64,000 bases of DNA from Glycomyces tenuis DSM 44171 (lineage in GTDB: Bacteria > Actinomycetota > Actinomycetes > Mycobacteriales > Micromonosporaceae), in NCBI RefSeq assembly GCF_000427885.1, contig NZ_ATYW01000009.1, forward strand, positions 182,641 through 246,640, given 5' to 3'. The position numbers and the translations under genes are program-made. The notes under the pieces were generated by a model. That model was given only the letters and a program-made list of their open reading frames with translations. It made no database searches and was not told where the DNA came from. Position 1 is the first letter of the stretch. Every line of letters starts with the position of its first letter. Of the stretch, positions 1 through 64,000 are shown one piece after another.

Positions 1-64
1 ACCTTGTTCCAGTCCCCGGCCGCGCGGGCGCCGGGGCACGGGACGCAGAGAGGGGGCACCGGCC

Positions 65-928
65 TTGATCGACTCGTTCTTCGAGCCGCTCGGCGCCGTC
101 GCGCACGCGCACATCAGGGACCTGGACGACGGCCGCGGCCTCGGCGTGCGCGAGACCGAGCCGGTCATCCTCGTCTCCGTCATCAAGGTCTTCATCGCCT
201 GGGAGTTCCGCCGCCAGGTGGAGGAGGGGCTGATCGACCCCACCGCCCCCGTGCGGGTCACGGCCGCCGACCGGCTCGGCGGGACCGGGACCGCCGGCTT
301 CCGCCACGACGCCACCCTCAGCGTCGAGGACCTGGCCGCGCTCATGATGGAGGTCTCGGACAGCACCGCCGCCGACCTGGTCACCAGGCACATCGGCGCG
401 AAGGCGCTGCGGAGCCTACCCGCCCGCCTGGGGCTGGAGGGCACGCGGCTCATCGGCAGCCCTCGGACGATCCTGGAGGACGTGGCCCGCGACCTCGGCG
501 TCTCCGACCTGGAGGCCCTGGCCCACGTGCTCGCGAACGGATCGGTCAGCACCGAGGAGCTGCGCGGCACGAGCGCGTGGGACCCGCTGCGCACCAACGT
601 CTCGACGGCGGCCGACATGACGGCCTTCCTGCGCCGCGTGTGGGCCGGGCCCGAGTCGATCCGGCGCGACGTCCGCACCTGGATGGGACGCCAGCTCACC
701 GGCGGGCGGCTCGCCCGTCTCGCGCCCAGCGAGGTGCGCTCCTTCGGACGCTCCGGTTCGCTCCCGGGCTGGCTCAACGAGGTGGTGGTCTGGGAATGGC
801 CCGACGGCCGCCGCCACGCCATCGCGGTCTTCGTCCGGACCGGCCGGGGGAACTTCCGCGAGGTCGAGCTGGCCATGAGCCGGGCCGCCCTGCACCTCGC
901 CGAGCAGCTCGACCGCGAAGGTCAGTAG
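65..928 (+). CDS. Serine hydrolase of the class A beta-lactamase / penicillin-binding fold
   Basis: A 287-aa protein that I place in the beta-lactamase-like serine hydrolase superfamily. The motif SVIK (about residues 38-41) fits the SxxK nucleophile box, and SDS (about 98-100) sits where SDN lies in class A enzymes. The C-terminal part has the expected alternating strands (NEVVVWEW, HAIAVFVRTG). No KTG triad is obvious and no signal peptide is seen, so it may be a cytoplasmic esterase or peptidase relative and not a secreted resistance enzyme. The TTG start at 65 is preceded by a purine-rich AGAGAGGGGG at about 47-56. Its stop overlaps the 3' end of the convergent LysR-type gene. Substrate unknown. 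Confidence 0.75.
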   Translation: MIDSFFEPLGAVAHAHIRDLDDGRGLGVRETEPVILVSVIKVFIAWEFRRQVEEGLIDPTAPVRVTAADRLGGTGTAGFRHDATLSVEDLAALMMEVSDSTAADLVTRHIGAKALRSLPARLGLEGTRLIGSPRTILEDVARDLGVSDLEALAHVLANGSVSTEELRGTSAWDPLRTNVSTAADMTAFLRRVWAGPESIRRDVRTWMGRQLTGGRLARLAPSEVRSFGRSGSLPGWLNEVVVWEWPDGRRHAIAVFVRTGRGNFREVELAMSRAALHLAEQLDREGQ

Positions 929-1230
929 ATCTCCGACCAGGGGCGCGGCGGCTCCGCCCGCTCCTGCGCGGCCGCCCGGCCGACGAGCGTCCGCATCCTG
1001 CGGTACCGGCTCAGCAGTTCCGGCGCCTCGCGCATGAGCGTGTGGCCCGCCGAGGTCAGGGACACCTGCTTCCCGCTCCGGTCGAACAGCTCGGCGCCCA
1101 ACTCCTTCTCCAGGCGCCGGATGCGCTGGCTCAGCGGCGGCTGCTCCATCCCGAGACGCTCCGCCGCCCTGCCGAAGTGGCGTTCCTCACCCACCGCCAG
1201 GAAGCACTCCAGGTGTCGCATGATGTCCAT
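922..1230 (-). CDS. LysR-type HTH protein lacking the effector domain
   Basis: A 102-aa protein made almost only of a LysR winged-helix domain: residues 1-60 carry the typical layout (FLAVGEERHFGRAAERLG, then QPPLSQRIRRLEKELGAELF). Normal LysR regulators are near 300 aa with a periplasmic-binding-like sensor domain; here the reading frame stops soon after the linker helix and runs into the convergent hydrolase gene. It is either a truncated remnant or a stand-alone DNA-binding protein. It lies divergent to the metallo-hydrolase pair, with an inverted repeat between them, so it may still control them. The domain call is firm; the function of the short form is inference. Confidence 0.8.
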   Translation of the reverse strand: MDIMRHLECFLAVGEERHFGRAAERLGMEQPPLSQRIRRLEKELGAELFDRSGKQVSLTSAGHTLMREAPELLSRYRRMRTLVGRAAAQERAEPPRPWSEIY

Positions 1231-1313
1231 GCGGCGACGATATCAATCCCCGTATCGGCCCATATCACCGTTGATATTGGACATATCCGGGCGGCTTCGG
1301 CTTGACTGCGGTC
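1231..1313. promoter_or_regulatory. Divergent intergenic region with inverted repeat, LysR-type gene versus metallo-hydrolase
   Basis: This AT-richer gap holds ATATCAA at 1240-1246 and its inverse TTGATAT at 1271-1277, with further CATATC words at 1261 and 1282. Such spaced dyads between a LysR gene and its divergent target are typical operator positions. No clean minus-35/minus-10 pair is evident. Confidence 0.4.
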
Positions 1314-2282
1314 ATGGAAGAACGACAACAGAGCACTGGAGTGACACGGCGCCGCCTGTGGATCACCGCGGGGACCGGCGCCGCCCTCGTGGCCGGCGGG
1401 AAGCTGGTCGGGGACGGCGCCCTCACCGCGTCGGCCGAGGAGGCGGGGCAGGAGGACCGCCCGCCGGTCGAGGCGCGGTGGCTCGGCACCAACGCCTGGG
1501 AGCTCAAGAGCGAGCACGCCACGGTGCTCATCGACCCGTGGGTGAGCCGCTTCCCCACCGGCGCCTACAAGGGCGGCGCCGACCCGGAGACCGACATCGA
1601 GGTGTACCCCGAGGTGATCGACGAGCACGTCGCGGCGGCCGACTGCGTGCTCGTCACGCACGGGCACTGGGACCACATCGCGGACGTCCCGTACGTCGCC
1701 TCCCGGACCGGCGCGACGGTGCTCGGCACCGAGACGCACCTGAACCTCCTGCGCGCCATGGACGCCCCCGAAGCACAGCTGGGGCAGGTGTCCGGCGGCG
1801 AGCTCTACCGGTTCGACGGCTTCACCGTCGAGGTGTTCCGCTCCTCGCACTCGGCGAGCGGCGAGCACAAGCGGATCCTGTTCTCCGGCAGCCGCCTCGG
1901 CGAAGTGCCGAAGCGGCCCAAGCGGATCGGGGACCTCGTCGAAGGCGGCAGCCTCACCTACCTGGTGGATTTCGGCGGCGTCTCCTTCTTCAACGCGGGA
2001 TCGGCGAACGTCCTGGGCCGGGAGATCGAGGGCGTCCGACCGACGGTGCTGTTCCTCCAGCCCGGCGGCGGCCACACGCCCGACTACGTCGAGCGCCTGC
2101 TGGAGGCGACCGGCCATCCGCCCTATGTCGTCCCGACGCACTGGGACGACTTCGACGAGCCACTGACCGAGCCCGCGGTCCCCGCCGGGGACTGGGAGGC
2201 GGTGCGCGACCGCGTCGCCGCCGCCAGCCCCGAATCCGAGTTCATCCTCATCGACCACCTGGAGAGCCATGTCTTCAACTGA
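1314..2282 (+). CDS. Tat-exported metallo-beta-lactamase-fold hydrolase
   Basis: A metallo-beta-lactamase-fold protein of about 322 aa. The zinc motif HGHWDH (HxHxDH) is intact, and later histidines (SSHS, THWDD) supply further ligand candidates. The N-terminus has a twin-arginine signal: TRRRLWITAG followed by a hydrophobic Ala/Gly stretch and an ASA-like cleavage site. I prefer the ATG at 1314; an in-frame TTG at 1302 would add four residues. The gene overlaps the next one, a close paralogue without signal peptide, by 14 bases, so both are probably co-translated. The RWLGTNAWE start and overall pattern resemble the UlaG/RomA-like branch of the fold. Substrate unknown; lactonase or phosphodiesterase activity is possible. 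Confidence 0.85.
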   Translation: MEERQQSTGVTRRRLWITAGTGAALVAGGKLVGDGALTASAEEAGQEDRPPVEARWLGTNAWELKSEHATVLIDPWVSRFPTGAYKGGADPETDIEVYPEVIDEHVAAADCVLVTHGHWDHIADVPYVASRTGATVLGTETHLNLLRAMDAPEAQLGQVSGGELYRFDGFTVEVFRSSHSASGEHKRILFSGSRLGEVPKRPKRIGDLVEGGSLTYLVDFGGVSFFNAGSANVLGREIEGVRPTVLFLQPGGGHTPDYVERLLEATGHPPYVVPTHWDDFDEPLTEPAVPAGDWEAVRDRVAAASPESEFILIDHLESHVFN

Positions 2283-3105
2283 GATCACCGTCCGCTGGCT
2301 GGGCACGAACGCCTGGGAGATCACCGGGAACGGTGCGACCGTCCTCGTCGACCCGTGGGTGACCCGCTTCCGCACCGGGGCGCCCAAGGGCGAGGAGTGG
2401 GACATGGACACCCCCTTGACGATCGACGAGGCGGCGGTGGACGAGCACATCGCGGCGGCCGACTGCATCCTGATCACCCACGGGCACTGGGACCACATCA
2501 CCGACGTCCCGTACGTGGCCGCCAAGACCGGCGCGACGGTGCTCGGCACCGAGACGCACCTGAACCTGCTGCGCGCCATGGACGCTCCCGAAGCACAGCT
2601 GGGGCAGGTGTCCGGCGGCGAGCTCTACCGGTTCGACGGCTTCACCGTCGACGTCTTCGAAGCCCACCACAACTCGAGCGGCAGGCACAAGCAGCTGCTG
2701 TTCGCGGGCAGCCGGGTCGGCGAGGTGCCCCGGCGCCCCGAGACCGTCAGGGACCTGGTGGAGGGCGGCAGCCTGGCCTACCTGGTGACGATCGGCGAGG
2801 CGCGGCTCCTCATCGGCGTCACGACGAACTTCCAGGAGCGGGAGATCGAGGGCGTCCGGCCCACGCTGCTGTTCATGCAGGCGGGCAGCCGGAACAGCCC
2901 GCGCTACGAGGAGCGGCTGCTGGAGGCGACCGGCCGCCCGCCGTACGTCGTGCCGACGCACTGGGACGACTACGAGGAGCCCCTGACCGAGCCCGCGGTC
3001 GACTGGCTGGGCGCGGAGCGGTTGGGGGAGAAGGTGTCCGAGCTCAGCCCCGAATCGGAGTTCGTCCTCCTGGACCACCTGGAGTCCTTCACCTTCGAAG
3101 GCTGA
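2269..3105 (+). CDS. Cytoplasmic metallo-beta-lactamase-fold hydrolase, paralogue of the upstream gene
   Basis: A 278-aa MBL-fold protein that starts directly at the catalytic fold (TVRWLGTNAWE) with no export signal. The zinc motif HGHWDH is retained. It is a tandem duplicate of the gene in front: the block from VLGTETHLNLL to DGFTV is identical in both, and the DNA there (about 1711-1824 versus 2531-2644) differs at only a few bases, while flanking parts have diverged (for example VDFGGVSFFNAGS versus VTIGEARLLIGVT). That pattern suggests recent gene conversion or strong selection. The ATG at 2269 lies inside the end of the upstream gene, implying translational coupling. Substrate unknown. 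Confidence 0.85.
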   Translation: MSSTEITVRWLGTNAWEITGNGATVLVDPWVTRFRTGAPKGEEWDMDTPLTIDEAAVDEHIAAADCILITHGHWDHITDVPYVAAKTGATVLGTETHLNLLRAMDAPEAQLGQVSGGELYRFDGFTVDVFEAHHNSSGRHKQLLFAGSRVGEVPRRPETVRDLVEGGSLAYLVTIGEARLLIGVTTNFQEREIEGVRPTLLFMQAGSRNSPRYEERLLEATGRPPYVVPTHWDDYEEPLTEPAVDWLGAERLGEKVSELSPESEFVLLDHLESFTFEG

Positions 3106-3149
3106 AGGGGCGCCCTGTTGTGATCTGAGACGTGTGGGACACGAGCGAT

Positions 3150-3179
3150 TTGACAAAGTTGGGTCTTCCAACTTAATCT
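3150..3179 (+). promoter_or_regulatory. Cellulase promoter with palindromic operator in the spacer
   Basis: TTGACA at 3150-3155 and TAATCT at 3174-3179 form a plausible promoter with an 18-base spacer. The spacer is almost filled by a perfect inverted repeat, AAGTTGG-GTCTT-CCAACTT (3156-3174), placed where a repressor would block RNA polymerase. It does not match the known TGGGAGCGCTCCCA CelR box, so the regulator is unidentified. Confidence 0.6.
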
Positions 3180-3253
3180 GATATCGAGGGATGTCGATCA
3201 GTCCTGTGTGGCTGCCGTCCCTCGATCATTGTCTACAGATATGGAGCAGTCTC

Positions 3254-5320
3254 ATGCGAGACGCGATGCGATGGACCCGAAGACGGGTCATATTGGCCGT
3301 ATCGTCCATTGCCGCCGTGTTCGTCGGAATCGGGGTCGCCCTGCCCATGGCCGCCCAGGCGGCCGAGGGGTGCGAAGTCGACTACGCCGTCCAGCACCAG
3401 TGGCCCGGCGGCTTCACCGCGAACGTGAGCGTGACCAACCTCGGCGACCCCGTCAACGACTGGGAGCTGGCGTGGACCTTCCCGTCCGGGCAGCAGATCA
3501 CCCAGGCGTGGAACGCCGCGATCACCTCCTCGGGCGGAGACGTCACCGCGGCCGACGCCGGCTACAACGCCAGGATCGCGACCGACGCGACGGTCTCCTT
3601 CGGCTTCAACGGGTCCTGGTCCGGCGCCAACGCCGAACCGGCCGAGTTCACCCTCAACGGCGTCGTGTGCAACGGCGGCACCGGCCAGCCGACCGACCCC
3701 ACGACCACGCCGCCGCCGACCGGCGGGGCGAACGCCATGGAGACGGTCGCCGCGATGCAGCCCGGCTGGAACCTCGGCAACTCGCTCGACTCGGTCGGCG
3801 CCGACGAGACCGCGTGGGGCAACCCGCGCATCACCCAGGAGCTCATCCAGAACGTCGCCGCCCAGGGCTTCAACAGCATCCGGATCCCGGTCACCTGGGA
3901 CAACCACCAGGGCGGAGCGCCCGACTACGCCATCGACCCGGCATACCTCGACCGCGTCGAGGAGGTGGTCGACTGGGCGCTCGCCGAAGACCTGTACGTG
4001 CTCATCAACATCCACCACGACTCGTGGATCTGGGCCGCGGACATGCAGTCGAACCACGACGTCGTGCTCGACCGCTACAACACGATCTGGACCACGGTGG
4101 CCGAGCGCTTCCGCGACCACTCCGACAAGCTGCTGTTCGAGAGCATCAACGAGCCGCAGTTCAACAACGTCGACGACGCCACCGCGAACAGCCTGCTCGA
4201 CGAGCTGAACACCTCGTTCCACCAGATCGTGCGCGACTCCGGCGGCAACAATGCGACCCGAGTGCTGGTTCTGCCGACACTCCACACCAATGCCGATCAG
4301 GTGTACCTCGACGCGCTGGCCGGAACCATCGCCTCGCTCGACGACCCGAACCTGGCCGCGACCATCCACTACTACGGCTTCTGGCCGTTCAGCGTGAACA
4401 TCGCCGGCTACACCGAGTTCAACAGCGAAGTCCAGCAGGATCTGGAGGGCTACTTCGACCGGGCCCACGACACCTTCGTGGCCCAAGGCGTTCCGGTGAT
4501 CGTCGGCGAGTGGGGCCTGCTCGGCTTCGACAGGCACACCGGCACCGTCGAGCAGGGCGAGAAGCTGAAGTTCTTCGAGTACATGGGCTATTACGCGAAC
4601 GAGAAGGGCCTCACGCTGCAAGTGTGGGACAACGGTCAGCACTTCGGCCGCACCTCCTTCGAATGGAGCGACCCGGAGCTGTTCGCGATCATGGAGGCCA
4701 GCTGGACGACCCGTTCGGGCACGGCCTCCTCGGACCAGGTCTACGTCGAGAAGTCGAGTGCGATCACCGACGCGACGCTGACGCTGAACCTGAACGGGAC
4801 CTCGTTCGAGGGCCTGCGCCACGGCGACACCGCGCTGACCGAGGGCTCGGACTACACCGTCTCGGGCGACCAGCTCACGATCACCGCATCGGCGCTCACC
4901 GAACTGGTCGGCTCGCAGGAGTACGGCGTCAACGCCGATCTGTACGCGGACTTCTCGCAAGGCGTCCCGTGGCGGATCAGCGTGATCAGCTACGACACGC
5001 CCGCCTTGCAGGACGCGTCCGGGACGACCGACGCCTTCGCGATCCCGACCCAGTTCAACGGCGACCAGCTCGCCACCATGGAGGCCGTGTACGCCGACGG
5101 CAGCGGCAACGCCGGCCCCCAGAACTGGACGTCCTACAAGGAGTTCAGCTACACCTTCGAGCCCGATTACGACGCCGGCTCGATCTCGTTCACCCCGGAG
5201 TTCTTCGCCGAGGTGAGCGACGGCAAGCAGGTGAACCTCACCTTCCACTTCTGGAGCGGCGAGACCCTCACCTACACCGTCACCAAGTCCGGAAGCTCCG
5301 TCACCGGCTCCGCCGGATAG
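3254..5320 (+). CDS. Secreted modular cellulase: CBM2 - GH5 - X2/CBM46-like
   Basis: An extracellular endo-beta-1,4-glucanase type enzyme of 688 aa. Order: basic start and hydrophobic signal peptide ending AAQA-AEG (residues 1-37); family 2 carbohydrate-binding module (about 40-139, bounded by Cys40 and Cys139, with the usual exposed Trp residues); Pro/Thr linker (about 141-160); GH5 catalytic domain (about 161-490) with acid/base Glu300 in INEPQF and nucleophile Glu419 in GEWG; then an Ig-like X2 module (about 492-585) and a last beta module resembling CBM46, the arrangement known from Cel5B-like GH5_4 enzymes. I chose the ATG at 3254, seven bases after GGAG, over the in-frame ATG at 3191, which has no proper ribosome site. 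The leader has RR, so Tat export is possible. Confidence 0.93.
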   Translation: MRDAMRWTRRRVILAVSSIAAVFVGIGVALPMAAQAAEGCEVDYAVQHQWPGGFTANVSVTNLGDPVNDWELAWTFPSGQQITQAWNAAITSSGGDVTAADAGYNARIATDATVSFGFNGSWSGANAEPAEFTLNGVVCNGGTGQPTDPTTTPPPTGGANAMETVAAMQPGWNLGNSLDSVGADETAWGNPRITQELIQNVAAQGFNSIRIPVTWDNHQGGAPDYAIDPAYLDRVEEVVDWALAEDLYVLINIHHDSWIWAADMQSNHDVVLDRYNTIWTTVAERFRDHSDKLLFESINEPQFNNVDDATANSLLDELNTSFHQIVRDSGGNNATRVLVLPTLHTNADQVYLDALAGTIASLDDPNLAATIHYYGFWPFSVNIAGYTEFNSEVQQDLEGYFDRAHDTFVAQGVPVIVGEWGLLGFDRHTGTVEQGEKLKFFEYMGYYANEKGLTLQVWDNGQHFGRTSFEWSDPELFAIMEASWTTRSGTASSDQVYVEKSSAITDATLTLNLNGTSFEGLRHGDTALTEGSDYTVSGDQLTITASALTELVGSQEYGVNADLYADFSQGVPWRISVISYDTPALQDASGTTDAFAIPTQFNGDQLATMEAVYADGSGNAGPQNWTSYKEFSYTFEPDYDAGSISFTPEFFAEVSDGKQVNLTFHFWSGETLTYTVTKSGSSVTGSAG

Positions 5321-5326
5321 CGCGGA

Positions 5327-5361
5327 CCGCACGCGCCGGCAAGGGCTCTCACGGCGTGCGG
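5327..5361 (+). terminator. Weak hairpin after the cellulase gene
   Basis: CCGCACGC (5327-5334) can pair with GCGTGCGG (5354-5361) across a 19-base loop just after the cellulase stop. There is no T-tract. It may slow transcription before the next gene. Confidence 0.3.
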
Positions 5362-5397
5362 GTAAGCTTGCCGCCGGTCTAGTCAGAAGGAGCGGAC

Positions 5398-6402
5398 ATG
5401 TCGAACTTGAAGGTCTTGTTCATCGGCGGCAGCGGCATCATCAGCGCCTCGTGCGTGCGCGAGGCGGTGCGCCAGGGCCTCGACGTGACCGTCCTGAACC
5501 GCGGCACGAGCACGCTCCGCCGCCTGCCCGAGGGTGTCACCAGGCTCACCGCCGACTCGAACGACCCCGACTCGCTGCGCGAGGCGATCGGCGAGGACCA
5601 CTACGACGCCGTGGTCAACTGGGTCAACTTCGTGCCCGAGCAGGTCCAGCGCGACATCGACGTCTTCACCGGCCGCACCGACCAGTACGTCTTCATCAGC
5701 TCCGCCTCGGCCTACCAGACCCCGCCGAGCCGCATGCCCGTCGTCGAGTCCACGCCGCTGAAGAACCCGCACTGGCAGTACTCGCGCGACAAGATCGCCT
5801 GCGAAGAGCTCCTCGTCAAGGCCTACCGCGAGGACGACTTCCCGATGACGATCGTGCGCCCTTCCCACACCTACGACGAGACGCTCCTGCCCTTCGAGGC
5901 GAAGTGGAACGTCATCGAGCGGATGCGGGCGGGCAAGCCCGTCGTCGTCCACGGCGACGGCACTTCACTGTGGACCATCACGCACGCCCGCGACTTCGCC
6001 GTCGGCCTCGTCGGCCTGCTCGGCAAGGAGGCCGCGATCGGCGAGCCCTTCCACATCACCGGCGACGAGGCCCCCTCGTGGAACCAGATCTTCGAGGACG
6101 CCGCGGCCGCCGCGGGCGTGGCCGAACCGAAGCTCGTGCACATCGCCTCGGAGGCGATCGCCGCCGCGGTCCCCGAGTGGGGCCCGGGCCTGGTGGGGGA
6201 CAAGGCGCACACGATGATCTTCGACAACAGCAAGCTCAAGAACCTCGTGCCCGCCTTCGGGCAGACCACCACGCCGTTCAAGCTCGGCATCCGCGAGGTC
6301 GTCGCCTGGTACGACGCCCACCCCGAGCAGCAGACCACCGCGCCCGGCGTCGACGCGATCCAGGACCGCCTCATCGAGGCATTCGGCCCCCGGTCCCTCT
6401 AA
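5398..6402 (+). CDS. Extended-SDR NAD(P)-dependent epimerase/reductase family protein
   Basis: A 334-aa extended short-chain dehydrogenase. The Rossmann glycine motif GGSGIIS lies at about residues 9-15, an SSASAY segment carries the active-site serine region, and YSRDK holds the YxxxK catalytic pair. The C-terminal half (SLWTITHARDFA, FHITGDEAPSWNQIF) is typical of the isoflavone-reductase/UDP-glucose-epimerase-like group that acts on sugars or small alcohols. AGAAGGAG sits seven bases before the ATG. It stands alone on the plus strand and its stop overlaps by four bases the stop of the convergent LD-carboxypeptidase gene. Substrate cannot be named from sequence. Confidence 0.85.
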   Translation: MSNLKVLFIGGSGIISASCVREAVRQGLDVTVLNRGTSTLRRLPEGVTRLTADSNDPDSLREAIGEDHYDAVVNWVNFVPEQVQRDIDVFTGRTDQYVFISSASAYQTPPSRMPVVESTPLKNPHWQYSRDKIACEELLVKAYREDDFPMTIVRPSHTYDETLLPFEAKWNVIERMRAGKPVVVHGDGTSLWTITHARDFAVGLVGLLGKEAAIGEPFHITGDEAPSWNQIFEDAAAAAGVAEPKLVHIASEAIAAAVPEWGPGLVGDKAHTMIFDNSKLKNLVPAFGQTTTPFKLGIREVVAWYDAHPEQQTTAPGVDAIQDRLIEAFGPRSL

Positions 6403-7328
6403 CGCAGCGCCGGGATCTCGAACGCGAGCGTCCCGGCGTCGGCGTCCAGGACCGCCGGAACGCCGAGCGGGACCGTCAGCGACGGTGTGCAGTGCCCGAA
6501 GCCGAAGTCCTCGACGACCGGGACGCCCAGATCGCCGACCAGATCCGCCAGGGTCGCGTGCAGACGCCGCTCCCCGTTGTTCTCCACCCACGAGCCGAGC
6601 ACGATCCCGGCGACGCCGCCGAGCCAGCCCGATCGCCGCAACTGCGTCAGGTACCGGTCGACCCGGTAGTCGTCCTCACCGGTGTCCTCGAGCAGCAGGA
6701 TGCCGCCCTCGCAGTCGTCGCGGTGCTCGGGCGTGCCGATCCCGGACGCGAGGAGGCTCAGGCAGCCGCCGACCGTGACGCCCCTCGCCCGTCCCGGCGC
6801 GAGCGTCCGCGCGCTCGGCGGCGCGATCGTCTGCACCGACTCAGGGGAGAACAGGCTGCGCCGCAGGTGCTCCTGCATCGCCGCGCCCTCGATGAACCGC
6901 GACCAGTTCGGCATGGGCCCGTGGAGGGTGGCGACGCCGAGGCGGAGCGCGATCGCCTCGTGCAGGGCGGTGACGTCGCTGAAACCGACGAACGCCTTCG
7001 GCTCGGCGTCGGCGAGCGCCGCCCAGTCGACGAGGTCGATCATGCGCTGCGCCCCGTAACCGCCTCGGGCGCACACCACGGCCGTGAACGACCGGTCGGC
7101 CCAGGCGGCCTCGAAGTCGCGGGCGCGGTCGCCGTCGCTCCCCGCCAGGTACGGCAGGCGCGGATGGGTCTCGCGGACGTGCGGCATCTCGACCGGCTCC
7201 AGGCCCCACGACCGCAAGACGCCCAAGCCCTTGTCGAGCTGGTCCTCCGGGCCCGGCGTGGCCGGTGAGACGACCGCGACGCGGTCGCCCTCCTTGAGCC
7301 GCGGCGGCCTGCGCAGCGCCTTGATCAT
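6399..7328 (-). CDS. LD-carboxypeptidase, peptidase family S66
   Basis: A 309-aa S66 enzyme. This family removes the terminal D-alanine from L,D-linked muropeptide tetrapeptides in murein recycling (LdcA) or processes related peptides. The catalytic triad can be placed: Ser117 in GFSDVTAL, Glu214 in LLLEDTGED and His279 in FGFGHCTPSL, close to the reference spacing of Ser115/Glu217/His285; the CARGGYG motif precedes the serine. No signal peptide, so it acts in the cytoplasm. It is the last gene of the long minus-strand operon. Its ATG at 7328 overlaps the stop of the S9 peptidase gene (ATGA), with GGAG eight bases before. An in-frame GTG at 7337 is the alternative start. Confidence 0.93.
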   Translation of the reverse strand: MIKALRRPPRLKEGDRVAVVSPATPGPEDQLDKGLGVLRSWGLEPVEMPHVRETHPRLPYLAGSDGDRARDFEAAWADRSFTAVVCARGGYGAQRMIDLVDWAALADAEPKAFVGFSDVTALHEAIALRLGVATLHGPMPNWSRFIEGAAMQEHLRRSLFSPESVQTIAPPSARTLAPGRARGVTVGGCLSLLASGIGTPEHRDDCEGGILLLEDTGEDDYRVDRYLTQLRRSGWLGGVAGIVLGSWVENNGERRLHATLADLVGDLGVPVVEDFGFGHCTPSLTVPLGVPAVLDADAGTLAFEIPALR

Positions 7329-9319
7329 GCCCGCCACTCCAATGCCGCGCCCGCGGGCGCCTCGAAACCGAACACCCGAGCGTACAGCGCGTGCTCGGCC
7401 AGGACCGCGCTCACGATCGTGGACGCCCGCCGGAAACCGTGCTGCTCGCCCTCGTACGCGAGGTAGGCGTGGGGGATCCCCCTGCCCTCGACGCGCTCCA
7501 GCAGCCGCTCGCTCTGCGCGGGCGTGCAGATCGCGTCCTCCAGGCCCTGCAGCAGGAGGAACGGCGCCGAGATCCGGCCGGCGTGGTTCACCGGCGAGCG
7601 CTCGCGGTACCGCTCGGGCACCTCGTCGACCGGCCCGATCAGCGTGTGCAGGTACCGCGATTCGAAGTCGTGCGTCGCGTCGCCGAGCCAGCCCGACAGG
7701 TCCAGAATGGGGTACTTGATCGTCGCGCAGGCGTAGAGCCCTTCGGCCGCGGCAGAGGCCAGCGACGCGGCGGAGGTCCAGCCTCCGGCGCTGCCGCCCC
7801 TGATCGCCAGGCGCGAGCCGTCGGCGGTGCCCTCCTCGGCGAGCGCCCGCGCCACGGCCGCGCAGTCCTCGACGTCCACCACGCCCCACTGCTCGCGCAG
7901 CCGCTCGCGGTACTCGCGCCCGTAGCCGGTCGAGCCGCCGTAGTTCACCTCCGCCACGCCGATGCCCCTCGAGGTGAAGTAGGCCAGCTCCAGGTCGAGG
8001 GCGGCCCGGACGTGGCTGGTGGGCCCGCCGTGGACCCAGACCACGTACGGCGGCAGTTCCCCTGCCGGGGCCGCGAAGTCGGGATTGCGCGGCGGGTAGA
8101 CGTGGGCGTGGACCTCGCGCCCGCCCGGACCGGTGAAGGTCCGGTGCTCCGGTTCGGGGTAGTAGGCGGGGTCGACGGGATCGGCGTGCGGTTCGCCGAC
8201 GATGCGGACCTCGCCGGTGACGGTGTCGCAGGCGACGATCTCGTAGGTCCGGTCGGGCCCGGCGGCGAGGCCGAACACCGTGTCGCCCTGGGCGAGCAGC
8301 GACGGCGCCCAATCGGTCCACGGACCGCCGGCCACGCCGCTCATCGCCCCCAGATCGGGGTCGAGGACGCCGAGCACGCTCTCGCCCCGGCCGTGGACAG
8401 TGGCGATGCGGCCGTCGTCGAGGACCTGGAACCACCTCGAACCGATCGTCCACAGGGCCCCGGCGAACTCCTCCTCGGCCGGATACAGCTCGACGGTCTC
8501 CCCGGAACCGGGGTCGATCCGGTACAGGTTCCACCAGCCGGTGCGGTCGCTCGCGGCGATGAGCGTGCCGTCGGGCGCCCACTCGGCCTGCGGAACGGAC
8601 TCCCCGCCGCCCCCGGCGACGGTCCGCACGTCCTTGAAGGCGCCGCCCGAGGTGACGGTGGCGACGCGCAGTTCCGTCTCGTCCCACGGCATGTCCGGGT
8701 GGTTCCAGGCGATCCACGCGACCGCCGTGCCGTCAGGGCTGATGCGCGGACCGGTCGTGAAGCGGTAGGCGTCGTCGGTCAGCTCGCGGACCGCCGCGCG
8801 GTCCTCGGCGGCCGAGCCGTCCAGCGGCACCGCCGCCAGGACCCGCCGCAGCTGCGTGGACCGCTTCCCGGTGAACTCCTCGAGGACCGCCCACACCTCG
8901 TCGCGGCCGGGGGCGAACCCCATGTCGCACCACCGCAGTCCGCTCGGGAACCGCGGCTCCGGGGTGATCGGGCGCGGCTCGCGCCCGCTGTCGGGCTCGA
9001 AGACGTAGAGCCGCTGGTCGTCGAAGTTCGAGAAGACGACCAGTGGCCCGTCGCCGGTCATGCGGCCGACCCAGGGCGTCCCGCCGTACTCGTGGACGCG
9101 GTTGCGGACGTTCCACGGCTCGGGCAGCACCGACTCGGTCGAGCCGTCGCCGCGGCGGCGGACCAGCGCCCGGCGCCCGCCCTCGGCCGGGCGCGGCTCG
9201 GTCCACCACAGCTCGCCGCCGACCGTGCCGAGGAACCCCGGCCGTCCGTCACCCGCCGCCACCATCTCCGCGGTGATCGGTGACGCCCAAGTGCCGCAAG
9301 GGGAGCGTTCCACGCTCAT
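7325..9319 (-). CDS. S9 family peptidase (acylaminoacyl-peptidase / prolyl-oligopeptidase type)
   Basis: A 664-aa two-domain serine peptidase. Residues 1 to about 390 form the beta-propeller that restricts entry to short peptides (repeated blades such as WAPDGTLIAASDRTGWWNLY). The C-terminal alpha/beta hydrolase domain has the triad Ser510 in GGSAGG, Asp595 in LQGLEDA and His627 in GEQHGF. No signal peptide is present. It would cleave oligopeptides delivered by the transporter encoded upstream in the same operon. The ATG at 9319 overlaps the stop of the M20 gene (ATGA), and the reading frame can be followed without break to the TGA that overlaps the LD-carboxypeptidase start. Exact specificity (acyl-aminoacyl versus prolyl) cannot be told. 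Confidence 0.92.
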   Translation of the reverse strand: MSVERSPCGTWASPITAEMVAAGDGRPGFLGTVGGELWWTEPRPAEGGRRALVRRRGDGSTESVLPEPWNVRNRVHEYGGTPWVGRMTGDGPLVVFSNFDDQRLYVFEPDSGREPRPITPEPRFPSGLRWCDMGFAPGRDEVWAVLEEFTGKRSTQLRRVLAAVPLDGSAAEDRAAVRELTDDAYRFTTGPRISPDGTAVAWIAWNHPDMPWDETELRVATVTSGGAFKDVRTVAGGGGESVPQAEWAPDGTLIAASDRTGWWNLYRIDPGSGETVELYPAEEEFAGALWTIGSRWFQVLDDGRIATVHGRGESVLGVLDPDLGAMSGVAGGPWTDWAPSLLAQGDTVFGLAAGPDRTYEIVACDTVTGEVRIVGEPHADPVDPAYYPEPEHRTFTGPGGREVHAHVYPPRNPDFAAPAGELPPYVVWVHGGPTSHVRAALDLELAYFTSRGIGVAEVNYGGSTGYGREYRERLREQWGVVDVEDCAAVARALAEEGTADGSRLAIRGGSAGGWTSAASLASAAAEGLYACATIKYPILDLSGWLGDATHDFESRYLHTLIGPVDEVPERYRERSPVNHAGRISAPFLLLQGLEDAICTPAQSERLLERVEGRGIPHAYLAYEGEQHGFRRASTIVSAVLAEHALYARVFGFEAPAGAALEWRA

Positions 9320-10650
9320 GCCCTCCTCAAGAACTCGTCGAGCACGCTCACCCCGAAATGCAGGCCCTCCACCGGGACGCGCTCGTCCACGCCGTGCGCG
9401 AGCCTGCCGTAGCCGAACTCGGGCGGCACCTTGAGCGGCGAGAAGCCGTAGCCGACGACGCCCAGGCGCGAGAACTGCTTCGCGTCCGTGCCGCCCGACA
9501 TGCAGTAGGGCACGACGTGCCCTTCGGGGTCGAACTTCAGGACCGCCTCGCGCGCCGCCGCGAACGTGGGCGAGTCCACCGGCGCGCTGAGCGCCACCTC
9601 CCGGTGCTGGAACTCCCAGTCCACCTCGGGCCCGGTCAGCTCGTTCATCGTCGCGATGAACTCCTCCTCCCAGCCGGGCAGCATCCGGCCGTCCACCTGC
9701 GCGGCGGCGTGCTCGGGGATGACGTTGACCTTGTACCCGGCCTCGAACACGGTCGGGTTGGCGCTGTTGCGCAGCGTCGACTCGACCAGTTGCGCCGCCG
9801 GTCCCAGCCGCGCGAGCAGCGCGTCCACGTCGAAGTCCGCGTCGTCCAGGTCCGCCTCGACGCCGTACACCGCGGCCAGCCCGGTCAGGGCCGCGCGCAC
9901 CGTCGGCACCAGCCGTACCGGCCAGCGGTGCCGCCCGATGCGGGCGACGGCCTCGGCGAGGATCGTCACCGCGTTGTGCGGGTTGGCCTTCGAGCCGTGC
10001 CCGGCCCGGCCGCGGGCGGTCAGGTTCAGCCACGCGGTGCCGCGCTCGCCCGCCCCGATCGGGTAGATCCGCAGCCCGTCGCCGCCGTGGAAGCTGTAGC
10101 CGCCCGCCTCGCTGACGCCCTCGGTGCAGCCTTCGAACAGCTCGCCGTGGTGGTCGGCGAGGAAGCCGGAGCCGTACTCGGCGCTCGCCTCCTCGTCGGC
10201 GGTGAACGCCACGACGACGTCCCGCCTCGGCCGCACTCCCGCTCTGGCCCAGGACCGCACCGCGGCCAGGATCATCGCGTCCATGCCCTTCATGTCGAGC
10301 GCGCCGCGGCCCCACACGATCCCGTCGCGGACCTCGCCGGAGAACGGGTCGACCGACCAGTCGGCGGCCGCGGCGGGCACGACGTCGAGATGGCCGTGCA
10401 CCAGCAGCGCGTCGGCGGACGAGTCGTCTCCGGCGATCCGCGCCACCACGTTCGAGCGGCCCGGCGCCTTCTCGAGGATCACCGGTTCGGCGCCCGCCTC
10501 GGCGAGGCGCTCGGCGGCGTATTCGGCGGCCTCGCGCTCGCGGCCGTCGCCGCCGCCGCGGTTGGTGGTGTCGATGCGGATCAGCTCGGAGGTGAAGCGG
10601 ACGACCTCCTGGAGCGAGCGCTCGTCGACGATCTGATCGGACTCAGCCAT
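9316..10650 (-). CDS. M20 family metallopeptidase (ArgE/DapE/CPG2-like)
   Basis: A 444-aa dinuclear zinc peptidase/deacylase. The ligand motifs are complete: HGHLDVVP with His87, GRGALDMKG with Asp119, and ADEEASAE with the catalytic and bridging glutamates 153-154; a dimerisation insert follows (about 210-330). Family members hydrolyse dipeptides, aminoacyl or acyl-amino acids. GGAGGAAT lies directly before the ATG at 10650, inside the 3' end of the D-aminopeptidase gene; the two genes overlap by eight bases. Placed between a D-aminopeptidase and an S9 peptidase, it probably trims imported peptides in the cytoplasm. Annotation as ArgE or DapE would be unsupported. Confidence 0.92.
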   Translation of the reverse strand: MAESDQIVDERSLQEVVRFTSELIRIDTTNRGGGDGREREAAEYAAERLAEAGAEPVILEKAPGRSNVVARIAGDDSSADALLVHGHLDVVPAAAADWSVDPFSGEVRDGIVWGRGALDMKGMDAMILAAVRSWARAGVRPRRDVVVAFTADEEASAEYGSGFLADHHGELFEGCTEGVSEAGGYSFHGGDGLRIYPIGAGERGTAWLNLTARGRAGHGSKANPHNAVTILAEAVARIGRHRWPVRLVPTVRAALTGLAAVYGVEADLDDADFDVDALLARLGPAAQLVESTLRNSANPTVFEAGYKVNVIPEHAAAQVDGRMLPGWEEEFIATMNELTGPEVDWEFQHREVALSAPVDSPTFAAAREAVLKFDPEGHVVPYCMSGGTDAKQFSRLGVVGYGFSPLKVPPEFGYGRLAHGVDERVPVEGLHFGVSVLDEFLRRA

Positions 10651-11476
10651 ATTCCTCCTCCACCGCCGCGGCGGCCACGGTGGTGACCGCCTTGAAGCAT
10701 CGGATTCCCTTGTACATCGTCTTGGCCTTGAAGGCGACTCTGCGCTCGTCGCTCTGGGACACCCCCGGAATGACGGTCGCCGCCCCGGCCAGGTGCTCGG
10801 CGTCGAACTCGACTTCGAACCGGTGCGGCCCGTTCACGGCCTTGTCGCGGCGCCCGGCCAGCGCCATCGCCTGTTCGGCCGCCCGCCGGATGTCGGCGGC
10901 GGTGCGAGCGGGAGGCCGGCAGACCGCCGCATAGCGCGAGACATAGTCCTTGACCGCCACGCCGACGGCGCCCGGCGCGTACCAGCGCGAATCACGGATG
11001 GTCTTGTCGTCGCCGGTCACCAGGATCACCGGCACCCCGAACTCGTCGGCGACCTTCGCGTTCAGGTAGCCCTCGCTGGCCGGGTAGTCGTCCAGCCACA
11101 CGCCGGTGATGCTATTGGCCAGGTAGGTGTGCGCGAGCACCCCTTCGGCTCCGGCCCCCGCGTGGTAGCCGAGAAAGACGACGCCGTCGACGTCGCCGTG
11201 CTGGACGCCCTCCATCATGGACAGTTCCTTGTGCCGTCCGGTGAGCATCGAGGCGCGCTCGTCGAGCCGCTCCAGCAGCAGGTTCCGCATCGTCCAATGG
11301 GCCTCGTTGACCAGCACCGCGTCCGCTCCGCCGTCGAAGAGCCCGGCGATCGCCGCGTTCACGTCCCCGGTGAAGACCGGCCGCTGCCGCTCCCACTGCG
11401 GCCCGCCGGGCAGCACGTCGGCCGGGCACGTGACACCGGTGGCGCCCTCCATGTCGGCGCTGATGAGGATCTTCAC
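10643..11476 (-). CDS. M55 family D-aminopeptidase (DppA type)
   Basis: A 277-aa relative of Bacillus DppA, the zinc D-aminopeptidase that releases N-terminal D-alanine from D-Ala-containing peptides. Ligands match the reference positions closely: Asp8 and Glu10 in SADMEG, His60 in NEAHW, His105 in GYHAGAG, with His116 and the conserved SEGYLN segment after. The start is a GTG at 11476 overlapping the stop of the upstream ATPase gene (GTGA). The B. subtilis dpp operon also links such an enzyme with a peptide ABC transporter, which supports a role in taking in and degrading cell-wall D-amino-acid peptides. Cytoplasmic, probably a decamer as in the family. Confidence 0.95.
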   Translation of the reverse strand: MKILISADMEGATGVTCPADVLPGGPQWERQRPVFTGDVNAAIAGLFDGGADAVLVNEAHWTMRNLLLERLDERASMLTGRHKELSMMEGVQHGDVDGVVFLGYHAGAGAEGVLAHTYLANSITGVWLDDYPASEGYLNAKVADEFGVPVILVTGDDKTIRDSRWYAPGAVGVAVKDYVSRYAAVCRPPARTAADIRRAAEQAMALAGRRDKAVNGPHRFEVEFDAEHLAGAATVIPGVSQSDERRVAFKAKTMYKGIRCFKAVTTVAAAAVEEEYG

Positions 11477-12459
11477 GCCGCCGCCCGCCGCTCGATCCGG
11501 TGAAGGTGGCAGGCCACCCGGTGCCGCGACGCGTCGGCCGACAGCACCTCGAGGTCCTCGCGCTCGCACTGGTCCGAGACCGCCGAGGCCCGGCCCGAGG
11601 CGTACTCCTGGCAGCGCGGCCGGAAGCGGCATCCGCCGGGGATCTTCGCCGCATCGGGCAGCTCCCCGGACAGGACGATCGGCTTCGGCAGCGGCGAGTC
11701 GGGCAGGACCGACACCAGCGCCCGCGTGTACGGGTGCCGCGGCTCGGTGAGCACCTGCTCGACCGGGCCCTGCTCGACGATCCGCCCGAGGTACATGATC
11801 GCGATCCGGTCGGCGATGCTCCAGGCCAGGCCCAGGTCGTGGGTGATCACCAGCGCGCCGAGGTCCATCTCCTCGCGCAGCCGCAGCAGCAGTGCGAGGA
11901 TCTCGCCGCGCACCGACGCGTCCAGGCTCGCCACCGGCTCGTCGGCGATGATGATGCTCGGGTCCAGGACCAGCGCGCCCGCGATCACCGCCCGCTGGCG
12001 CTGCCCGCCGGAGAGCTCGTGCGGATAGGACAGGAAGAACTTCTCGGCGGGCCGCAGCCCGGCCCGCGCGAGCGCGTCGGCGACCCGCTCGGTCTCGTCG
12101 TCGACCAGGCCGTGGATGCGCAGCCCTTCGGCCACCGCGTCGTAGATCGTGTGGCGCGGGTTCAGTGCGCCCGTCGGGTCCTGGAGGATCAGCTGGACCT
12201 TGCGGCGGTAGGCCTTCAGCGCCTTGGTGGAGTAGCGCAGCGGCTCGTCCCCGAAGGAGACCGATCCGCGCGTCGCCCGCTCCAGGCCGAGCAGCGTGCG
12301 CGCCAGCGTCGTCTTCCCGCAGCCCGACTCGCCCGCCAGAGCGACGATCTCGCCGGGCGCCACATCAAGGTTGACGCCGTCGACCGCCCTGGCCGTCCTC
12401 CCGCCCGGCAGGCCGAAGTCCACGCCGAGGTCTCTTGCGGACAAGAGCGGTGATGTCAC
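11473..12459 (-). CDS. Oligopeptide-type ABC transporter ATP-binding protein (OppF/DppF type)
   Basis: A 328-aa ATPase energising the peptide importer of this operon. Walker A GESGCGKT (about residues 38-45), Q-loop [13 protein letters not shown], signature LSGGQRQR, Walker B IIIADEP with D-loop SLDAS, and switch His in VITHDLG are all intact. The C-terminal oligopeptide-transporter extension includes the Cys-rich [10 protein letters not shown] segment characteristic of Opp/Dpp ATPases. The start is a GTG at 12459 overlapping the stop of the companion ATPase gene (GTGA). Confidence 0.95.
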
Positions 12460-13460
12460 TGGAGTGCCTCCTCGTCCGTCGAGGCGATCGGGTCGCCGGC
12501 CTGGGCCACGAAGCAGGCGCTGCTCCTGTCGCCCGCGCCCGGCAGCCCCAGCAGCTCCGGTTCGGCGTCGGCGCATTCGGCGACGGCGACCGGGCAGCGC
12601 GGCCGGAACGAGCAGCCCGACGGCAGATCGGCCGGGTCGGGCGGATCGCCGGCCAGACCCCCCGGCCGTTTGCGGGAGGCCGCGTCGCCGATGACCGGGA
12701 ACGCCGCCCCGAGCGCGTGCGAGTACGGATGCCGGGCGTCGGCGAACAGCTCGCGGGCCGGACCGAGCTCGACGACGCGCCCGGCGTACATGACCGCGGT
12801 CCGGTCGCACGTGGCCGACAGCACCGACAGGTCGTGGCTGATCATGACCAGTCCGACGCCGCGCTCGGCCACGAGACCAGTGATGAGCTCCAGCACCTGG
12901 GCCTGCACCATGACGTCGAGTGCGGTGGTGGCCTCGTCGGCGATGATCAGCTCCGGGCCGCACGCCAGGGCCATCGCGATCATGACCCGCTGGCGCTGCC
13001 CGCCGGACAGCTCGTGCGGGTAGTTCCGCGCCCGCGAGGCCGGCAGGCCGACCAGTTCGAGCAGTTCGGCGGCCCTGCGGGACGCCTCGGTCTTGGTGAC
13101 GTGCTCGTGCACCAGGATCGGTTCGGCGATCTGCGGGCCGATCCGCTGCACCGCGTTCAGCGAGTGCATCGCCCCCTGGAAGACGATCGAGGCCCCGACC
13201 CACCTGACGGCGCGCAGCCGGCCCCAGCCCATCGTGAGCACGTCCTCCCCGGACAGCAGGACCTCGCCGGTGACGGCCGCGGTCCGCGGCAGCAGCCGCA
13301 GGATCGCCATAGCCAGTGTGGACTTCCCGCAGCCGGACTCGCCGGCGACGCCGAGCGTCCGCCCCGCCTCCAGCGTCAAGTCCACGCCCCGGACGGCCGG
13401 GACCGCGCCGCGCGAGGTGCGGTAGGTGACGTTGAGATCGCGGATCTCGAGCAGCGTCAC
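12456..13460 (-). CDS. Oligopeptide-type ABC transporter ATP-binding protein (OppD/DppD type)
   Basis: A 334-aa ATPase, the second motor subunit of the peptide importer. It carries Walker A GESGCGKS, signature LSGGQRQR, Walker [13 protein letters not shown] and switch MISHDLS, and ends with the Opp/Dpp domain containing [10 protein letters not shown]. The Q-loop region reads [14 protein letters not shown], typical of the OppD branch, which separates it from the OppF-like partner. The GTG start at 13460 overlaps the stop of the DppC-like permease (GTGA). Confidence 0.95.
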
Positions 13461-14371
13461 GGCGCCTCACCTCGCAGACGGGGGTTGAACACGGCCTCCA
13501 GAGCCCTGCCGCACATCATGAACGCGGCGACGACGATGAGGATCGCCAGGCCCGGCGGCAGCAGGTACCACCAGGCGTGCGCCGAGACCGCCCCGTTGCT
13601 GGAGGCGCGGTTGAGGATCGAGCCCCACGAGACGACGTTCGGGTCGCCCAGGCCCAGCCACGCCAGCGAGGACTCCATGAGGATCGCCGAGGGCACCAGC
13701 AGCGTCGCGCTCGCCAGTACCAGCGGCAGCACGTTCGGCAGGATGTGGCGGGTCATCTGGTGCCAGTGGCCGGCGCCGAGTGCCCGCGCCCGCTCCAGGT
13801 AGGGCCTGGCCTGCACGGTCAGCGTCTGGGCGCGCACCAGGCGGGCCGTGCTCGACCAGGACACGAGCGCGATGACGGCGACCGTGGTGGCGAAGCTGCG
13901 CCCCAGCACGGCCAGCAGCGCGATCGCCACGACCAGGCTCGGCAGCACCATGAACCAGTCGGAGACGCGCAGCGCGATCCAGCCGTACCAGCCGCCGACG
14001 TGGCCGCTGGTGATCCCGACGAGCGTGCCGACGAGGATCGCCGCGACCGTCGCGGTCAGCCCGATGAGCAGCGACAGCCTCGTGCCCCACACGGTCAGCG
14101 CCAGGACCGAGCGGCCGGTCTCGTCGGTGCCCAGCGGGAACTCGGCGCTGGGCGGGGACATGCGGCCGCCGGTGGCCTGCGTGACGCTCAAGGCCGAGGC
14201 GTCGATCAGCAGCGGCGCGGCCAAGGCGAGGAGCACGATCGCGCCCAGGACCACCAGGCCGACCATGCCGCTGCGCTGGGCGCGGTAGTCGCGCCAGGCG
14301 CGCGCCACCGCCCGCCTGCGCCGGGCCCGTCGCACCGCCCGTGGGGACATCGCTCGCGTCGCAGTGCTCAT
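13457..14371 (-). CDS. Peptide-type ABC transporter permease (DppC/OppC type)
   Basis: A 304-aa inner membrane permease. A basic N-terminal tail is followed by a first helix ([21 protein letters not shown]), an extracytoplasmic loop with the family motif [20 protein letters not shown], and about five further helices. The EAA-type coupling loop reads [23 protein letters not shown]. The ATG at 14371 overlaps the stop of the DppB-like gene (ATGA). It pairs with that permease to form the channel. Confidence 0.94.
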
Positions 14372-15444
14372 GACTTCCGGATCCTCGGGTCGATGAACCA
14401 GTACAGGATCTCCGCGCACAGCACCGCGATGATCGTCGAACTGGAGAACAGGACGAACAGGGCCTGGAGCATGGGCCGGTCGGGGTAGAAGATCGAGGAG
14501 ACGAACAGGCTCCCCAGGCCCGGCCAGCTGAAGACCGTCTCGGTGATGATCGCGCCGTTGACGATGTTCCCGATCGCCAGGAACACCATCGTGATCGTCG
14601 GCAGCAGCGCGTTCGGGACGGCGTGCCTGCGGCGCACCGCGTCGTCGCGCAGGCCCTTGGCGCGGGCGGTGGTCAGGTAGTCGGCGCCGATCTCGTCGAG
14701 GATCGAGGAGCGCATGACCATCAGGTACCCCGCGTAGACCACCGCGGTGTAGGTGAGCACCGGCAGCACCATGTGGTGTCCGATGTCGAGCGCCTGCGAC
14801 AGGAGGCCGTCGGGCGTGCTCGCCGAGCGCATCCCGTTGACGGGGAACAGCCCCAGGTAGCGGGCGAAGACCAGGATGACGATCATGCCGAGCCAGAACG
14901 TCGGCGCCGAGTACAGCAGCAGCCCGGCGGCGACATGGGAGCGGTCGAAGCGGCTGCCCTGCTTCCAGCCCGCGCGGGTGCCGATCCAGAAGCCGAGCAG
15001 GACGGCCAGGACGACGCCGGTGCCCGACAGCAGCAGCGTCGCCGGGAGCCGCTCGAGGACCAGCTCGGAGATCGGCTGGCGGTACTGGAGCGAGGTGCCG
15101 AGGTCGCCGGTCAGGGTGCCGGTGATGTAGTCGAGGAACTGGTTCCACAACGGCTGGTCCAGGCCCAGCTCGGCGCGCATCGCCTCCCGCTGCTCGGGCG
15201 TGACCGGGCGCTCGCGGGTGAGCTGGTCGATCGGGTCGCCGGCGATGAGCCGGAAGATGAAGAACGAGGAGAACAGCACCAGCAGCAGGGACACGGCGGC
15301 GCCGCTGAGGTGTTTGAGCAGGTAACGTCCGAATCCCGTGGTGACGCGGCCGGTGGGCGCGGTTCCGGGGCCTGCTGCCGGTGCCTGTTCCGCGGACGGG
15401 TCCCGGTCGGGGCCCCCGTCCGCGGAAGGTCGATGAGCGGTCAT
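14368..15444 (-). CDS. Peptide-type ABC transporter permease (DppB/OppB type)
   Basis: A 358-aa permease with the DppB pattern: first helix AVSLLLVLFSSFFIFRLIAGDP, loop REAMRAELGLDQPLW, then six-helix core with the EAA loop DYLTTARAKGLRDDAVRRRHAVPNALLP. It has an unusually long, Pro/Ala-rich and hydrophilic N-terminal tail of about 40 residues that is absent from standard DppB proteins. It starts ten bases after the binding-protein gene, with GGGAG overlapping that gene's stop as ribosome site; this is the only junction of the operon without an overlap. Confidence 0.94.
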   Translation of the reverse strand: MTAHRPSADGGPDRDPSAEQAPAAGPGTAPTGRVTTGFGRYLLKHLSGAAVSLLLVLFSSFFIFRLIAGDPIDQLTRERPVTPEQREAMRAELGLDQPLWNQFLDYITGTLTGDLGTSLQYRQPISELVLERLPATLLLSGTGVVLAVLLGFWIGTRAGWKQGSRFDRSHVAAGLLLYSAPTFWLGMIVILVFARYLGLFPVNGMRSASTPDGLLSQALDIGHHMVLPVLTYTAVVYAGYLMVMRSSILDEIGADYLTTARAKGLRDDAVRRRHAVPNALLPTITMVFLAIGNIVNGAIITETVFSWPGLGSLFVSSIFYPDRPMLQALFVLFSSSTIIAVLCAEILYWFIDPRIRKS

Positions 15445-15454
15445 CGGATGCCGG

Positions 15455-17278
15455 TCACTCCCGTTCGTCGGCGGTGCTCCTGCGCCGCATGAAGAGGAAG
15501 GCGCCCCCGGCGACGAGGACCAGGAGGACCGCCCCCGCGCCCATGAGCACGCCGGTGGAGACGCCGCCGTCGTCCTCGCCCCCGACCGGCGTGGCGGACA
15601 GGAAGGACCAGATGAAGCCCTGCTGCCCGGTGATCATGCCGCCCTCGGCGGGCTGGACGGTGAAGTCGTCCACCCGCTCATGGTTGTAGGCCTCCAGGAC
15701 GTTCTGGTAGTAGAGCCAGATGACCGGCGCGTCCTGGTAGAGGATCCGCTGCTGCTCCCTGACCAGCTCGGCGCGGGCCTCGGGGTCGGGCTCGACCACC
15801 TGCTGCTCGTGGAGGGCGTCGTACTCCTCGTTGCAGTAGAAGTTCTCGTGCGAGCGCTCCGAGCCGTCGGTGGTGGTCGGCAGCACCTCGCAGGTGTGCA
15901 TGGCCAGCATCTCGGTCGGGTTGGGGCCCACGCCCCAGCCGGAGAAGGCGATGTCGTACTCGCCGAGGTAGACCAGGTCGTTCAGCGAGCCCTGCTCGAT
16001 CGGCTCGGAGACGATCTCCAGGCCGAGCTCCTCCCACCACTCGGTCACGAACTGGACCACGTTGGCGTAGTCGGTGTAGTCGGCATGGTGGTAGAAGCGG
16101 AAGCTGAGCGGATCGCCGCCGCCGGGCATGGTGCGGATGCCGTCCTCGCCGCGCTCGTAGCCGGCCTCGTCGAGCAGTCGGTTGGCCTCGTCGATGCTGA
16201 ACTGGACGAGCTCGTCGCCGCCGTCCCAATGCCACTGCTCGAAGATCGCGGGGATGATCGACACGGCCGGATCGCCGTTGCCGTCAAGGACCTTGTCGAC
16301 CAGCTCCGCCTTGTCGATCGCGGTGTGGAGCGCTTGTCGCACCACCGGGTCGCGCAGCGCGGGATGGCCGTCGCCGTACAGTTCGCCGTCGGCGGTCTGG
16401 GCGCCGTGGTTGAGGATCAGCGAGACGAAGCGGCGGCCCTGGGCGTTGTTGACCGTGACGTGGTCCTGGCCTTCGAGGGCCTCCATCTGGGCCGGGTTGA
16501 GCCCCCTGACGAGGTCGACCTCTCCGGCCTCCAGGGCGGCGACGGCGGCGTCGCCCTCGCTGTAGTAGTCGTAGACGATCTCATCGAAGCCCGGCGCGCC
16601 GTCCCAGTACTCCTCGTTGGCCTCCAAGCGGACGAGCTCGTTGGCGCGGTACTCGCTGACCTGGAACGGGCCGGATCCGACCAGGGGCATCCGGTCGTTG
16701 GCGTCGTCGGCCGAGGGATCGGGGTAGGTCTCCCAGATGTGCTTGGGCACGATGAAGATCCCCGCATTGAGGACCTCGGCGGGCGCGGCCTCCTTGAGCG
16801 TCAGCACGAAGGTCGTGTCGTCGGGGGCCTCGGCGCTGACGAGGTTGCCCGCGAAGTCGATGTTCCAGTCGTGGATGGCGGGATCGCTGATGAGCAGGTC
16901 GTAGGTGTAGGCCACGTCCTCGGCGGTCAGGGACTCGCCGTCGGACCACTCGACGCCTTCGCGGATGGTGAAGGTCCACGTCAGGCCGTCGTCGCTTTCC
17001 TGCCACTCGCTGGCCAGGCCCGGCACCGGCTCGTAGTTCTCCGCTCCGGTCCTGATGAGAGTGTCGTACGTCATCAGGTTGGTCTCGTACGTGATGATGT
17101 AGCGCGACTTGAAGGGGTTGAAGGTGTCGACCTCCTGGTCGGTGGCGACCAGCAGCCGGTCGACCTCGCCGTCGTCCTGGGCGGCGGCCTGCGTCGACGT
17201 CGCGGTGAGGATGCCGGCGGACAGCGCCAGGGCGGCTCCGGCGGCCGAGAGCCGCCGCGTCATCGGTCTGGTTCTCAT
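15455..17278 (-). CDS. Peptide-type (family 5) solute-binding protein with C-terminal membrane anchor
   Basis: A 607-aa extracytoplasmic binding protein and first gene of the nine-gene operon. Residues 1-34 form a Sec-type signal peptide (RRLSAAGAALALSAGILTATSTQA) with no lipobox cysteine. The SBP_bac_5 fold follows (VDTFNPFKSRYI; LTWTFTIREGVEWSDGESLTAEDVAYTY in split form; the late FSGWGVGPNP region). Unlike classic Dpp/Opp lipoproteins it ends with a hydrophobic helix (GVLMGAGAVLLVLVAGGAFLF) and RRR stop-transfer, so it is tethered by its C-terminus. The ATG at 17278 is followed by a second ATG five codons on. Ligand is inferred, from the D-aminopeptidase and LD-carboxypeptidase genes downstream, to be D-amino-acid-containing peptides. 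Confidence 0.93.
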   Translation of the reverse strand: MRTRPMTRRLSAAGAALALSAGILTATSTQAAAQDDGEVDRLLVATDQEVDTFNPFKSRYIITYETNLMTYDTLIRTGAENYEPVPGLASEWQESDDGLTWTFTIREGVEWSDGESLTAEDVAYTYDLLISDPAIHDWNIDFAGNLVSAEAPDDTTFVLTLKEAAPAEVLNAGIFIVPKHIWETYPDPSADDANDRMPLVGSGPFQVSEYRANELVRLEANEEYWDGAPGFDEIVYDYYSEGDAAVAALEAGEVDLVRGLNPAQMEALEGQDHVTVNNAQGRRFVSLILNHGAQTADGELYGDGHPALRDPVVRQALHTAIDKAELVDKVLDGNGDPAVSIIPAIFEQWHWDGGDELVQFSIDEANRLLDEAGYERGEDGIRTMPGGGDPLSFRFYHHADYTDYANVVQFVTEWWEELGLEIVSEPIEQGSLNDLVYLGEYDIAFSGWGVGPNPTEMLAMHTCEVLPTTTDGSERSHENFYCNEEYDALHEQQVVEPDPEARAELVREQQRILYQDAPVIWLYYQNVLEAYNHERVDDFTVQPAEGGMITGQQGFIWSFLSATPVGGEDDGGVSTGVLMGAGAVLLVLVAGGAFLFMRRRSTADERE

Positions 17279-17616
17279 GAGGGGCGGTACCTCGCATTCG
17301 GATCCGAACGGATCGGTCTCCGGTCGTCGGGCTTCGGTGGATCGGATGTGGGGCTCGCGCGCTTCGCCGTGGCCGGAGTAATCGGGCCTTTGGTGTAGGG
17401 AACAGGATGACGGAAATCTTCTTCTTTTGTCAATGTTGCGGAGAAAGTTTTCAGGTGTGGCGATGTTTGCGAGCCGTTGACTGGCAGAGTTGGAGTCGAA
17501 CTGGTATGCATTGACCCACCTTGGCCGACCGTCCCCATAGATTATGCGGAGCGCGGCCCCGGATTCCGCACTGGGCGGGCCGGCGATCGTGGGAACTGAG
17601 ATGAGGAGAACCGAAG
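17279..17616. promoter_or_regulatory. Divergent intergenic region with promoter of the peptide-transport operon
   Basis: This 338-base AT-richer gap separates the operon from the VOC gene. On the minus strand TTGACA (17433-17428) and TCATCC (17410-17405) are spaced by 17 bases, a good minus-35 with a weak minus-10, leaving a leader of roughly 120 bases. On the plus strand TTGACT (17477) and TTGACC (17511) occur but no well-spaced minus-10 was found. A minus-strand reading frame of 87 codons here has no coding character. Confidence 0.5.
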
Positions 17617-17991
17617 ATGATTCGCAGGCTTCAGGCGGTCGCCTTGGACTGCGCGGACGCGGAGCGGCTCGCGGAGTTCTACGCCGTCCTGCTCGGCGGC
17701 CGGATCGTGGCGGACCCGGGGGACTCGGAGTGGGTGGAGGTGCACGGCTTCGAAGGGACGCCGCTGGCCTTCCAGCGGGTGCGGGACTACCGCCCGCCGC
17801 AGTGGCCGGGGCAGGACATGCCCCAGCAGGTGCACCTGGACTTCGACGTGGACGACCTCGACGCGGAGGAGCGGCGGGCGCTGGAGCTCGGCGCGACCGT
17901 GCTGGAGCGCACCGATCAGCTGCGCCCGGGCGCCAACTGGCGGATCTACGCGGACCCGGCGGGCCACCCCTTCTGCCTCTGCCTCCACTGA
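17617..17991 (+). CDS. VOC (glyoxalase/bleomycin-resistance) family protein
   Basis: A 124-aa vicinal-oxygen-chelate protein of the actinobacterial glyoxalase-like type. The two beta-alpha-beta-beta-beta modules are visible: LQAVALDCADAERLAEFYAVLLGG at the start and VHLDFDVDDLDAEERRALELGAT in the middle, ending in YADPAGHPFCLC. The metal position near the C-terminus is occupied by HPFCLC and not by the usual E, so metal-dependent catalysis is uncertain. AGGAGA precedes the ATG. It stands alone, converging on the SMP-30 gene 31 bases downstream. Function unknown; binding of a small ligand or drug is possible. Confidence 0.85.
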   Translation: MIRRLQAVALDCADAERLAEFYAVLLGGRIVADPGDSEWVEVHGFEGTPLAFQRVRDYRPPQWPGQDMPQQVHLDFDVDDLDAEERRALELGATVLERTDQLRPGANWRIYADPAGHPFCLCLH

Positions 17992-18022
17992 GGCGGGTGC
18001 GGGGCCGGGCCGCGGACCCCGG

Positions 18023-18913
18023 TCACAGGCGCCAGGCGCCGTTGGTGCTCAGCAGGAGCGAGTACACCGAGTCCGTGGCGCACACGAACAGGCGGTTGCG
18101 CTTGGGGCCGCCGAAGACCAGGTTCGAGACGGCCGGCTGGGGGATCGGCAGCGTCGCCAGCGGCGTCCCGTCGGGGTGGAAGCAGAAGACGTCGGCCGCC
18201 GCGGCCCACACGCGGCCCTCGACGTCGGTGCGCAGCCCGTCGAAGTTGCCGCCGGGCGATTCGGCGAACACCTCGCCGCCGCTCAGCGCGGCGCCGTCGA
18301 CCGCGAAGGACCGGATGTGCCCGCGAGCGGTGTCGGCGATGTAGAGGCGCCGCTCGTCGGGGGAGAAGGCGAGTCCGTTCGGCCGCCCGAAGTCGTCGGC
18401 GACCCGCTCCACCTCGCCCGAGGCCGGGTCGATGCGGTAGACGTGGCAGCCGTCGATCTCAGGGGAGGCCCGGTGGCCCTCGTAGTCGCTGGTGATCCCA
18501 TAGGGAGGGTCGGTGAACCAGACCGCCCCGTCGGCGGAGACCACCGCGTCGTTGGGGCTGTTGAACCGCTTGCCGTCCCAGCGGTCGGCCAGGACCGTGA
18601 CCGAGCCGTCCAGCTCGGTGCGGGTCACCCGCCGCGCGCCCTGCTCGCACGAGACGAGCCGCCCCTGCCGGTCGAGCGTGTGGCCGTTGGTGTAGCCCGC
18701 AGGGGAGCGGAAGACGCTCACCGAGCCGTCGGTCTCGTCCCAGCGCAGCATCCGGTCGTTCGGGATGTCGCTGAACAGCAGATAGCGCCCCGACGGCACG
18801 TACACCGGGCCCTCGGTCCACCTGCCACCCGAGAACAGGCATTCGAGGTAGCCGTCGCCGGAGACGTCGAATCGCTTGTCGTGGACGTCGAACGACACTG
18901 GTGTGGTCTGCAT
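18023..18913 (-). CDS. SMP-30 / gluconolactonase-like protein
   Basis: A 296-aa six-bladed beta-propeller of the SMP-30/gluconolactonase/LRE family, which hydrolyses sugar lactones using one divalent metal. Signature pieces are WTEGPVYV (metal Glu), NSPNDAVV (metal Asn), GRPNGLAFSPD and NFDGLRTDVEGRVW (catalytic Asp). No signal peptide. The ATG at 18913 is preceded by GGGAG at a spacing of nine bases. It lies upstream of and divergent to the glycerol regulator gene, which may be coincidence. Sugar lactone specificity unknown. Confidence 0.9.
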   Translation of the reverse strand: MQTTPVSFDVHDKRFDVSGDGYLECLFSGGRWTEGPVYVPSGRYLLFSDIPNDRMLRWDETDGSVSVFRSPAGYTNGHTLDRQGRLVSCEQGARRVTRTELDGSVTVLADRWDGKRFNSPNDAVVSADGAVWFTDPPYGITSDYEGHRASPEIDGCHVYRIDPASGEVERVADDFGRPNGLAFSPDERRLYIADTARGHIRSFAVDGAALSGGEVFAESPGGNFDGLRTDVEGRVWAAAADVFCFHPDGTPLATLPIPQPAVSNLVFGGPKRNRLFVCATDSVYSLLLSTNGAWRL

Positions 18914-19277
18914 CGGGGGTCTCCCTCGTATAGGCATCGTCGACCGCGAACTTACACCGCCGCGACCGCGCTTGCGGCCGGGCGTCCGCGGTGCTTCAAT
19001 GGTCGCTCGCCGTGCGACGACGCCGCCCACGCCTCCGCAGGAGGCTCTCCACGGGCGTACCGGGACCTCCGCCCTCGCCTCCGGTGACGGCTGAGCCCTA
19101 AAAGGAGGGCCGCGCGAGCGCGCTGCGCCCCGGATGGTCTCCTGTAGCTGTGCCGCCCGCGCGCAGGCTGCCGTCGAGCCCGGACGGCCGGCCACACTTC
19201 CACGGACCGCTGGTCGGCAAAGGCCGATAGCGTTTAGCATTGTCGAACGCGGATGATCGAGGAACGGAGGCGCCCGG
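18914..19277. other. 364-base intergenic region between SMP-30 gene and glycerol regulator
   Basis: Divergent spacer. It holds the ribosome site of the SMP-30 gene at one end and a candidate GylR operator at 19226-19250 at the other. The middle is GC-rich, with several short reading frames that look like chance. I see no RNA gene or repeat in it. Confidence 0.4.
19226..19250 (+). promoter_or_regulatory. Candidate autoregulatory operator of the IclR-type glycerol regulator
   Basis: CATTGTCGAACGC (19238-19250) shares eleven identical consecutive bases with the glpF upstream region (20234-20244), and GATAGCG (19226-19232) recurs inverted there as well. GylR-type proteins repress both their own gene and the glycerol operon, so a shared word in exactly these two gaps is a likely binding site. 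Confidence 0.55.
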
Positions 19278-20042
19278 ATGCCCAAGCACATCCAGTCGCT
19301 GGAGCGCGCCGCGGCGATGCTGCGGCTGCTCGCCGGGGGCGAGCGCCGGCTCGGCCTCTCCGACATCGCCTCCGCGCTCGGCCTGGCCAAGGCCACCGCC
19401 CACGGCATCCTGCGCACCCTCCAGCACGAGGGCTTCGTCGAGCAGGACCCCGACTCGGGCCGCTACCAGCTCGGCGCCGAGCTGCTGCGCCTGGGCACCA
19501 CCTACCTCGACGTCCACGAGCTGCGCGCCCGGGCCCTGGTGTGGACCGACGACCTGGCCCGGTCCAGCGGCGAGGCGGTCTACCTGGGCGTCCTCCACCA
19601 GCAGGGCGTCCTGATCGTGCACCACGTCTTCCGGCCCGACGACAGCCGCCAGGTCCTCGAGGTCGGCGCCATGCAGCCGCTGCACTCGACCTCGCTCGGC
19701 AAGGTCCTGTCGGCCTATGACCCGGTGGCGCACAGCGAACTCGTCGAGGTCAAGCGCGAGCCCTTCACCGCCAGGACGGTGACCGAGCTCGAGGACGTCG
19801 AGCGCGTGGTCGACGAGACCCGCTCCCAGAGCTACGCCACCGACTACGAGGAGACCTGGGACGGCGTCGCCTCGGTGGCGGCGCCCGTCTTCGACCGGCA
19901 CCGGCTGGCCGTCGGCGCGGTCGGCATCACCGGCGCGGTGGAGCGGGTCTGCCGCGACGGCGAGCTCCGCGCCGAGCTCGTCGCGGCGGTGCGGGACTGC
20001 GCGCGCTCGGTCTCCCGCGATCTGGGCTCCGGCCCCTTCTAA
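19278..20042 (+). CDS. gylR: IclR-family glycerol operon regulator (GylR-like)
   Basis: A 254-aa IclR-type repressor. The winged helix occupies residues 1-70 (HIQSLERAAAMLRLL, then LGLSDIASALGLAKATAHGILRTL), followed by the effector domain with VLEVGAMQPLHSTSLGKV and the C-terminal GVASVAAPVFDRHRLAVGAVGITG. GGAGG lies ten bases before the ATG. It is directly upstream of glpF-glpK-glpD in the same direction, the order known for Streptomyces gylR-gylCAB, where the protein represses glycerol use until glycerol or its phosphate is present. The symbol rests on family plus context. Confidence 0.88.
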   Translation: MPKHIQSLERAAAMLRLLAGGERRLGLSDIASALGLAKATAHGILRTLQHEGFVEQDPDSGRYQLGAELLRLGTTYLDVHELRARALVWTDDLARSSGEAVYLGVLHQQGVLIVHHVFRPDDSRQVLEVGAMQPLHSTSLGKVLSAYDPVAHSELVEVKREPFTARTVTELEDVERVVDETRSQSYATDYEETWDGVASVAAPVFDRHRLAVGAVGITGAVERVCRDGELRAELVAAVRDCARSVSRDLGSGPF

Positions 20043-20187
20043 GCCTCGGCGCCCACCCGCGATCACGGTCTTCGGCGGCCTTCTCCTTCGATCCGCTGCC
20101 CGAATGGATTTCCCGCCTCGGATTTCCCTATGGGCCGACATGGTTCGGTAAGGTTCGATTTAGTCTGTGCTGTTCATCACACAGGAC

Positions 20188-20268
20188 TTGACGTCGCAGT
20201 AACATAGGAGAAAGATTTTCGTACGTTGGTCGACATTGTCGAACACCTATCGCTTCATGGCGTTCGAC
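20188..20268 (+). promoter_or_regulatory. glpF promoter region with candidate GylR operators
   Basis: This is the informative part of the 323-base gap 20043-20365. TTGACG (20188-20193) with AAAGAT about 17 bases on is a possible promoter. Just downstream lies the perfect palindrome TCGACA-T-TGTCGA (20230-20242), extended to CATTGTCGAACAC, and an inverted second copy CGTTCGAC at 20261-20268. Position over the likely start site fits repression. The rest of the gap shows nothing I can name. Confidence 0.55.
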
Positions 20269-20365
20269 GAGCCGGTGGGCCGACAAGCCCTTCCGTCGAG
20301 GCCGAGGGCAGCGGACGGCTCCCGGGCCCGCCTCGACACTGACAAAGAAGTCAAAGGAGTCACGG

Positions 20366-21151
20366 GTGTCCACTTCTGACATCATCATCGGCGAAGTCGT
20401 CGGTACCGCCATGCTGATCCTGCTCGGCGGCGGCGTCTGCGCCGCCGTCAACTTCAAGCGGTCCAAGGCCTACGAGGCCGGCTGGGTCGCGATCGCCTTC
20501 GGGTGGGGCCTCGGCGTCCTCACCGGCGCCTACATCGCCGCCGGCGTCTCCGGCGCCCACCTCAACCCCGCGGTCACGCTCGGCCTCGCCATCGAAGGCG
20601 GCACCGAGTGGGCCGACGTGCCGGTCTACATCGCCTCCGAGCTCGTCGGCGCGATGCTCGGCGCCTTCCTCGTCTGGATCGCCTACTACGGGCAGTTCAA
20701 AGACCACCTGGCCGAGCTCGACGTCCAGTCGGGCCCCGTCGACCGGGACACCACCGAGGTCCCCGTCCAGAAGGCCGGCCCGATGCTCGGCATCTTCTCC
20801 ACCGGCCCCGAGATCCGGGCGCCGTTCCAGAACCTCGCCACCGAGATCATCGCGACCTTCGTCCTCGTGATCGCCATCCTCACCCAAGGCCTCAACGACG
20901 AGGGCAACGGCCTGGGCACCCTCGGCGTGCTCATCACCGCGCTCGTCGTCGTCGGCATCGGCCTCTCCCTCGGCGGCCCCACCGGGTACGCCATCAACCC
21001 CGCCCGCGACCTCGGGCCCCGCATCGTCCACGCGCTCCTGCCGCTCAAGGGCAAGGGCGGCTCGGACTGGGGCTACGCCTGGATCCCGATCGTCGGCCCG
21101 CTCATCGGCGCCGCCCTGGCCGGCGGTCTCTATACCGTTGCCTTCGCATAG
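20366..21151 (+). CDS. glpF: Glycerol uptake facilitator (aquaglyceroporin)
   Basis: A 261-aa MIP-family channel with six membrane helices that lets glycerol diffuse into the cell. Both pore motifs are present: [12 protein letters not shown] in the first half and [13 protein letters not shown] in the second; the Asp after the second NPA-R is the residue typical of glycerol facilitators. The start is a GTG at 20366, six bases after AAAGGAG. It is first in the glpF-glpK-glpD operon. Confidence 0.96.
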
Positions 21152-21206
21152 CCATGAGACCAAGATCGACAGTGACCGACCCGACAACGACGTTCAGGAG
21201 CGCACT

Positions 21207-22739
21207 ATGACCGACGCACACACCGCAGGCCCGTTCATCGCGGCCATCGACCAGGGCACCACCTCCAGCCGCTGCATCGTCTTCGACCGCGACGGCCGCA
21301 TCGTCGCCGTCGACCAGAAGGAGCACGAGCAGATCTTCCCCCGGCCCGGCTGGGTCGAGCACGACGCCGCCGAGATCTGGAACAACGTCCAGGAAGTCGT
21401 CGCCGGGGCGATGGTCAAGGCCAAGGTCGTGCGCGAGGACATCCTCGCCATCGGCATCACCAACCAGCGCGAGACCACCATGCTGTGGGACAAGCGCACC
21501 GGCCAGCCGGTCCACAACGCGATCGTCTGGCAGGACACCCGCACCGACACGCTGTGCAAGGAGCTCGGCGGCGACGTCGGCCAGGACCGCTTCCGCCGCG
21601 AGACCGGCCTGCCGCTGGCCGCCTACTTCGCCGGACCCAAGATCGCCTGGCTGCTCGACAACGTCGAGGGCCTGCGCGAGCGCGCCGAAGCCGGCGACCT
21701 CCTGTTCGGCACCATGGACTCCTGGGTCGTCTGGAACCTCACCGGCGGCGTCAACGGCGGCGTGCACGTCACCGACGTCACCAACGCCTCGCGCACCCTG
21801 ATGATGAACCTGAGCGATCTGAACTGGAACGAGGAGATCGCCGCGGCCATCGGCGTGCCGATGCAGGTGCTCCCCGAGATCCGCTCCTCCTCGGAGGTCT
21901 ACGGCGAGGTCAAGGGCGGCACCCTCGGCGGGCTCCTCGGCGGCGTGCCGGTCGCCTCCGCGCTCGGCGACCAGCAGGCCGCCCTGTTCGGGCAGACCTG
22001 CTACGACGTCGGCGAGGCCAAGTCCACCTACGGCACCGGCACGTTCATGCTCATGAACACCGGCGAGAAGCTCATCCACTCCGAGTCGGGCCTGATCACC
22101 ACCGTCGGCTACCAGATCGGCGAGGACGACCCGGTCTACGCCCTGGAGGGCTCGATCGCCGTCACCGGCTCGCTCGTGCAGTGGATGCGGGACCAGATGG
22201 GGCTCATCGGCACCGCCGCCGAGATCGAGACGCTCGCGTCCTCGGTCGAGGACAACGGCGGCGCCTACTTCGTCCCCGCCTTCTCCGGCCTGTTCGCGCC
22301 CTACTGGCGCTCGGACGCGCGCGGCGTCATCGCCGGGCTCACCAGGTACGTCACCAAGGCCCACATCGCCCGCGCCGTCCTGGAGGCCACCGCCTGGCAG
22401 ACCCGCGAGATCGCCGACGCGATGACGAAGGACTCGGGCGTCGAGCTCGCCGCGCTCAAGGTCGACGGCGGCATGACCTCGAACAACCTGCTGATGCAGT
22501 TCCTCGCCGACGTCCTGGACGCGCCCGTGGTGCGCCCGATGGTCGCCGAGACCACCTGCCTCGGCGCCGCCTACGCCGCCGGCCTCGCCGTCGGCTTCTG
22601 GCAGAGCACCGACGACCTGCGCGCCAACTGGCGCCGCGCCGCCGAATGGACGCCCTCCATGGACGCCGAGCACCGCGAGGGCGAGTACAAGAACTGGCTC
22701 AAGGCCGTCGAACGGACCATGGGCTGGATCGAGGAGTAG
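21207..22739 (+). CDS. glpK: Glycerol kinase
   Basis: A 510-aa FGGY-family kinase that converts glycerol to sn-glycerol 3-phosphate with ATP, trapping it in the cell. Visible motifs: nucleotide-binding IDQGTTSSR near the N-terminus, GWVEHD, the catalytic-region NQRETT and WQDTRT, and the C-terminal signatures [12 protein letters not shown] and [13 protein letters not shown]. Length is normal. The ATG at 21207 follows CAGGAG; an in-frame ATG further up (21138) overlaps glpF and lacks a ribosome site. Second gene of the operon, 55 bases after glpF and 12 before glpD. Confidence 0.97.
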
Positions 22740-22751
22740 AGGAGCAGGACC

Positions 22752-24377
22752 ATGACCACCTTGCAGCGCGTCCCCGCCTCGGGGACGCACCCGACCGACG
22801 GCTCGCCCGGGTTCACCACCCTGAACCGGAGCCGTGCCGAGAACCGTGAGCAGCTGTCGAGGGCGACCTACGACCTGCTGGTGATCGGCGGCGGCATCCT
22901 GGGCATCTCCACCGCCTGGCATGCCGCCCAGTCGGGGCTGCGGGTGGCCCTGGTGGACGCCGGCGACTTCGCCGGCGCCACCTCCTCGGCCTCCTCCAAG
23001 CTCCTCCACGGCGGACTGCGCTACCTCCAGACCGGCGCGGTGAAGCTGGTGGCCGAGAACCACTTCGAGCGCCGCGCGGTCACCCGCGCCGTCGCGCCGC
23101 ACCTGGCGAAGCCGCTCACGTTCTACCTTCCGGTCTACAAGGGCGGCCCGCACGGCGCGGCCAAGCTCGGCGCGGGCGTGTTCGCCTACTCGGCGCTGTC
23201 GGCCTTCGGCGACGGCGTCGGGCACCTGCTGAACCCGGTCAAGGCCAGGATCGACGTGCCCGAGCTGCGCACCGAGAACCTCAAGGCCGTGGCCGTCTAC
23301 GGCGACAGCCAGATGAACGACGCCCGCATGGCGCTCATGACCGTCCGCGCCGCCGCCGAGTCCGGCGCGATCGTGCTCAACCACGCCGAGGTCACCGGCC
23401 TGCGTTTCACCAAGGGCCGCGTCAGCGGCGCCGAACTGCGCGACCGCGTCGACGGCGTCGAGTTCGGCGTCGACGCGCACGTGGTGCTGAACGCCACCGG
23501 CCCGTGGGTCGACCACCTGCGCCGCATGGAGGACCCCGGCGCCGCGCCCTCGATCCGCCTCTCCAAGGGCGCCCACCTCGTCCTCAAGCGGACCTCGCAC
23601 TGGCGGGCCGCGCTGGCGACGCCGATCGACAAGTACCGCATCACCTTCGCCCTGCCGTGGGAGGACATGCTGCTGCTCGGCACGACCGACGAGGAGTACA
23701 CCGGCGACCCGGCCGACGTGGCGGTCACCGAGGCCGACGTCGACCAGATCCTCGACGAGGCGAGCCTGTCGGTCCAGGACCGCCAGCTGCGGCGCGAGCT
23801 GATCACCTACTCCTTCGCGGGTCTCCGCGTCCTGCCCGGCGGGCCCGGCTCGACGGCGAAGGCCAAGCGCGAGACGGTGGTGACCGAGGGCAGGGGCGGG
23901 ATGTTGTCCGTCGCCGGCGGGAAGTGGACCACCTTCCGCCACATCGGGCGGACCGTCATGCACAAGCTCGCGACGCTGCCGGGCCGCTCGATCGGCCGGG
24001 AGATGGAGCCGCTGGCGAACCTGCCCAAGCACCTGCCGCTGCCGGGCATCGCGAACCCGCACGCCGTCGAGCACCGGCTGCTCAGCGACGGCGGCAAGCC
24101 GGTCCCGCACCTGGGCGAGGACACGGCCGGACACCTGGCGACCCACTACGGCTCGATCGCCTTCGACATCGCGCGGCTGGCGGGGGAGCACCCCGAGCTG
24201 GCCGAGCGGATCCACCCCGAGGCGCCCGAGATCTGGGCGCAGGTCGCCTACGCGCGCGACCACGAGTGGGCCGAGACCGTCGAGGACGTGCTGCGGCGCC
24301 GCACCACCCTGATGATCAGGGGCCTGGACACGCCCGAGGTGCGGGCGAAGGCCCAGCGGATGCTCGATTCGAAATGA
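22752..24377 (+). CDS. glpD: Glycerol-3-phosphate dehydrogenase (FAD-dependent, GlpD)
   Basis: A 541-aa flavoenzyme oxidising glycerol 3-phosphate to dihydroxyacetone phosphate and passing electrons to the quinone pool at the membrane face. The FAD-binding DLLVIGGGILGISTAW, the ATSSASSKLLHGGLRYL signature and the late GGKWTTFRHIG motif are diagnostic. The C-terminal DAO_C domain (about 400-530) is complete. The N-terminus has a polar extension of about 35 residues before the Rossmann motif. GGAGCAGG precedes the ATG. Last gene of the operon, closed by a strong hairpin. Confidence 0.97.
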   Translation: MTTLQRVPASGTHPTDGSPGFTTLNRSRAENREQLSRATYDLLVIGGGILGISTAWHAAQSGLRVALVDAGDFAGATSSASSKLLHGGLRYLQTGAVKLVAENHFERRAVTRAVAPHLAKPLTFYLPVYKGGPHGAAKLGAGVFAYSALSAFGDGVGHLLNPVKARIDVPELRTENLKAVAVYGDSQMNDARMALMTVRAAAESGAIVLNHAEVTGLRFTKGRVSGAELRDRVDGVEFGVDAHVVLNATGPWVDHLRRMEDPGAAPSIRLSKGAHLVLKRTSHWRAALATPIDKYRITFALPWEDMLLLGTTDEEYTGDPADVAVTEADVDQILDEASLSVQDRQLRRELITYSFAGLRVLPGGPGSTAKAKRETVVTEGRGGMLSVAGGKWTTFRHIGRTVMHKLATLPGRSIGREMEPLANLPKHLPLPGIANPHAVEHRLLSDGGKPVPHLGEDTAGHLATHYGSIAFDIARLAGEHPELAERIHPEAPEIWAQVAYARDHEWAETVEDVLRRRTTLMIRGLDTPEVRAKAQRMLDSK

Positions 24378-24383
24378 GGGAGC

Positions 24384-24415
24384 GCGGGCCGCGCCGAGCG
24401 ATCGGCGCGGCCCGC
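24384..24415. terminator. Bidirectional terminator between glpD and the convergent ArsR-type gene
   Basis: GCGGGCCGCGCCGA (24384-24397) pairs perfectly with 24402-24415 around the loop GCGA: a 14-bp GC stem only seven bases after the glpD stop and directly at the end of the convergent gene. No T-tract, as is common in actinomycetes. Confidence 0.8.
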
Positions 24416-24943
24416 TCATTCACGGTCCAGATCGGGGTGGATCGCCACGAACAGCGAATAGGGCTTCGCGCCCGGCCCCGGCTCCAGGTTCGCGAGCTCG
24501 TTGAACAGGCCCTTCAGGCGCCGCTCGAACTCCTCGTACTGCTCCTCGTCGAGCCGCAGGCCCAGCCTCGACACGTTCACCTGCGACGGGTCCGCCAACT
24601 GCGCGACCTCCGACTGGAACACCTGCAACATGGCCCCGGTCATGTCCGACCAGTACTGCTCGCCGAACTTCAGCCTCCACGACTTGCGCGTCGCCAGGTA
24701 CGGGATCTCCCGCGCGCCGCGCGCCCCGGAGCGCTCCTCCTGGGCCGCCAGGAAACCCGTGTCGACCAGTTTGCGCACGTGGTGCAGCACCGTGGCCGGG
24801 TTGGCCCCGAGCCGCTCGGCGATCTCCTTGTTGGTCAGCGCCTTGTCCAGGCACAGCCTGAGGATCCGCAGCCGCACCGCCGAGGCCACCGCCTTCGCCT
24901 CCGCCTCGGTGGCCAGGGGCCGGTCGTCGTTCGCATCCGCCAC
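24416..24943 (-). CDS. ArsR/helix-turn-helix type transcriptional regulator
   Basis: A 175-aa winged-helix regulator: AKAVASAVRLRILRLCLDKALTNKEIAERLGANPATVLHHVRKLVDTGFL is the DNA-binding part (about residues 15-65, quoted in pieces of the ArsR/YdfH-like pattern), followed by a helical effector or dimer region (VNVSRLGLRLDEEQYEEFERRL). No metal-binding CxC motif, so a metal sensor is unlikely. The GTG at 24943 is the only sensible start. It is divergent from an MFS transporter, with nested palindromes in the shared promoter; it probably represses that exporter. Confidence 0.82.
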   Translation of the reverse strand: MADANDDRPLATEAEAKAVASAVRLRILRLCLDKALTNKEIAERLGANPATVLHHVRKLVDTGFLAAQEERSGARGAREIPYLATRKSWRLKFGEQYWSDMTGAMLQVFQSEVAQLADPSQVNVSRLGLRLDEEQYEEFERRLKGLFNELANLEPGPGAKPYSLFVAIHPDLDRE

Positions 24944-24964
24944 GCCCTCATCGTAGCGGCATGA

Positions 24965-25004
24965 GCGATTGACTTTTCCCAATTGATTGGTAATACTCAA
25001 TCGC
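24965..25004. promoter_or_regulatory. Overlapping divergent promoters with nested operators (ArsR gene / MFS gene)
   Basis: Plus strand: TTGACT (24969-24974) and TAATAC (24991-24996), 16-base spacer. Minus strand: TTGAGT with AAAAGT at about 17 bases. An outer inverted repeat GCGATTGA (24965-24972) / TCAATCGC (24997-25004) encloses an inner one, CCAAT-TG-ATTGG (24979-24990), inside the spacer. A bound dimer would shut both promoters. Confidence 0.7.
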
Positions 25005-25034
25005 ATGACCCTTTTCCTCACCGGGGCCCGTTGA
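25005..25034 (+). CDS. Nine-codon leader ORF in front of the MFS gene
   Basis: An ATG at 25005, eight bases after the TAATAC minus-10 box, opens a nine-residue ORF (MTLFLTGAR) whose TGA overlaps the MFS start codon as TGATG. The transcript would be leaderless or nearly so, and the MFS gene, which has no ribosome site of its own, could be translated by re-initiation. Inferred from sequence layout only. Confidence 0.45.
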   Translation: MTLFLTGAR

Positions 25035-26290
25035 TGGCCCGCCTCGGACTGCTCCGCGACCACGACTTCCGCGGGCTGTTCCTGTCCACCACCGTCAGCC
25101 AGTTCGGCCAGCAGGTCACCATGCTCGCCCTGCCGCTCGTGGCGGTCGTCGCACTCGACGCGAGCGAGTTCGAAGTCGGCGCCCTCGCGGCCATGACCAC
25201 CCTCGCGTTCCTGCTCATCGGCCTGCCCGCCGGAGCCTGGGTCGACCGGTTGCGCCGCCGCAACGTGCTCATCAACGCCGACCTCGTCCGGGCGGCCCTG
25301 CTGATCACCGTGCCGATCGCCTGGTGGGCCGACGTCCTCACCATCTGGCAGCTCTACGTCGTCGCCCTCGTCAGCGGCGCCTTCACCGTCTTCTTCGACG
25401 TCGCCTACCAGAGCTACCTTCCCCACTTGGTCGGGAGGGAGAAATTGATCGAGGGCAACGCCAAGCTCGAGACCGTCCGCTCCACGGCGCAGCTGAGCGG
25501 ACCGGCGCTCGCCGGCCAGCTCATCGGATGGCTCGGCGCGCCCATCGCGCTCTTCGTCGACGCCGTCACCATGGGCGCCTCGGCCCTGTTCGTGGTGCGC
25601 ATCCGCCGCCGCGAGCCCAAACCCGAAGTCGCCCGCGACTCGAAGATCCTGAGCGAGGTCCGGGAGGGCCTGTCCTTCGTGCTCCGCAACCCCCACCTGC
25701 GGGCGATCGCCTGCTCGACCGGGCTGTACAACCTCTGGTCGTCCGGCTTCATGGCGATGCAGCTGGTGTACCTGGAGCGCGAGCTGGGGCTCACGGCCGG
25801 ACAGATCGGCCTGCTGCTGTCGAGCTTCGGCGTCGGCGGCCTGCTCGGCTCCTTCGTGGCGCGCCCGGTCGCCTCCCGGATCGGCGAGGGCCGGGTGCTG
25901 TGGGTCTCCCTGGCGGTGACCGTCCCCGGGCTGCTGTTCGTGCCCGCCGCCGGTCCCGACTGGACGCTGCTCCTCGCCGCGGCGGGCATGGTCCTGCTCG
26001 GCATCGGAGCGGTCGTCTACAACGTCACCCAGGTGAGCTTCCGACAGCGGCTGACCCCCGACCGGATGCTGGGGCGCATGAACGCCACCATCAGGTTCCT
26101 GGTCTGGGGAGTGCTTCCGGTGGGCTCGCTCATCGGCGGCGCGCTGGGCGAGGCCTACGGCTCGCAGGCGGCGCTGTGGATCACCGGCGCGGGATGCTGC
26201 CTGTCGTTCGTGCCGGTCTTCCTCTCGCCGCTGCGGAACCTGCGCGAACTCCCGCGTCCCGCCGAGGAGGCCGAGCCGGCCGCCGTCTGA
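25034..26290 (+). CDS. MFS transporter (drug-efflux type)
   Basis: A 418-aa major facilitator with about twelve membrane segments. The first loop motif GAWVDRLRRRNVL (motif A) and the second-half copy with ARPVASRIGEGRVL are present; NAKLETVRSTAQLSGPALAGQLIG is typical of the MdtG/enterobactin-exporter-like DHA3 group. Likely exports a hydrophobic compound or metabolite. The ATG at 25034 overlaps the stop of a nine-codon leader ORF; TTG at 25031 and 24983 are alternatives. Divergent from and probably controlled by the ArsR-type regulator. It ends three bases from the convergent GNAT gene. Confidence 0.9.
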   Translation: MARLGLLRDHDFRGLFLSTTVSQFGQQVTMLALPLVAVVALDASEFEVGALAAMTTLAFLLIGLPAGAWVDRLRRRNVLINADLVRAALLITVPIAWWADVLTIWQLYVVALVSGAFTVFFDVAYQSYLPHLVGREKLIEGNAKLETVRSTAQLSGPALAGQLIGWLGAPIALFVDAVTMGASALFVVRIRRREPKPEVARDSKILSEVREGLSFVLRNPHLRAIACSTGLYNLWSSGFMAMQLVYLERELGLTAGQIGLLLSSFGVGGLLGSFVARPVASRIGEGRVLWVSLAVTVPGLLFVPAAGPDWTLLLAAAGMVLLGIGAVVYNVTQVSFRQRLTPDRMLGRMNATIRFLVWGVLPVGSLIGGALGEAYGSQAALWITGAGCCLSFVPVFLSPLRNLRELPRPAEEAEPAAV

Positions 26291-26293
26291 GCC

Positions 26294-26812
26294 TCAGCCG
26301 AACTCAGCGAAGGCGGGCGGATAGTCGAAGCGGCCCCGCAGCCCCTCGTGCCACGCCGCGAGGGGCCGCACCTGGAAGTGCGGCGCCCAGCGCTCGTCCT
26401 GAGGAGTGACGCCGAGCTCCTCGGCGAGCACGAAACCGAAGCGGCCGTAGAACCCCGGATCCCCCAGCAGCACGATGCCCGGCTCGTCGCGGGCGTCGGC
26501 GGCGCCGATCACGGCGTGCATCAGCGCCGCCCCGATGCCCTTGCCGTGCAGCTCGGGCTCGACCCCGATGGGGCCGAGCCCGAGGACCCGCTCGCCGGCG
26601 AGCCGCCCGTGGGTGCAGACGACGTGCCCGACGACCTTCCCGTCGATCTCGGCCACCAGCGACAGCTGCGGCACCCAGTCCTCGCCCGCCCGCAGCGCGT
26701 CGACGAGGTCGGCCTCGCCGCCGGAGGCGTGCTCGGCGGTGGCGAAGGCGGCGTCCTGGACGGCGTGGACCGCGGCCCGGTCGCGTTCGGTCTCGCGTCG
26801 AATCAAAGTCAC
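26294..26812 (-). CDS. GNAT family N-acetyltransferase
   Basis: A 172-aa acetyltransferase. The acetyl-CoA motif A reads GPIGVEPELHGKGIGAALMHAVIG (V-x-x-x-x-Q/R-G-x-G-x-G/A type), and GDPGFYGRFGFVLAEELGV is the marker of the YhbS-like subgroup. The start is a GTG at 26812, with no clear ribosome site; the TTG two codons later is an alternative. Substrate unknown. It converges with the MFS gene and precedes a spacer leading to a small ORF on the same strand. Confidence 0.87.
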   Translation of the reverse strand: MTLIRRETERDRAAVHAVQDAAFATAEHASGGEADLVDALRAGEDWVPQLSLVAEIDGKVVGHVVCTHGRLAGERVLGLGPIGVEPELHGKGIGAALMHAVIGAADARDEPGIVLLGDPGFYGRFGFVLAEELGVTPQDERWAPHFQVRPLAAWHEGLRGRFDYPPAFAEFG

Positions 26813-26852
26813 CGGGCGAGTATCGCGGCCGATCCGGCCGACGGCAAGGCTT

Positions 26853-27044
26853 TTAGGGCACCGACCGGAGGAGACTGACGGTGCCGCCGTCCCGCCGGGC
26901 CACCTCGTCTGCGCGCTCAGGGCCCGCTCCGAGCACCCGGTCGCCGGGCCGCAGCGCCCACGACATCAAGGTGAGCACCGCGAACAGCCCGGTCCGGAAC
27001 ACGTGGACGGCTTCCGAGCCCGAGACGAGGTGCGAGCCTGTCAC
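26853..27044 (-). CDS. Small ORF of 63 aa, divergent to the ECF sigma gene
   Basis: I do not recognise this protein. It begins with GTG at 27044, seven bases after GAAGGGG, and its codons end in G or C almost throughout, which fits translation. One hydrophobic stretch (TGLFAVLTLMSWAL) could be a short membrane helix; the rest is polar. It starts 58 bases from the sigma-factor gene in the opposite direction, the place where partners or antagonists of ECF sigma factors are often encoded. It could also be the remnant of a longer gene. Confidence 0.4.
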   Translation of the reverse strand: MTGSHLVSGSEAVHVFRTGLFAVLTLMSWALRPGDRVLGAGPERADEVARRDGGTVSLLRSVP

Positions 27045-27102
27045 GCCGGCCCCTTCTGGCCGGTCAACACTGATGACCGACCACCCGAGGAGGATGTGAC
27101 CG

Positions 27103-27969
27103 ATGAGCGACGACGAATTCGCGGTGCAGCGTTTCGAGGAGCACCGCGCGCACCTGCATTCGGTGGCCTACCGGATGCTCGGCTCCGACGCCGAGGCCGA
27201 CGACGCCGTCCAGGAGACGTGGATGCGTTTCGCCCGCACCGACACCGCCGACGTCGAGAACCTGCGCGGCTGGCTCACCACCGTCGCCTCGCGGGTGTGC
27301 CTGAACATGCTCAAGTCGCGCAGGACACGCCGCGAGGACCCGCTCGAGACCAGCACCGCCGCCGCCCGCCCGGCCGACGGCGTCGACCCCGAACGCGAGG
27401 CCGTCCTGTCCGACTCGGTCGGCCTGGCCCTGCTCGTGGTCCTCGACTCGCTCACCCCGGCCGAGCGCCTGGCGTTCGTCCTCCACGACATGTTCGCCGT
27501 GCCCTACGACCGGATCGCGCCGATCGTCGACCGCACCCCGGAGGCCACCAGACAGCTCGCCAGCCGCGCCCGCCGCCGCGTGCGGGGCTCGTCGCCGGTG
27601 CCCGACGCCGGCCACCGGCGCCGGGTGGTGGAGGCGTTCCTCGCCGCCGCCCGCGAAGGCGACTTCGAAGCGCTCTTGGAGGTCCTCGACCCCGAGATCG
27701 TGGTCCGCGCCGACGAGGCGTCCGTGCGGGCCGGAGCCCCCGAAGGCGAGGTCACCGGCGTCAAGGCGGTGGCCGCGATGTTCCTCGGGCGCGCCAAGGC
27801 CGCCGTCCCCGCGCTCGTCGACGGCGCCGTCGGCGCCATGTGGACGCACCGCGGCGTGCCGCGGGCGGTGCTCCACTTCACCGTCGAGGACGGCAGGATC
27901 GCGGCGATCGAGATCGTCTCCGACCCCGAGCGGATCGAGGCGTACGAGCTGTCCGCGCTCAAGGACTGA
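27103..27969 (+). CDS. ECF sigma factor with C-terminal SnoaL/NTF2-like domain
   Basis: A 288-aa sigma-70 family protein of the ECF41/SigJ kind. Region 2 spans about residues 10-75 (AYRMLGSDAEADDAVQETWMRF; RGWLTTVASRVCLNML), region 4 about 125-180 (LTPAERLAFVLHDMFAVPYDRIAPIVDRTPEATRQLASRARRR, quoted as pattern). An NTF2-like fold follows from about 190, with HRRRVVEAFLAAAREGDFEALLEVL and a late DGRIAAIEIVSDPERI. In ECF41 proteins this domain replaces a separate anti-sigma factor. AGGAGG lies nine bases before the ATG. No classical anti-sigma gene is adjacent. It ends at a strong hairpin shared with the GH42 operon. Confidence 0.9.
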   Translation: MSDDEFAVQRFEEHRAHLHSVAYRMLGSDAEADDAVQETWMRFARTDTADVENLRGWLTTVASRVCLNMLKSRRTRREDPLETSTAAARPADGVDPEREAVLSDSVGLALLVVLDSLTPAERLAFVLHDMFAVPYDRIAPIVDRTPEATRQLASRARRRVRGSSPVPDAGHRRRVVEAFLAAAREGDFEALLEVLDPEIVVRADEASVRAGAPEGEVTGVKAVAAMFLGRAKAAVPALVDGAVGAMWTHRGVPRAVLHFTVEDGRIAAIEIVSDPERIEAYELSALKD

Positions 27970-27978
27970 CATCGCGAA

Positions 27979-28017
27979 GGGGCCGTTCGCGACCGGCATC
28001 CGGTCGCGAACGGCCCC
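27979..28017. terminator. Bidirectional terminator between sigma-factor gene and GH42 operon
   Basis: GGGGCCGTTCGCGACCG (27979-27995) and its exact inverse (28001-28017) enclose a five-base loop GCATC. The 17-bp perfect stem starts nine bases after the sigma-factor stop and ends twelve bases before the convergent GH42 stop. Confidence 0.85.
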
Positions 28018-28029
28018 TCCACGTGCCGT

Positions 28030-30141
28030 CTACTCCTCGACCAGGACCCGCACGTCCCAGGCGCCGAGCCGCAGCGTGTCACCCGAGGCGTACGAGCCCT
28101 CGCCCAGCGCGTCGCGCACGGCCGAGGGCAGCTCGAAGTCGACCTCGTCCCACGACCAGTTGTGGACGAAGCGCACCGTGCGGCCGTCGCCGGTCCGGCC
28201 GCTCGTCGCCGTCACGCTCGGGTGCGAGGGCCGCCAGGCGTCCTCCGGTGCGATCCACTGGAACAGGGCCTTCGCGAAGGCCGGGTCCGGGACCGTCCCG
28301 ACGTAGGTGACGCGGCCCTTCCCGTGCGCCCTGGTCGAGGCCGCGGTGAACTGGCCGTAGTGCGGGTGGACGTACTCGGCCAGCGCCTCGGCCCCGTCGA
28401 GCCGCAGTCCGTCGGCCCAGCGCGTGGCCGCCGCGCCCTCGGGCAGCTCCAGCGGTGAGCCCTCGGCGGCGCGGACCGCCACGCGCCCCGAGAGGTTCGC
28501 GAACTCGTCGTACCAGGCCCCGGCCGCCTCGGCGAGCCTGCCCGGCTTGACCTCCAGGCGCGCCCGGGCCTCCTCGTCGCCGTAGCCGGTGCGCGGGCCC
28601 ACGATCAGGTGGCCGCCCGCCGCGGCGTATTCGCCCAGCCAGTCCAGCTGCGCGTCGTCGGCGATGTAGAGCCCCGCGGCCACCAGCACCGGGTGCCGCT
28701 TCGCGAACGCCTCCGGGGCGTCGAGCTGCTCGACGTGGACGATCCTGGTCTGGAGCCCGGCGTCGAACGCGCCCCGGTAGAACGGGTCCACGATCGACTC
28801 GTACGACTTCGGGTCCGGGCCGCGGTCGCCGAGCGCCAGCTGCGGATGCGTAGCCAGGCCCCACTGGCTCGCCTTGGAGTACAGCACCGCCACATCCGCG
28901 TCCGGCGTCATGTCCGCCAGCAGCTCACCGGCCCGGCGCAGCTCGCCGCCGAGGACCGCGAGCTCGCGGTAGGTCCGGCCCGGCTCCCTGCTGTGCGGCA
29001 GGACGCCGCCCCAGTACGTCTCTGCTCCGAAGTGGAGCGTGTGCCAGTGCCAGTACTCGACCATCCGCGCCCCGCGCGAGACCAGCGCCCAGCCGGCCTG
29101 CCGCCACTGCCCGTCGTAGGCCGGCTCGTTGCTCCACGGCCCGCCGATCGCCTGCGCATTGGTCTCGGTGACCAGGAACGGCGCCTGCTTCGAGGAGAAC
29201 AGCCGGTCGGCCGAGTGGTAGAGCGCCCAGGTGCCCTCGGTCATCCAGTCCTGGGCCTCGCCGTCGTCCTTCGGCAGCGCGAACGCGTCCTGCATCCGGT
29301 AGTACGGGTTCCCGGCGGTGACGTCGAGCCGCTCGGCGACCGCCCGGTCGTCCACGGCCGGACGCGGATAGGAGATGCACGTGGTCACGAACTGGTCCTC
29401 GCGCGCGTACTCGCGCGCGATGTCGGCCTGCCAGCCGATGAACTCGGTGGTCAGCTCGTTCTGGAACCGCCGCCACGCCAGGGCGTACTGCGGCTGCGCG
29501 TTGCCGTCGGGCCGCCACAGGTCCGCCCACGTCGAGATCCGGTGCGACCAGTACACCAGGCCCCATTCGCGGTTGAGGGTCTCGACGTCGCCGTAGGCGT
29601 GCCGCAGGTAGTCGACGAAGCGTTCGAAGACACCGTGGTTGTGGAAGATCTGGAGGCCCGGCTCGTTGTCGACCTGGAAGCCGATGACGGCCGGGTGGTC
29701 GGCGTGGTGGGCCAGGATCGCGCGGATCACCCGCTCGGCGTGGAACCTGAACGCCGGGTGCGTGTAGTCGACCTCCTGCCTCGCGCCCCAGCCGATCCGC
29801 TCGCCGGTCCGGTGCTCCCCGGCGATCTCGGGGTAGAGCCGCGCCAGCCACGGCGGCACGGCGTAGGTCGGCGTGCCGAGGATGACGCCGATGCCGCGCT
29901 CGCGCGCCCCGTCGAGGACCGGCGTGAGCCAGCCGAGGTCGAAGTCGCCGCTCTGGGGCTCCCAGGTGCTCCAGACCGACTCGCCGACGCGGATGACGGA
30001 GAACCCGGCCTCCACCATGAGGTCGAGGTCGGTCGCGAGCCGGTCCCGCGCGGGGCCCGACAGGAGGCCGCGCTGCGACTCCGGCTGGTACTCGTGGTAG
30101 TACGCGGCCCCGAACAGGATCGGGTTCGGCCAGTTCTGCAT
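28030..30141 (-). CDS. Family 42 beta-galactosidase
   Basis: A 703-aa GH42 enzyme that removes terminal beta-D-galactose from oligosaccharides in the cytoplasm. The TIM-barrel domain (about 1-400) has acid/base Glu160 in FQVDNEPG and nucleophile Glu326 in LVTETNAQ; the trimerisation domain with DVAVLYSKASQWGL follows, then the small C-terminal beta domain ending VRVLVEE. No signal peptide. AAAAAGGAAA precedes the ATG. It follows the lacI-type regulator and a CUT1 sugar transporter, so it most likely acts on imported galacto-oligosaccharides, possibly fragments of galactan or arabinogalactan. Confidence 0.95.
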   Translation of the reverse strand: MQNWPNPILFGAAYYHEYQPESQRGLLSGPARDRLATDLDLMVEAGFSVIRVGESVWSTWEPQSGDFDLGWLTPVLDGARERGIGVILGTPTYAVPPWLARLYPEIAGEHRTGERIGWGARQEVDYTHPAFRFHAERVIRAILAHHADHPAVIGFQVDNEPGLQIFHNHGVFERFVDYLRHAYGDVETLNREWGLVYWSHRISTWADLWRPDGNAQPQYALAWRRFQNELTTEFIGWQADIAREYAREDQFVTTCISYPRPAVDDRAVAERLDVTAGNPYYRMQDAFALPKDDGEAQDWMTEGTWALYHSADRLFSSKQAPFLVTETNAQAIGGPWSNEPAYDGQWRQAGWALVSRGARMVEYWHWHTLHFGAETYWGGVLPHSREPGRTYRELAVLGGELRRAGELLADMTPDADVAVLYSKASQWGLATHPQLALGDRGPDPKSYESIVDPFYRGAFDAGLQTRIVHVEQLDAPEAFAKRHPVLVAAGLYIADDAQLDWLGEYAAAGGHLIVGPRTGYGDEEARARLEVKPGRLAEAAGAWYDEFANLSGRVAVRAAEGSPLELPEGAAATRWADGLRLDGAEALAEYVHPHYGQFTAASTRAHGKGRVTYVGTVPDPAFAKALFQWIAPEDAWRPSHPSVTATSGRTGDGRTVRFVHNWSWDEVDFELPSAVRDALGEGSYASGDTLRLGAWDVRVLVEE

Positions 30142-30171
30142 TGGTGGTTTCCTTTTTCTACTCGGAGAAGA

Positions 30172-30204
30172 GGGCCGGGGGTCGTCCTCGCGTGGCCCCG
30201 GCCC
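30172..30204 (-). other. Hairpin inside the operon, between permease and GH42 genes
   Basis: GGGCCGGGG (30172-30180) and CCCCGGCCC (30196-30204) form a perfect 9-bp stem with a 15-base loop in the 79-base gap before the GH42 gene. It may stop part of the transcripts or protect the 3' end of the transporter message, lowering enzyme expression relative to the transporter. Confidence 0.5.
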
Positions 30205-30220
30205 GGCTGTGGGGTTCGCT

Positions 30221-31129
30221 CTACTGCTTGACGGCCCCGGTCATCAGACCGGACTGCCAGTAGCGCTGGAGGAACAGGAACGCGATGATCAGCGGGACGA
30301 CCGACAGGAGCGAGCCGGTGACGACCAGCGGGATGAGGTCGCCGCTCGCGCCGCCCGCGGCCGCCGCCTGGCCCTGCCAGCGCGCCAGGCCCACCGTGAT
30401 CGGGTACAGGTCCGGGTCGTTGAGCATGATCAGCGGCAGGAAGTAGTTGTTCCAGGTGTTCACGAGGGTGAACAGCAGGACCGTCGCGAATCCGGGCGCG
30501 AGCAGCCGCAGCGTCACCTGGAAGAAGATCCGGAACTCGCCGGCCCCGTCGATGCGCCCGGCCTCCAGGAGGCTGTCGGGCACCGCGGACTGGACGTACA
30601 CGGTCATCAGGAACAGCCCGAACGGGTTGATCAGCGAGGGCAGGATGATCGCCCACGGCGTGTCGGCGAGGCCGATCTGGCTGAACAGCAGGTACGTCGG
30701 GATCGCGAGCGCCGTGGTCGGCACCATGACCGCGCCGAGCACGATCATGAACATCGTCCGGTCGCCCCTGAAGCGGTACTTCGCGAAGCCGTACCCGGCC
30801 AGGGACGCCAGCAGCGCCCCGCCTCCGGCGGCGGTGATCGCGTACAGCAGCGTGTTGCCCATCCACCGCAGGAACACGTTCCCGTCGTGGGAGACGGTCC
30901 GCCCGATGTTGTCGAACAGGGCGAAGTCGCCGGAGAACCACAGCCCGAAGGTGGAGAACAGGTCCGTGCTGGTCTTGCTGGAGGACACCAGGAGCCAGAA
31001 CAGCGGCAGCAGGAAGTAGGCCGCGGCGGCGAGCATCCCCACCGTCAGGACGGTGCTGCGCCCGCTCCTGCGCCCGGTGCGCCGTGCCCGCCCGGTGCGG
31101 GGGCGCTCGATCATCGTCTCAGCGGTCAT
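30221..31129 (-). CDS. CUT1 sugar ABC transporter permease (MalG type)
   Basis: A 302-aa permease with a basic start and six membrane helices (TVLTVGMLAAAAYFLLPLFWLL is the first). The EAA loop reads LLEAGRIDGAGEFRIFFQVTLRLLAPG. The C-terminal QSGLMTGAVKQ end is typical of MalG-like subunits. The ATG at 31129 overlaps the stop of the partner permease (ATGA). No ATPase gene is present in the operon, so a shared MsiK-type ATPase encoded elsewhere is probably used, as in Streptomyces. Confidence 0.94.
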   Translation of the reverse strand: MTAETMIERPRTGRARRTGRRSGRSTVLTVGMLAAAAYFLLPLFWLLVSSSKTSTDLFSTFGLWFSGDFALFDNIGRTVSHDGNVFLRWMGNTLLYAITAAGGGALLASLAGYGFAKYRFRGDRTMFMIVLGAVMVPTTALAIPTYLLFSQIGLADTPWAIILPSLINPFGLFLMTVYVQSAVPDSLLEAGRIDGAGEFRIFFQVTLRLLAPGFATVLLFTLVNTWNNYFLPLIMLNDPDLYPITVGLARWQGQAAAAGGASGDLIPLVVTGSLLSVVPLIIAFLFLQRYWQSGLMTGAVKQ

Positions 31130-32055
31130 GACCGGCTCCTGCGGTTGGTGAGGAACATGAACACGTACGAGCCGACCAGGATGACCATGCCCAGGATGAA
31201 CGACACCGCGGCGGCGTAGTTGTACTCCTGGCCGACGAAGGCGAGGTTGTAGGCGTACAGGTTGGGCGTGTAGGCCCGGTCGATGACGGTGGGCGCCAGC
31301 CCTTGCAGCAGGTTCGGCTCGTTGAACAGCTGGAAGCTGCCGATGATCGAGAAGATCAGGCAGACCATGAGGGCGCCGCGCAGCGCCGGGATCTTGATGC
31401 TCCAGGCGGTGCGCCACGGCCCGGCCCCGTCGACCGCGGCCGCCTCGTACAGTTCGCCGGGGACGGCCCGCAGCGCGGCGAACAGGATCACCATGTTGTA
31501 GCCGGTGAACTCCCAGAACACGATGTTGGCGAGCGAGCCGAGCATGAGGTCGGCCCCGAGGAAGTCCGGCGCGCTCGCCCCGATCTTCTCGGCGAGCTGC
31601 GCGAAGGGCCCGAAGTCGGGCCCGTACAGGTAGCCCCACATGAGGGCCGCGATGACGCCCGGGACGGCGTAGGGCACGAAGATGCTCAGCCGCGCGAACC
31701 TGGAGAGGCGGACCATCCCGGTGTCGAGCGCGAGCGCGAGGAACAGCGCCACGACGAGCATGACCGGCACTTGCAGGAGGAAGAACAGCCCGACGCGGCC
31801 GATGCCGGTCCACAGCTCGGCGTCGCCGAAGGCCCGCGTGTAGTTCTCGAAGCCGACGAAGACGGTGCCGCCGACGAGCTGCTCGCGGAAGAAACTGAAG
31901 TACGCGGCGTAGATCAGCGGCACCAGGAACATCGCGGCGAACACGATCATGAACGGCGCGACGAAGAGGTACCCGGCCCTGCCCGAGCGGTTCGTCCTGC
32001 CGCGCCTGGCGGGCGCCTCGGCCCGCGCCTTCCGTGCGGTGGCGGTGGCGGTCAT
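31126..32055 (-). CDS. CUT1 sugar ABC transporter permease (MalF type)
   Basis: A 309-aa permease with six helices, beginning with AGYLFVAPFMIVFAAMFLVPLIYAAYFSF in two halves of the first helix. The EAA coupling loop is ELYEAAAVDGAGPWRTAWSIKIPALRG. The ATG at 32055 overlaps the stop of the binding-protein gene (ATGA). It forms the channel together with the MalG-like product. Confidence 0.94.
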   Translation of the reverse strand: MTATATARKARAEAPARRGRTNRSGRAGYLFVAPFMIVFAAMFLVPLIYAAYFSFFREQLVGGTVFVGFENYTRAFGDAELWTGIGRVGLFFLLQVPVMLVVALFLALALDTGMVRLSRFARLSIFVPYAVPGVIAALMWGYLYGPDFGPFAQLAEKIGASAPDFLGADLMLGSLANIVFWEFTGYNMVILFAALRAVPGELYEAAAVDGAGPWRTAWSIKIPALRGALMVCLIFSIIGSFQLFNEPNLLQGLAPTVIDRAYTPNLYAYNLAFVGQEYNYAAAVSFILGMVILVGSYVFMFLTNRRSRS

Positions 32056-33413
32056 GACCCGGTCACCTCGAATCCCTGGTACTCGGCGTACTCGACGATG
32101 CGGTCCCGCCAGGCGCCCAGGGCGGCGACCGCGTCGGTCCGCTCGGTGAAGGCGGTGCCGACGGTCGCGGTGAAGTCGGCGTAGACCTGGTCCTGGAACG
32201 GCGCCCACTGGAAGTCGGGCGAGACGGTGTCGCTGATCTCGGCGAACAGGGCGTTGACCTCTTGGCCGCCGTAGAACTCCAGCTGGTCCCCGGTGAACTC
32301 GGGGTCTTCGAGGAGCTCCCTGGTCGGCGGGTAGAGGGACTGCTCGAACGCCATCGTCTCGATGCACTCGCGGTCGGTGTTGATGAACTGCGCGAAGACC
32401 GCGGCCGGGATCTCCTTCTCTGTGGTCGACAGGACCACCGAGGTGGACCCGCCCCAGTTCGAGGAGACCGGCGGGGCGTCGGCCTCCCACTGCGGGAGCG
32501 GCGCGACCCGCCATTTGCCGCTGGTCGAGGCGGCCGCGGTGGTGAGGAACGTCGGGGCCCACGCGGGCGCCACCCAGGTGGCGTACTTGCCGCGGTTGAG
32601 CGCCTGGTACCACTGGTCGTTGAAGTCGGCGTCGGTGGAGACCAGGCCCCGCTCGGCCAGGTCGCCCCAATAGGACGCGACCTTGACGGCGGCCTCGGAC
32701 TCGAGGTCGACGCGCAGGTCCGCCCCGTCGGAGCCGGCGAAGGGGTCGGCGCCGGCCTGCCAGAGCATGGCCGCGAAGAACGCGCCCTGCGAGGGCGCGA
32801 GGTTCGTCAGGTACACCTCCGGGTCGGCGCCGTGGAGGACCTCGGCCGCGGCGGCGAAGTCGTCCCAGGTCGCCGGGACCTCGATGCCGTGGGCCTCGAA
32901 GATGTCGTTGCGGTAGAGCATGCCCATGGGGCCGGTGTCCTGCGGGATCGCCCAGATCTCGCCGCCGGTGCCGGTCGCCTGCGACCAGGCGAAGTCGACG
33001 AACTTCTCCTCGAGGCCCTCCATCGCGTAGGGCCGCAGGTCGAGCAGGTCCTCGGTGATCGCGAAGGACTGGATCATCTGGAATTCCATCTGCGCCACGT
33101 CGGGCGCGCCGTTGACCGCGCGCAGGGCCGTGCGGAGCTTCGAGTAGTGGCTGGCGCCCTGGCCGGCGTTGACGAGGTTCACCTTGATCGCCGGGTACGC
33201 CTCCTCGAACAGGGCGATCTCCTTCTCGATGCCGGGCACCCAGGTCCAGAACGTGATCTCGGTGGGGGTCCGCATGGCCTCGTCGATCTGGGCCTGCGTG
33301 ACGCTGGTGGGATGGTCGGTCTTGTCGCGGGCGCAGGCGCCGAGCGCGAGTGGCGCGGCGACTGCGGCGGCGAACCCCTTCGCCGCCGCGCGGCGACTGA
33401 GGCGGGGATTCAT
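32052..33413 (-). CDS. CUT1 sugar-binding lipoprotein
   Basis: A 453-aa extracellular solute-binding protein family 1 member. The signal peptide contains twin arginines (RLSRRAAAKGF) and a lipobox LGAC with Cys27, so it is a lipoprotein, perhaps Tat-exported. The mature part has the standard pattern (TEITFWTWVPGIEKEIALFEEAYPAIKVNLV in pieces; later GGEIWAIPQDTGPMGMLYRND). AAAGGAAG precedes the ATG, and that ATG overlaps the stop of the LacI-type regulator gene (ATGA). Ligand inferred as a galactoside oligosaccharide from the GH42 gene in the operon. Confidence 0.94.
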   Translation of the reverse strand: MNPRLSRRAAAKGFAAAVAAPLALGACARDKTDHPTSVTQAQIDEAMRTPTEITFWTWVPGIEKEIALFEEAYPAIKVNLVNAGQGASHYSKLRTALRAVNGAPDVAQMEFQMIQSFAITEDLLDLRPYAMEGLEEKFVDFAWSQATGTGGEIWAIPQDTGPMGMLYRNDIFEAHGIEVPATWDDFAAAAEVLHGADPEVYLTNLAPSQGAFFAAMLWQAGADPFAGSDGADLRVDLESEAAVKVASYWGDLAERGLVSTDADFNDQWYQALNRGKYATWVAPAWAPTFLTTAAASTSGKWRVAPLPQWEADAPPVSSNWGGSTSVVLSTTEKEIPAAVFAQFINTDRECIETMAFEQSLYPPTRELLEDPEFTGDQLEFYGGQEVNALFAEISDTVSPDFQWAPFQDQVYADFTATVGTAFTERTDAVAALGAWRDRIVEYAEYQGFEVTGS

Positions 33414-34498
33414 GGCGCTTCCTTTCGTGGAGGGGCTTCGTTCTGCCGGTTCGGAGGTGGTGCCGTGGAGCCGCGGACGACCAGGCGGCGCCGCGGCTCG
33501 GCGTCGTCCGGCTCCGGGCCTCGGGGCGGCTCGCCGCGGAGGAGCCGCAGGAGGGCGTCCAGGCCGAGAGCGGCGTCGCCCTCGAAGTCCTGGCGGACGG
33601 TCGTCAGCGGCACGGTGAGGTAGGCGGCGGCGGGGACGTCGTCGAAGCCGACGAGGCTGACGTCCTCGGGGACGCGCCGCCCCGCCTCGGTCAGCGCCCG
33701 GACGCATCCGATGGCCATGTCGTCGTTCGCGCAGAACACGGCCGTCGCCTCCGGGAGCGCGGCCAGGCGCCGCCCGGCCTCGTACCCGGAGGCGGGGGAC
33801 CAGTCGCCCTCGAAGTGCGGCGGGGGCTCCAGGCCCCGGTCGAGGTGGGCGGCCCTCCAGCCGTCGAGCCGCTCGCCGGCGGCCCACCACCGCTGCGGCC
33901 CGGCGACGTGCCAGACGCGGCGGTGCCCCAGGTCGAGCAGGTGCTCGGTGGCCTCGCGGCCGGCCGCGCCGCCGGACGCGCCGCCGGGGATGATCCGCTC
34001 GGCCGGGACGCCGGGGGCGTGCCCGAAGCTGATGAGCGGGACGTCCGGGTCCAGGCGCAGCCGCTGGCCCTCGTCGACGGGCTCGGAGATCACGATCCCG
34101 TCGACGCCCTGCTGGAGGAGCCAGTCGATGCCCGACTGGATCGAGTCCGGCTCGCCCGCGGCGGTGTTGGCCACCATGACGGAGAACCCGGCGGCGCGGG
34201 TGGCGCGCTCGAACGCCACGAGCAGCGAGGCCGGGCCGTACAGCGCGGTGCCCAGGGAGACGACGCCGAAGCGCCCGAAACGCCCGGTGATGAGCGCCCG
34301 TGCGGCCGTGTTCGGCCGGAAGCCCAGTTCGCGGGCGGCGCGCAGGACCTTCTCGCGGGCCTCGGCACTGACGTAGCGCTCGTTGTTGACCACGCGCGAG
34401 ACCGTCTTCTGCGAGACTCCGGCCAGCCGCGCCACGTCGGTCATGCCCGGCGGGCGGCGCCGGGCTCCGGCCTCGGTCGGCGGCGGGGGCTCTGGCAC
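33410..34498 (-). CDS. LacI-family transcriptional regulator
   Basis: A 362-aa repressor. The HTH lies at about residues 19-65 (MTDVARLAGVSQKTVSRVVNNERYVS) with the hinge helix NTAARAL; the periplasmic-binding-like sensor domain follows with typical FCANDDMAIGCVRAL and VSLVGFDD. The start is a GTG at 34498 after GAGGAG; the first 18 residues are a Pro-rich tail, so translation could also begin at the later ATG of MTDVARL. It is the first gene of the sugar-transport operon and thus probably autoregulated through the palindrome just upstream. Confidence 0.94.
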   Translation of the reverse strand: MPEPPPPTEAGARRRPPGMTDVARLAGVSQKTVSRVVNNERYVSAEAREKVLRAARELGFRPNTAARALITGRFGRFGVVSLGTALYGPASLLVAFERATRAAGFSVMVANTAAGEPDSIQSGIDWLLQQGVDGIVISEPVDEGQRLRLDPDVPLISFGHAPGVPAERIIPGGASGGAAGREATEHLLDLGHRRVWHVAGPQRWWAAGERLDGWRAAHLDRGLEPPPHFEGDWSPASGYEAGRRLAALPEATAVFCANDDMAIGCVRALTEAGRRVPEDVSLVGFDDVPAAAYLTVPLTTVRQDFEGDAALGLDALLRLLRGEPPRGPEPDDAEPRRRLVVRGSTAPPPNRQNEAPPRKEAP

Positions 34499-34518
34499 GG
34501 CGCTCTCCTCACGGCTCG

Positions 34519-34569
34519 TCTGACTACGTAGTCAGAGGTACGGTACGCAGCGTCTCCCGATGCTGTCAA
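34519..34569 (-). promoter_or_regulatory. Promoter and 18-bp palindromic operator of the lacI-type sugar operon
   Basis: On the minus strand TTGACA (34569-34564) and TACCGT (34545-34540), 18 bases apart, form a promoter. Directly downstream, covering the likely start site, is the perfect palindrome TCTGACTACGTAGTCAGA (34519-34536) with the central CG usual for LacI-family sites. It ends 20 bases before the GTG start. Confidence 0.75.
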
Positions 34570-34671
34570 GATCACACGTGAGATTTTCCCGAAATCATCG
34601 GTGGGAGCGTTTGCGCAGCTAGTAGTCCACTTCGCACCGGCGCACGTCGAGGCCTCCCGTGGCCGGCGGCC

Positions 34672-36009
34672 TCACGGCCCCTCGTCCACCGGGACGTCCT
34701 CGGCGAGCTCGCCGAGCCGCACCGGCGCGGCGATCGGCCGCCGCGCGAAGGCGTCCGCCGTCTCCGGCAGGCCCGCCAGCTCGGCGACGCTCCGGCCGCA
34801 GATCCGGCCCTGGCACAGCCCGAGCCCCGCGCCGGTCGCCAGCTCGAGCACGCGAGCGTCGCCGACGTCCAGCTCCTCGACGGCGCGGCGGAACGCGCCG
34901 TACGCGACCTCCTCGCAGCGGCACACCGGCGTGTCCTCGCGCAGCCACTCCCGCCAGCCCGGCCGGAGCGGGTACGCCTCGGCCAGCGCGGCGGCGAACC
35001 GCCGCCCGGCCCTGACCCGGCGCATCGCCCCGATCGGGGCCCGCACCCGGGCGCCGAGCAGCTTCGCGGCGGCGGCGCCCGCCACCGCGCCCTCGGCCGC
35101 GGCCAGATCCGCGCCGCCGACGCCGGTCAGGTCCCCGGCGGCGAACACGCCCGGCACCGAGGTGGCCTGCGCGGCGTTCACCGCCACGAAACCGTCCTCG
35201 AGATCGCACCGGGCCGCCACCGCCAACTCCAGCTGCGGCGTGAAGCCGAAGCCGACGGCGACCGCGTCGACCTCGAAGCGCCGCAGGCTGTGCGGGACCG
35301 GCCGCCAGTCCCTGTCGAGCCGCGCGGCGAGCACCGCCTCCACCCGGTCCTTCCCGAACGCGGCGATGACCGCGCTGCGGCGGCACAGCGGGACGTCGTG
35401 GCGCGCCAGCGTCGCCGCGTACCGCGCCAGCTCCCCGGCCTTCGTCCAGCCCGCCAGCGCCCCGCCGGGGCGGGTGATGAAGCCGGGGACGGGGTCGCCC
35501 GCCTCGAAGATCGCCGTCACCCGCGCGCCCGCCTCGACCAGCGAGACCGCCGCCGACAGCAGGAACGGGCCGGTCCCGGCGACGATCACCCGCTCGCCGA
35601 CCGCGATGCCCTGGTCCCGCGCCATCGCCCGCGCCGCCCCCGCGGTGCAGACGCCCGGCAGGTCCCAGCCGGGGAACGGCAGTGCCCGGTCGTGGGCGCC
35701 GGTGGCGAGGACCAGCGCCCGCGCCTCGATCGCCCGGCCCGTCCGCTCCGGGCCGTCGACCGGGCCGGTGCGCACGTGGACCCGGTGCCCGCCCGGCACC
35801 GGCTCGATCGCCCACACCGCCGATTCGGGCAGGTGCTCGACCTCGTCGGGCAGTTCGGCCCGCGCGCCCGCCCCGCGGGCGTCCCACCGGTGGCGGCCGC
35901 CGGGCGTCGGTGCGGCGTCGATCAGGACGACCTCCACGCCGAACGACGCGGCGGCCCTCGCCGCGGCCGTCCCGGCCGGGCCCGCCCCCACCACGACGAC
36001 CCGCCTCAC
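34672..36009 (-). CDS. FAD/NAD(P)-dependent oxidoreductase with C-terminal [2Fe-2S] domain (HcnB/OoxA-like)
   Basis: A 445-aa pyridine-nucleotide-disulfide-type flavoprotein. The FAD site is VVVVGAGPAGTAAARAA at the start, the NAD-like site ERVIVAGTGPFLLSAAVSL lies mid-protein, and GVFAAGDLTG marks the second FAD contact. The C-terminus has a BFD-like cysteine set: CRCEE and, 34 residues on, CQGRICG. This composition is that of the alpha-type subunits of opine oxidases, hydrogen cyanide synthase and D-hydroxyproline/proline dehydrogenases. The GTG start at 36009 overlaps the small ferredoxin-like gene (GTGA). It works as a complex with the two genes in front. Confidence 0.88.
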   Translation of the reverse strand: MRRVVVVGAGPAGTAAARAAASFGVEVVLIDAAPTPGGRHRWDARGAGARAELPDEVEHLPESAVWAIEPVPGGHRVHVRTGPVDGPERTGRAIEARALVLATGAHDRALPFPGWDLPGVCTAGAARAMARDQGIAVGERVIVAGTGPFLLSAAVSLVEAGARVTAIFEAGDPVPGFITRPGGALAGWTKAGELARYAATLARHDVPLCRRSAVIAAFGKDRVEAVLAARLDRDWRPVPHSLRRFEVDAVAVGFGFTPQLELAVAARCDLEDGFVAVNAAQATSVPGVFAAGDLTGVGGADLAAAEGAVAGAAAAKLLGARVRAPIGAMRRVRAGRRFAAALAEAYPLRPGWREWLREDTPVCRCEEVAYGAFRRAVEELDVGDARVLELATGAGLGLCQGRICGRSVAELAGLPETADAFARRPIAAPVRLGELAEDVPVDEGP

Positions 36010-36263
36010 GAGGGCACCTCCGCGCCGTCCTGCGAGCGGATGTCGTCGCCCTCGGCCACCGGCCGCAGGCAGGCCCGCACGTCCGGCACGCCGTTGACCA
36101 CCACCAGGCAGTCGAAGCACACGCCGATCCCGCAGAACAGCCCCCTCGGGCGGCCCCCGAACCGCGTGGTGCGCCACGAGTCCCGGCCTGCGGCCAGCAG
36201 CACGGCGGCGACGGTCTGCCCCTCCTCCGCGATGCGCTCCTCACCGTCCACTCGCACTCTCAT
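36006..36263 (-). CDS. Small [2Fe-2S] ferredoxin-like subunit
   Basis: An 85-aa plant-ferredoxin-fold protein of the Fer2_4 type. Cys ligands follow FCGIGVCFDC (C-x4-C-x2-C) with the fourth cysteine in VRACLRP. Such small subunits shuttle electrons in three-component amino-acid or opine dehydrogenases. The ATG at 36263 overlaps the stop of the preceding FAD oxidase gene (ATGA), and its own stop overlaps the next gene. Confidence 0.9.
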   Translation of the reverse strand: MRVRVDGEERIAEEGQTVAAVLLAAGRDSWRTTRFGGRPRGLFCGIGVCFDCLVVVNGVPDVRACLRPVAEGDDIRSQDGAEVPS

Positions 36264-37450
36264 GCGCCCGCCTCCAACGCCACCTCGGGCCGGTCGACCC
36301 GGAACGGTTCGGGGTCGACCACCGGCTCGCGGCCGGTGAACAGGTCCGCCAGCAACCGCCCGGTGGCCGCCGCCAGGCCGATCCCGGCGCCCTCGTGGCC
36401 GGTCGCGTGCCACAGCCCCGGCATCCGCGGATCCTCGCCGATCACCGGCAGCCGGTCGGGCGTGCACGGCCGGAAACCGCCGTAGGCCCGCATCACCGGC
36501 ACCCCGGCCAGCCTCGGGAACAGGCCGATCGCCCCGCGCGCCAGGCGCCGCAGCACCTCGACCTCGAGGCCCTCGTCGAAGGAGGTCCCCTGGCGGCTCG
36601 ACCCGATCAGCACCGTGCCCGATGCGGTCGACTCGACCACCGCCGAGAACCGCGGCTCGGCGTCCCCGCCGGCCACGGTGTCGACATGGCCGGAGTCGTA
36701 GACCTTGCGGCCGACGAAGCGCGGGAGCGGCGCGGTCACCAGGACCATGCCCCGCCGCGGCAGCACGTCGACGGGCGCGCCGACGGTCTCACTGAAGTGC
36801 CCGGCCCACGGCCCGCAGGCGTTCACCACCGCGCGGCAGGGGATCGCGTCGACGCCGGTGCGGACTCCGGCGACCGCGCCGGCGCGGTCGGCGACGATCC
36901 CCTCCGCCATGACACCACTGTGGACCTCGCCGCCGCGGGCGCGCAGGGCCGCCAGCAGCGCGGCCGTCGCCGGCACCGGCTGGAGCTGCGCGTCGTCGGG
37001 AAAGTGCGCCACGGCGGTGAGCTCCTCGGTCAGGTACGGCTCCATCTCGCGGGCCCGGTCCGCGTCGAGGTCCTCGACCGCCACACCGGCCGCGCGCTGT
37101 GCCGCGGTCAACGCCGCGAGCGGCCCGACGGCCTCCGCGGTCGTGGCGACCACCAGGCCGCCCTTCGGATCCCACCCGATCTCGGCCCGCCCGGGGCCGA
37201 GCAGTTCGCGCAGCTCGTCGAGCAGTTCGGGCCAGCGCCGCCGCGAAGCCGCGGCCAGCTCCAGCGCCGGTCCGGGCTCCTTGTCGGAGACGAGCACGTC
37301 GCCCTCCCCGGAGGCGGTCGTCGCACCGGCCGGTGCGCCGCGGTCGATCACGAGGACCCGCACACCGGCGGCGCTGAGCGCCTCGGCGCACGCGGCGCCG
37401 ATGATCCCGGCGCCGATCACCACGACATCGGCCGACTCGATCCCGCTCAC
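36260..37450 (-). CDS. FAD-dependent amino-acid oxidase/dehydrogenase (DAO family)
   Basis: A protein of about 396 aa with the D-amino-acid-oxidase/sarcosine-oxidase beta-subunit fold. ADVVVIGAGIIGAACAEAL is the FAD site; VVNACGPWAG and the late GFRPCTPDRLPVIGEDPRMPGLWHATGHEGAGI (in pieces) are family signatures. It is the catalytic subunit of the three-component complex. Likely substrates are glycine, sarcosine, D-hydroxyproline or another imino/amino acid; sequence alone does not decide. I chose the GTG at 37450; a GTG at 37474 would add eight residues. First gene of the operon. Confidence 0.88.
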   Translation of the reverse strand: MSGIESADVVVIGAGIIGAACAEALSAAGVRVLVIDRGAPAGATTASGEGDVLVSDKEPGPALELAAASRRRWPELLDELRELLGPGRAEIGWDPKGGLVVATTAEAVGPLAALTAAQRAAGVAVEDLDADRAREMEPYLTEELTAVAHFPDDAQLQPVPATAALLAALRARGGEVHSGVMAEGIVADRAGAVAGVRTGVDAIPCRAVVNACGPWAGHFSETVGAPVDVLPRRGMVLVTAPLPRFVGRKVYDSGHVDTVAGGDAEPRFSAVVESTASGTVLIGSSRQGTSFDEGLEVEVLRRLARGAIGLFPRLAGVPVMRAYGGFRPCTPDRLPVIGEDPRMPGLWHATGHEGAGIGLAAATGRLLADLFTGREPVVDPEPFRVDRPEVALEAGA

Positions 37451-37621
37451 CTCCGACCCGTTCGCTCGCCTCACTGCCCAGAGTGGCACAGGAACGGCCG
37501 GGTTTGGGAGGTTCCGCGCGGGAGGCGCGCCATATCCCGGATCACCGGACGCCGCTCCGACCGGCACCCGCGCACGAGAGGCCCGGCCGGTGCGTCGCAC
37601 CGGCTGGGCCCGCGGATCCGG

Positions 37622-38521
37622 TCAGCGCTCGCCCAGCACCTCGTCCAGCGCGGAGGCGTTGAGGCCGAACGCCTCACGGATCGCCGAGTCGTCGACGACG
37701 AACGGCCGGTCCGACATGTAGCTCATCTCCCGGAACTCGCTCCAGACCGGATCGGTGTGCCCCAGGAGCGACAGCTCCCGTTCGGTGAACTGCTCCAGCC
37801 GCGGCTCGGGAGCGCCCCGCAGCGCGGCGAGGCGGCTCGCGACCTCCCGGACCGTCGCGAGGATGACCGGGGCGTGCCACGCCCGGCCCCACGCCTCCTC
37901 ACTGCGGCCGACCGCGACGAGTGCCGCGGCGACGTCCCCGATGTACGAGAACGAGTGGACCGCGTCGGGATTGCCGTCGACCAGTGCCAACTCGCCTTTG
38001 AGGACGTGCGGCTCCACCAGCCAGGTGAACGCCGAGAACGATCCCGCCCCGAGGAACTGGCCCGCCCGCACCTCGGTGACGCGCAACCGCCCGGCGTCGT
38101 GGGCCGCCTTGGCCCGCCGCCACAGCTCGGCGCGCACCTCGCCCTTGCGCGTGTGCGGCTCCATCGGGGAGTCCTCGGTGACCGTCCCGGTCGTCGGGCC
38201 GTAGCCGTAGTGGTTGCCCAGCATCACGTAGCCGGCTCCGGCCCGCTCCGCCGCGTGCAAGACGGACCCGAACAGCGCCGGCATGGTCTCGGGCCAGGTG
38301 TGATACGCCGTCGCGGCGGCGTTGAAGACGGTGGCCGCGCCCGCGACGGCCTCGGCCAGCGCCTCGGGCTCGCTCGCGTCGAGCGCGATCCGCTCGATTC
38401 CCGGGTGCTCGGGCCCGCCGCCGCTGCGGGTGATCAGACGGACCCGGTCGCCGCCGTCGGCGAGGAGGCGGGCGGTGGCGATCCCGGTCGCGCCGGCCCC
38501 GATCACGACTTGCTGTGCCAT
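37622..38521 (-). CDS. NAD-dependent epimerase/dehydratase-like protein
   Basis: A 299-aa Rossmann protein. VVIGAGATGIATARLLADGGDRVRLITR gives the nucleotide-binding start (shown in the GxGxxG pattern), and NHYGYGP supplies a possible active-site tyrosine, but the YxxxK pair of typical SDRs is not evident, so it may be an atypical (NmrA-like or non-catalytic) member. I chose the ATG at 38521, ten bases after GGAG; an upstream ATG at 38536 is possible. It is divergent from a GlxA-type regulator, 133 bases away, which may control it. Confidence 0.82.
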   Translation of the reverse strand: MAQQVVIGAGATGIATARLLADGGDRVRLITRSGGGPEHPGIERIALDASEPEALAEAVAGAATVFNAAATAYHTWPETMPALFGSVLHAAERAGAGYVMLGNHYGYGPTTGTVTEDSPMEPHTRKGEVRAELWRRAKAAHDAGRLRVTEVRAGQFLGAGSFSAFTWLVEPHVLKGELALVDGNPDAVHSFSYIGDVAAALVAVGRSEEAWGRAWHAPVILATVREVASRLAALRGAPEPRLEQFTERELSLLGHTDPVWSEFREMSYMSDRPFVVDDSAIREAFGLNASALDEVLGER

Positions 38522-38654
38522 GGCGTGGTGCTCCATTCAGAACGGTGTTGCCAGTGGGTGAACCGCGGTGAGACGCTCACCGCCGGACCAACTCTCCGCC
38601 GCGGAGCGCGGGTAGCCTAGTGGCCTGAACGCCAGTCTTCCCAAGGATCCAGCC

Positions 38655-39608
38655 ATGTTGAAGATCGCCGTGGTCGCCGTCCCGCCCGTCAAACCGTTCG
38701 ACCTCTCGATGCCGTCCACCATGTTCGAGAGCGCCGTCGTCGGCGGCGAGCCCGGGTACGCGGTCACCGTGTGCACCGCCGAGCCCGGCGTGATCGCCTC
38801 CGGAGCGGGATTCGACCTGGTGGTGCGCAACGGACTCGAAGCGGTCGCCGAGGCGGACACGGTGATCGTGCCCTCGACCGGCAGCCGGTACGGCACCGAC
38901 GAGCACGTCCTGGAGGCGCTGCGGGACGCCGCGGCCTCCGGCAAGCGTGTCGCCTCGATCTGCAGTGGAGCGTTCGTGCTCGCCCAGGCCGGCCTCCTCG
39001 ACGGCCGGACGGCGACCACCCACTGGGGCCTGGCCGAGGAGTTCCGCCGCGCCCACCCAGGAGTCGACCTCGACCCCGACGTGCTGTTCGTCGACGAGGG
39101 GCCGGTCCTGACCGGCGCGGGATCGGCGGCCGGAATCGACCTGTGCCTCCATTTGATCCGCACCGACTACGGAGCGGCCGTGGCGAACTCGGCCGCCCGA
39201 GCGGCGGTGGTGACCCCCGTGCGCCAAGGCGGCCAGGCCCAGTTCGTCGAGACCCCGCTGCCGCCCGAGACCGGCTCCCCCTTGGGCGAGACCCGCGCCT
39301 GGGCGCTCCGGCACCTGGACCGCGCCATATCCCTGGAAGAGCTCGCCCGCCACGCGAAGGTGAGCCCGCGGACCCTCACCCGCCGGTTCACCGCCGAGAC
39401 CGGCGTGACGCCGTTCCAGTGGCTGCTCCAGCAGCGGCTGCACCGCGCCCGCGAACTGCTGGAGTCCACCGGTTTCACCGTCGACCAGGTCGCGCGGCGC
39501 AGCGGCTTCGGCACCGCCGAGTCACTGCGGCAGCACATGGCCCGCCATGTGGGTCTGACGCCGAGCGCCTACCGCAGCGCCTTCACCCGCACCCCGGCCG
39601 GGCGCTGA
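38655..39608 (+). CDS. GlxA-type regulator: DJ-1/PfpI domain plus AraC HTH
   Basis: A 317-aa two-domain regulator. Residues 1-170 form a DJ-1/PfpI (class I amidotransferase-like) domain with the nucleophile-elbow cysteine in ASICSGAFVLAQAG; residues 210-315 are the double AraC HTH (ISLEELARHAKVSPRTLTRRF; FTVDQVARRSGFGTAESLRQHM). AAGGA precedes the ATG and TAGCCT at about 38612 is a possible minus-10. GlxA-type proteins sense small metabolites and usually activate neighbours; the divergent epimerase-like gene is the obvious candidate target. Confidence 0.92.
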   Translation: MLKIAVVAVPPVKPFDLSMPSTMFESAVVGGEPGYAVTVCTAEPGVIASGAGFDLVVRNGLEAVAEADTVIVPSTGSRYGTDEHVLEALRDAAASGKRVASICSGAFVLAQAGLLDGRTATTHWGLAEEFRRAHPGVDLDPDVLFVDEGPVLTGAGSAAGIDLCLHLIRTDYGAAVANSAARAAVVTPVRQGGQAQFVETPLPPETGSPLGETRAWALRHLDRAISLEELARHAKVSPRTLTRRFTAETGVTPFQWLLQQRLHRARELLESTGFTVDQVARRSGFGTAESLRQHMARHVGLTPSAYRSAFTRTPAGR

Positions 39609-39674
39609 GGCCGGTCCGCGTCGAGGGAACCCGAAGGCCTCGGCGCGGCATCGGGGGCGAGCCGCCGAGCTCGC

Positions 39675-41588
39675 TCAGTGCCGCCGCGGCGGCGTCCCCC
39701 GCACCGGCCGGTAGTGGTCGTGCTGGGCGACGAACACCGCCTGGCCCCGCGTCACCGACGGCAGGCGGGTCTCGAAGCCGACGACCGCCTCGGTCGCCAT
39801 CGTCCCCGACAGGTACCCGGTGGTGGCCGTGCCGAACTGGCCGGCGATGTCCGCGGCGGCGTCGCGCAGCAGCTGGAGGACCACGCTCGACGAGCCGGCC
39901 GGGAACTCGATGTCGAAGCGGTGCACCGGCTCGAACACCCACGTCCCCGCCTCGGCCGACATCTGCTCGAGCAGCAGCCTCGTGACCTCCCGGAAATCGC
40001 CCGCGCTCGCCACGCCCAGATACCCGGCTGCCGTCAGCGCCACCCGGCAGTCCGTCACGGCCCAGCCGTAGGGCCCCCGCCGGAGCACCTCGTGGACGGT
40101 CTCCTCGACGGCGGCGTGCTGCGCCCGGGTCAGCGAACCGCGCTCGACCTCCAGCTCGTACCGCAGCCCCGAGTCCGGCTCGCCCGGCTCCAGCCGCAGC
40201 CCGACCGTCACCGGGCGCGAGGTCTGCGCCCAGGGGCCCAGCTCGTGCAGCGCCTCGACCGGACGGACGACACGTTCGATGTGGATCGCCCGGGACTGCT
40301 CGAACTCGACGGCGATCCCGAACTCCTCGGCCAGGAGCGAGGCCACCACCTCCTTCTGGACCTCGCCGTAGAGCCGCACCGCCATGTGGCCCGCCAGCTC
40401 GTCCAGGTGCGGGTCCACCAGCGGGTCGCGCTCGGCCAGGCTCGCCAGGGCCCCGCGGAGCCGGATCCGCTCGGACGGGTCGACGGGCCGGATGACCGTC
40501 TCCAGCGTCGGCGGCGTGAACAGGCCGCCCGAGGGCAGCTCGTCCGGCGAGCCGATCGCGTCGCCGATGCGGACCTCGCGCAAGCCGGTCACCTTCGCGA
40601 TGCCGCCGGGCGGCACGGCGCCGTTCGCGGTCGCGGTGCCGCCGGTGAACACCTCCACGCCGGTGACCTTGCCCTTGCTGGTCTCGAGCTCGCCCTCGGC
40701 GCCCCGGCGGTAGGCCGTCACCCGATCGCGCGGCCGGAGCGTCCCGCTGCGCACCCGCACGTACGCGAGCCGCCGCCCGCGCTCGCCGTGCTCCACCTTG
40801 AACACCGTGCCGCGCGCCCGGCCCGAGGCATCCGCTTCTGGGGCCGGCAGGTACCGCCGGATGCCCTCGGTCAGCGCCGCGACGCCCGCGCCGGTCACCG
40901 CCGAGCCGAAGTACACCGGGTGCGTCACGCCGCGCCGCGCCTGCGCGGCGAGCTCGGCCTCGCAGTCGAGCGCCGCCAGTGGGTCGGGCTCGGCCAGGTA
41001 GGCGGCGAGGAACTCGTCGCTGCCGGCCGTCAGCACCTCGGCGGCCCGCTCGAAGTGCTCCTGGTCCTTGAACGCGTGCGGTTCGACCTCGGCCCCGGCG
41101 GTGCCGATGCCGCGGACGGCGCCCATCGGCAGGACCTGCGGCGTCAGCTTCGCGGCGATGTCGCCCAGCAGCTCGTCCTGCCGGGCGCCGAGCCGGTCGA
41201 TCTTGTTGACGAACAGGATCGTCGGCACCCCCAGCCGCTTGAGGGTCCGCATGATGACCCGCGTCTGCGCCTGGACGCCCTCGACGGCCGAGACCACCAG
41301 GACCGCGCCGTCCAGCACGCGGAGGGCGCGCTCGACCTCGGCGATGAAGTCGGTGTGACCGGGCGTGTCGATGAGGTTGACGGTGAGATCGTCGAGGGCG
41401 AACGCGACCACCGCCGACTGGATGGTGATCCCGCGGCGCCGCTCCAGCTCCATGGAGTCGGTCTGCGTGCTGCCCGCGTCGACGCTCCCGACGCTGTCGA
41501 TAATGCCCGCGTCGAACAGGAGCCGTTCGGTGAGACTGGTCTTACCCGCGTCGACATGCGCGAGGATCCCCAGGTTGAGATAGTTCAA
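39675..41588 (-). CDS. Tetracycline-resistance-type ribosomal protection protein (Otr(A)/Tet(M) family)
   Basis: A 637-aa EF-G-like GTPase of the family that dislodges tetracyclines from the ribosome. The G motifs are LAHVDAGKT (G1), RGITI (G2), DTPGHTDF (G3) and NKID (G4); domains II-V follow, including the family-specific C-terminal part with HRFDIEFPAG. Length is that of Otr(A)/Tet(M), shorter than EF-G. The start is a TTG at 41588, six bases after GAGGA. A 35-codon leader ORF begins upstream and overlaps the first 47 bases of this gene, and a promoter with an A-rich element before minus-35 suggests antibiotic-inducible control. The protein may confer resistance or act in general ribosome rescue. 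Confidence 0.93.
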   Translation of the reverse strand: MNYLNLGILAHVDAGKTSLTERLLFDAGIIDSVGSVDAGSTQTDSMELERRRGITIQSAVVAFALDDLTVNLIDTPGHTDFIAEVERALRVLDGAVLVVSAVEGVQAQTRVIMRTLKRLGVPTILFVNKIDRLGARQDELLGDIAAKLTPQVLPMGAVRGIGTAGAEVEPHAFKDQEHFERAAEVLTAGSDEFLAAYLAEPDPLAALDCEAELAAQARRGVTHPVYFGSAVTGAGVAALTEGIRRYLPAPEADASGRARGTVFKVEHGERGRRLAYVRVRSGTLRPRDRVTAYRRGAEGELETSKGKVTGVEVFTGGTATANGAVPPGGIAKVTGLREVRIGDAIGSPDELPSGGLFTPPTLETVIRPVDPSERIRLRGALASLAERDPLVDPHLDELAGHMAVRLYGEVQKEVVASLLAEEFGIAVEFEQSRAIHIERVVRPVEALHELGPWAQTSRPVTVGLRLEPGEPDSGLRYELEVERGSLTRAQHAAVEETVHEVLRRGPYGWAVTDCRVALTAAGYLGVASAGDFREVTRLLLEQMSAEAGTWVFEPVHRFDIEFPAGSSSVVLQLLRDAAADIAGQFGTATTGYLSGTMATEAVVGFETRLPSVTRGQAVFVAQHDHYRPVRGTPPRRH

Positions 41589-41649
41589 TGAATGTCCTCG
41601 GAAGAGAGATCTGCTGCCCTGGCGTGAAGAACTCCGCAGATTGGCGCAT
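41542..41649 (-). CDS. 35-codon leader ORF overlapping the ribosomal protection gene
   Basis: ATG at 41649, six bases after GGGAG, opens a 35-residue ORF that runs through the ribosome site and TTG start of the resistance-type gene in another frame and stops at 41542. Ribosomes translating it would cover the downstream start, so stalling or slowing by an antibiotic could change expression. The placement is like that of attenuation leaders; the peptide itself is not known to me. Confidence 0.5.
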   Translation of the reverse strand: MRQSAEFFTPGQQISLPRTFIELSQPGDPRACRRG

Positions 41650-41687
41650 TGCGATCTCCCTTGTCGTCCGAGTTGACGTTCGGCCCG

Positions 41688-41716
41688 AGGCTAGGGCGCC
41701 GCCACCGCGGGCGCAA
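41688..41716 (-). promoter_or_regulatory. Promoter of the ribosomal protection gene, WhiB7-like layout
   Basis: TTGCGC (41716-41711) and TAGCCT (41693-41688) are 17 bases apart on the minus strand. An A-rich word GGAAAACC lies just upstream of the minus-35 hexamer, the position where WhiB7 recognises its targets next to SigA. The start site would give a leader of roughly 90 bases containing the small ORF. Confidence 0.5.
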
Positions 41717-41756
41717 GCGGTTTTCCGGCGAGCACGATGGCGGTAGGGTGCGGGGC

Positions 41757-42965
41757 ATGCGCATCACCGAGCGGAGAACGGCGATCGAACGGGCGCTCAA
41801 GCCCCGGGAGGTCAGGGCGGCCAACGAGCTGACGCGGCGGTGGTTCGCCTCGCGCCCGCATCCGCCGGCGGCGGCATCGGGGCTCGGCGTCTGGCCGCTG
41901 CTCGCCACCCTGGCGACCGGCGCGAGCGGCGAGACCGAGGCGGAGCTGCTCGACGCCGCCGGAATCGAACCCGAGCGGGCCGGCGCGATCGCCGGGACGC
42001 TGCTCGGCGCGACCCGCTCCTCCGACGCGATCCGCCTGGCGCTCGGCGTCTGGGCCGGCTCGGGGATCACGCTCGACCCGGACTGGGTCGAGGCGCTCCC
42101 GGTCGAGGCCGTCGGGACGCTGACCGGCGAACCGGACGCGGACCGGGCCACGCTGGACCTGTGGGCGTCCGAGGCGACCGACGGCATGATCGAGCGGATG
42201 CCGCTCGACCTGACGCAGCGGATCGACCTGGTCCTCGCGAGCGCGCTCATGGTGCGCACGCGGTGGGCCACCGAGTTCCGCGACATCGCGACCCGGTTCC
42301 GGGAGGGGCCGTGGTCCGGGCTCGGGCAGTGCCGCGTCCTGGCGAACACGATCCACGACGACGTGCTGCGCGTGACCGACGACGTCGCCGTCCTCACCGT
42401 GCCCGGCCAGGGCGCCGTCGACGTCCTGCTCGCGCTCGGCCGGGAGGGCCTCGAACCCGGGCGCGTCTTCGACGCCCTCGTCGACGCCGCGACCGACCGC
42501 ACCTGGGGCCGCTCGTCCGAGGACATGGCGCCGGGGGAGGAGGCCCCGGGCGTCACGGTGACCGAGTACCGCTCCTCGCAGCCGCAGACCGCCCCCGAGG
42601 TCGGCGTCCAGACCGTCAGGTTCTCCGTCTCGGCCGACCTCGACCTGTCCGAGGACGCCGCCGCGCTCGGCCTGGTGCGCGCCTCCGACGAGGACCGCGC
42701 CGAGTTCGACCGCCTCGCCGCCGATCCGACCTACCTCAGCCAGGCCAGGCAGAGGTGCGTCGCCACGTTCAGCGCCACCGGTTTCGAGGCCGCCGCGGTC
42801 ACCGCCATGGCGATGGCGCGCGCCGCCGGCATCCCGCAGATGAAGCACACGCACCGGCGGGCGTCGATCGTGTTCGACCGGCCCTTCGCCTACCTCGCCC
42901 GCCACCGGCCCTCGGGCCTGCTCCTCGTCGGCGGCTGGGTCGCCGAGCCCGAACGGGCCGCCTGA
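41757..42965 (+). CDS. Serpin-family protein (predicted protease inhibitor)
   Basis: A 402-aa serpin-like protein. SGLGVWPLLATLATGASGETEAEL matches the conserved helix-B start, SALMVRTRWATEF the strand-3A region, and the end has the hinge GFEAAAVTAM (342-351) followed by the reactive loop and FDRPFAYLARHRPSGLLLVGG. Counting from the hinge glycine as P15 puts P1 near Ala356, next to Arg355. There is no signal peptide, so it would act inside the cell. I chose the ATG at 41757; no clear ribosome site precedes it. It is divergent from the ribosomal protection gene. A small inhibitory serpin in an actinomycete is uncommon; inhibition is inferred. Confidence 0.85.
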   Translation: MRITERRTAIERALKPREVRAANELTRRWFASRPHPPAAASGLGVWPLLATLATGASGETEAELLDAAGIEPERAGAIAGTLLGATRSSDAIRLALGVWAGSGITLDPDWVEALPVEAVGTLTGEPDADRATLDLWASEATDGMIERMPLDLTQRIDLVLASALMVRTRWATEFRDIATRFREGPWSGLGQCRVLANTIHDDVLRVTDDVAVLTVPGQGAVDVLLALGREGLEPGRVFDALVDAATDRTWGRSSEDMAPGEEAPGVTVTEYRSSQPQTAPEVGVQTVRFSVSADLDLSEDAAALGLVRASDEDRAEFDRLAADPTYLSQARQRCVATFSATGFEAAAVTAMAMARAAGIPQMKHTHRRASIVFDRPFAYLARHRPSGLLLVGGWVAEPERAA

Positions 42966-42981
42966 GCCCGCTCGGGCGGGC
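42966..42981 (+). terminator. Short hairpin after the serpin gene
   Basis: GCCCGC (42966-42971) and GCGGGC (42976-42981) enclose a TCGG tetraloop immediately after the stop codon. The stem is short but the loop is stabilising. No T-tract. Confidence 0.4.
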
Positions 42982-43017
42982 AGGTCCGAAGTCGACGCCG
43001 CTCCATAACATGGGGTG

Positions 43018-43767
43018 ATGGACGAGAGGACATCGACGCTGCTGGGCGAGCCGCAGCGGTTCTGGGCGGCGGCCGAGGGTGCCGCCGCGCCCTCCCGGCG
43101 ACCGGCGCCGGACCTGTCGGACCTCGCCGAGTTCACCGCTCGCGTCGAACTGCGCTCGCCGCGGTGGCAGGGGCCCGCCCTGCTGGCCGGGCTGGCGGTC
43201 TTCTGCGCCGTCTACGCCGCGATCCCCGCCGGCACGGGCCTGCTGACGCTGTCGCCGCAGGACCGCCGGATCGCCCTGGCAGTGCTCGCCGCGGCCTTCG
43301 CGGCGGCCGCGGTGGCGGTGCTCGTATGGGATCTGCGGACCAGGGCCGGCGCGTACCGCCGGGCCCATGCGGTCTTCCTCGAGCGCGGGATCGTCGCGCA
43401 GGGCTACACGACCTCCCTGGACGTCGGCCACGAGGAGTACCGGCCGGCGTGGGTGCTCATCGACTCCCGCGCGCCCGACGAGCGGGCGGCCCGCCTCTAC
43501 TCGGCGTTCGACGCCTGGATCGACGCCGTCCTGGCGGACCGGAGGCTCCGTCGCCGGGTGGTGACCTGGCTCCGCACGGGCAGCGGGATCATCCCGAGCG
43601 AATCGCTGTTCGGCGCTGACGCCGCCGGCGGGCACCTCGTCGGTCCCATGTCGCGGGGGCACTGGAAGCTGCTGCTGCCGTCCGCCGGAGGCAGGTGGAA
43701 GGCGCATTCGATACTCTTCGCCGATCCTTCGGGCGAACCGCCACCTACGATCGGGTCGGGGGACTAG
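43018..43767 (+). CDS. Membrane protein of unknown function, two helices
   Basis: A 249-aa protein I do not recognise. After a polar N-terminus of about 50 residues come two membrane helices (ALLAGLAVFCAVYAAIPAGTGLL and IALAVLAAAFAAAAVAVLVW), then a soluble C-terminal part of about 140 residues with FDAWIDAVLADRRLRRRVVTWL. TAACAT (43006-43011) lies six bases before the ATG, the pattern of a leaderless mRNA; a GTG sits one codon earlier. It stops three bases from the convergent DinB-like gene. Confidence 0.7.
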   Translation: MDERTSTLLGEPQRFWAAAEGAAAPSRRPAPDLSDLAEFTARVELRSPRWQGPALLAGLAVFCAVYAAIPAGTGLLTLSPQDRRIALAVLAAAFAAAAVAVLVWDLRTRAGAYRRAHAVFLERGIVAQGYTTSLDVGHEEYRPAWVLIDSRAPDERAARLYSAFDAWIDAVLADRRLRRRVVTWLRTGSGIIPSESLFGADAAGGHLVGPMSRGHWKLLLPSAGGRWKAHSILFADPSGEPPPTIGSGD

Positions 43768-43770
43768 AGC

Positions 43771-44409
43771 CTACCGCTCGTCCTCCGGCGCCGCGTGCCA
43801 GCGCCATTCGGTCAGCCGCGCCCGCCCCGGCAGTGCCGTCCTCCCCGTGGACCACAGCAGCGCGGGCCACGGCTTCGCCTCGGTCGGCGCGTCCGGGAAG
43901 AGCCTGGCGAGCACCCGCTCGCACAGGTCCGCGGGCGGGTTCCACTCGAGGCCGAGCCCCTCGGCCAGGTCGTGCGTGTGGACCAGGATCTCGACGACGC
44001 CCATCGCCGCGAAGCCCTCCCGGTCCGCGAGTCCCATGGGGTGATAGGCCCGGACCTCCGGGGACACCGTGCGCACCATGGCGCTCAGCAGCGCCGCCGA
44101 CGCCTCCAGCACCTGGAGCAGGCCCTCGGGGCCCGACTCCCGCTCGGCGAAGACGGAGCTCGCCGGACCGCCGCCGCGCCGCGCCTCGCACACGAACGGC
44201 ACGACGCCGTTGATCGGCGGATGGCGCGGGCCCATCTGCACGGCGAAGGCGAACAGGTCGTCGGCGATGTGCTCCACGGTCTCCCAGCAAGTCCACTTCA
44301 GCCTCCCCGCCCGGTAGCTCCAGGCGTCGGGCTCGGCGCTCTTGAGCAGGTACACGGCCAGGTCGACGGCGAGATCGACGTCCTCTGCGGAGACGGGAGC
44401 GGCACTCAT
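43771..44409 (-). CDS. Mycothiol-dependent maleylpyruvate isomerase / DinB-like protein
   Basis: A 212-aa protein with the MDMPI_N/DinB four-helix bundle. TCWETVEHIADDLFAFAVQ carries the first metal histidine and EILVHTHDLAEGLGL the HxxD-type second site; these bind a divalent metal in mycothiol-using enzymes of Actinobacteria. The exact reaction (isomerase, S-transferase) is unknown. The ATG at 44409 has only a weak ribosome site. It converges with the small membrane-protein gene. Confidence 0.8.
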   Translation of the reverse strand: MSAAPVSAEDVDLAVDLAVYLLKSAEPDAWSYRAGRLKWTCWETVEHIADDLFAFAVQMGPRHPPINGVVPFVCEARRGGGPASSVFAERESGPEGLLQVLEASAALLSAMVRTVSPEVRAYHPMGLADREGFAAMGVVEILVHTHDLAEGLGLEWNPPADLCERVLARLFPDAPTEAKPWPALLWSTGRTALPGRARLTEWRWHAAPEDER

Positions 44410-44615
44410 GAGAGCACGATACCCGTCGGGCGCCCTGCCGGGTCCGCCGCGGATATGCGAACCGCGGGCGGGCATGAGCGCGGCGACTCGGGGCGGCCTG
44501 CGCCCGTTCCGGCCGCCGCCTCGGTTACGGTGATGATCCCGGACCCCGCCACCGTCCCGGCGGGTCGGGCACCGCATCCCGAATCGCCCCGGCGACCGGT
44601 ACGGAAGTAGGACTG

Positions 44616-45053
44616 ATGGACACCCCCAAGCCGATCGGATACTGGCTCAAGCACCTCGACAACCTGATGGAACGGCAGTTCCAGGCCGCGCTCGAGGATC
44701 TCGCGCTCGACCGCCGCCACTGGCAGGTCCTGAACGTCCTCTACGGCGGCGCGCGGCCCTTCGAAGAGCTCGAAGCGGCGCTGGCGCCGTTCTGGGACGA
44801 CGACGGGCCCGACCTCGAGGCGGTGCTCCACGGCGAGGGCGGCCTGAGCCCGCGCGGCTGGATCCGCCGCTCGGACCTGCTGGTGGGGCTCAGCTACGAG
44901 GGGTACGACGCCTATCAGAAGGTCGCCTCGCGCGTCGAGGAGACCCGCGAGACCATCCTGACCGGGATCAGCGCCGAGCAGTACGCCGAGACGCTCCGCG
45001 TCCTGTCCGTCATGTCCTCCAACATCGAGCGCGCCCTCCGCAGGCCCCGCTGA
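44616..45053 (+). CDS. MarR-like winged-helix regulator
   Basis: A 145-aa protein with the overall layout of MarR-type regulators: N-terminal dimer helix (IGYWLKHLDNLMERQFQAAL), helices around DRRHWQVLNVLYGGARPFEELEAAL, wing region RGWIRRSDLLVGLSYEGYDAYQKV, and C-terminal helices ISAEQYAETLRVLSVMSSNIERAL. GTAGGA precedes the ATG. It is alone between two convergent neighbours and its target cannot be inferred. A strong bidirectional hairpin follows. Confidence 0.78.
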   Translation: MDTPKPIGYWLKHLDNLMERQFQAALEDLALDRRHWQVLNVLYGGARPFEELEAALAPFWDDDGPDLEAVLHGEGGLSPRGWIRRSDLLVGLSYEGYDAYQKVASRVEETRETILTGISAEQYAETLRVLSVMSSNIERALRRPR

Positions 45054-45071
45054 CGGAGCGCCGAGAAGGGC

Positions 45072-45105
45072 GGCGGGGCCCGGCCGATCGCGGCCGGGCC
45101 CCGCC
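45072..45105. terminator. Bidirectional terminator between the MarR-like gene and kce
   Basis: GGCGGGGCCCGGCCG (45072-45086) pairs perfectly with 45091-45105 around the loop ATCG: a 15-bp GC stem between two convergent stop codons. Confidence 0.85.
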
Positions 45106-45111
45106 CGTCGC

Positions 45112-45951
45112 TCAGGCGGGATCGCGGACGCCCAGCAGCGTCCGCGCCTCCTCCGGCGCCATGGCCGGGCGCTGCACCAGGTCCGCCGCCTCCGCTGCCC
45201 GGCGGACCAGCTGGTCATTGCCCGTCACCGGCTGCCGCCTGGCGAACGACACCGTGTCCTCCATGCCCACCCGCAGGTGGCCGCCGTGCGCCAGGGAGGA
45301 GAACATGACCGGGAGGGTCGTCCTCCCGATCCCCGTGGCCGAGAACGTGGTCCCCGCGGGCAGGTGGCGGCGGACCGCCTCGGCGAAGGCCGTCACCGTC
45401 GAGGCGTCCCCGGCCGCGCCGCCCGGCACGCCCAGCACGAAGTCCACGTGCACGTGGCCGCCGTACGGCATGCCGTGCAGGTCCAGCAGCCGCTCCAGCG
45501 CCGCCACGTGCCCCAGGTCGAACAGCTCGTACTCGGGCACGATCGCCTTGTCCTGCATCCGCTCGTGCAGGCGGGTGACGAACGACCACCGGTTCAGGAA
45601 CACGTCGTCGCCGAAGTTCACCGTGCCCATCGTGCACGAGGCCATGTCCGGCGCCGCGTCGAGCACCCTCAGGCGGTCCTCCTCGGGGTCGGTGACCGCC
45701 CCGCCCGTCGACAGCTGCACGACCAGGCCGGTCGCCTCACGCAGCGCCCCGACCGCCTCGCGCAGCCGCCCCGTGTCGAGCGTCGGCCGCGCCTCGTCGT
45801 CCCGCAGGTGCACGTGGATCACCGAGGCGCCCTCGCGTTCGCACGCCGCTGCCGTGGCCGTCAGCTCGGCGAGCGTGACCGGCAGCGCCGGGACCTCCCG
45901 CTTGTCGAGCTCGGCCCCCGTGGGGGCCACCGTGATGAGCGTCCCGGCCAT
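45112..45951 (-). CDS. kce: 3-keto-5-aminohexanoate cleavage enzyme (Kce, BKACE family)
   Basis: A 279-aa zinc enzyme of the beta-keto acid cleavage family. In the lysine pathway it condenses 5-amino-3-ketohexanoate with acetyl-CoA and splits it to 3-aminobutyryl-CoA and acetoacetate. Typical motifs are ITVAPTGAELDKR, VIHVHLRDD (zinc histidines), VQLSTGG, GTVNFGDDVF and GGHLRVGMEDT. The ATG at 45951 comes two bases after the kamA stop. The specific call, and not just BKACE, rests on the kam genes around it. Confidence 0.92.
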   Translation of the reverse strand: MAGTLITVAPTGAELDKREVPALPVTLAELTATAAACEREGASVIHVHLRDDEARPTLDTGRLREAVGALREATGLVVQLSTGGAVTDPEEDRLRVLDAAPDMASCTMGTVNFGDDVFLNRWSFVTRLHERMQDKAIVPEYELFDLGHVAALERLLDLHGMPYGGHVHVDFVLGVPGGAAGDASTVTAFAEAVRRHLPAGTTFSATGIGRTTLPVMFSSLAHGGHLRVGMEDTVSFARRQPVTGNDQLVRRAAEAADLVQRPAMAPEEARTLLGVRDPA

Positions 45952-45952
45952 G

Positions 45953-47440
45953 TCAGGCTCCGGCGTCGGCCGAGGAGGACGCCTGCCGCTCGCTCGCCTC
46001 CCGCGACCTGGCCGCCGCCTCGTCGCCGTCGGCCCTGACCCGCTCGGGCGACTTCATGTTCCGCCACCATTCCTGGCCGGCCTTCGGGAGCGTGTCGATC
46101 GGGTCGTAGAAGGGGTAGCGGCGCGTCAGCGCGTCGGGGTCTTCGGCCTCGATCGAGGTCCGGTAGTTCTTCGTCCAGTACGAGATGCCGAGCTCGCGGT
46201 CGTACTCCGAGAGCTGGTGGACCCAGCGCTTGCCGACCATCGGCACGTCGCAGATGATGCGCGGCGTCGCGTACCCCGGCAGGTAGCCCATGATCGCGGT
46301 CTGGAGGTCCTGCGCCTGCGCCACCGAGGTCCGCCAGTGCTCGGCGTTGGGGATCATGTCGCACATGTAGAAGTAGTACGGCAGGATGTTCGCCTCGCCC
46401 TGCATCGCGAAGCACAGGTCGAGCAGCGCCTCGGGGGTGTCGTTGACGCCGCGCATGAGCACGCCCTGGTTGCGCACGTCCCGCACCCCCGCGTCCAGCA
46501 TCGCCGCCGCCGCGGCGGCGACGGCCGGGGTCACCGAGTTCACGTGGTTGATGTGCGTGTGGATCGCCAGGTTCACGCCCTGGCCGGCGGCGCGCTTGGC
46601 GACGCGGCCCATGCCCTCGACGATCTCGTCCTGGAGCCAGTGCTGCGGCAGGCCCATGAGCGCCTTGGTCGCCAGGCGCACGTCGCGGATCGTCTCGATG
46701 TCGAGCAGCCGGTCCAGGAAGGACTCCAGGTGCTTCCACGGCAGGTTCGCGACGTCGCCGCCGGAGACCACGACGTCCCTCACGCCGGGGTGCTCGCGCA
46801 GGTAGTCGAGGATCGCCGACTGCCGGTCGACCGGCTTGAGCGAGAGCCTGCGCTTGTCGACCGTCGGCGTGGAGTTCCCGACCAGGTCCATGCGAGTGCA
46901 GTGCCCGCAGTACTGGGGGCAGGTCGACAGGAGCTCGGCGAGCACCTTGGTGGGGTAGCGGTGGGTCAGGCCCTCGACGGCCCACATGTCGTGCTCGTGG
47001 AGCGAGTCGCGCGCCGCGAACGGGTGCGAAGGCCAGTCGGTGCGCCGGTCGGAGGCCACCGGGAGCATGTAGCGGCGGATCGGGTCGGCCGCGAGCGCGT
47101 CGGTCCACGAGCCCGGGGCGGTGTCGTCGAGCTCGGGCACCATCGTGTTGAGCATCTGCGGCGGCAGCAGCATCGACATCGTCGCCGAGTTCGCCATGTC
47201 CGCGGCCAGGTCCTCGTAGAACGACTCGTGCAGCCGGTCGCCGACCACCTCGCGCAGCTGCCCCACGTTCTTCACGCAGTTCACGCGCTGCCACTGCGCC
47301 GAGGACCACTGCTCGGCGGTGACGTCGGCCCAGCCGGGGAACCGCGTCCAGTCCGGTTCGACCAGCGTCCGCCTGCGGTATTGGTAAGGCTGCTCGATCG
47401 CGGTGGGCTGTTCGCCGTCGTGCGCTCGTCCGATCACCAT
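45953..47440 (-). CDS. kamA: L-lysine 2,3-aminomutase (KamA-family radical SAM enzyme)
   Basis: A 495-aa radical SAM/PLP enzyme converting L-lysine to L-beta-lysine, first step of the pathway. The cluster motif is CPQYCGHC with Cys174, Cys178 and Cys181; VVVSGGDVANLPW is the SAM-binding glycine region. The PLP lysine is probably that of DVPMVGK, which replaces the usual PGGGGK of clostridial LAM, so this is a divergent branch; it is also about 80 residues longer than that enzyme. GGAGGT lies just before the ATG at 47440; a GTG follows as next codon. Co-transcribed with kce. Confidence 0.92.
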   Translation of the reverse strand: MVIGRAHDGEQPTAIEQPYQYRRRTLVEPDWTRFPGWADVTAEQWSSAQWQRVNCVKNVGQLREVVGDRLHESFYEDLAADMANSATMSMLLPPQMLNTMVPELDDTAPGSWTDALAADPIRRYMLPVASDRRTDWPSHPFAARDSLHEHDMWAVEGLTHRYPTKVLAELLSTCPQYCGHCTRMDLVGNSTPTVDKRRLSLKPVDRQSAILDYLREHPGVRDVVVSGGDVANLPWKHLESFLDRLLDIETIRDVRLATKALMGLPQHWLQDEIVEGMGRVAKRAAGQGVNLAIHTHINHVNSVTPAVAAAAAAMLDAGVRDVRNQGVLMRGVNDTPEALLDLCFAMQGEANILPYYFYMCDMIPNAEHWRTSVAQAQDLQTAIMGYLPGYATPRIICDVPMVGKRWVHQLSEYDRELGISYWTKNYRTSIEAEDPDALTRRYPFYDPIDTLPKAGQEWWRNMKSPERVRADGDEAAARSREASERQASSSADAGA

Positions 47441-47589
47441 CGCACCTCCATGTCCGGGATGTTGGCCCGGGAAACCTGCGAGACGGCGGATGGCCGTCTT
47501 GTGACGAGGATAACCTTCCGTTACAGTTGAGCGCCAGGTCTCGCATATTGAGATCCTATAAATTCCTTGCCATTGGAAGGGCGGCAACG
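47441..47589. promoter_or_regulatory. Divergent promoter region kamA / kdd
   Basis: A 149-base AT-richer gap. TATAAA (47557-47562) is a good minus-10 candidate for kdd, with no convincing minus-35. In the kamA leader AGACGGC (47481-47487) and GCCGTCT (47493-47499) form a 7-bp hairpin. GGTCTC-GCATATT-GAGATCC (47537-47556) is an imperfect dyad that could bind a regulator. No riboswitch fold was recognised. Confidence 0.45.
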
Positions 47590-48744
47590 ATGTCGACAGG
47601 CTCACCAGTCGGATCGCACCGAGTCGTCAGCCCCGCCGGGGTGCTGCCACAAGCAGCGGATGAACTGGACGACAATCCCGATATAGCCGAAAACGAGGTC
47701 AGGGTCCGCGTCGAGCGCCTCAACCTCGACGCCGCCTCCTACCGGCAGCTCCACACCGCCCACCGCGGCGACGGCGCCGCCATCCGGGCCGAGGTCCTCG
47801 AACTCATCGAGCGCCGCGGCAAGATGCACAACCCCCGCACCGGCTCCGGCGGCATGCTCATCGGCACCGTCGACGCCGTCGGCGAACGCTCCCCGCTGGG
47901 CCTCAAATCTGGCCAGAAGATCGCCACCCTCGTCTCGCTCACCCTCACGCCGCTGCGCATCGACGACGGCCTCGAACGCTGGGACGGCCTGAGCGAACAG
48001 GTCCCCGCCTCCGGGCACGCCGTCCTCTTCGCCCGCTCCATCGCCGCCGTCCTCCCCGAGCACCTGCCCGAGCCGCTCGCCCTCGCCGTCTTCGACGTCT
48101 GCGGCGCGCCCGCCCTCGTCCGCCGCGTCGTCGCCCGCCGCGCCCACGCCCGCGCGGCCGTCGCCGTCCTCGGCGCCGCCGGCAAGTCCGGCTCGCTGTC
48201 CCTGGCCGCCGCCCGCGACGCCCGCGCCGCCACCGTCCTCGGCGTCGTCCGCGACGAGGCCGAGGCCGAGCGCCTCAAGGCCACGGGCCTCGCCGACCGC
48301 GTCGCCGTCGCCGACGCCACCGAGCCGCTCGCGCTCGCCGAGGCGGTCACCGACGCCCTCGACGGCCGCGGCGCCGACGTCACCGTCGTCTGCGTCGACG
48401 TCCCCGGCTGCGAGCACGGCGCCGTCCTCTCCACCGCCGCGGGCGGCACCATCGTGTTCTTCTCCATGGCCACCTCCTTCTCCGCCGCCGCCCTCGGCGC
48501 CGAAGGGCTCGCCGCCGACGTCGAGATGCTCATCGGCAACGGCTACGTCCCCGGCCACGCCGACTACGCCCTCCAGCTCCTGAGCGCCAACCCCGCGCTC
48601 ATCGAACTGTTCGAGGACCGGACCGCTGTGCCAATCGATGGCTCGCAAGCGTCGCCAAGGGTGCCAATCGATGGCTCGCAAGCGTCGCCAAGGGTGCCGA
48701 TCAACGGCCCGCAAGCGTCGCCAAGGGAGGGCGAGGCACGATGA
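47590..48744 (+). CDS. kdd: L-erythro-3,5-diaminohexanoate dehydrogenase (Kdd)
   Basis: A 384-aa NAD-dependent dehydrogenase that oxidises and deaminates 3,5-diaminohexanoate to 5-amino-3-ketohexanoate. The N-terminal part has the Kdd pattern (LDAASYRQLH; RGKMHNPRTGSGGMLIG), then a Rossmann domain AVAVLGAAGKSGSLSLAAA and a late GGTIVFFSMATSFSAAALGAEG. GGAAGGG precedes the ATG at 47590. The last about 38 residues are an odd, low-complexity tail made of three 11-residue repeats (VPIDGSQASPR) coded by 33-bp DNA repeats; normal Kdd proteins end near the preceding FEDRT. The stop overlaps kamD (ATGA). Confidence 0.93.
   Translation: MSTGSPVGSHRVVSPAGVLPQAADELDDNPDIAENEVRVRVERLNLDAASYRQLHTAHRGDGAAIRAEVLELIERRGKMHNPRTGSGGMLIGTVDAVGERSPLGLKSGQKIATLVSLTLTPLRIDDGLERWDGLSEQVPASGHAVLFARSIAAVLPEHLPEPLALAVFDVCGAPALVRRVVARRAHARAAVAVLGAAGKSGSLSLAAARDARAATVLGVVRDEAEAERLKATGLADRVAVADATEPLALAEAVTDALDGRGADVTVVCVDVPGCEHGAVLSTAAGGTIVFFSMATSFSAAALGAEGLAADVEMLIGNGYVPGHADYALQLLSANPALIELFEDRTAVPIDGSQASPRVPIDGSQASPRVPINGPQASPREGEAR
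48628..48726 (+). repeat. Three tandem 33-bp repeats at the 3' end of kdd
   Basis: Units at 48628-48660, 48661-48693 and 48694-48726. The first two are identical; the third differs at a few bases (VPINGPQASPR versus VPIDGSQASPR). Each adds eleven codons, so the frame is kept. Likely a slippage-born, length-variable tail ending 14 bases before the kamD start. Confidence 0.95.
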
Positions 48745-50315
48745 CCGCCGCACCGCTCCTCCCACTCGACCCCGACCTGGTCGACCGCGCCCGCCGCCTC
48801 GCCGCCCAGGCCGGACGGCCCGTCGTCGACATGGCCCGCGGCCGCACCACCGTCTCGGTCGAACGCGCCACCCTCCGCCTCGCCGGGCTCACCGGCGCCG
48901 ACCCCGACGGCATCCCGTGGGTCAACCGCCTCGTCGACGCCGTCGCCGAGCAGACCGGCATCGAGCACGGCGCGGCCCTGCCCGTCTTCCACGCCCTCGC
49001 CCGAGGGCACCACCCCGACCTCACCCGCCTCGCGCACGCCAGTGCCGCCGGCGGCGTCGAGTTCGAACTGCCCACGGGCAGAGCGGCCGAGACCGCCCGC
49101 GAGCTCGCCCGCGCCGCCGTCGGCACCGGACTCGACCGGATCGACGCCCAGCGGCGCGCCCGCGCCGACATGGTCGCCGAGATCGGCGACCCGCCCCAGC
49201 GGCCCTGGATCTACCTCATCGTCGCCACCGGCGACATCTACGAGGACATGCCCCAGGCCCAGGCCGCCGCCAGAGCCGGGGCCGACATCATCGCCGTGAT
49301 CCGCTCCACCGGGCAGTCCCTCCTCGACTACGTCCCCGAAGGCGCCACCCGGGAAGGCTTCGCCGGAACCTACGCCACCGGCGAGAACTTCCGGCTCATG
49401 CGCGCCGCGCTCGACGAGACCTCCCGCGAGCTCGGCCGGTACGTGCGGCTGTGCAACTACGCCTCGGGCCTGTGCATGCCCGAGATCGCCGCGCTCGCCG
49501 GGATGAACCGGCTCGACATGATGCTCAACGACTGCATGTACGGCATCCTGTTCCGCGACATCAACCCGATCCGCACCTTCGTCGACCAGCGCTTCAGCCG
49601 CCAGATCCACAGCAGAGCGGGGATACTCATCAACACCGGCGAGGACAACTACCTCACCACCGCCGACGCCGTCGAGGCCGCCCACACCGTCACCGTCTCC
49701 CAGCTGCTCAACGAGTACTTCGCGCACGAGGCGGGACTGCCCGACGAACTCCTCGGCCTCGGGCACGCCTTCGAGATCAACCCCGAACTGCCCGAGTCGT
49801 TCCGGCTCGAACTGGCCCACGCGCTGCTCGCGCGCCGGCTGTTCCCCGACGCGCCCCTGAAATGGATGCCGCCGACCAAGCACATGACCGGCGACGTCTT
49901 CCGCGGCAACCTCCTCGACGGCTTCTTCAACCTCGCGGGGGTCATGACCGGGCAGTCGATCCTGCTGGTCGGCATGATGACCGAAGCGGTCGTCACGCCC
50001 TGGCTCTCGGACCGGGACATCGCCCTCCAGAACGTCCGCTATGTCTTGAACGCCTGCTCAGGGCTGGTCGAGGACTTCCACCCGCCCGCCGGCGGCTTCA
50101 TCGCGAACCGCGCCGGCCAGGTGCTCGGCGAAGCGGTCGATCTCCTGGAACGCATCGTCGACGACGGGCTCCTGAACGCCATCGCCGACGGCACCTTCGG
50201 CATCATGAAGCGCCCCGCCGACGGCGGCCGCGGTCTCGAAGGCGTCGCCGAACGCGCCGACGACTACTTCAACCCCGCGAGCGAAGCCCTCGAATCCGGC
50301 GAGGGGGACCGATGA
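48741..50315 (+). CDS. kamD: Lysine 5,6-aminomutase alpha subunit
   Basis: A 524-aa PLP- and B12-dependent mutase large subunit that moves the terminal amino group of beta-lysine to carbon 5. Recognisable blocks include RPWIYLIVATGDIYEDMPQAQAAA in pieces, GADIIAVIRSTGQSLLDYVPEG, NYASGLCMPEIA, and MPPTKHMTGDVFRGN. Length is that of the clostridial alpha subunit. The ATG at 48741 overlaps the kdd stop, and its stop overlaps kamE; translation of the set is clearly coupled. Confidence 0.96.
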   Translation: MTAAPLLPLDPDLVDRARRLAAQAGRPVVDMARGRTTVSVERATLRLAGLTGADPDGIPWVNRLVDAVAEQTGIEHGAALPVFHALARGHHPDLTRLAHASAAGGVEFELPTGRAAETARELARAAVGTGLDRIDAQRRARADMVAEIGDPPQRPWIYLIVATGDIYEDMPQAQAAARAGADIIAVIRSTGQSLLDYVPEGATREGFAGTYATGENFRLMRAALDETSRELGRYVRLCNYASGLCMPEIAALAGMNRLDMMLNDCMYGILFRDINPIRTFVDQRFSRQIHSRAGILINTGEDNYLTTADAVEAAHTVTVSQLLNEYFAHEAGLPDELLGLGHAFEINPELPESFRLELAHALLARRLFPDAPLKWMPPTKHMTGDVFRGNLLDGFFNLAGVMTGQSILLVGMMTEAVVTPWLSDRDIALQNVRYVLNACSGLVEDFHPPAGGFIANRAGQVLGEAVDLLERIVDDGLLNAIADGTFGIMKRPADGGRGLEGVAERADDYFNPASEALESGEGDR

Positions 50316-51052
50316 GCGGGATCGTCCGCCCCTACGGCGACACCACCGGCGACGGCATGGTGCAGCTCTCCTTCACCCTCCCCGTGCCCCACGACAAACG
50401 CGCCGAGGGCGCTGCCGCCCAGCTCGCGGCCAAGATGGGGCTCGACAACGCGATGATCGTCCACGCCAAGGCGATCGGCGCGGGCCACACCTTCTTCGTC
50501 GTCTACGGCGCCGCGAGGCACCTGGTGAACCTCGACGAGGTCGAGGTCGTCGAGCGCGACTACCCGCTCTTGAGCCCCAAGGAGGTCAACGACCTCGTCA
50601 AGGAGCGCCTCGGCCGCAAACTGTGCGTCGTCGGCGCCTGCATCGGCACCGACGCCCACACCGTCGGCATCGACGCGATCCTCAACATCAAGGGCGTGGC
50701 GGGGGAGAAGGGCCTGGAGTACTACCGGGAGCTGCGCGTGGTCAACCTCGGCGCCCAGGTCGCCGTCCCCGACCTCGTCAACCGCGCCCTCAAAGAGGAG
50801 GCGGACGCCGTCCTGGTCAGCCAGGTCGTCACCCAGAAGGACGCCCACCTCCACAACACCCGCGAGATGGCCGCCGCCTTCCGCGAGGCCCTCCCGCCCG
50901 GCAAGCGGCCCCTGCTCGTCGTCGGCGGTCCGCGCTTCGACGAGCGCGCCGCCGCCGAACTCGGCGTCGACCGCGTCTTCTCGCGCGGCACCACACCGGG
51001 CGACGTCGCCTCCTACCTCGTCCACCGCATCATCAAGGAAGCAGCCGCATGA
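50312..51052 (+). CDS. kamE: Lysine 5,6-aminomutase beta subunit
   Basis: A 246-aa cobalamin-binding small subunit. The B12 motif DxHxxG is present as DAHTVGIDAILNIKG, with base-off histidine His116, followed by the Rossmann-like domain (VVNLGAQVAVPDLV; ADAVLVSQVVTQKD; LLVVGGPRFDERAA). In the known enzyme PLP is bound by a beta-subunit lysine; Lys133 in GEKGLE is the likely equivalent. The ATG at 50312 overlaps the kamD stop; the kamE stop overlaps kal. Confidence 0.96.
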   Translation: MSGIVRPYGDTTGDGMVQLSFTLPVPHDKRAEGAAAQLAAKMGLDNAMIVHAKAIGAGHTFFVVYGAARHLVNLDEVEVVERDYPLLSPKEVNDLVKERLGRKLCVVGACIGTDAHTVGIDAILNIKGVAGEKGLEYYRELRVVNLGAQVAVPDLVNRALKEEADAVLVSQVVTQKDAHLHNTREMAAAFREALPPGKRPLLVVGGPRFDERAAAELGVDRVFSRGTTPGDVASYLVHRIIKEAAA

Positions 51053-51429
51053 CCAGCCACGACGGACTCACCGTGACCCACCGGCGCTACGTCCCGCACA
51101 GCCACGCCCACTACGGCGGGAGCCTCGTCGACGGCGCCTACGCGCTCGGCATGTTCGGCGACGTGGCCACGGAGATCTGCATCCGCACCGACGGCGACGA
51201 GGGACTCTTCGCGTCCTACTCGGACGTGCAGTTCAAGGCCGCGATCCGAGCCGGGGACGTCGTGGAGGCGACCGGGACGGTCACCCGCACCGGCGCCCGC
51301 AGCCGCACCGTCGAGTTCACGTTGACCGTCGTGTGCCGCGCCGACCCGGACCGGAGCGAATCGGCCGCGACCGTCCTCGGCGAGCCGATCACCGCCACCA
51401 CGGCCACCGGCACCGTCGTGGTGCCATGA
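51049..51429 (+). CDS. kal: 3-aminobutyryl-CoA ammonia lyase (Kal)
   Basis: A 126-aa hot-dog-fold lyase that eliminates ammonia from L-3-aminobutyryl-CoA to give crotonyl-CoA, the last dedicated step of the pathway. The N-terminal RRYVPHSHAHYGGSLVDGAYALGMFGDVA pattern (quoted in part) holds the active-site region, followed by SYSDVQFKAAIRAGDVVEATG. Length is normal. Overlaps both neighbours by ATGA junctions. Confidence 0.93.
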   Translation: MTSHDGLTVTHRRYVPHSHAHYGGSLVDGAYALGMFGDVATEICIRTDGDEGLFASYSDVQFKAAIRAGDVVEATGTVTRTGARSRTVEFTLTVVCRADPDRSESAATVLGEPITATTATGTVVVP

Positions 51430-52766
51430 CGAACGCCGTCATGTGCGTCGACGTCGGCTCGACCTACACCAAGGCCGCCGCCGTCGACGCCGCCACCGGT
51501 GTGCTCCTCGGGACGGCATCGCATCCGACCACACTCGGCACCGACGTCATGGACGGTCTGACCGCGGCCGCCGAGGCGGCGGTCCCGCCAGGGGCGAACG
51601 TGATCGACACCTTGGTGTGCTCCTCGGCCGGAGGCGGCCTGCGGCTGGGGGTGATCGGCAACGAGCCGCTGGTGACGGCCAGGGCGGCCTACCGAGCGGG
51701 GCTCTCGGCCGGAGCCAGAGTGGTGGAGGTCTGCGCCGGTGCCATCGGAGCGGCCGACATGGAGCGGCTCGCCGAGGCCCGACCGGACGTCCTGCTGCTG
51801 GCGGGAGGCACCGACGGCGGCGACGAGACCGCGCTCAGGACCCATGCCGAGGCCCTGGCCGCCTCCGGGGTCCGCGTCCCGGTCGTCTTCGCGGGCAACG
51901 CCGCGGCGGCGGCGGACATACGCAAGCTCCTCACCGGTGCCGGACTCGATCTGACCTGTGTGGACAATGTCCTGCCGCGCATAGGCGACCTCAGCCCCGT
52001 CCCCGCGCGGACCGCGCTCCGCGAGGTGTTCCTGCGCCATGTGATCGCGGGGAAGCACCTCTCGGCCCGAGCCGACTTCACCGACATGGTCAAGGCCGCC
52101 ACCCCGGACGCCGTTCTGACCGGCATCGAGCTCCTGACCGACCTGCTCGGTGAGGACCTGCTCGCGGTGGACGTCGGCGGCGCGACCACCGACGTGTACT
52201 CGGTGCTCACGCCCGACGCTGAGCGCAGTGGTCCGCGCGCCGAAGCCGCCGGAACCGCCTGGCGCTCGAGAACGGTCGAAGGCGACCTGGGCGTGCGCCA
52301 CACGGCGACCGGCGTCGTCGAGGCGGCCGAGGCCGACGGTCTCGATGTCCCCGCCGCGATCCGCGGCGCCGCTCGCCACCGCGCCGAACACCCCGACTTC
52401 AGGGCGGAGACCGAAGCGGAGCAAAGGATCGACGCCGAACTGAGCGCGCTCGCGGCGACCGTGGCGGTCGGCCGCCATGCCAGAGGCGAGCGCATCGGCG
52501 GCCCGACCGAGCCGCTCCGAGGCGGCAAGGACCTGGCCGCGGTCGAACTCGTGATCGGCTCGGGAGGCGTCCTGCGACGAGATCCCGAATCACCGCAGTG
52601 GCTCAGCGAAGCGGTCTGCGACCACACCGCCGGAGGATTCCGCCCGCCGACCGCCGCCAGAGTCGTCATCGACGCCTCCTATGCGCTCGCCCCGGCCGGA
52701 CTCCTGGTCACCGCCGGGCACCGGCAAGCCGCCGAGGCACTGCTGCTGTCGGCCTTCGACGTCTGA
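51426..52766 (+). CDS. MutL/GlmL-family ATPase, predicted reactivase of lysine 5,6-aminomutase
   Basis: A 446-aa ASKHA-fold ATPase of the MutL (glutamate mutase L) family. CVDVGSTYTKAAAVD is the first phosphate-binding motif, VLLLAGGTDGGDE the second, and LLAVDVGGATTDVYS the third; GSGGVLRRDP closes the fold. Such proteins reactivate or guard B12-dependent mutases. Glutamate mutase genes are absent here, and the gene is translationally coupled behind kamDE-kal, so the client is most likely KamDE; this role corresponds to the KamB-type protein of fermenters. The MutS-like partner (KamC) is not seen. Stop lies 12 bases from the convergent TetR-type gene. Confidence 0.85.
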   Translation: MTNAVMCVDVGSTYTKAAAVDAATGVLLGTASHPTTLGTDVMDGLTAAAEAAVPPGANVIDTLVCSSAGGGLRLGVIGNEPLVTARAAYRAGLSAGARVVEVCAGAIGAADMERLAEARPDVLLLAGGTDGGDETALRTHAEALAASGVRVPVVFAGNAAAAADIRKLLTGAGLDLTCVDNVLPRIGDLSPVPARTALREVFLRHVIAGKHLSARADFTDMVKAATPDAVLTGIELLTDLLGEDLLAVDVGGATTDVYSVLTPDAERSGPRAEAAGTAWRSRTVEGDLGVRHTATGVVEAAEADGLDVPAAIRGAARHRAEHPDFRAETEAEQRIDAELSALAATVAVGRHARGERIGGPTEPLRGGKDLAAVELVIGSGGVLRRDPESPQWLSEAVCDHTAGGFRPPTAARVVIDASYALAPAGLLVTAGHRQAAEALLLSAFDV

Positions 52767-52778
52767 GAACGGCCCCGT

Positions 52779-53378
52779 TCACGGGCGCGGCCGGAGCCCG
52801 TCGAAGACCACCCCCAGCGCCCGCCCGCGCAGCGCGCGGTCGCTCCGCAACTGCTCGGCGGTCCGCGCGGCTCCTATGAGGATGGCGTTCAGCTCCTCCA
52901 CGCCCACGTCGCGGCGCACGGCTCCGCCGTCCTGTGCGCGCGCCAGCAGGCGTCCGACGGCGGCGGTCAGCTCCGCCCTCGCCACCGGGTAGTCCCCGCC
53001 TGCGGCTCTCGCGGCCACGTCGACGCCGGTGGCGGCGAGGGCGTCGGCGAAGGCGTGCTTGGTCGCGGCCAACTCCGCCCACGTCTCCAGAAAGCCGAAG
53101 AACGCGCCGCCGGGATCCGGCGAGTCCGCCAGCTCGCGAGCGCGCTCGGCCAGCCGCCGCAGCCGCCCGATGAACACCGCCTCGACCAGGTCCGGCTTGG
53201 TGGGGAAGTGTCTGAACACGGTGCCGACGGCCACCCCGGCCTCGCCGGCGACCGCTTCGGTCGAGGCCTCCGGCCCCTTCGCGTCGAAGACGGCCTCGGC
53301 CGCGGCGAGGATGCGCTCGCGGTTGCGGCGCGCGTCGGCGCGCAGCGGCCGGCCTTCACCCGCCCTGGGTTCGCTCAT
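52779..53378 (-). CDS. TetR-family regulator
   Basis: A 199-aa repressor. The HTH is at about residues 15-60 (ERILAAAEAVFDAKGPEASTEAVAGEAGVAVGTVFRHFPTKPDLVEAVF in pieces), with the C-terminal SBP-type ligand domain (about 80-199) typical of the group that controls SDR and efflux genes. The ATG at 53378 is preceded by GGAGAGG. It is divergent from an SDR gene, and the shared promoter has two matching operator dyads. Confidence 0.92.
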   Translation of the reverse strand: MSEPRAGEGRPLRADARRNRERILAAAEAVFDAKGPEASTEAVAGEAGVAVGTVFRHFPTKPDLVEAVFIGRLRRLAERARELADSPDPGGAFFGFLETWAELAATKHAFADALAATGVDVAARAAGGDYPVARAELTAAVGRLLARAQDGGAVRRDVGVEELNAILIGAARTAEQLRSDRALRGRALGVVFDGLRPRP

Positions 53379-53399
53379 GCGGTCCGCCTCTCCGGTACG

Positions 53400-53451
53400 T
53401 TGACAAGATGAGTCTCCACTCATATTATAAAGATGAGCTTTCACTCATCTT
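53400..53451. promoter_or_regulatory. SDR promoter with two TetR-type operators
   Basis: TTGACA (53400-53405), 17-base spacer, TATTAT (53423-53428): a near-consensus promoter for the SDR gene. Operator 1, ATGAGT-CTCC-ACTCAT (53408-53423), fills the spacer; operator 2, AAGATGAG-CTTTCA-CTCATCTT (53430-53451), lies just downstream. Shared core GATGAGY-N4-ACTCAT; centres 25 bp apart. On the minus strand TATAAT (53429-53424) may serve the regulator gene. Confidence 0.8.
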
Positions 53452-53466
53452 ATAGGAGACAACACC

Positions 53467-54345
53467 ATGACCACTGTCGTGATGACCGGCGGCACCTCGG
53501 GAATCGGCGCGGTCGCCGCCGCGCGCCTCCGCGAAGCCGGAGCGAGACTGCTCATCGGCGGACGCACCGCCGGCGACGGCGTCCTGCGGCTCGACCTCGC
53601 CGACGCGCGAAGCGTCCGCGCCTTCGCCGCCACGGCCGCCGACCGCCTCGACGGCGCCCCCATCGACGCGCTCGTGCTGAACGCCGGCCTCTCCTTCGCC
53701 ACCGACCGCAACCGCACCGCCGACGGCGTCGAGACCACCTTCGCCGTCAACCACCTCTCGCAGTACCTCCTGTTGCGGCTGCTGCTGCCCCGCCTCGCCG
53801 AAGGCGCGCGCGTCGTCCTCACCTCCAGCTCCACCCACGACCCCGAGCACGCGGGCGTCCTGCCCGCGCCCCGCCACGCCGACGCGGCGCTGCTGGCCGA
53901 CCCCGATCGCGACCCCGCGCGAGACCCGAAACGGGCCGGCGGGCACGCCTACACCGCCTCCAAACTGTGCAACGTGCTCACCGTCGAAGCGCTCAACACG
54001 CGGGCCGAGGCCAGAGAGCGCCGGATCACCGCGATCGCCTACGACCCCGGCCCCACGCCCGGGACCGGCCTCTCGCGGGACTTCAGCCCCGGCGTCAAAC
54101 TCGTCTGGACCCTGCTCGGATCCCCGCTCGGCCGCCTGATGCCGCGGTTCAGCTCGCGCGCCGCCGCCGGAGGAACCATGGCCCGGCTGGCCCTCGGCGA
54201 GATCGAACCCCCGGCAGGCCGCCGCTACGTCGCCCTCAGGCGCGGCAGGCCGCAGTGGACCGACCCTTCGGAGCTCGCCCGCGACCCGAAGGCGCGCGAC
54301 GCGCTCTGGAACGACAGCGCCGCGATGCTGGACCTCGAAGCCTGA
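53467..54345 (+). CDS. Short-chain dehydrogenase/reductase (retinol-dehydrogenase-like)
   Basis: A 292-aa classical SDR. The cofactor motif TGGTSGIG is at residues 7-14, NAG (about 73-75) and SSSTHD (serine region) follow, and the active-site pair is in YTASK. The C-terminal part with ITAIAYDPGPTPGTGLSRDF is typical of the WWOX/protochlorophyllide-reductase-like subgroup. AGGAG lies nine bases before the ATG. It is driven by a strong promoter that the divergent TetR-type regulator should repress. Substrate unknown; detoxification of a carbonyl compound is possible. Confidence 0.9.
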   Translation: MTTVVMTGGTSGIGAVAAARLREAGARLLIGGRTAGDGVLRLDLADARSVRAFAATAADRLDGAPIDALVLNAGLSFATDRNRTADGVETTFAVNHLSQYLLLRLLLPRLAEGARVVLTSSSTHDPEHAGVLPAPRHADAALLADPDRDPARDPKRAGGHAYTASKLCNVLTVEALNTRAEARERRITAIAYDPGPTPGTGLSRDFSPGVKLVWTLLGSPLGRLMPRFSSRAAAGGTMARLALGEIEPPAGRRYVALRRGRPQWTDPSELARDPKARDALWNDSAAMLDLEA

Positions 54346-54397
54346 CTGCGGTACAACTGCGAGGGCCCGAGCCGCGTCCGCTTCCGAGGAGGCCCGC

Positions 54398-55579
54398 ATG
54401 TCCGCCGATACTCCGTCTCCGCCGCGCTGGCACCGGCCGATGGCCCCGCGCCGCGCCGACGAGGCCCACCGCGCCGCCACTCCGCTCGAACTGCTCTACG
54501 ACCTCGTGTTCGTCGTCGCCATCGCCCAAGCGGCCGTGGGCCTCCACCACGCCCTCGCCGAAGCCCACTGGCAGAGCGGGATCGTCGGCTACGCCATGGT
54601 CTTCTTCGCGATCTGGTGGGCCTGGCTCAACTTCGCGTGGTTCGCCTCGGCCTACGACACCGACGACACCCTCTACCGGATCGCGGTCATGGTCCAGATG
54701 GCCGGGGCGCTCATCCTCGCCGCGGGCATCGAATCGGCCTTCGAGCACCGCGACTTCCTGGTCGTCACCATCGGCTACACCGTGATCCGCCTGGCGATGG
54801 TGTCCCAGTGGCTGCGCGCGGCCCGCGCCGACACCGGGCACCGCGCCGCCTGCCTGCGATACGCCGTCGGACTCACCATCGTCCAGATCGGATGGCTGTC
54901 GATCCTGGCGCTGCCCGACTCGGCCCGCGGCATCGCCTTCGCGGTCATGGTGTGCGCCGAACTGGCCGTGCCCGTCATCGCCGAGCGGGCCTCCGCCACC
55001 ACCTGGCACCCCCACCACATCAGCGAGCGCTACAGCCTGTTCACCATCATCGTGCTCGGCGAGACCGTCCTGGCCTCGACACTGGCCGTCAAAGCCGCCT
55101 TCGACACCGGCCACGACCGAGTCCAGGTCCTCGTCACCGCGGCGGCCGGACTGGTCGTCCTCTTCTCGATGTGGTGGCTCTACTTCGACCGGCCCGTCCA
55201 CGACCTCCTCACCAACCTGCGCATGGGATTCCGCTGGGGCTACGGCCACTACTTCGTCTTCGCCTCGGCCGCCGCGGTCGGCGCCGGTACGGAGATCGCC
55301 GTCGAATCGATCGAGGGCGAGACTCACCTCGGCCCGATCGCCTCCGCGGCCCCCGTGGCGGTGGCCGTCGCCGTCTACGTCCTCAGCGTCTGGGGCCTCC
55401 AGGTCCTGCCGCGCGGCCGCGGCCAGTTGGCCTGGGCCTATCCGCTGTGCGCGGCCCTGGTGCTCGCCTCCGCCTTCGCGCCCCAGACCCTCGTGGTCAT
55501 CGCGCTGCTCCTGGCGGGACTGGTGGCCTGGACGGTCGCCGTCAATCACCGCGAGGCCGTCCGGTTCCCGGCGAGCTGA
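54398..55579 (+). CDS. LtrA-family membrane protein (low temperature requirement A)
   Basis: A 393-aa polytopic membrane protein of the LtrA family. The start RRADEAHRAATPLELLYDLVFVVAIAQA, given in part, and the middle HISERYSLFTIIVLGETVLASTLA are hallmarks; about eleven hydrophobic segments follow. The family name comes from a Listeria cold-growth mutant and the molecular role is unknown. GAGGAGG precedes the ATG. It may be co-transcribed with the SDR in front (52-base gap). Confidence 0.9.
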   Translation: MSADTPSPPRWHRPMAPRRADEAHRAATPLELLYDLVFVVAIAQAAVGLHHALAEAHWQSGIVGYAMVFFAIWWAWLNFAWFASAYDTDDTLYRIAVMVQMAGALILAAGIESAFEHRDFLVVTIGYTVIRLAMVSQWLRAARADTGHRAACLRYAVGLTIVQIGWLSILALPDSARGIAFAVMVCAELAVPVIAERASATTWHPHHISERYSLFTIIVLGETVLASTLAVKAAFDTGHDRVQVLVTAAAGLVVLFSMWWLYFDRPVHDLLTNLRMGFRWGYGHYFVFASAAAVGAGTEIAVESIEGETHLGPIASAAPVAVAVAVYVLSVWGLQVLPRGRGQLAWAYPLCAALVLASAFAPQTLVVIALLLAGLVAWTVAVNHREAVRFPAS

Positions 55580-55600
55580 GCCCGCGCGCCCCGCGGCCGA

Positions 55601-55606
55601 TACGAT
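55601..55606 (+). promoter_or_regulatory. Minus-10 box of the AfsR-like regulator gene (leaderless)
   Basis: TACGAT lies nine bases before the ATG at 55616 and no ribosome site is present, the arrangement of a leaderless actinobacterial transcript. Confidence 0.55.
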
Positions 55607-55615
55607 GGCGACACG

Positions 55616-58564
55616 ATGCGAGTGGAGATCCTGGGCCCCCTGCGAGTGCGCGACGACGCCGGCCGCGACATCCATATCGGAGGCAAACGGCTCGGCGCCG
55701 TCCTGACCCGCCTCGCCCTCGACCCGGGGAAGACCGTCGCGGCCGCCTCGCTCGTCCGCGCCGTCTGGCCGGACGGCGGTCCGAGCGACGCCGCCCACGC
55801 GCTCCAGTCGCTCGTCTCCCGGCTGCGCCGAGCACTGCCCGACGGCGCAGAAGTACGCTCCGCGGACGACGGCTACCGCCTCGCGCTGCCGCCCGACGCC
55901 GTCGACGCCCACCGCTTCGAGCGCCTCGCCCGCGAAGGGCGCCTCGCGCTCGAGGACGGCCGCCGCGAGACCGCCGCGGCCCTGCTCCACGAGGCCCTCG
56001 CCCTCTGGCGAGGCGAGCCCCTCGTCGAGCTGCCCGACATGGTCGCGGCCGCCACCCGCCTCAACGAACTCCGCCTCACCGCGCTCGAAGACCGCTTCGC
56101 CGCCGAGGCGCCGGACCGCGCCGCCGAGTCGATCCCCGAACTCACCGAGCTGACCGAGGCCCATCCGCTCCGCGAACGCCTGCACGCCCTCCTGATCGAC
56201 GCGCTGCGCGCCGACGGGCGCGGGGCCGAAGCGCTGGCCGCCTTCGAGCGGATCCGAGAGCGCCTCGCCGACCGCCTCGGCGCCGACCCCGGGCCGCAGC
56301 TGCGCGAAGCGCACCTCGCCGCCCTCCGGGCCGAGCCGACCGAACGCCGAGGCAACCTCAGAGCACCGATCAACCGGCTCATCGGCCGCGACGCCGAACG
56401 CGCCCGGATCGCCGAGCGCCTCGACACGGGCCGCCTGGTCACCCTCGTCGGGCCCGGGGGAGTGGGCAAGACCCGCCTGACCACGGCAGTCGCCGCCGAA
56501 CAGACGCACCCGGGCGGCGTCTGGATGGTCGAGCTCGCCGCCGTGACCGACCCGGCCGACGTCGGCCAGGCCGCCGTGGCCGCGCTCGGCCTGCGCGACA
56601 CCGCCATGCCGCGCGAGGCGCTGACCAAGCTGTCCGAAGCGCTCGGCGCCGGTGAGACGCTGCTGGTGCTCGACAACTGCGAACACGTCGTCGACGCCGC
56701 CGCCGCACTGGCCGCCGAGCTGCTCGGCCGATGCCCGAACCTGTCCATCCTGACCACCGGCCGTGAGCCGCTCGGCATCACCGGCGAGCTGCTGGTGCCC
56801 GTCCTGCCACTCGACGCCGACGCGGCCGTGCGGCTCTTCACCGAACGCGCCAGGGCGGCGCGGCCCGATTTCGAACCGACCGCGCTGGTCGCCGAGCTCT
56901 GCGAGCGCCTCGACCGGCTCCCGCTGGCGATCGAACTGGCCGCCGCCCGCCTGCGCACCATGCCCCTGGACACCATCATGTCCAAACTGGATGACCGTTT
57001 CGCGCTGCTGCGCGGCGGCAGCCGCACCGCCCTGCCCCGCCACCGGGCCCTGAGCGCCGTCGTCGCCTGGAGCTGGGAGCTGCTCGACGAGGACGAGCGG
57101 TCGGGCGCCGAACGTCTCGCCGTCTGCGCCGGAGGGTTCACCGCCGATGCGGCCGAACACCTCGACGCCCCACTGGGATCCCTGGTGGACAAGTCGCTGG
57201 TCCAGTTCGACGGCGACCGCTACCGGATGCTGGAGACGGTCAGGGAATACACCCTCGCGCAAGCGAAGAACACCGAAGCCGCGCGCGCCGCCCACGCCGC
57301 CTACTTCCTCGACCTCGCCGAACGCGCCGAACCGCGACTGCGCGGTCCCGAGCAGCTGCCTTGGCTCTCGCGGCTGACCGCCGAACGCGACAACCTCAAC
57401 ACCGCCGTCGACTACGCCTGCGAGAGCGGCGACGCCGACACCGCGATCCGCCTCTGCGCCGCCCTCGGCCACTTCTGGGCCATCCACGGCGAGCACGGCG
57501 CCGCGCTCGCCAGACTGCTCGCCGCCCACACCCTCCCCGGCCCGGCCCCGAGCGGCTCACGAGCCGCCGCCACGACCCTCTGCCTGTTCCACGCCCTGTT
57601 CGCCGGGGAACCCGACGCGGTGCTCACCGCCGAGCCGCCGCTGCGCCCGGCCGACCCGATCGGCAAGGCCCTCCACGCGATGCTCACCGGCGCCGAGACG
57701 CCCGTGCCCGAACTCGCGGCCGTACCGCCAGACCCCTGGAAACGCGGCATGTTCGCACTGGTCAGGGCCCTCGGCAGCGGCAACGGCGGCACTTTCGAGC
57801 AGATGCACCGCGAACTGCTCGCCGCCAGCGCCGGATTCCGCGAGGCCGGCGACCGCTGGGGGCTGGCCAGCGCCTTGACCTACGCCGCGCTCGCCACCGT
57901 CGCCTTGGGCGACTTCGAGACGGCGCTGGAGGAGATCGACGAGGCCGTGGCGGTCGCCGCCGAACTCGGCTCCAACGACTACCAGCGGGTGTGGCGGGCC
58001 GTCATCCGAATCGGCGCGGGCCGGCTCGACCGGGCCCGCGATGAGCTGAGCGGCATCGCCGCGACCGCCGCCGGACTGCCGGCCGCCATAGCCGGCGTGT
58101 CGCTCGCCGAACTGGCCCGCCACGCGGACGACCACCGAGCGGCGGAGCGGCACCTCGACGGCGTTGCCGGGCACACCGCCGCCGACCCGATGCTCCAGAC
58201 GATGCTCTGGGACGGGCGCGGGCGCCTCGCGGTCGAGACCGGCGCGGCCCGCGAGGCGGCGACCGCGTTCAAGCGCGCCTTCGACCTCGCCCGCTGCACC
58301 GGCGACATGGGCCTGGTGGCGGCGGTGGCCGTGGGGATCGCCATGCTGCTGCACCGCCGCGGCGAACCGGTCACCGCGGCGGAGCTGCTGGGAGCGGCCT
58401 CTCCGTGGGACCTCGGCATGTCCGGCCTCGACACCAGGCGCCTGGCGGAGCACCTGCGCGCCGAACTGGGCGAGCGCGCCTTCGCCGAGGCCCGGGACCG
58501 TGGCCGAGACCTCGGCCGTGAGGGCACGCTCGCCCTGGTGGAGACTCAGACCCGCCGCTGGTAG
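55616..58564 (+). CDS. AfsR/BTAD-type transcriptional regulator with NB-ARC-like ATPase and TPR region
   Basis: A 982-aa regulator. Residues 1-95 are an OmpR-type winged helix (VEILGPLRVRDDAGR; GKRLGAVLTRLAL), about 97-240 the bacterial transcriptional activator domain (VDAHRFERLAREGRLALEDG), then an NTPase with P-loop GPGGVGKT (279-286), Walker B TLLVLDNCEH and the LPLAIELAAARLR motif; the rest is a helical TPR-like region. This is the AfsR-like plan used to control secondary metabolism. The gene appears leaderless. It converges on, and overlaps by 19 bp, a Drr-type exporter operon. Target unknown. Confidence 0.93.
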   Translation: MRVEILGPLRVRDDAGRDIHIGGKRLGAVLTRLALDPGKTVAAASLVRAVWPDGGPSDAAHALQSLVSRLRRALPDGAEVRSADDGYRLALPPDAVDAHRFERLAREGRLALEDGRRETAAALLHEALALWRGEPLVELPDMVAAATRLNELRLTALEDRFAAEAPDRAAESIPELTELTEAHPLRERLHALLIDALRADGRGAEALAAFERIRERLADRLGADPGPQLREAHLAALRAEPTERRGNLRAPINRLIGRDAERARIAERLDTGRLVTLVGPGGVGKTRLTTAVAAEQTHPGGVWMVELAAVTDPADVGQAAVAALGLRDTAMPREALTKLSEALGAGETLLVLDNCEHVVDAAAALAAELLGRCPNLSILTTGREPLGITGELLVPVLPLDADAAVRLFTERARAARPDFEPTALVAELCERLDRLPLAIELAAARLRTMPLDTIMSKLDDRFALLRGGSRTALPRHRALSAVVAWSWELLDEDERSGAERLAVCAGGFTADAAEHLDAPLGSLVDKSLVQFDGDRYRMLETVREYTLAQAKNTEAARAAHAAYFLDLAERAEPRLRGPEQLPWLSRLTAERDNLNTAVDYACESGDADTAIRLCAALGHFWAIHGEHGAALARLLAAHTLPGPAPSGSRAAATTLCLFHALFAGEPDAVLTAEPPLRPADPIGKALHAMLTGAETPVPELAAVPPDPWKRGMFALVRALGSGNGGTFEQMHRELLAASAGFREAGDRWGLASALTYAALATVALGDFETALEEIDEAVAVAAELGSNDYQRVWRAVIRIGAGRLDRARDELSGIAATAAGLPAAIAGVSLAELARHADDHRAAERHLDGVAGHTAADPMLQTMLWDGRGRLAVETGAAREAATAFKRAFDLARCTGDMGLVAAVAVGIAMLLHRRGEPVTAAELLGAASPWDLGMSGLDTRRLAEHLRAELGERAFAEARDRGRDLGREGTLALVETQTRRW

Positions 58565-59361
58565 GCCCAGACCGACAGCGGCACCAGGACCACGAGGAAC
58601 CCCGCCGACCACAGCAGCGTCGCGGTCACCGGCCCGGCCACCGGGCCGCCCACGAGCAGACCCCGCACGGCCTCCACGCCGTGCGTGACCGGGTTGACGT
58701 CGACCCAGGCCCGCAGCCACCCCGGCATGGTCTCGACCGGCGCGACCATGCTGGTGCCGAACGCCAGCGGGAAGATCCCGAGGAACGCGACGGTCTGCAC
58801 GATCGCCTCCTCTTTGATCAGCACGCCGACGAAGACGCTGATCCAGCTGAGCGAGAAGCCGAGCGCCACCGCCACGCCGCAGGCGGCCAGCGCCGAGGGC
58901 AGATCGGTCTCGACCCGGAACCCCATCAGGTAGCCGACGGCGAACAGCGTCACCAAGGTGACGACGTACCGCGCCGAGTCGGCGACCACCGACCCGATCA
59001 GCGGCGCCGAACGGCCGATCGGCATGGAGCGGAACCGGTCGAAGACGCCCTTCTTGATGTCGCGGTTGATGCTCATGCCCGTCGCCAGCAGCCCGGCCAT
59101 CACCGTGGTCATCACCATGATCCCCGGGAAGAGATAGCGCAGGTACTCGCCGGTCGAACCCGCCACGGCCCCGCCGAACAGGTAGACGAACAGCAGCAGG
59201 AACATGACCGGCATGAACAGCGCGTCGAGGAAGATGCCCGGATTGCGCCGGACCTTGGTGAGCTCGCGGCCGGTGAGCGCGAGACTGTGCCGGGCGAGCC
59301 GCCACCGCTTCGGCTCGTTCACGATGGACGGCCTGGTCTGCTCGCGGACGTCGGTGGTCAT
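58546..59361 (-). CDS. ABC-2 type transporter permease (DrrB-like)
   Basis: A 271-aa membrane subunit with six helices. RELTKVRRNPGIFLDALFMPVMFLLLFVYLFGGA is the typical start after a soluble tail, and GVEAVRGLLVGGPVAGP closes the family domain. DrrB-like proteins pair with DrrA ATPases to export anthracyclines or other lipophilic drugs. The ATG at 59361 overlaps the ATPase stop (ATGA). The 3' end overlaps that of the AfsR-like gene. Confidence 0.93.
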   Translation of the reverse strand: MTTDVREQTRPSIVNEPKRWRLARHSLALTGRELTKVRRNPGIFLDALFMPVMFLLLFVYLFGGAVAGSTGEYLRYLFPGIMVMTTVMAGLLATGMSINRDIKKGVFDRFRSMPIGRSAPLIGSVVADSARYVVTLVTLFAVGYLMGFRVETDLPSALAACGVAVALGFSLSWISVFVGVLIKEEAIVQTVAFLGIFPLAFGTSMVAPVETMPGWLRAWVDVNPVTHGVEAVRGLLVGGPVAGPVTATLLWSAGFLVVLVPLSVWAYQRRV

Positions 59362-60311
59362 GCCGCGGACTCCTCTCGTTCGTCATGGCGCCCGGTCAGG
59401 GCGAAGAACACCTCGTCGAGACTGGGCAGGCGCAGCGACAGTTCGGCCACCTCGACGCTCGCCGCGTCGAGCGCCTGCGTGATCTCGGTGAGCGCCCCGG
59501 CCGCGTCGACCGGGACGGTGAGCGTCCCGCCGCCGGTCGCGGTGGGCTCGCGGCCCGAGACGGCGCGCAGGACCTTGGCGGCGACCCCCGCCCGCTCGGG
59601 ATCGGCGGAGCGGACGGCGATGGTCAGGCCGCCGACGATCCGCTTGAGCTCGGCGGGCGTGCCGTGGGCGATCACCCTGCCGTGGTCGATCACGGTGATG
59701 TCGTCGGCCAGCGCCTCGGCCTCCTCCAGGTACTGGGTGGTGAGCAGGACCGTCCTGCCCTCGGCCGCCATCGCCCGGATGGTGCGCCACAGGTCCTCGC
59801 GCTTGCCGGGATCGAGCCCGGTGGTCGGCTCGTCGAGGAAGACGATCCGCGGGTCGCCGATCATGCCCGCCGCCAGGTCGAGGCGCCGCCGCATGCCGCC
59901 CGAGTAGGTCGAGACGCGCCGCGAGGCGGCGTCGGCCAGCCCGAAGCGGCCGAGCAGCTCGTCGGCCCGGGCCCCGGCGGTCGCCCGGCCCATGTCGAGC
60001 AGCCTGCCGAACAGGACGAGGTTCTCGCGGGCGGTCAGATCCTCGTCGACCGAGGCGTACTGGCCGGTCAGCCCGATCAGGCGCCGCACCTCGGCGGCGC
60101 GTTTGACGACGTCGAGGCCGCCGACCTCGGCCCGCCCCTCGTCGGGGCGCAGCAGGGTCGCGAGGATGCGGATGGCCGTGGTCTTGCCCGCGCCGTTCGG
60201 CCCGAGCACGCCGAGGACGGTCCCGGATCGGGCGGCCAGGTCGACCCCGGCGAGCGCCGTCGTCTTCCCGAACCGTTTCACCAGTCCTTCTGCTTCGAAT
60301 GCGTAGTCCAT
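59358..60311 (-). CDS. ABC transporter ATP-binding protein (DrrA-like)
   Basis: A 317-aa daunorubicin-resistance-type ATPase. Walker A GPNGAGKT, signature YSGGMRRR, Walker B RIVFLDEPTTGLD and switch LLTTQYLEEA are intact; the C-terminal DUF4162-like domain ends LSLRLPSLDEVFFALTGR, typical of DrrA. Start ATG at 60311 with only a weak GGGG ribosome site. Likely exports a lipophilic compound together with the DrrB-like permease; no biosynthetic genes lie nearby. Confidence 0.94.
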   Translation of the reverse strand: MDYAFEAEGLVKRFGKTTALAGVDLAARSGTVLGVLGPNGAGKTTAIRILATLLRPDEGRAEVGGLDVVKRAAEVRRLIGLTGQYASVDEDLTARENLVLFGRLLDMGRATAGARADELLGRFGLADAASRRVSTYSGGMRRRLDLAAGMIGDPRIVFLDEPTTGLDPGKREDLWRTIRAMAAEGRTVLLTTQYLEEAEALADDITVIDHGRVIAHGTPAELKRIVGGLTIAVRSADPERAGVAAKVLRAVSGREPTATGGGTLTVPVDAAGALTEITQALDAASVEVAELSLRLPSLDEVFFALTGRHDEREESAA

Positions 60312-60520
60312 GCCCCGAAGGCTCCGCGCCCGCCTCACAGCACGCTCACACGGCGCTCACACCGTTCGCGCCCGCCTGTGAACCCCGACCGGGCGGCGCG
60401 TCGACAGCGGGTGCCGCTCATCGAAGGCGCGGCGAGGCAACCCGATCGGGCCCCGGCCGCGTCTTACCGTCGTACACCGCCGCTCCGCCGCGATGCCGAC
60501 GGACGGCGGCGGCGCACGAA

Positions 60521-60557
60521 CCGCGATCCCGGTGGTGGTGGACCGCCGGGATCGCGG
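60521..60557 (-). terminator. Terminator hairpin between the membrane-protein gene and drrA-like gene
   Basis: CCGCGATCCCGG (60521-60532) pairs perfectly with CCGGGATCGCGG (60546-60557) across 13 bases, 21 bases after the stop of the minus-strand membrane-protein gene. The rest of the 267-base gap (60312-60578) shows no further feature I can support. Confidence 0.7.
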
Positions 60558-60578
60558 TGCGAAACGCCCGCGCCGCCG

Positions 60579-61577
60579 TCAGTCCAGGCCGAGGAGCTCA
60601 TCGCGGTCGAACCGCTCGGCCGCGGCCTGCGCCAGCCGCGTCCGCGTCCAGCGGTCGTGCCCCCGCGAGGTGCGGATCTCCAGCGCGAAGTCCTCCGCCA
60701 GGCGCGTCCACAGCCATTCGGTCCCGCCCGCGAGCGGGACGCAGGCGTACGACTCCTCGCCGGTCTCGGGCACCGCGTCGAGCCGGTGGTCCCCGCGCAC
60801 CACCGCCAACCGTTCCTCGGGCGTGGTGCCGTGCCTGCGGGACTCCTCCTTCGCGGCGGCGGTGTGGCCGATCGGCCGCCCGGAGAGGATCAGCAGCGCC
60901 GCTTCGACATGTGAACCGTCGTCCAGGACGAACCGGGCCCGCGCGTGGCCGAAGTACGGCCGCAGCGCGGGGACCTTCGGATGGAGCGAGTCGAGGCGCA
61001 CCACCTCCGCGACCGGCCTTCCGGTGACGTCGGCGACCTGACCGGACGTCAGCGGATCCCGCTCGCGGCCCCCTCGGGGCCGCAGGTGGTCGTACATGGC
61101 CTGCGTGCCGCCGACCGGCTCGCACCACCGCGTCACGCGCGTCCAGCCGACGGCCATGGCGACCGCCAGCACCACCGTCCCCCCGATCGCCACTACCGCG
61201 GTGGGCGTTCCCGAACCGAGCAGCCACGCCCCGGCCATGAACACCAGACCCCACACACCGATGTAGAGCAGCACCCGCAGCAGCACCCGCACGAGCAACG
61301 GCAGTGGGAACTCGGCCGGCCAGCCGCCCTTCGGCGCCCGAGCCCACGCGACCGGCGTGAACGACAGCGCGCCGACCGCCACCGCCGTCGCCAGACACGC
61401 CCAGGCCGTCGCCCACGGCCCCCACTCGAGCTCGTAGTGGAGCGCCACGGTCAGGAAGAGCGGCGCCGCCGCCGTCGCCGCGGCCGCCACCAGCGCCAGC
61501 AGCGCCCGCACGGGGCCGGGCAGCCGGGCGGGAGGCGGATCGGGGTAGGAGAGCACGTCGGCGTCCGGTGCGGTCAT
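60579..61577 (-). CDS. Four-helix membrane protein with soluble C-terminal domain, function unknown
   Basis: A 332-aa protein I cannot assign. After a short tail, four membrane helices lie between about residues 20 and 145 (ALLALVAAAATAAAPLFLTV; AWACLATAVAVGALSF; VLLYIGVWGLVFMAGAWLLG; VVAIGGTVVLAVAMAVGW). A charged domain of about 185 residues follows, with LDSLHPKVPALRPYFGHARARFVLDDG and TEWLWTRLAEDFALEIRTSRG. The ATG at 61577 follows TACGAT by seven bases, so the mRNA is probably leaderless; an ATG at 61601 would add eight residues. It is divergent from a transglutaminase-like gene. Confidence 0.75.
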   Translation of the reverse strand: MTAPDADVLSYPDPPPARLPGPVRALLALVAAAATAAAPLFLTVALHYELEWGPWATAWACLATAVAVGALSFTPVAWARAPKGGWPAEFPLPLLVRVLLRVLLYIGVWGLVFMAGAWLLGSGTPTAVVAIGGTVVLAVAMAVGWTRVTRWCEPVGGTQAMYDHLRPRGGRERDPLTSGQVADVTGRPVAEVVRLDSLHPKVPALRPYFGHARARFVLDDGSHVEAALLILSGRPIGHTAAAKEESRRHGTTPEERLAVVRGDHRLDAVPETGEESYACVPLAGGTEWLWTRLAEDFALEIRTSRGHDRWTRTRLAQAAAERFDRDELLGLD

Positions 61578-61584
61578 ACCCGGA

Positions 61585-61614
61585 ATCGTATTGCGCCGCA
61601 TCGGTAAAACCCAA
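61585..61614 (-). promoter_or_regulatory. Promoter of the four-helix membrane protein gene (leaderless)
   Basis: On the minus strand TTGGGT (61614-61609) and TACGAT (61590-61585) are 18 bases apart, and the ATG follows the minus-10 by seven bases. Confidence 0.55.
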
Positions 61615-61685
61615 CGACCTGGCAATGTTGAAATCCGGCAGTGAATGTCTCTATGCTCTCGCACACCGATCGAACGGAGCCAGAA

Positions 61686-62579
61686 ATGACCACTGAGGAC
61701 ACCCTCGCCTACTACACCGAACCAGGCCCGCTCACCGCGGCCGGACCCCACGAGGCCGCCTTGCGGGCCCTCCCCGCGAGCCTTCCGGAACTCTTCGCGG
61801 CCGTGCAAGGCCTGCTGATGCACGACTTCTGCCGCGAGGCGTACGGCCTCGAACGCGTGCCCGAGTACACCGACACCGCCCACCTGCGGTCGACCGAGCA
61901 CATCATCGGACGCCTCCTCGCCGACGGCCGGTCCCTGAACGAGCGGCGGGAGCCGCGCGACCGGCTCGGCGGCAGCTGCCGCCACTTCACGCTGCTCGCC
62001 GTCGCAGCCCTGCGGGCCCAAGGCATCCTCGCCCGCGCCCGCTGCGGCTTCGGCACCTACTTCGAGCCCGGCTGGCACATCGACCACTGGGCGGTCGAAC
62101 GCTGGGACGCCGCGACCGGCCGCTGGATCCTGTGCGACGCGCAGATGGACCAGGTCATCACGCCCGGCCTGCCCGTCGCCATCGACCCGCTCGACCTCGC
62201 CCGCGACCATTTCGTCGTCGCGGGCGAGGCGTGGCGGCGCTACCGCGCCGGTGAGATCGATCCGGCTCGCTGCGGACTCTCCGGAGTCGAAGGGAAGGCG
62301 GGCTGGTGGTGGATCGCGGGCAACCTCGTCCGCGACGTCGCCGCCCTCGCCAACATGGAGCTGCTGCCGTGGGACGTGTGGGGCGGCATGCCCGCGCCGG
62401 ACGAACCGGCCTCCGGCGAACTCCTGGAATTGCTCGACGAGCTGGCCGCGATCACCGCCGACCCCGACACCGCCGCCGAGGCCCGCGGCCGTTACGGCCG
62501 CGACGACCGCCTGCGCGTGCCCGAGCAGGTCTTCAACGTCCTGCGCCAGGCCGACGAGCCGGTCGCCGCGCCCGCATGA
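61686..62579 (+). CDS. Transglutaminase-like (papain-fold) enzyme
   Basis: A 297-aa protein with a transglutaminase-core-like triad: Cys98 in LGGSCRHFTLL, His134 in GWHIDHWAVERW and Asp151 in RWILCDAQMD. Such bacterial proteins are proteases, amidases or peptide-crosslinkers. No signal peptide, so it acts in the cytoplasm. I chose the ATG at 61686, eight bases after GGAG, over an in-frame ATG-like start at 61641. It stands alone, divergent from the membrane-protein gene. Substrate unknown. Confidence 0.85.
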   Translation: MTTEDTLAYYTEPGPLTAAGPHEAALRALPASLPELFAAVQGLLMHDFCREAYGLERVPEYTDTAHLRSTEHIIGRLLADGRSLNERREPRDRLGGSCRHFTLLAVAALRAQGILARARCGFGTYFEPGWHIDHWAVERWDAATGRWILCDAQMDQVITPGLPVAIDPLDLARDHFVVAGEAWRRYRAGEIDPARCGLSGVEGKAGWWWIAGNLVRDVAALANMELLPWDVWGGMPAPDEPASGELLELLDELAAITADPDTAAEARGRYGRDDRLRVPEQVFNVLRQADEPVAAPA

Positions 62580-62663
62580 CCGGTGGCTCGCCCGGCGATG
62601 ATCCGGGCGAGCCGCTGTGAGATACGGTTCCCTGCGTACATGACGACGAAGGAGTGACCGATC

Positions 62664-63149
62664 GTGGATGTGGAACGCACTGAGCTGCCCGGCATCGGCG
62701 TCCGATTCGAATTCGAGACCAAGCGAGGCGTGCATCTCGGCATCGTCGCTCACCGCGAGGGACGGCGCGACTTCATCATCTACGACCCGGACGACCCCGA
62801 CTCCATGCTCGACTGCATCGTCTTCGACGCCGACGAGTCCGGATCGGTCGGCGAACTGCTCGGCGGCGCCCGCATCGTCGAGAAGATCAACCAGCTTCAC
62901 CACGAGATCGAGAACCTCGTCTCCCGCCAGCTGCTCATCGACGCCACCAGCCCTTACGCGGAGCGCCCGCTCGGCGACACCCGCGCCCGCACCCGCACCG
63001 GCGCCTCGATCGTCGCGATCGTGCGCGACTCCGGCGTCGAGACCGGCCCGGCCCCCTCCGAGAAACTGCACGTCGGCGACCGGCTCGTCACCATCGGGAC
63101 CGAGGAGGCGGTCGAAAAGGTCGGGCGTATCCTGCGCGGGCTCGAGTAG
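62664..63149 (+). CDS. RCK_C (TrkA-C) regulatory subunit of a cation/proton antiporter (KhtT-like)
   Basis: A 161-aa protein with an N-terminal beta domain (MDVERTELPGIGVRFEFETKRG in two parts, the KhtT/YhaT pattern) and a C-terminal RCK_C domain (TGASIVAIVRDSGVETGPAPSEKLHVGDRLVTIG, partly quoted). KhtT subunits gate potassium/proton antiporters of the KhtU type by binding nucleotides. The start is a GTG at 62664 after AAGGAG. The antiporter gene begins three bases after its stop, so the pair forms one complex. Confidence 0.9.
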   Translation: MDVERTELPGIGVRFEFETKRGVHLGIVAHREGRRDFIIYDPDDPDSMLDCIVFDADESGSVGELLGGARIVEKINQLHHEIENLVSRQLLIDATSPYAERPLGDTRARTRTGASIVAIVRDSGVETGPAPSEKLHVGDRLVTIGTEEAVEKVGRILRGLE

Positions 63150-63152
63150 CGC

Positions 63153-64000
63153 ATGGACCATCTCGTCGAAGTATTCCTCCAGCTCGGCCTGCTCATCGGC
63201 GCACTCGGCATCCTCGGCGCCGTCGCCGGCAGATTCGGCATCTCGGCCATCCCGCTCTACCTCCTCGCGGGCCTGGCCTTCGGCGACGGCGGTCTGCACG
63301 ACCTCGACGCCATCCAGAACTTCCTCGACATCGGCGCCGAGGTCGGCATCGTCCTGCTGCTGTTCGCCCTCGGACTCGAGTACACCCCCCGCGAACTCCT
63401 CGGCACGATGCGCACCTCCTGGAGGGCCGCGATCGTCGACCTGGTCCTCAACGCGACCCCGGGCGTGGTCTGCGCGCTGCTGCTCGGCTGGGGCCCGCTG
63501 GCCGCGGTCGTCTTCGGCGGCGTCACCTACGTCTCCTCCTCGGGCATCATCGCCAAGGTCCTGTCCGACCTGGGCTGGCTCGGCAACCGAGAAACCCCGA
63601 CCGTGCTCTCGCTCCTGGTCGCCGAGGACCTCGTCATGGCCCTCTACCTGCCGATCGTCACCACGATCCTGGCCGGTCTCGCCTTCGCCCAGGCCGCCTG
63701 GGGCCTCGCGCTGGCCCTGCTCGCGGTCGGCGCCGCGTTCTTCGTCGCATCGAGGGGCGGCAGCCTCCTCTCGCGCTTCCTCGCCTCGCCGAGCGACGAG
63801 ATCCTGATGCTCAAGGTCCTCGGCATCATCCTGGTCGTCGCCGGGCTGGCCGAGCAGGTCCACGTCTCGGCCGCGGTCGGCGCCTTCTTCGTCGGCATCG
63901 CCCTGGCCGGAGAGGTCTCCCACCAGGCCGAACGCACCCTCGAACCGTTGAAGCACCTCTTCTCGGCGGTGTTCTTCGTCAACTTCGGCCTCCAGACGGA
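63153..64000 (+). CDS. CPA2 cation/proton antiporter (KhtU/KefB-like), 3' end outside the window
   Basis: The first 282 codons of a monovalent cation:proton antiporter-2 family protein. Many hydrophobic helices are present; FGISAIPLYLLAGLAFGD, EVGIVLLLFALGLEYTPREL, TYVSSSGIIAKVL and VAEDLVMALYLPIV are family motifs, the last with the conserved Asp of the ion site. It is coupled to the KhtT-like gene and probably extrudes potassium. The window ends in FFVNFGLQT, about two thirds through a usual length. Confidence 0.93.
   Translation, partial: MDHLVEVFLQLGLLIGALGILGAVAGRFGISAIPLYLLAGLAFGDGGLHDLDAIQNFLDIGAEVGIVLLLFALGLEYTPRELLGTMRTSWRAAIVDLVLNATPGVVCALLLGWGPLAAVVFGGVTYVSSSGIIAKVLSDLGWLGNRETPTVLSLLVAEDLVMALYLPIVTTILAGLAFAQAAWGLALALLAVGAAFFVASRGGSLLSRFLASPSDEILMLKVLGIILVVAGLAEQVHVSAAVGAFFVGIALAGEVSHQAERTLEPLKHLFSAVFFVNFGLQT

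Follow-up and report, generated by a model that had tools for sequence, protein, structure and literature searches.

Organization of the locus

The window considered here is a stretch of 64,000 nucleotides from Glycomyces tenuis DSM 44171. It carries nine open reading frames between positions 6399 and 17278, all on the minus strand, whose order of transcription is SBP-P1-P2-A1-A2-M55-M20-S9-S66. The genes and associated features are the following:

17390..17455 (limits approximate), minus strand: upstream block with TTGACA, probable promoter region of the operon, judged from conservation
15455..17278, minus strand: SBP, family 5 solute-binding protein, 607 aa (Pfam SBP_bac_5, 297.8 bits)
15491..15553 (boundaries approximate), minus strand: predicted C-terminal membrane helix of SBP, about residues 576-596 (hydropathy 2.43 over 19 residues)
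15458..15490, minus strand: conserved C-terminal tail of SBP, ending RRRSTADERE (sequence and homologue comparison)
14368..15444, minus strand: permease 1 (P1), OppB/DppB type (Pfam BPD_transp_1)
13457..14371, minus strand: permease 2 (P2), OppC/DppC type (Pfam BPD_transp_1, OppC_N)
12456..13460, minus strand: ATPase 1 (A1), OppD/DppD type (Pfam ABC_tran, oligo_HPY)
11473..12459, minus strand: ATPase 2 (A2), OppF/DppF type (Pfam ABC_tran, oligo_HPY)
10643..11476, minus strand: M55 D-aminopeptidase, DppA-like (Pfam, 291.5 bits; 132 bits to 1hi9 DppA)
9316..10650, minus strand: M20 metallohydrolase, PRK07906 subfamily (NCBIfam PRK07906, 651 bits against a cut-off of 382)
7325..9319, minus strand: S9 serine aminopeptidase, puromycin-hydrolase type (923 bits to 3azo, 'Aminopeptidase')
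6399..7328, minus strand: S66 serine carboxypeptidase, LdcA-like (Pfam S66 and S66C)

The single-strand arrangement had been proposed in an earlier sequence-only reading and was confirmed from the ORF coordinates, as were the families by profile search. Seven of the eight junctions overlap, six of them by 4 nt (ATGA or GTGA) and one by 8 nt; the sole exception is a gap of 10 nt between SBP and P1. That the nine genes form one gene unit is supported, and a single mRNA probably covers all of them.

Several of these overlaps recur in the Glycomyces group. With start codons estimated from alignment, A2 and M55 overlap by 4 nt in 17/17 loci, M55 and M20 by 8 nt in 17/18, and S9 and S66 by 4 nt in 18/18, and an overlap between M20 and S9 is seen in only 1/18. 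A chance origin of the overlaps was considered and is ruled out by these conserved junctions.

The block preceding SBP is conserved across 21 aligned upstream regions of the Glycomyces group, with a core at 17425-17452. A simple consensus promoter scan did not call it and returned one weak site, inside M20; a simple terminator scan of the operon gave no terminator. Further upstream, on the plus strand, the gene order is IclR-glpF-glpK-glpD (names assigned by eye). The IclR-type gene was considered as a regulator of the operon and set aside, since this order suggests a role for the glycerol genes.

The four peptidases

The active sites of all four peptidases are intact, as previously claimed, and the residues given below, which have catalytic or metal-site roles, are near-invariant among the collected homologues (counts that include the window and some genomes twice). 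In M55, D8, E10, H60, H105, H116 and E135 are invariant in 100/100 homologues. They align with Asp8, Glu10, His60, His104, His115 and Glu133 of DppA (1hi9), to which we assign the active-site roles of the family. The protein is below the NCBIfam equivalog cut-off for DppA (174 versus 430 bits).

In S66, the Ser-Glu-His set S117/E214/H279 is invariant in 88/88 homologues. Its profile scores 166 bits to 1zl0 and 131 to the best MccF, and it appears to be nearer to LdcA than to MccF. An assignment to MccF-type immunity was consequently rejected because LdcA scores higher, although MccF is not far behind. The score against the E. coli LdcA equivalog is also below its cut-off (129 versus 378 bits). 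By family, S66 is predicted to be an LD-carboxypeptidase in the role of YkfA. A second S66 gene is present in the genome, outside the operon.

The Ser-Asp-His residues of S9 (S510/D595/H627) are found in 78/81 homologues, the remaining three being gaps. Its 923-bit similarity to 3azo is full-length, and the cassette S9 of one f20/g24 genome, perhaps a Streptomyces, reaches 1053 bits to the same solved aminopeptidase. We take PDB 3azo, 3azp and 3azq to be the puromycin hydrolase of Streptomyces morookaense, and the operon S9 is probably of this type. In M20, H87, D89, D119, E153, E154 and E181 are present in 103/103 homologues and H419 in 102/103 (one gap). Solved relatives of M20 are only distant, the highest-scoring being a succinyl-DAP desuccinylase (83 bits).

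The peptidases had also been described as lacking signal peptides. In agreement, a hydropathy scan, which stood in for a signal-peptide predictor, shows no strongly hydrophobic N-terminal stretch in any of the four. Import of peptides followed by breakdown inside the cell is thus supported, as far as it can be read from the parts.

The binding protein

The SBP has a Sec-type N-terminus without a lipobox and a C-terminal membrane helix, by which, on hydropathy, it is predicted to be anchored in the membrane. It does not follow the lipoprotein-type Gram-positive pattern, that is, a lipobox cysteine and no C-terminal membrane helix. By contrast, 10/10 control family 5 SBPs have the lipobox and no such helix. 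The tail beyond the helix usually ends in -[DE][DE]RE and is presumably cytosolic. A membrane-anchored SBP with a conserved tail was an unexpected extra feature of the locus.

The putative ligand site also differs from that of well-known relatives. Where E. coli OppA, DppA and MppA align with an Asp, which presumably holds the amino terminus of the peptide, the SBP of the window has a Gly. Seven other members of the clade have Asn or Ser at this site, so the Asp is absent in 8/8 aligned members, and the OppA/DppA/MppA mode of peptide binding is not recognized in the window SBP.

Conservation within the genus and across the class

A genome search for co-occurrence of the peptidase quartet with the ABC set recovered the complete set of nine, sharing a strand and a contig, in 16 of the 21 other same-genus genomes. 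The seven complete loci that are named as Glycomyces come from these same genomes, and L272, L274 and L277 likewise repeat genomes already counted, so neither set is independent. In two more genomes the nine genes are split over contigs. One close relative (G362) has no M55 and keeps the other eight genes.

Class-wide, the peptidases are the stable part. In the M55 clade, 42/64 loci, counting the window, keep M55-M20-S9-S66 together rather than scattered, but the quartet mostly stands without an adjacent transporter. The earlier view that S9 and M20 were added has to be inverted: it is the quartet that is widespread, and a transporter joined directly to it is a Glycomyces-group trait.

The SBP/transporter clade is found in 45/60 genomes with M55-M20 and was not found in the other 15 at E 1e-60; it also occurs in 32/236 genomes without M55-M20, and the Fisher value for this comparison is inflated by shared ancestry. 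It lies less than 30 kb from M55-M20 in 21 of the 45 genomes, 15 of these 21 being from one family. Other gene orders that place the transporter beside such peptidases are seen in Pseudonocardiaceae, Actinopolyspora, Microbacterium, Arthrobacter and Streptomonospora, and none of these peptidases was found in the examined flank, up to 10 kb, of the named Streptomyces, Nocardiopsis, Kribbella and Jiangella loci. Four changes of the peptidase-linked label are required on the SBP tree, at least three of them forced, and some of the four may be losses from a single ancient linkage.

Relation to known systems

The operon extends a kind already known from Bacillus. With dppA-E/ykfA-D of B. subtilis it shares the M55 D-aminopeptidase, here adjoining a family 5 ABC importer with its SBP, and the S66 LD-carboxypeptidase. 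Nevertheless, it lacks the ykfB epimerase and the ykfC endopeptidase, adds S9 and M20, has a membrane-anchored SBP, as predicted, and follows its own gene order. The suggestion that Bacillus splits these functions between dpp and ykf does not agree with PMC2954226, where ykfA-D adjoin dppB-E in B. subtilis.

In E. coli, MppA/Opp with LdcA, MpaA and YcjG follows the same outline of import and then cytosolic trimming, and a segment of about 6 kb holds ycjG, mpaA and mppA in strain K-12. In contrast, no MpaA or YcjG equivalent is among the nine genes, and the SBP differs from MppA at the Asp site. YejBEF-YepA of Agrobacterium is also an ABC importer, for muropeptides according to PMC9790009, and differs in being alphaproteobacterial. 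Among open-licence PMC papers, nothing was recognized as the quartet cassette, the SBP tail or the role of S9.

The S. morookaense puromycin hydrolase shares full-length homology with S9. It has reportedly been studied as a single drug-inactivating enzyme, whereas the operon S9 sits in a peptidase cassette.

A proposed function and its alternatives

The reading that we prefer, with a probability of roughly 0.6, is that the unit imports peptides of mixed chirality, which are then removed stepwise in the cytosol, stem peptides of the wall being a likely but not exclusive source. One transcript would encode the membrane-anchored SBP, the family 5 ABC importer and the four peptidases, which would act in the cytosol. 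Peptides with D-residues, which ordinary peptidases would handle poorly for that reason, would be captured and taken up, and then degraded from the two termini inward. At the amino end, S9 would remove L-residues and M55 D-residues; at the carboxyl end, S66 would remove D-residues, and M20 would remove L-residues or, alternatively, an acyl cap. Free amino acids for growth would be the yield. The sequences themselves show the order of the genes, their conservation together, the intact active sites and the families of the proteins, whereas the direction of import, the substrates, the role of M20 and the emphasis on D-peptides are inferred.

General peptide nutrition, in which housekeeping peptidases are co-expressed with a generalist oligopeptide importer and D-residues are a side activity, is rather unlikely. 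It would fit the frequent occurrence of the quartet without a transporter, the L-aminopeptidase type of S9, and the presence near the quartet, in 4/8 listed loci, of genes that by eye resemble methionine aminopeptidase or the rpsB-tsf-frr set. Nevertheless, two of the four enzymes, M55 and S66, are of D-residue families, and genes of D-amino-acid type (S58, menC/N-acyl-racemase-like, S13 and amidohydrolase genes) recur near the same transporter in relatives, which upholds the D-residue theme noted earlier.

Dedicated muropeptide scavenging, where tri- and tetrapeptides from the stem of own or foreign wall are imported whole and used as with Bacillus dpp/ykf, is unlikely. M55, S66 and the family 5 ABC set do recall dpp/ykf, and relatives carry BadF/NagK-like kinase genes (L186, L188, L189) and one DacB (L188) near the transporter. 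Six NlpC/P60 genes lie elsewhere in the genome, and their products could putatively cut the wall first. However, the self-contained muropeptide module once proposed lacks parts. Pfam and NCBIfam recognized no YkfC-type gamma-D-Glu-DAP endopeptidase among the nine genes. The absence of an L-Ala-D/L-Glu epimerase was borne out for the operon and, among seven MR_MLE matches, for the genome: six were scanned, with best models all dehydratase and none over the epimerase cut-off, and the remaining match resembles enolase by eye. Specificity for wall peptides is also disfavored by S9, which by its relationship is not wall-linked, and by the missing Asp that MppA keeps.

An N-succinyl racemase route was considered for the window genome and rejected, as no GNAT was found, in a search without a positive control for one like that of relatives, and no scanned MR_MLE protein attained the menC cut-off. 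In relatives, menC/NSAR-like and GNAT-like genes lie near the transporter, M55 or S66 (L072, L200, L198, L320, L336), the GNAT-like label being assigned by eye, with no match in Pfam or NCBIfam.

A more elaborate version of the mixed-chirality reading is quite doubtful. The unit would be chirality-complete, its four exopeptidases acting on D- and L-residues at either terminus (M55 amino-D, S9 amino-L, S66 carboxyl-D, M20 carboxyl-L), and the tail of the anchored SBP would dock on the importer or the peptidases in one assembly. Finally, cytosolic inactivation of peptidic or peptidyl-nucleoside antibiotics, which the resemblance of S9 to puromycin hydrolase and the relation of S66 to MccF might suggest, is very improbable: the operon's own dedicated importer would carry the poison into the cell, S66 is closer to LdcA, and several families possess the quartet.

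To our knowledge, the reuse of D-amino-acid peptides by actinobacteria is poorly described. The four-peptidase cassette is conserved and a specific importer recurs beside it, which points to particular genes that can be deleted and enzymes that can be assayed, and a puromycin-hydrolase homologue gains a plausible everyday job. In addition, the conserved tail of a membrane-anchored SBP is a concrete and testable oddity in a well-known family of transporters.

Organization of the Operon and Its Enzymes

The nine frames that the sequence-only reading had placed in this minus-strand operon were borne out in their coordinates and overlaps: genes overlap by 4 nt at six junctions and by 8 nt at one, and the remaining junction has a gap of 10 nt. 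The final gene, S66, shares four bases with a convergent plus-strand frame (5398-6402). The genome carrying the operon comprises 5.7 Mb in 44 contigs. The Pfam assignments and two further features are as follows:

Binding protein (SBP): SBP_bac_5
Two permeases (P1, P2): BPD_transp_1
Two ATPases (A1, A2): ABC_tran/oligo_HPY
Four peptidases (M55, M20, S9, S66): Peptidase_M55, Peptidase_M20, Peptidase_S9, Peptidase_S66
17425-17452: conserved block containing TTGACA, from an alignment of upstream regions
15458-15553, minus strand: C-terminal membrane helix and conserved tail of the SBP

M55 aligns with DppA (1hi9) over 267 residues, metal residues included, but reaches 173.6 bits against the NCBIfam model of Bacillus DppA (cut-off 430). 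Thus, it is DppA-like rather than a DppA equivalog. M20 is assigned to PRK07906 by NCBIfam (651 bits, cut-off 382); its relatives with solved structures are all distant, DapE scoring 83 bits. S9 matches 3azo/3azp at 923 bits, with Ala in 3azp at the position of the Ser in the GGSAGGW motif; the cassette S9 of another genome (f20/g24 in our sample) reaches 1053 bits against 3azo, which we take to be the puromycin hydrolase of Streptomyces morookaense. By profile, S66 is nearer to LdcA (166 bits) than to MccF (131 bits), and one further S66 gene lies elsewhere in the genome. Gaps apart, the key residues of the peptidases are invariant among the homologues collected.

Elsewhere in the window, inspection by eye suggested a frame resembling a class A beta-lactamase-type serine hydrolase (65-928) and two adjacent, overlapping, similar frames resembling metallo-beta-lactamase-fold hydrolases (1302-3105). 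A bla_class_A-like gene also lies near S66 in locus L296, at 51.8 bits, below the cut-off.

Conservation in the Genus and the Class

The family sample held 200 genomes, 22 of them from the same genus, counting the window's own. Within these 22, M55 is present in 19 and the SBP in 20, and in 16 of the 21 other genomes all nine genes lie on one contig and one strand. Of the exceptions, G453 and G432 have the genes divided between contigs, G428 and G441 match neither SBP nor M55, and G362, whose SBP is the closest relative (87% identical), keeps eight genes with no M55 match in the genome. All nine are also carried by G308, from another genus, while seven Glycomyces loci with the full set are genomes already in the sample and add names rather than cases.

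Gene order is constant across the group, except in L171, where it is blurred by stop-to-stop frames. With start codons estimated and 17 or 18 Glycomyces-group loci per junction, A2>M55 is at -4 in 17/17, S9>S66 at -4 in 18/18, and M55>M20 at -8 in 17/18, the exception being an insert of about 1.4 kb in L172 at this otherwise invariant overlap. P2>A1 overlaps in all 18, SBP>P1 in 12/17, P1>P2 in 13/18, A1>A2 in 12/18, and M20>S9 in 1/18. The TTGACA block, about 150 bases upstream of the operon, is conserved across an alignment of 21 upstream regions, and we infer a single promoter there.

In the class, M55 was found in 85 of 296 genomes. Ninety M55 neighborhoods, covering the M55 matches apart from a few that were weak or incomplete, were searched with the nine window proteins; with the window included, the 91 loci split by score into a window-like clade (n = 64) and a divergent one (n = 27). 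The sequence-only reading had proposed checking whether the peptidase quartet co-occurs with a family 5 ABC set. M20, S9, and S66 all lie near M55 on the same strand in 42 of the 64 window-like loci, versus none of the 27 divergent ones. The other window-like loci have M20 and S66 (10), M20 and S9 (8), M20 alone (1), S9 and S66 (1), or none of the three (2), some missing partners reflecting contig ends. In four of eight loci viewed by eye, methionine aminopeptidase-like genes (L061, L119) and rpsB-tsf-frr type genes (L110, L043) were seen near the cassette. Six divergent loci (L084, L089, L092, L094, L095, L099) have another family 5 transporter set nearby, in an arrangement nearer to the classic dpp pattern. 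No description of the cassette was recognized in a search of open-licence PMC papers.

Linkage of the Transporter to the Peptidases

Outside the Glycomyces group, a transporter of the window kind within the M55 locus is the exception (L061, L072, L065, and, following S66, L119 and L078). Even so, at the genome level an SBP of the clade (E up to 1e-60) occurs in 45 of the 60 genomes that carry M55-M20 and in 32 of the 236 that do not (Fisher test: odds ratio 19, p 8e-20, uncorrected for ancestry). The best pair lies within 30 kb in 21 of the 45 genomes having both (22 if the second M55 of G101 is counted), 15 of the 21 being from family f21, against about 1% expected by chance (60 kb in 6.5 Mb, by simple arithmetic).

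Among the best 80 named loci of 573 SBP relatives, some with flanks shortened by contig ends, M55, M20, or S66 stands beside the transporter in 19 of 79 loci used, Glycomyces being one of the genera. In Saccharomonospora and Amycolatopsis, divergent M20-M55 lie on one side of the transporter and S66 and S9 on the other. M55 is beside it, with M20 or S66, in Saccharothrix, Actinophytocola, and Actinopolyspora; M55-M20 follow about 3 kb on in Streptomonospora; and in Arthrobacter and Microbacterium S66 comes after the ATPases, with M20 or a CPG2-like M20 ahead of them. Mapped onto the SBP tree, the peptidase-linked label requires four changes by a quick method, at least three forced by well-supported branches, although long branches were flagged and the changes may be losses. 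Because gene orders differ in separate lineages, the linkage favors function over shared descent, without proving it.

An Unusual Binding Protein

The SBP has a Sec-like start without a lipobox, and ends in a membrane helix and the tail RRRSTADERE. Its nearest named relatives come from Glycomyces, at 69-75% identity, and from an actinomycete MAG contig, at 82%, and we describe the source as Glycomyces-like. A hydrophobic helix followed by an -RE end was found in 38 of 39 homologues above 300 bits (L184 carries a lipobox as well, and the reading is ambiguous for L185 and L189). It was also found in all of the 29 class loci inspected, which are the top matches from 77 genomes; two of these loci repeat genomes of the former set. 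Among the best 80 named loci of 573, with some genomes repeated, 77 end in -RE, two from Microbacterium in -VE, and one oddly. All ten family 5 SBPs taken as controls, from these genomes or related ones, carry a lipobox and lack such a C-terminal helix. Helix and tail apparently stand in for a lipid anchor. The combination is spread over loci L162-L198, L202-L230, and L262-L341.

In alignment, an Asp of E. coli DppA, OppA, and MppA, presumably the one that binds the peptide amino group, is Gly in the window SBP and Asn or Ser in seven other clade SBPs. The same Asp is missing from the alignment in AppA (1xoc), one of the best matches of solved structure, yet AppA binds a peptide; thus, a peptide is still a possible ligand here.

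Neighbors of the Transporter in Relatives

Peptidase_S58 lies near a window-type transporter in L190 (325 bits), with similar proteins in L191, L192, L197, and L233, and these neighborhoods also hold an oligopeptidase B-like protein. Near the transporter there are also menC/NSAR-like proteins (TIGR01928, cut-off 200.65) in L198 (294 bits) and L072 (287 bits), GNAT-like proteins in L198, L072, and L200, and an Amidohydro_3 protein in L183. L072 is a single-strand run of M20, SBP, P1, P2, A1, A2, GNAT-like, menC-like, M55, CPG2-like M20, and S66. Given the roles of S58 and NSAR enzymes, these neighbors lean towards use of D-amino-acid peptides. S13 DacB and a BadF/NagK-like kinase (NagK model below cut-off) lie near the transporter in L188; in that locus and in L189 the lean is towards recycling of the wall.

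As separate observations, BadF/NagK-like kinases and a DeoR regulator lie near the transporter in L186, L188 (with the DacB carboxypeptidase), and L189, hinting at recycling of wall sugars and peptides. Genes resembling menC/N-acyl-amino-acid racemase and GNAT lie near M55, S66, or the transporter in L072, L200, L198, L320, and L336, a possible route for D-to-L amino acid salvage.

Relation to dpp/ykf and Probable Role

In Bacillus, YkfA, YkfC, and YkfB are in use and their genes adjoin dppB-E, according to PMC2954226, and a murein tripeptide was found bound to DppE, as mentioned in an editorial (PMC10009517). None of the nine operon genes is YkfC-like. The genome has seven MR_MLE matches; for six of them the best-scoring models are sugar-acid dehydratases, and the last one looks like enolase. 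Consequently, a full route of the Bacillus type is not evident here. The operon is alike in outline to dpp/ykf, but lacks two defining parts and has two added enzymes, and is therefore classed as a variant of that kind. Its most likely role, to which we give a probability somewhat under 60%, is to import peptides of mixed chirality and dispose of them step by step as nutrients; the main supply could plausibly be peptides of the wall.
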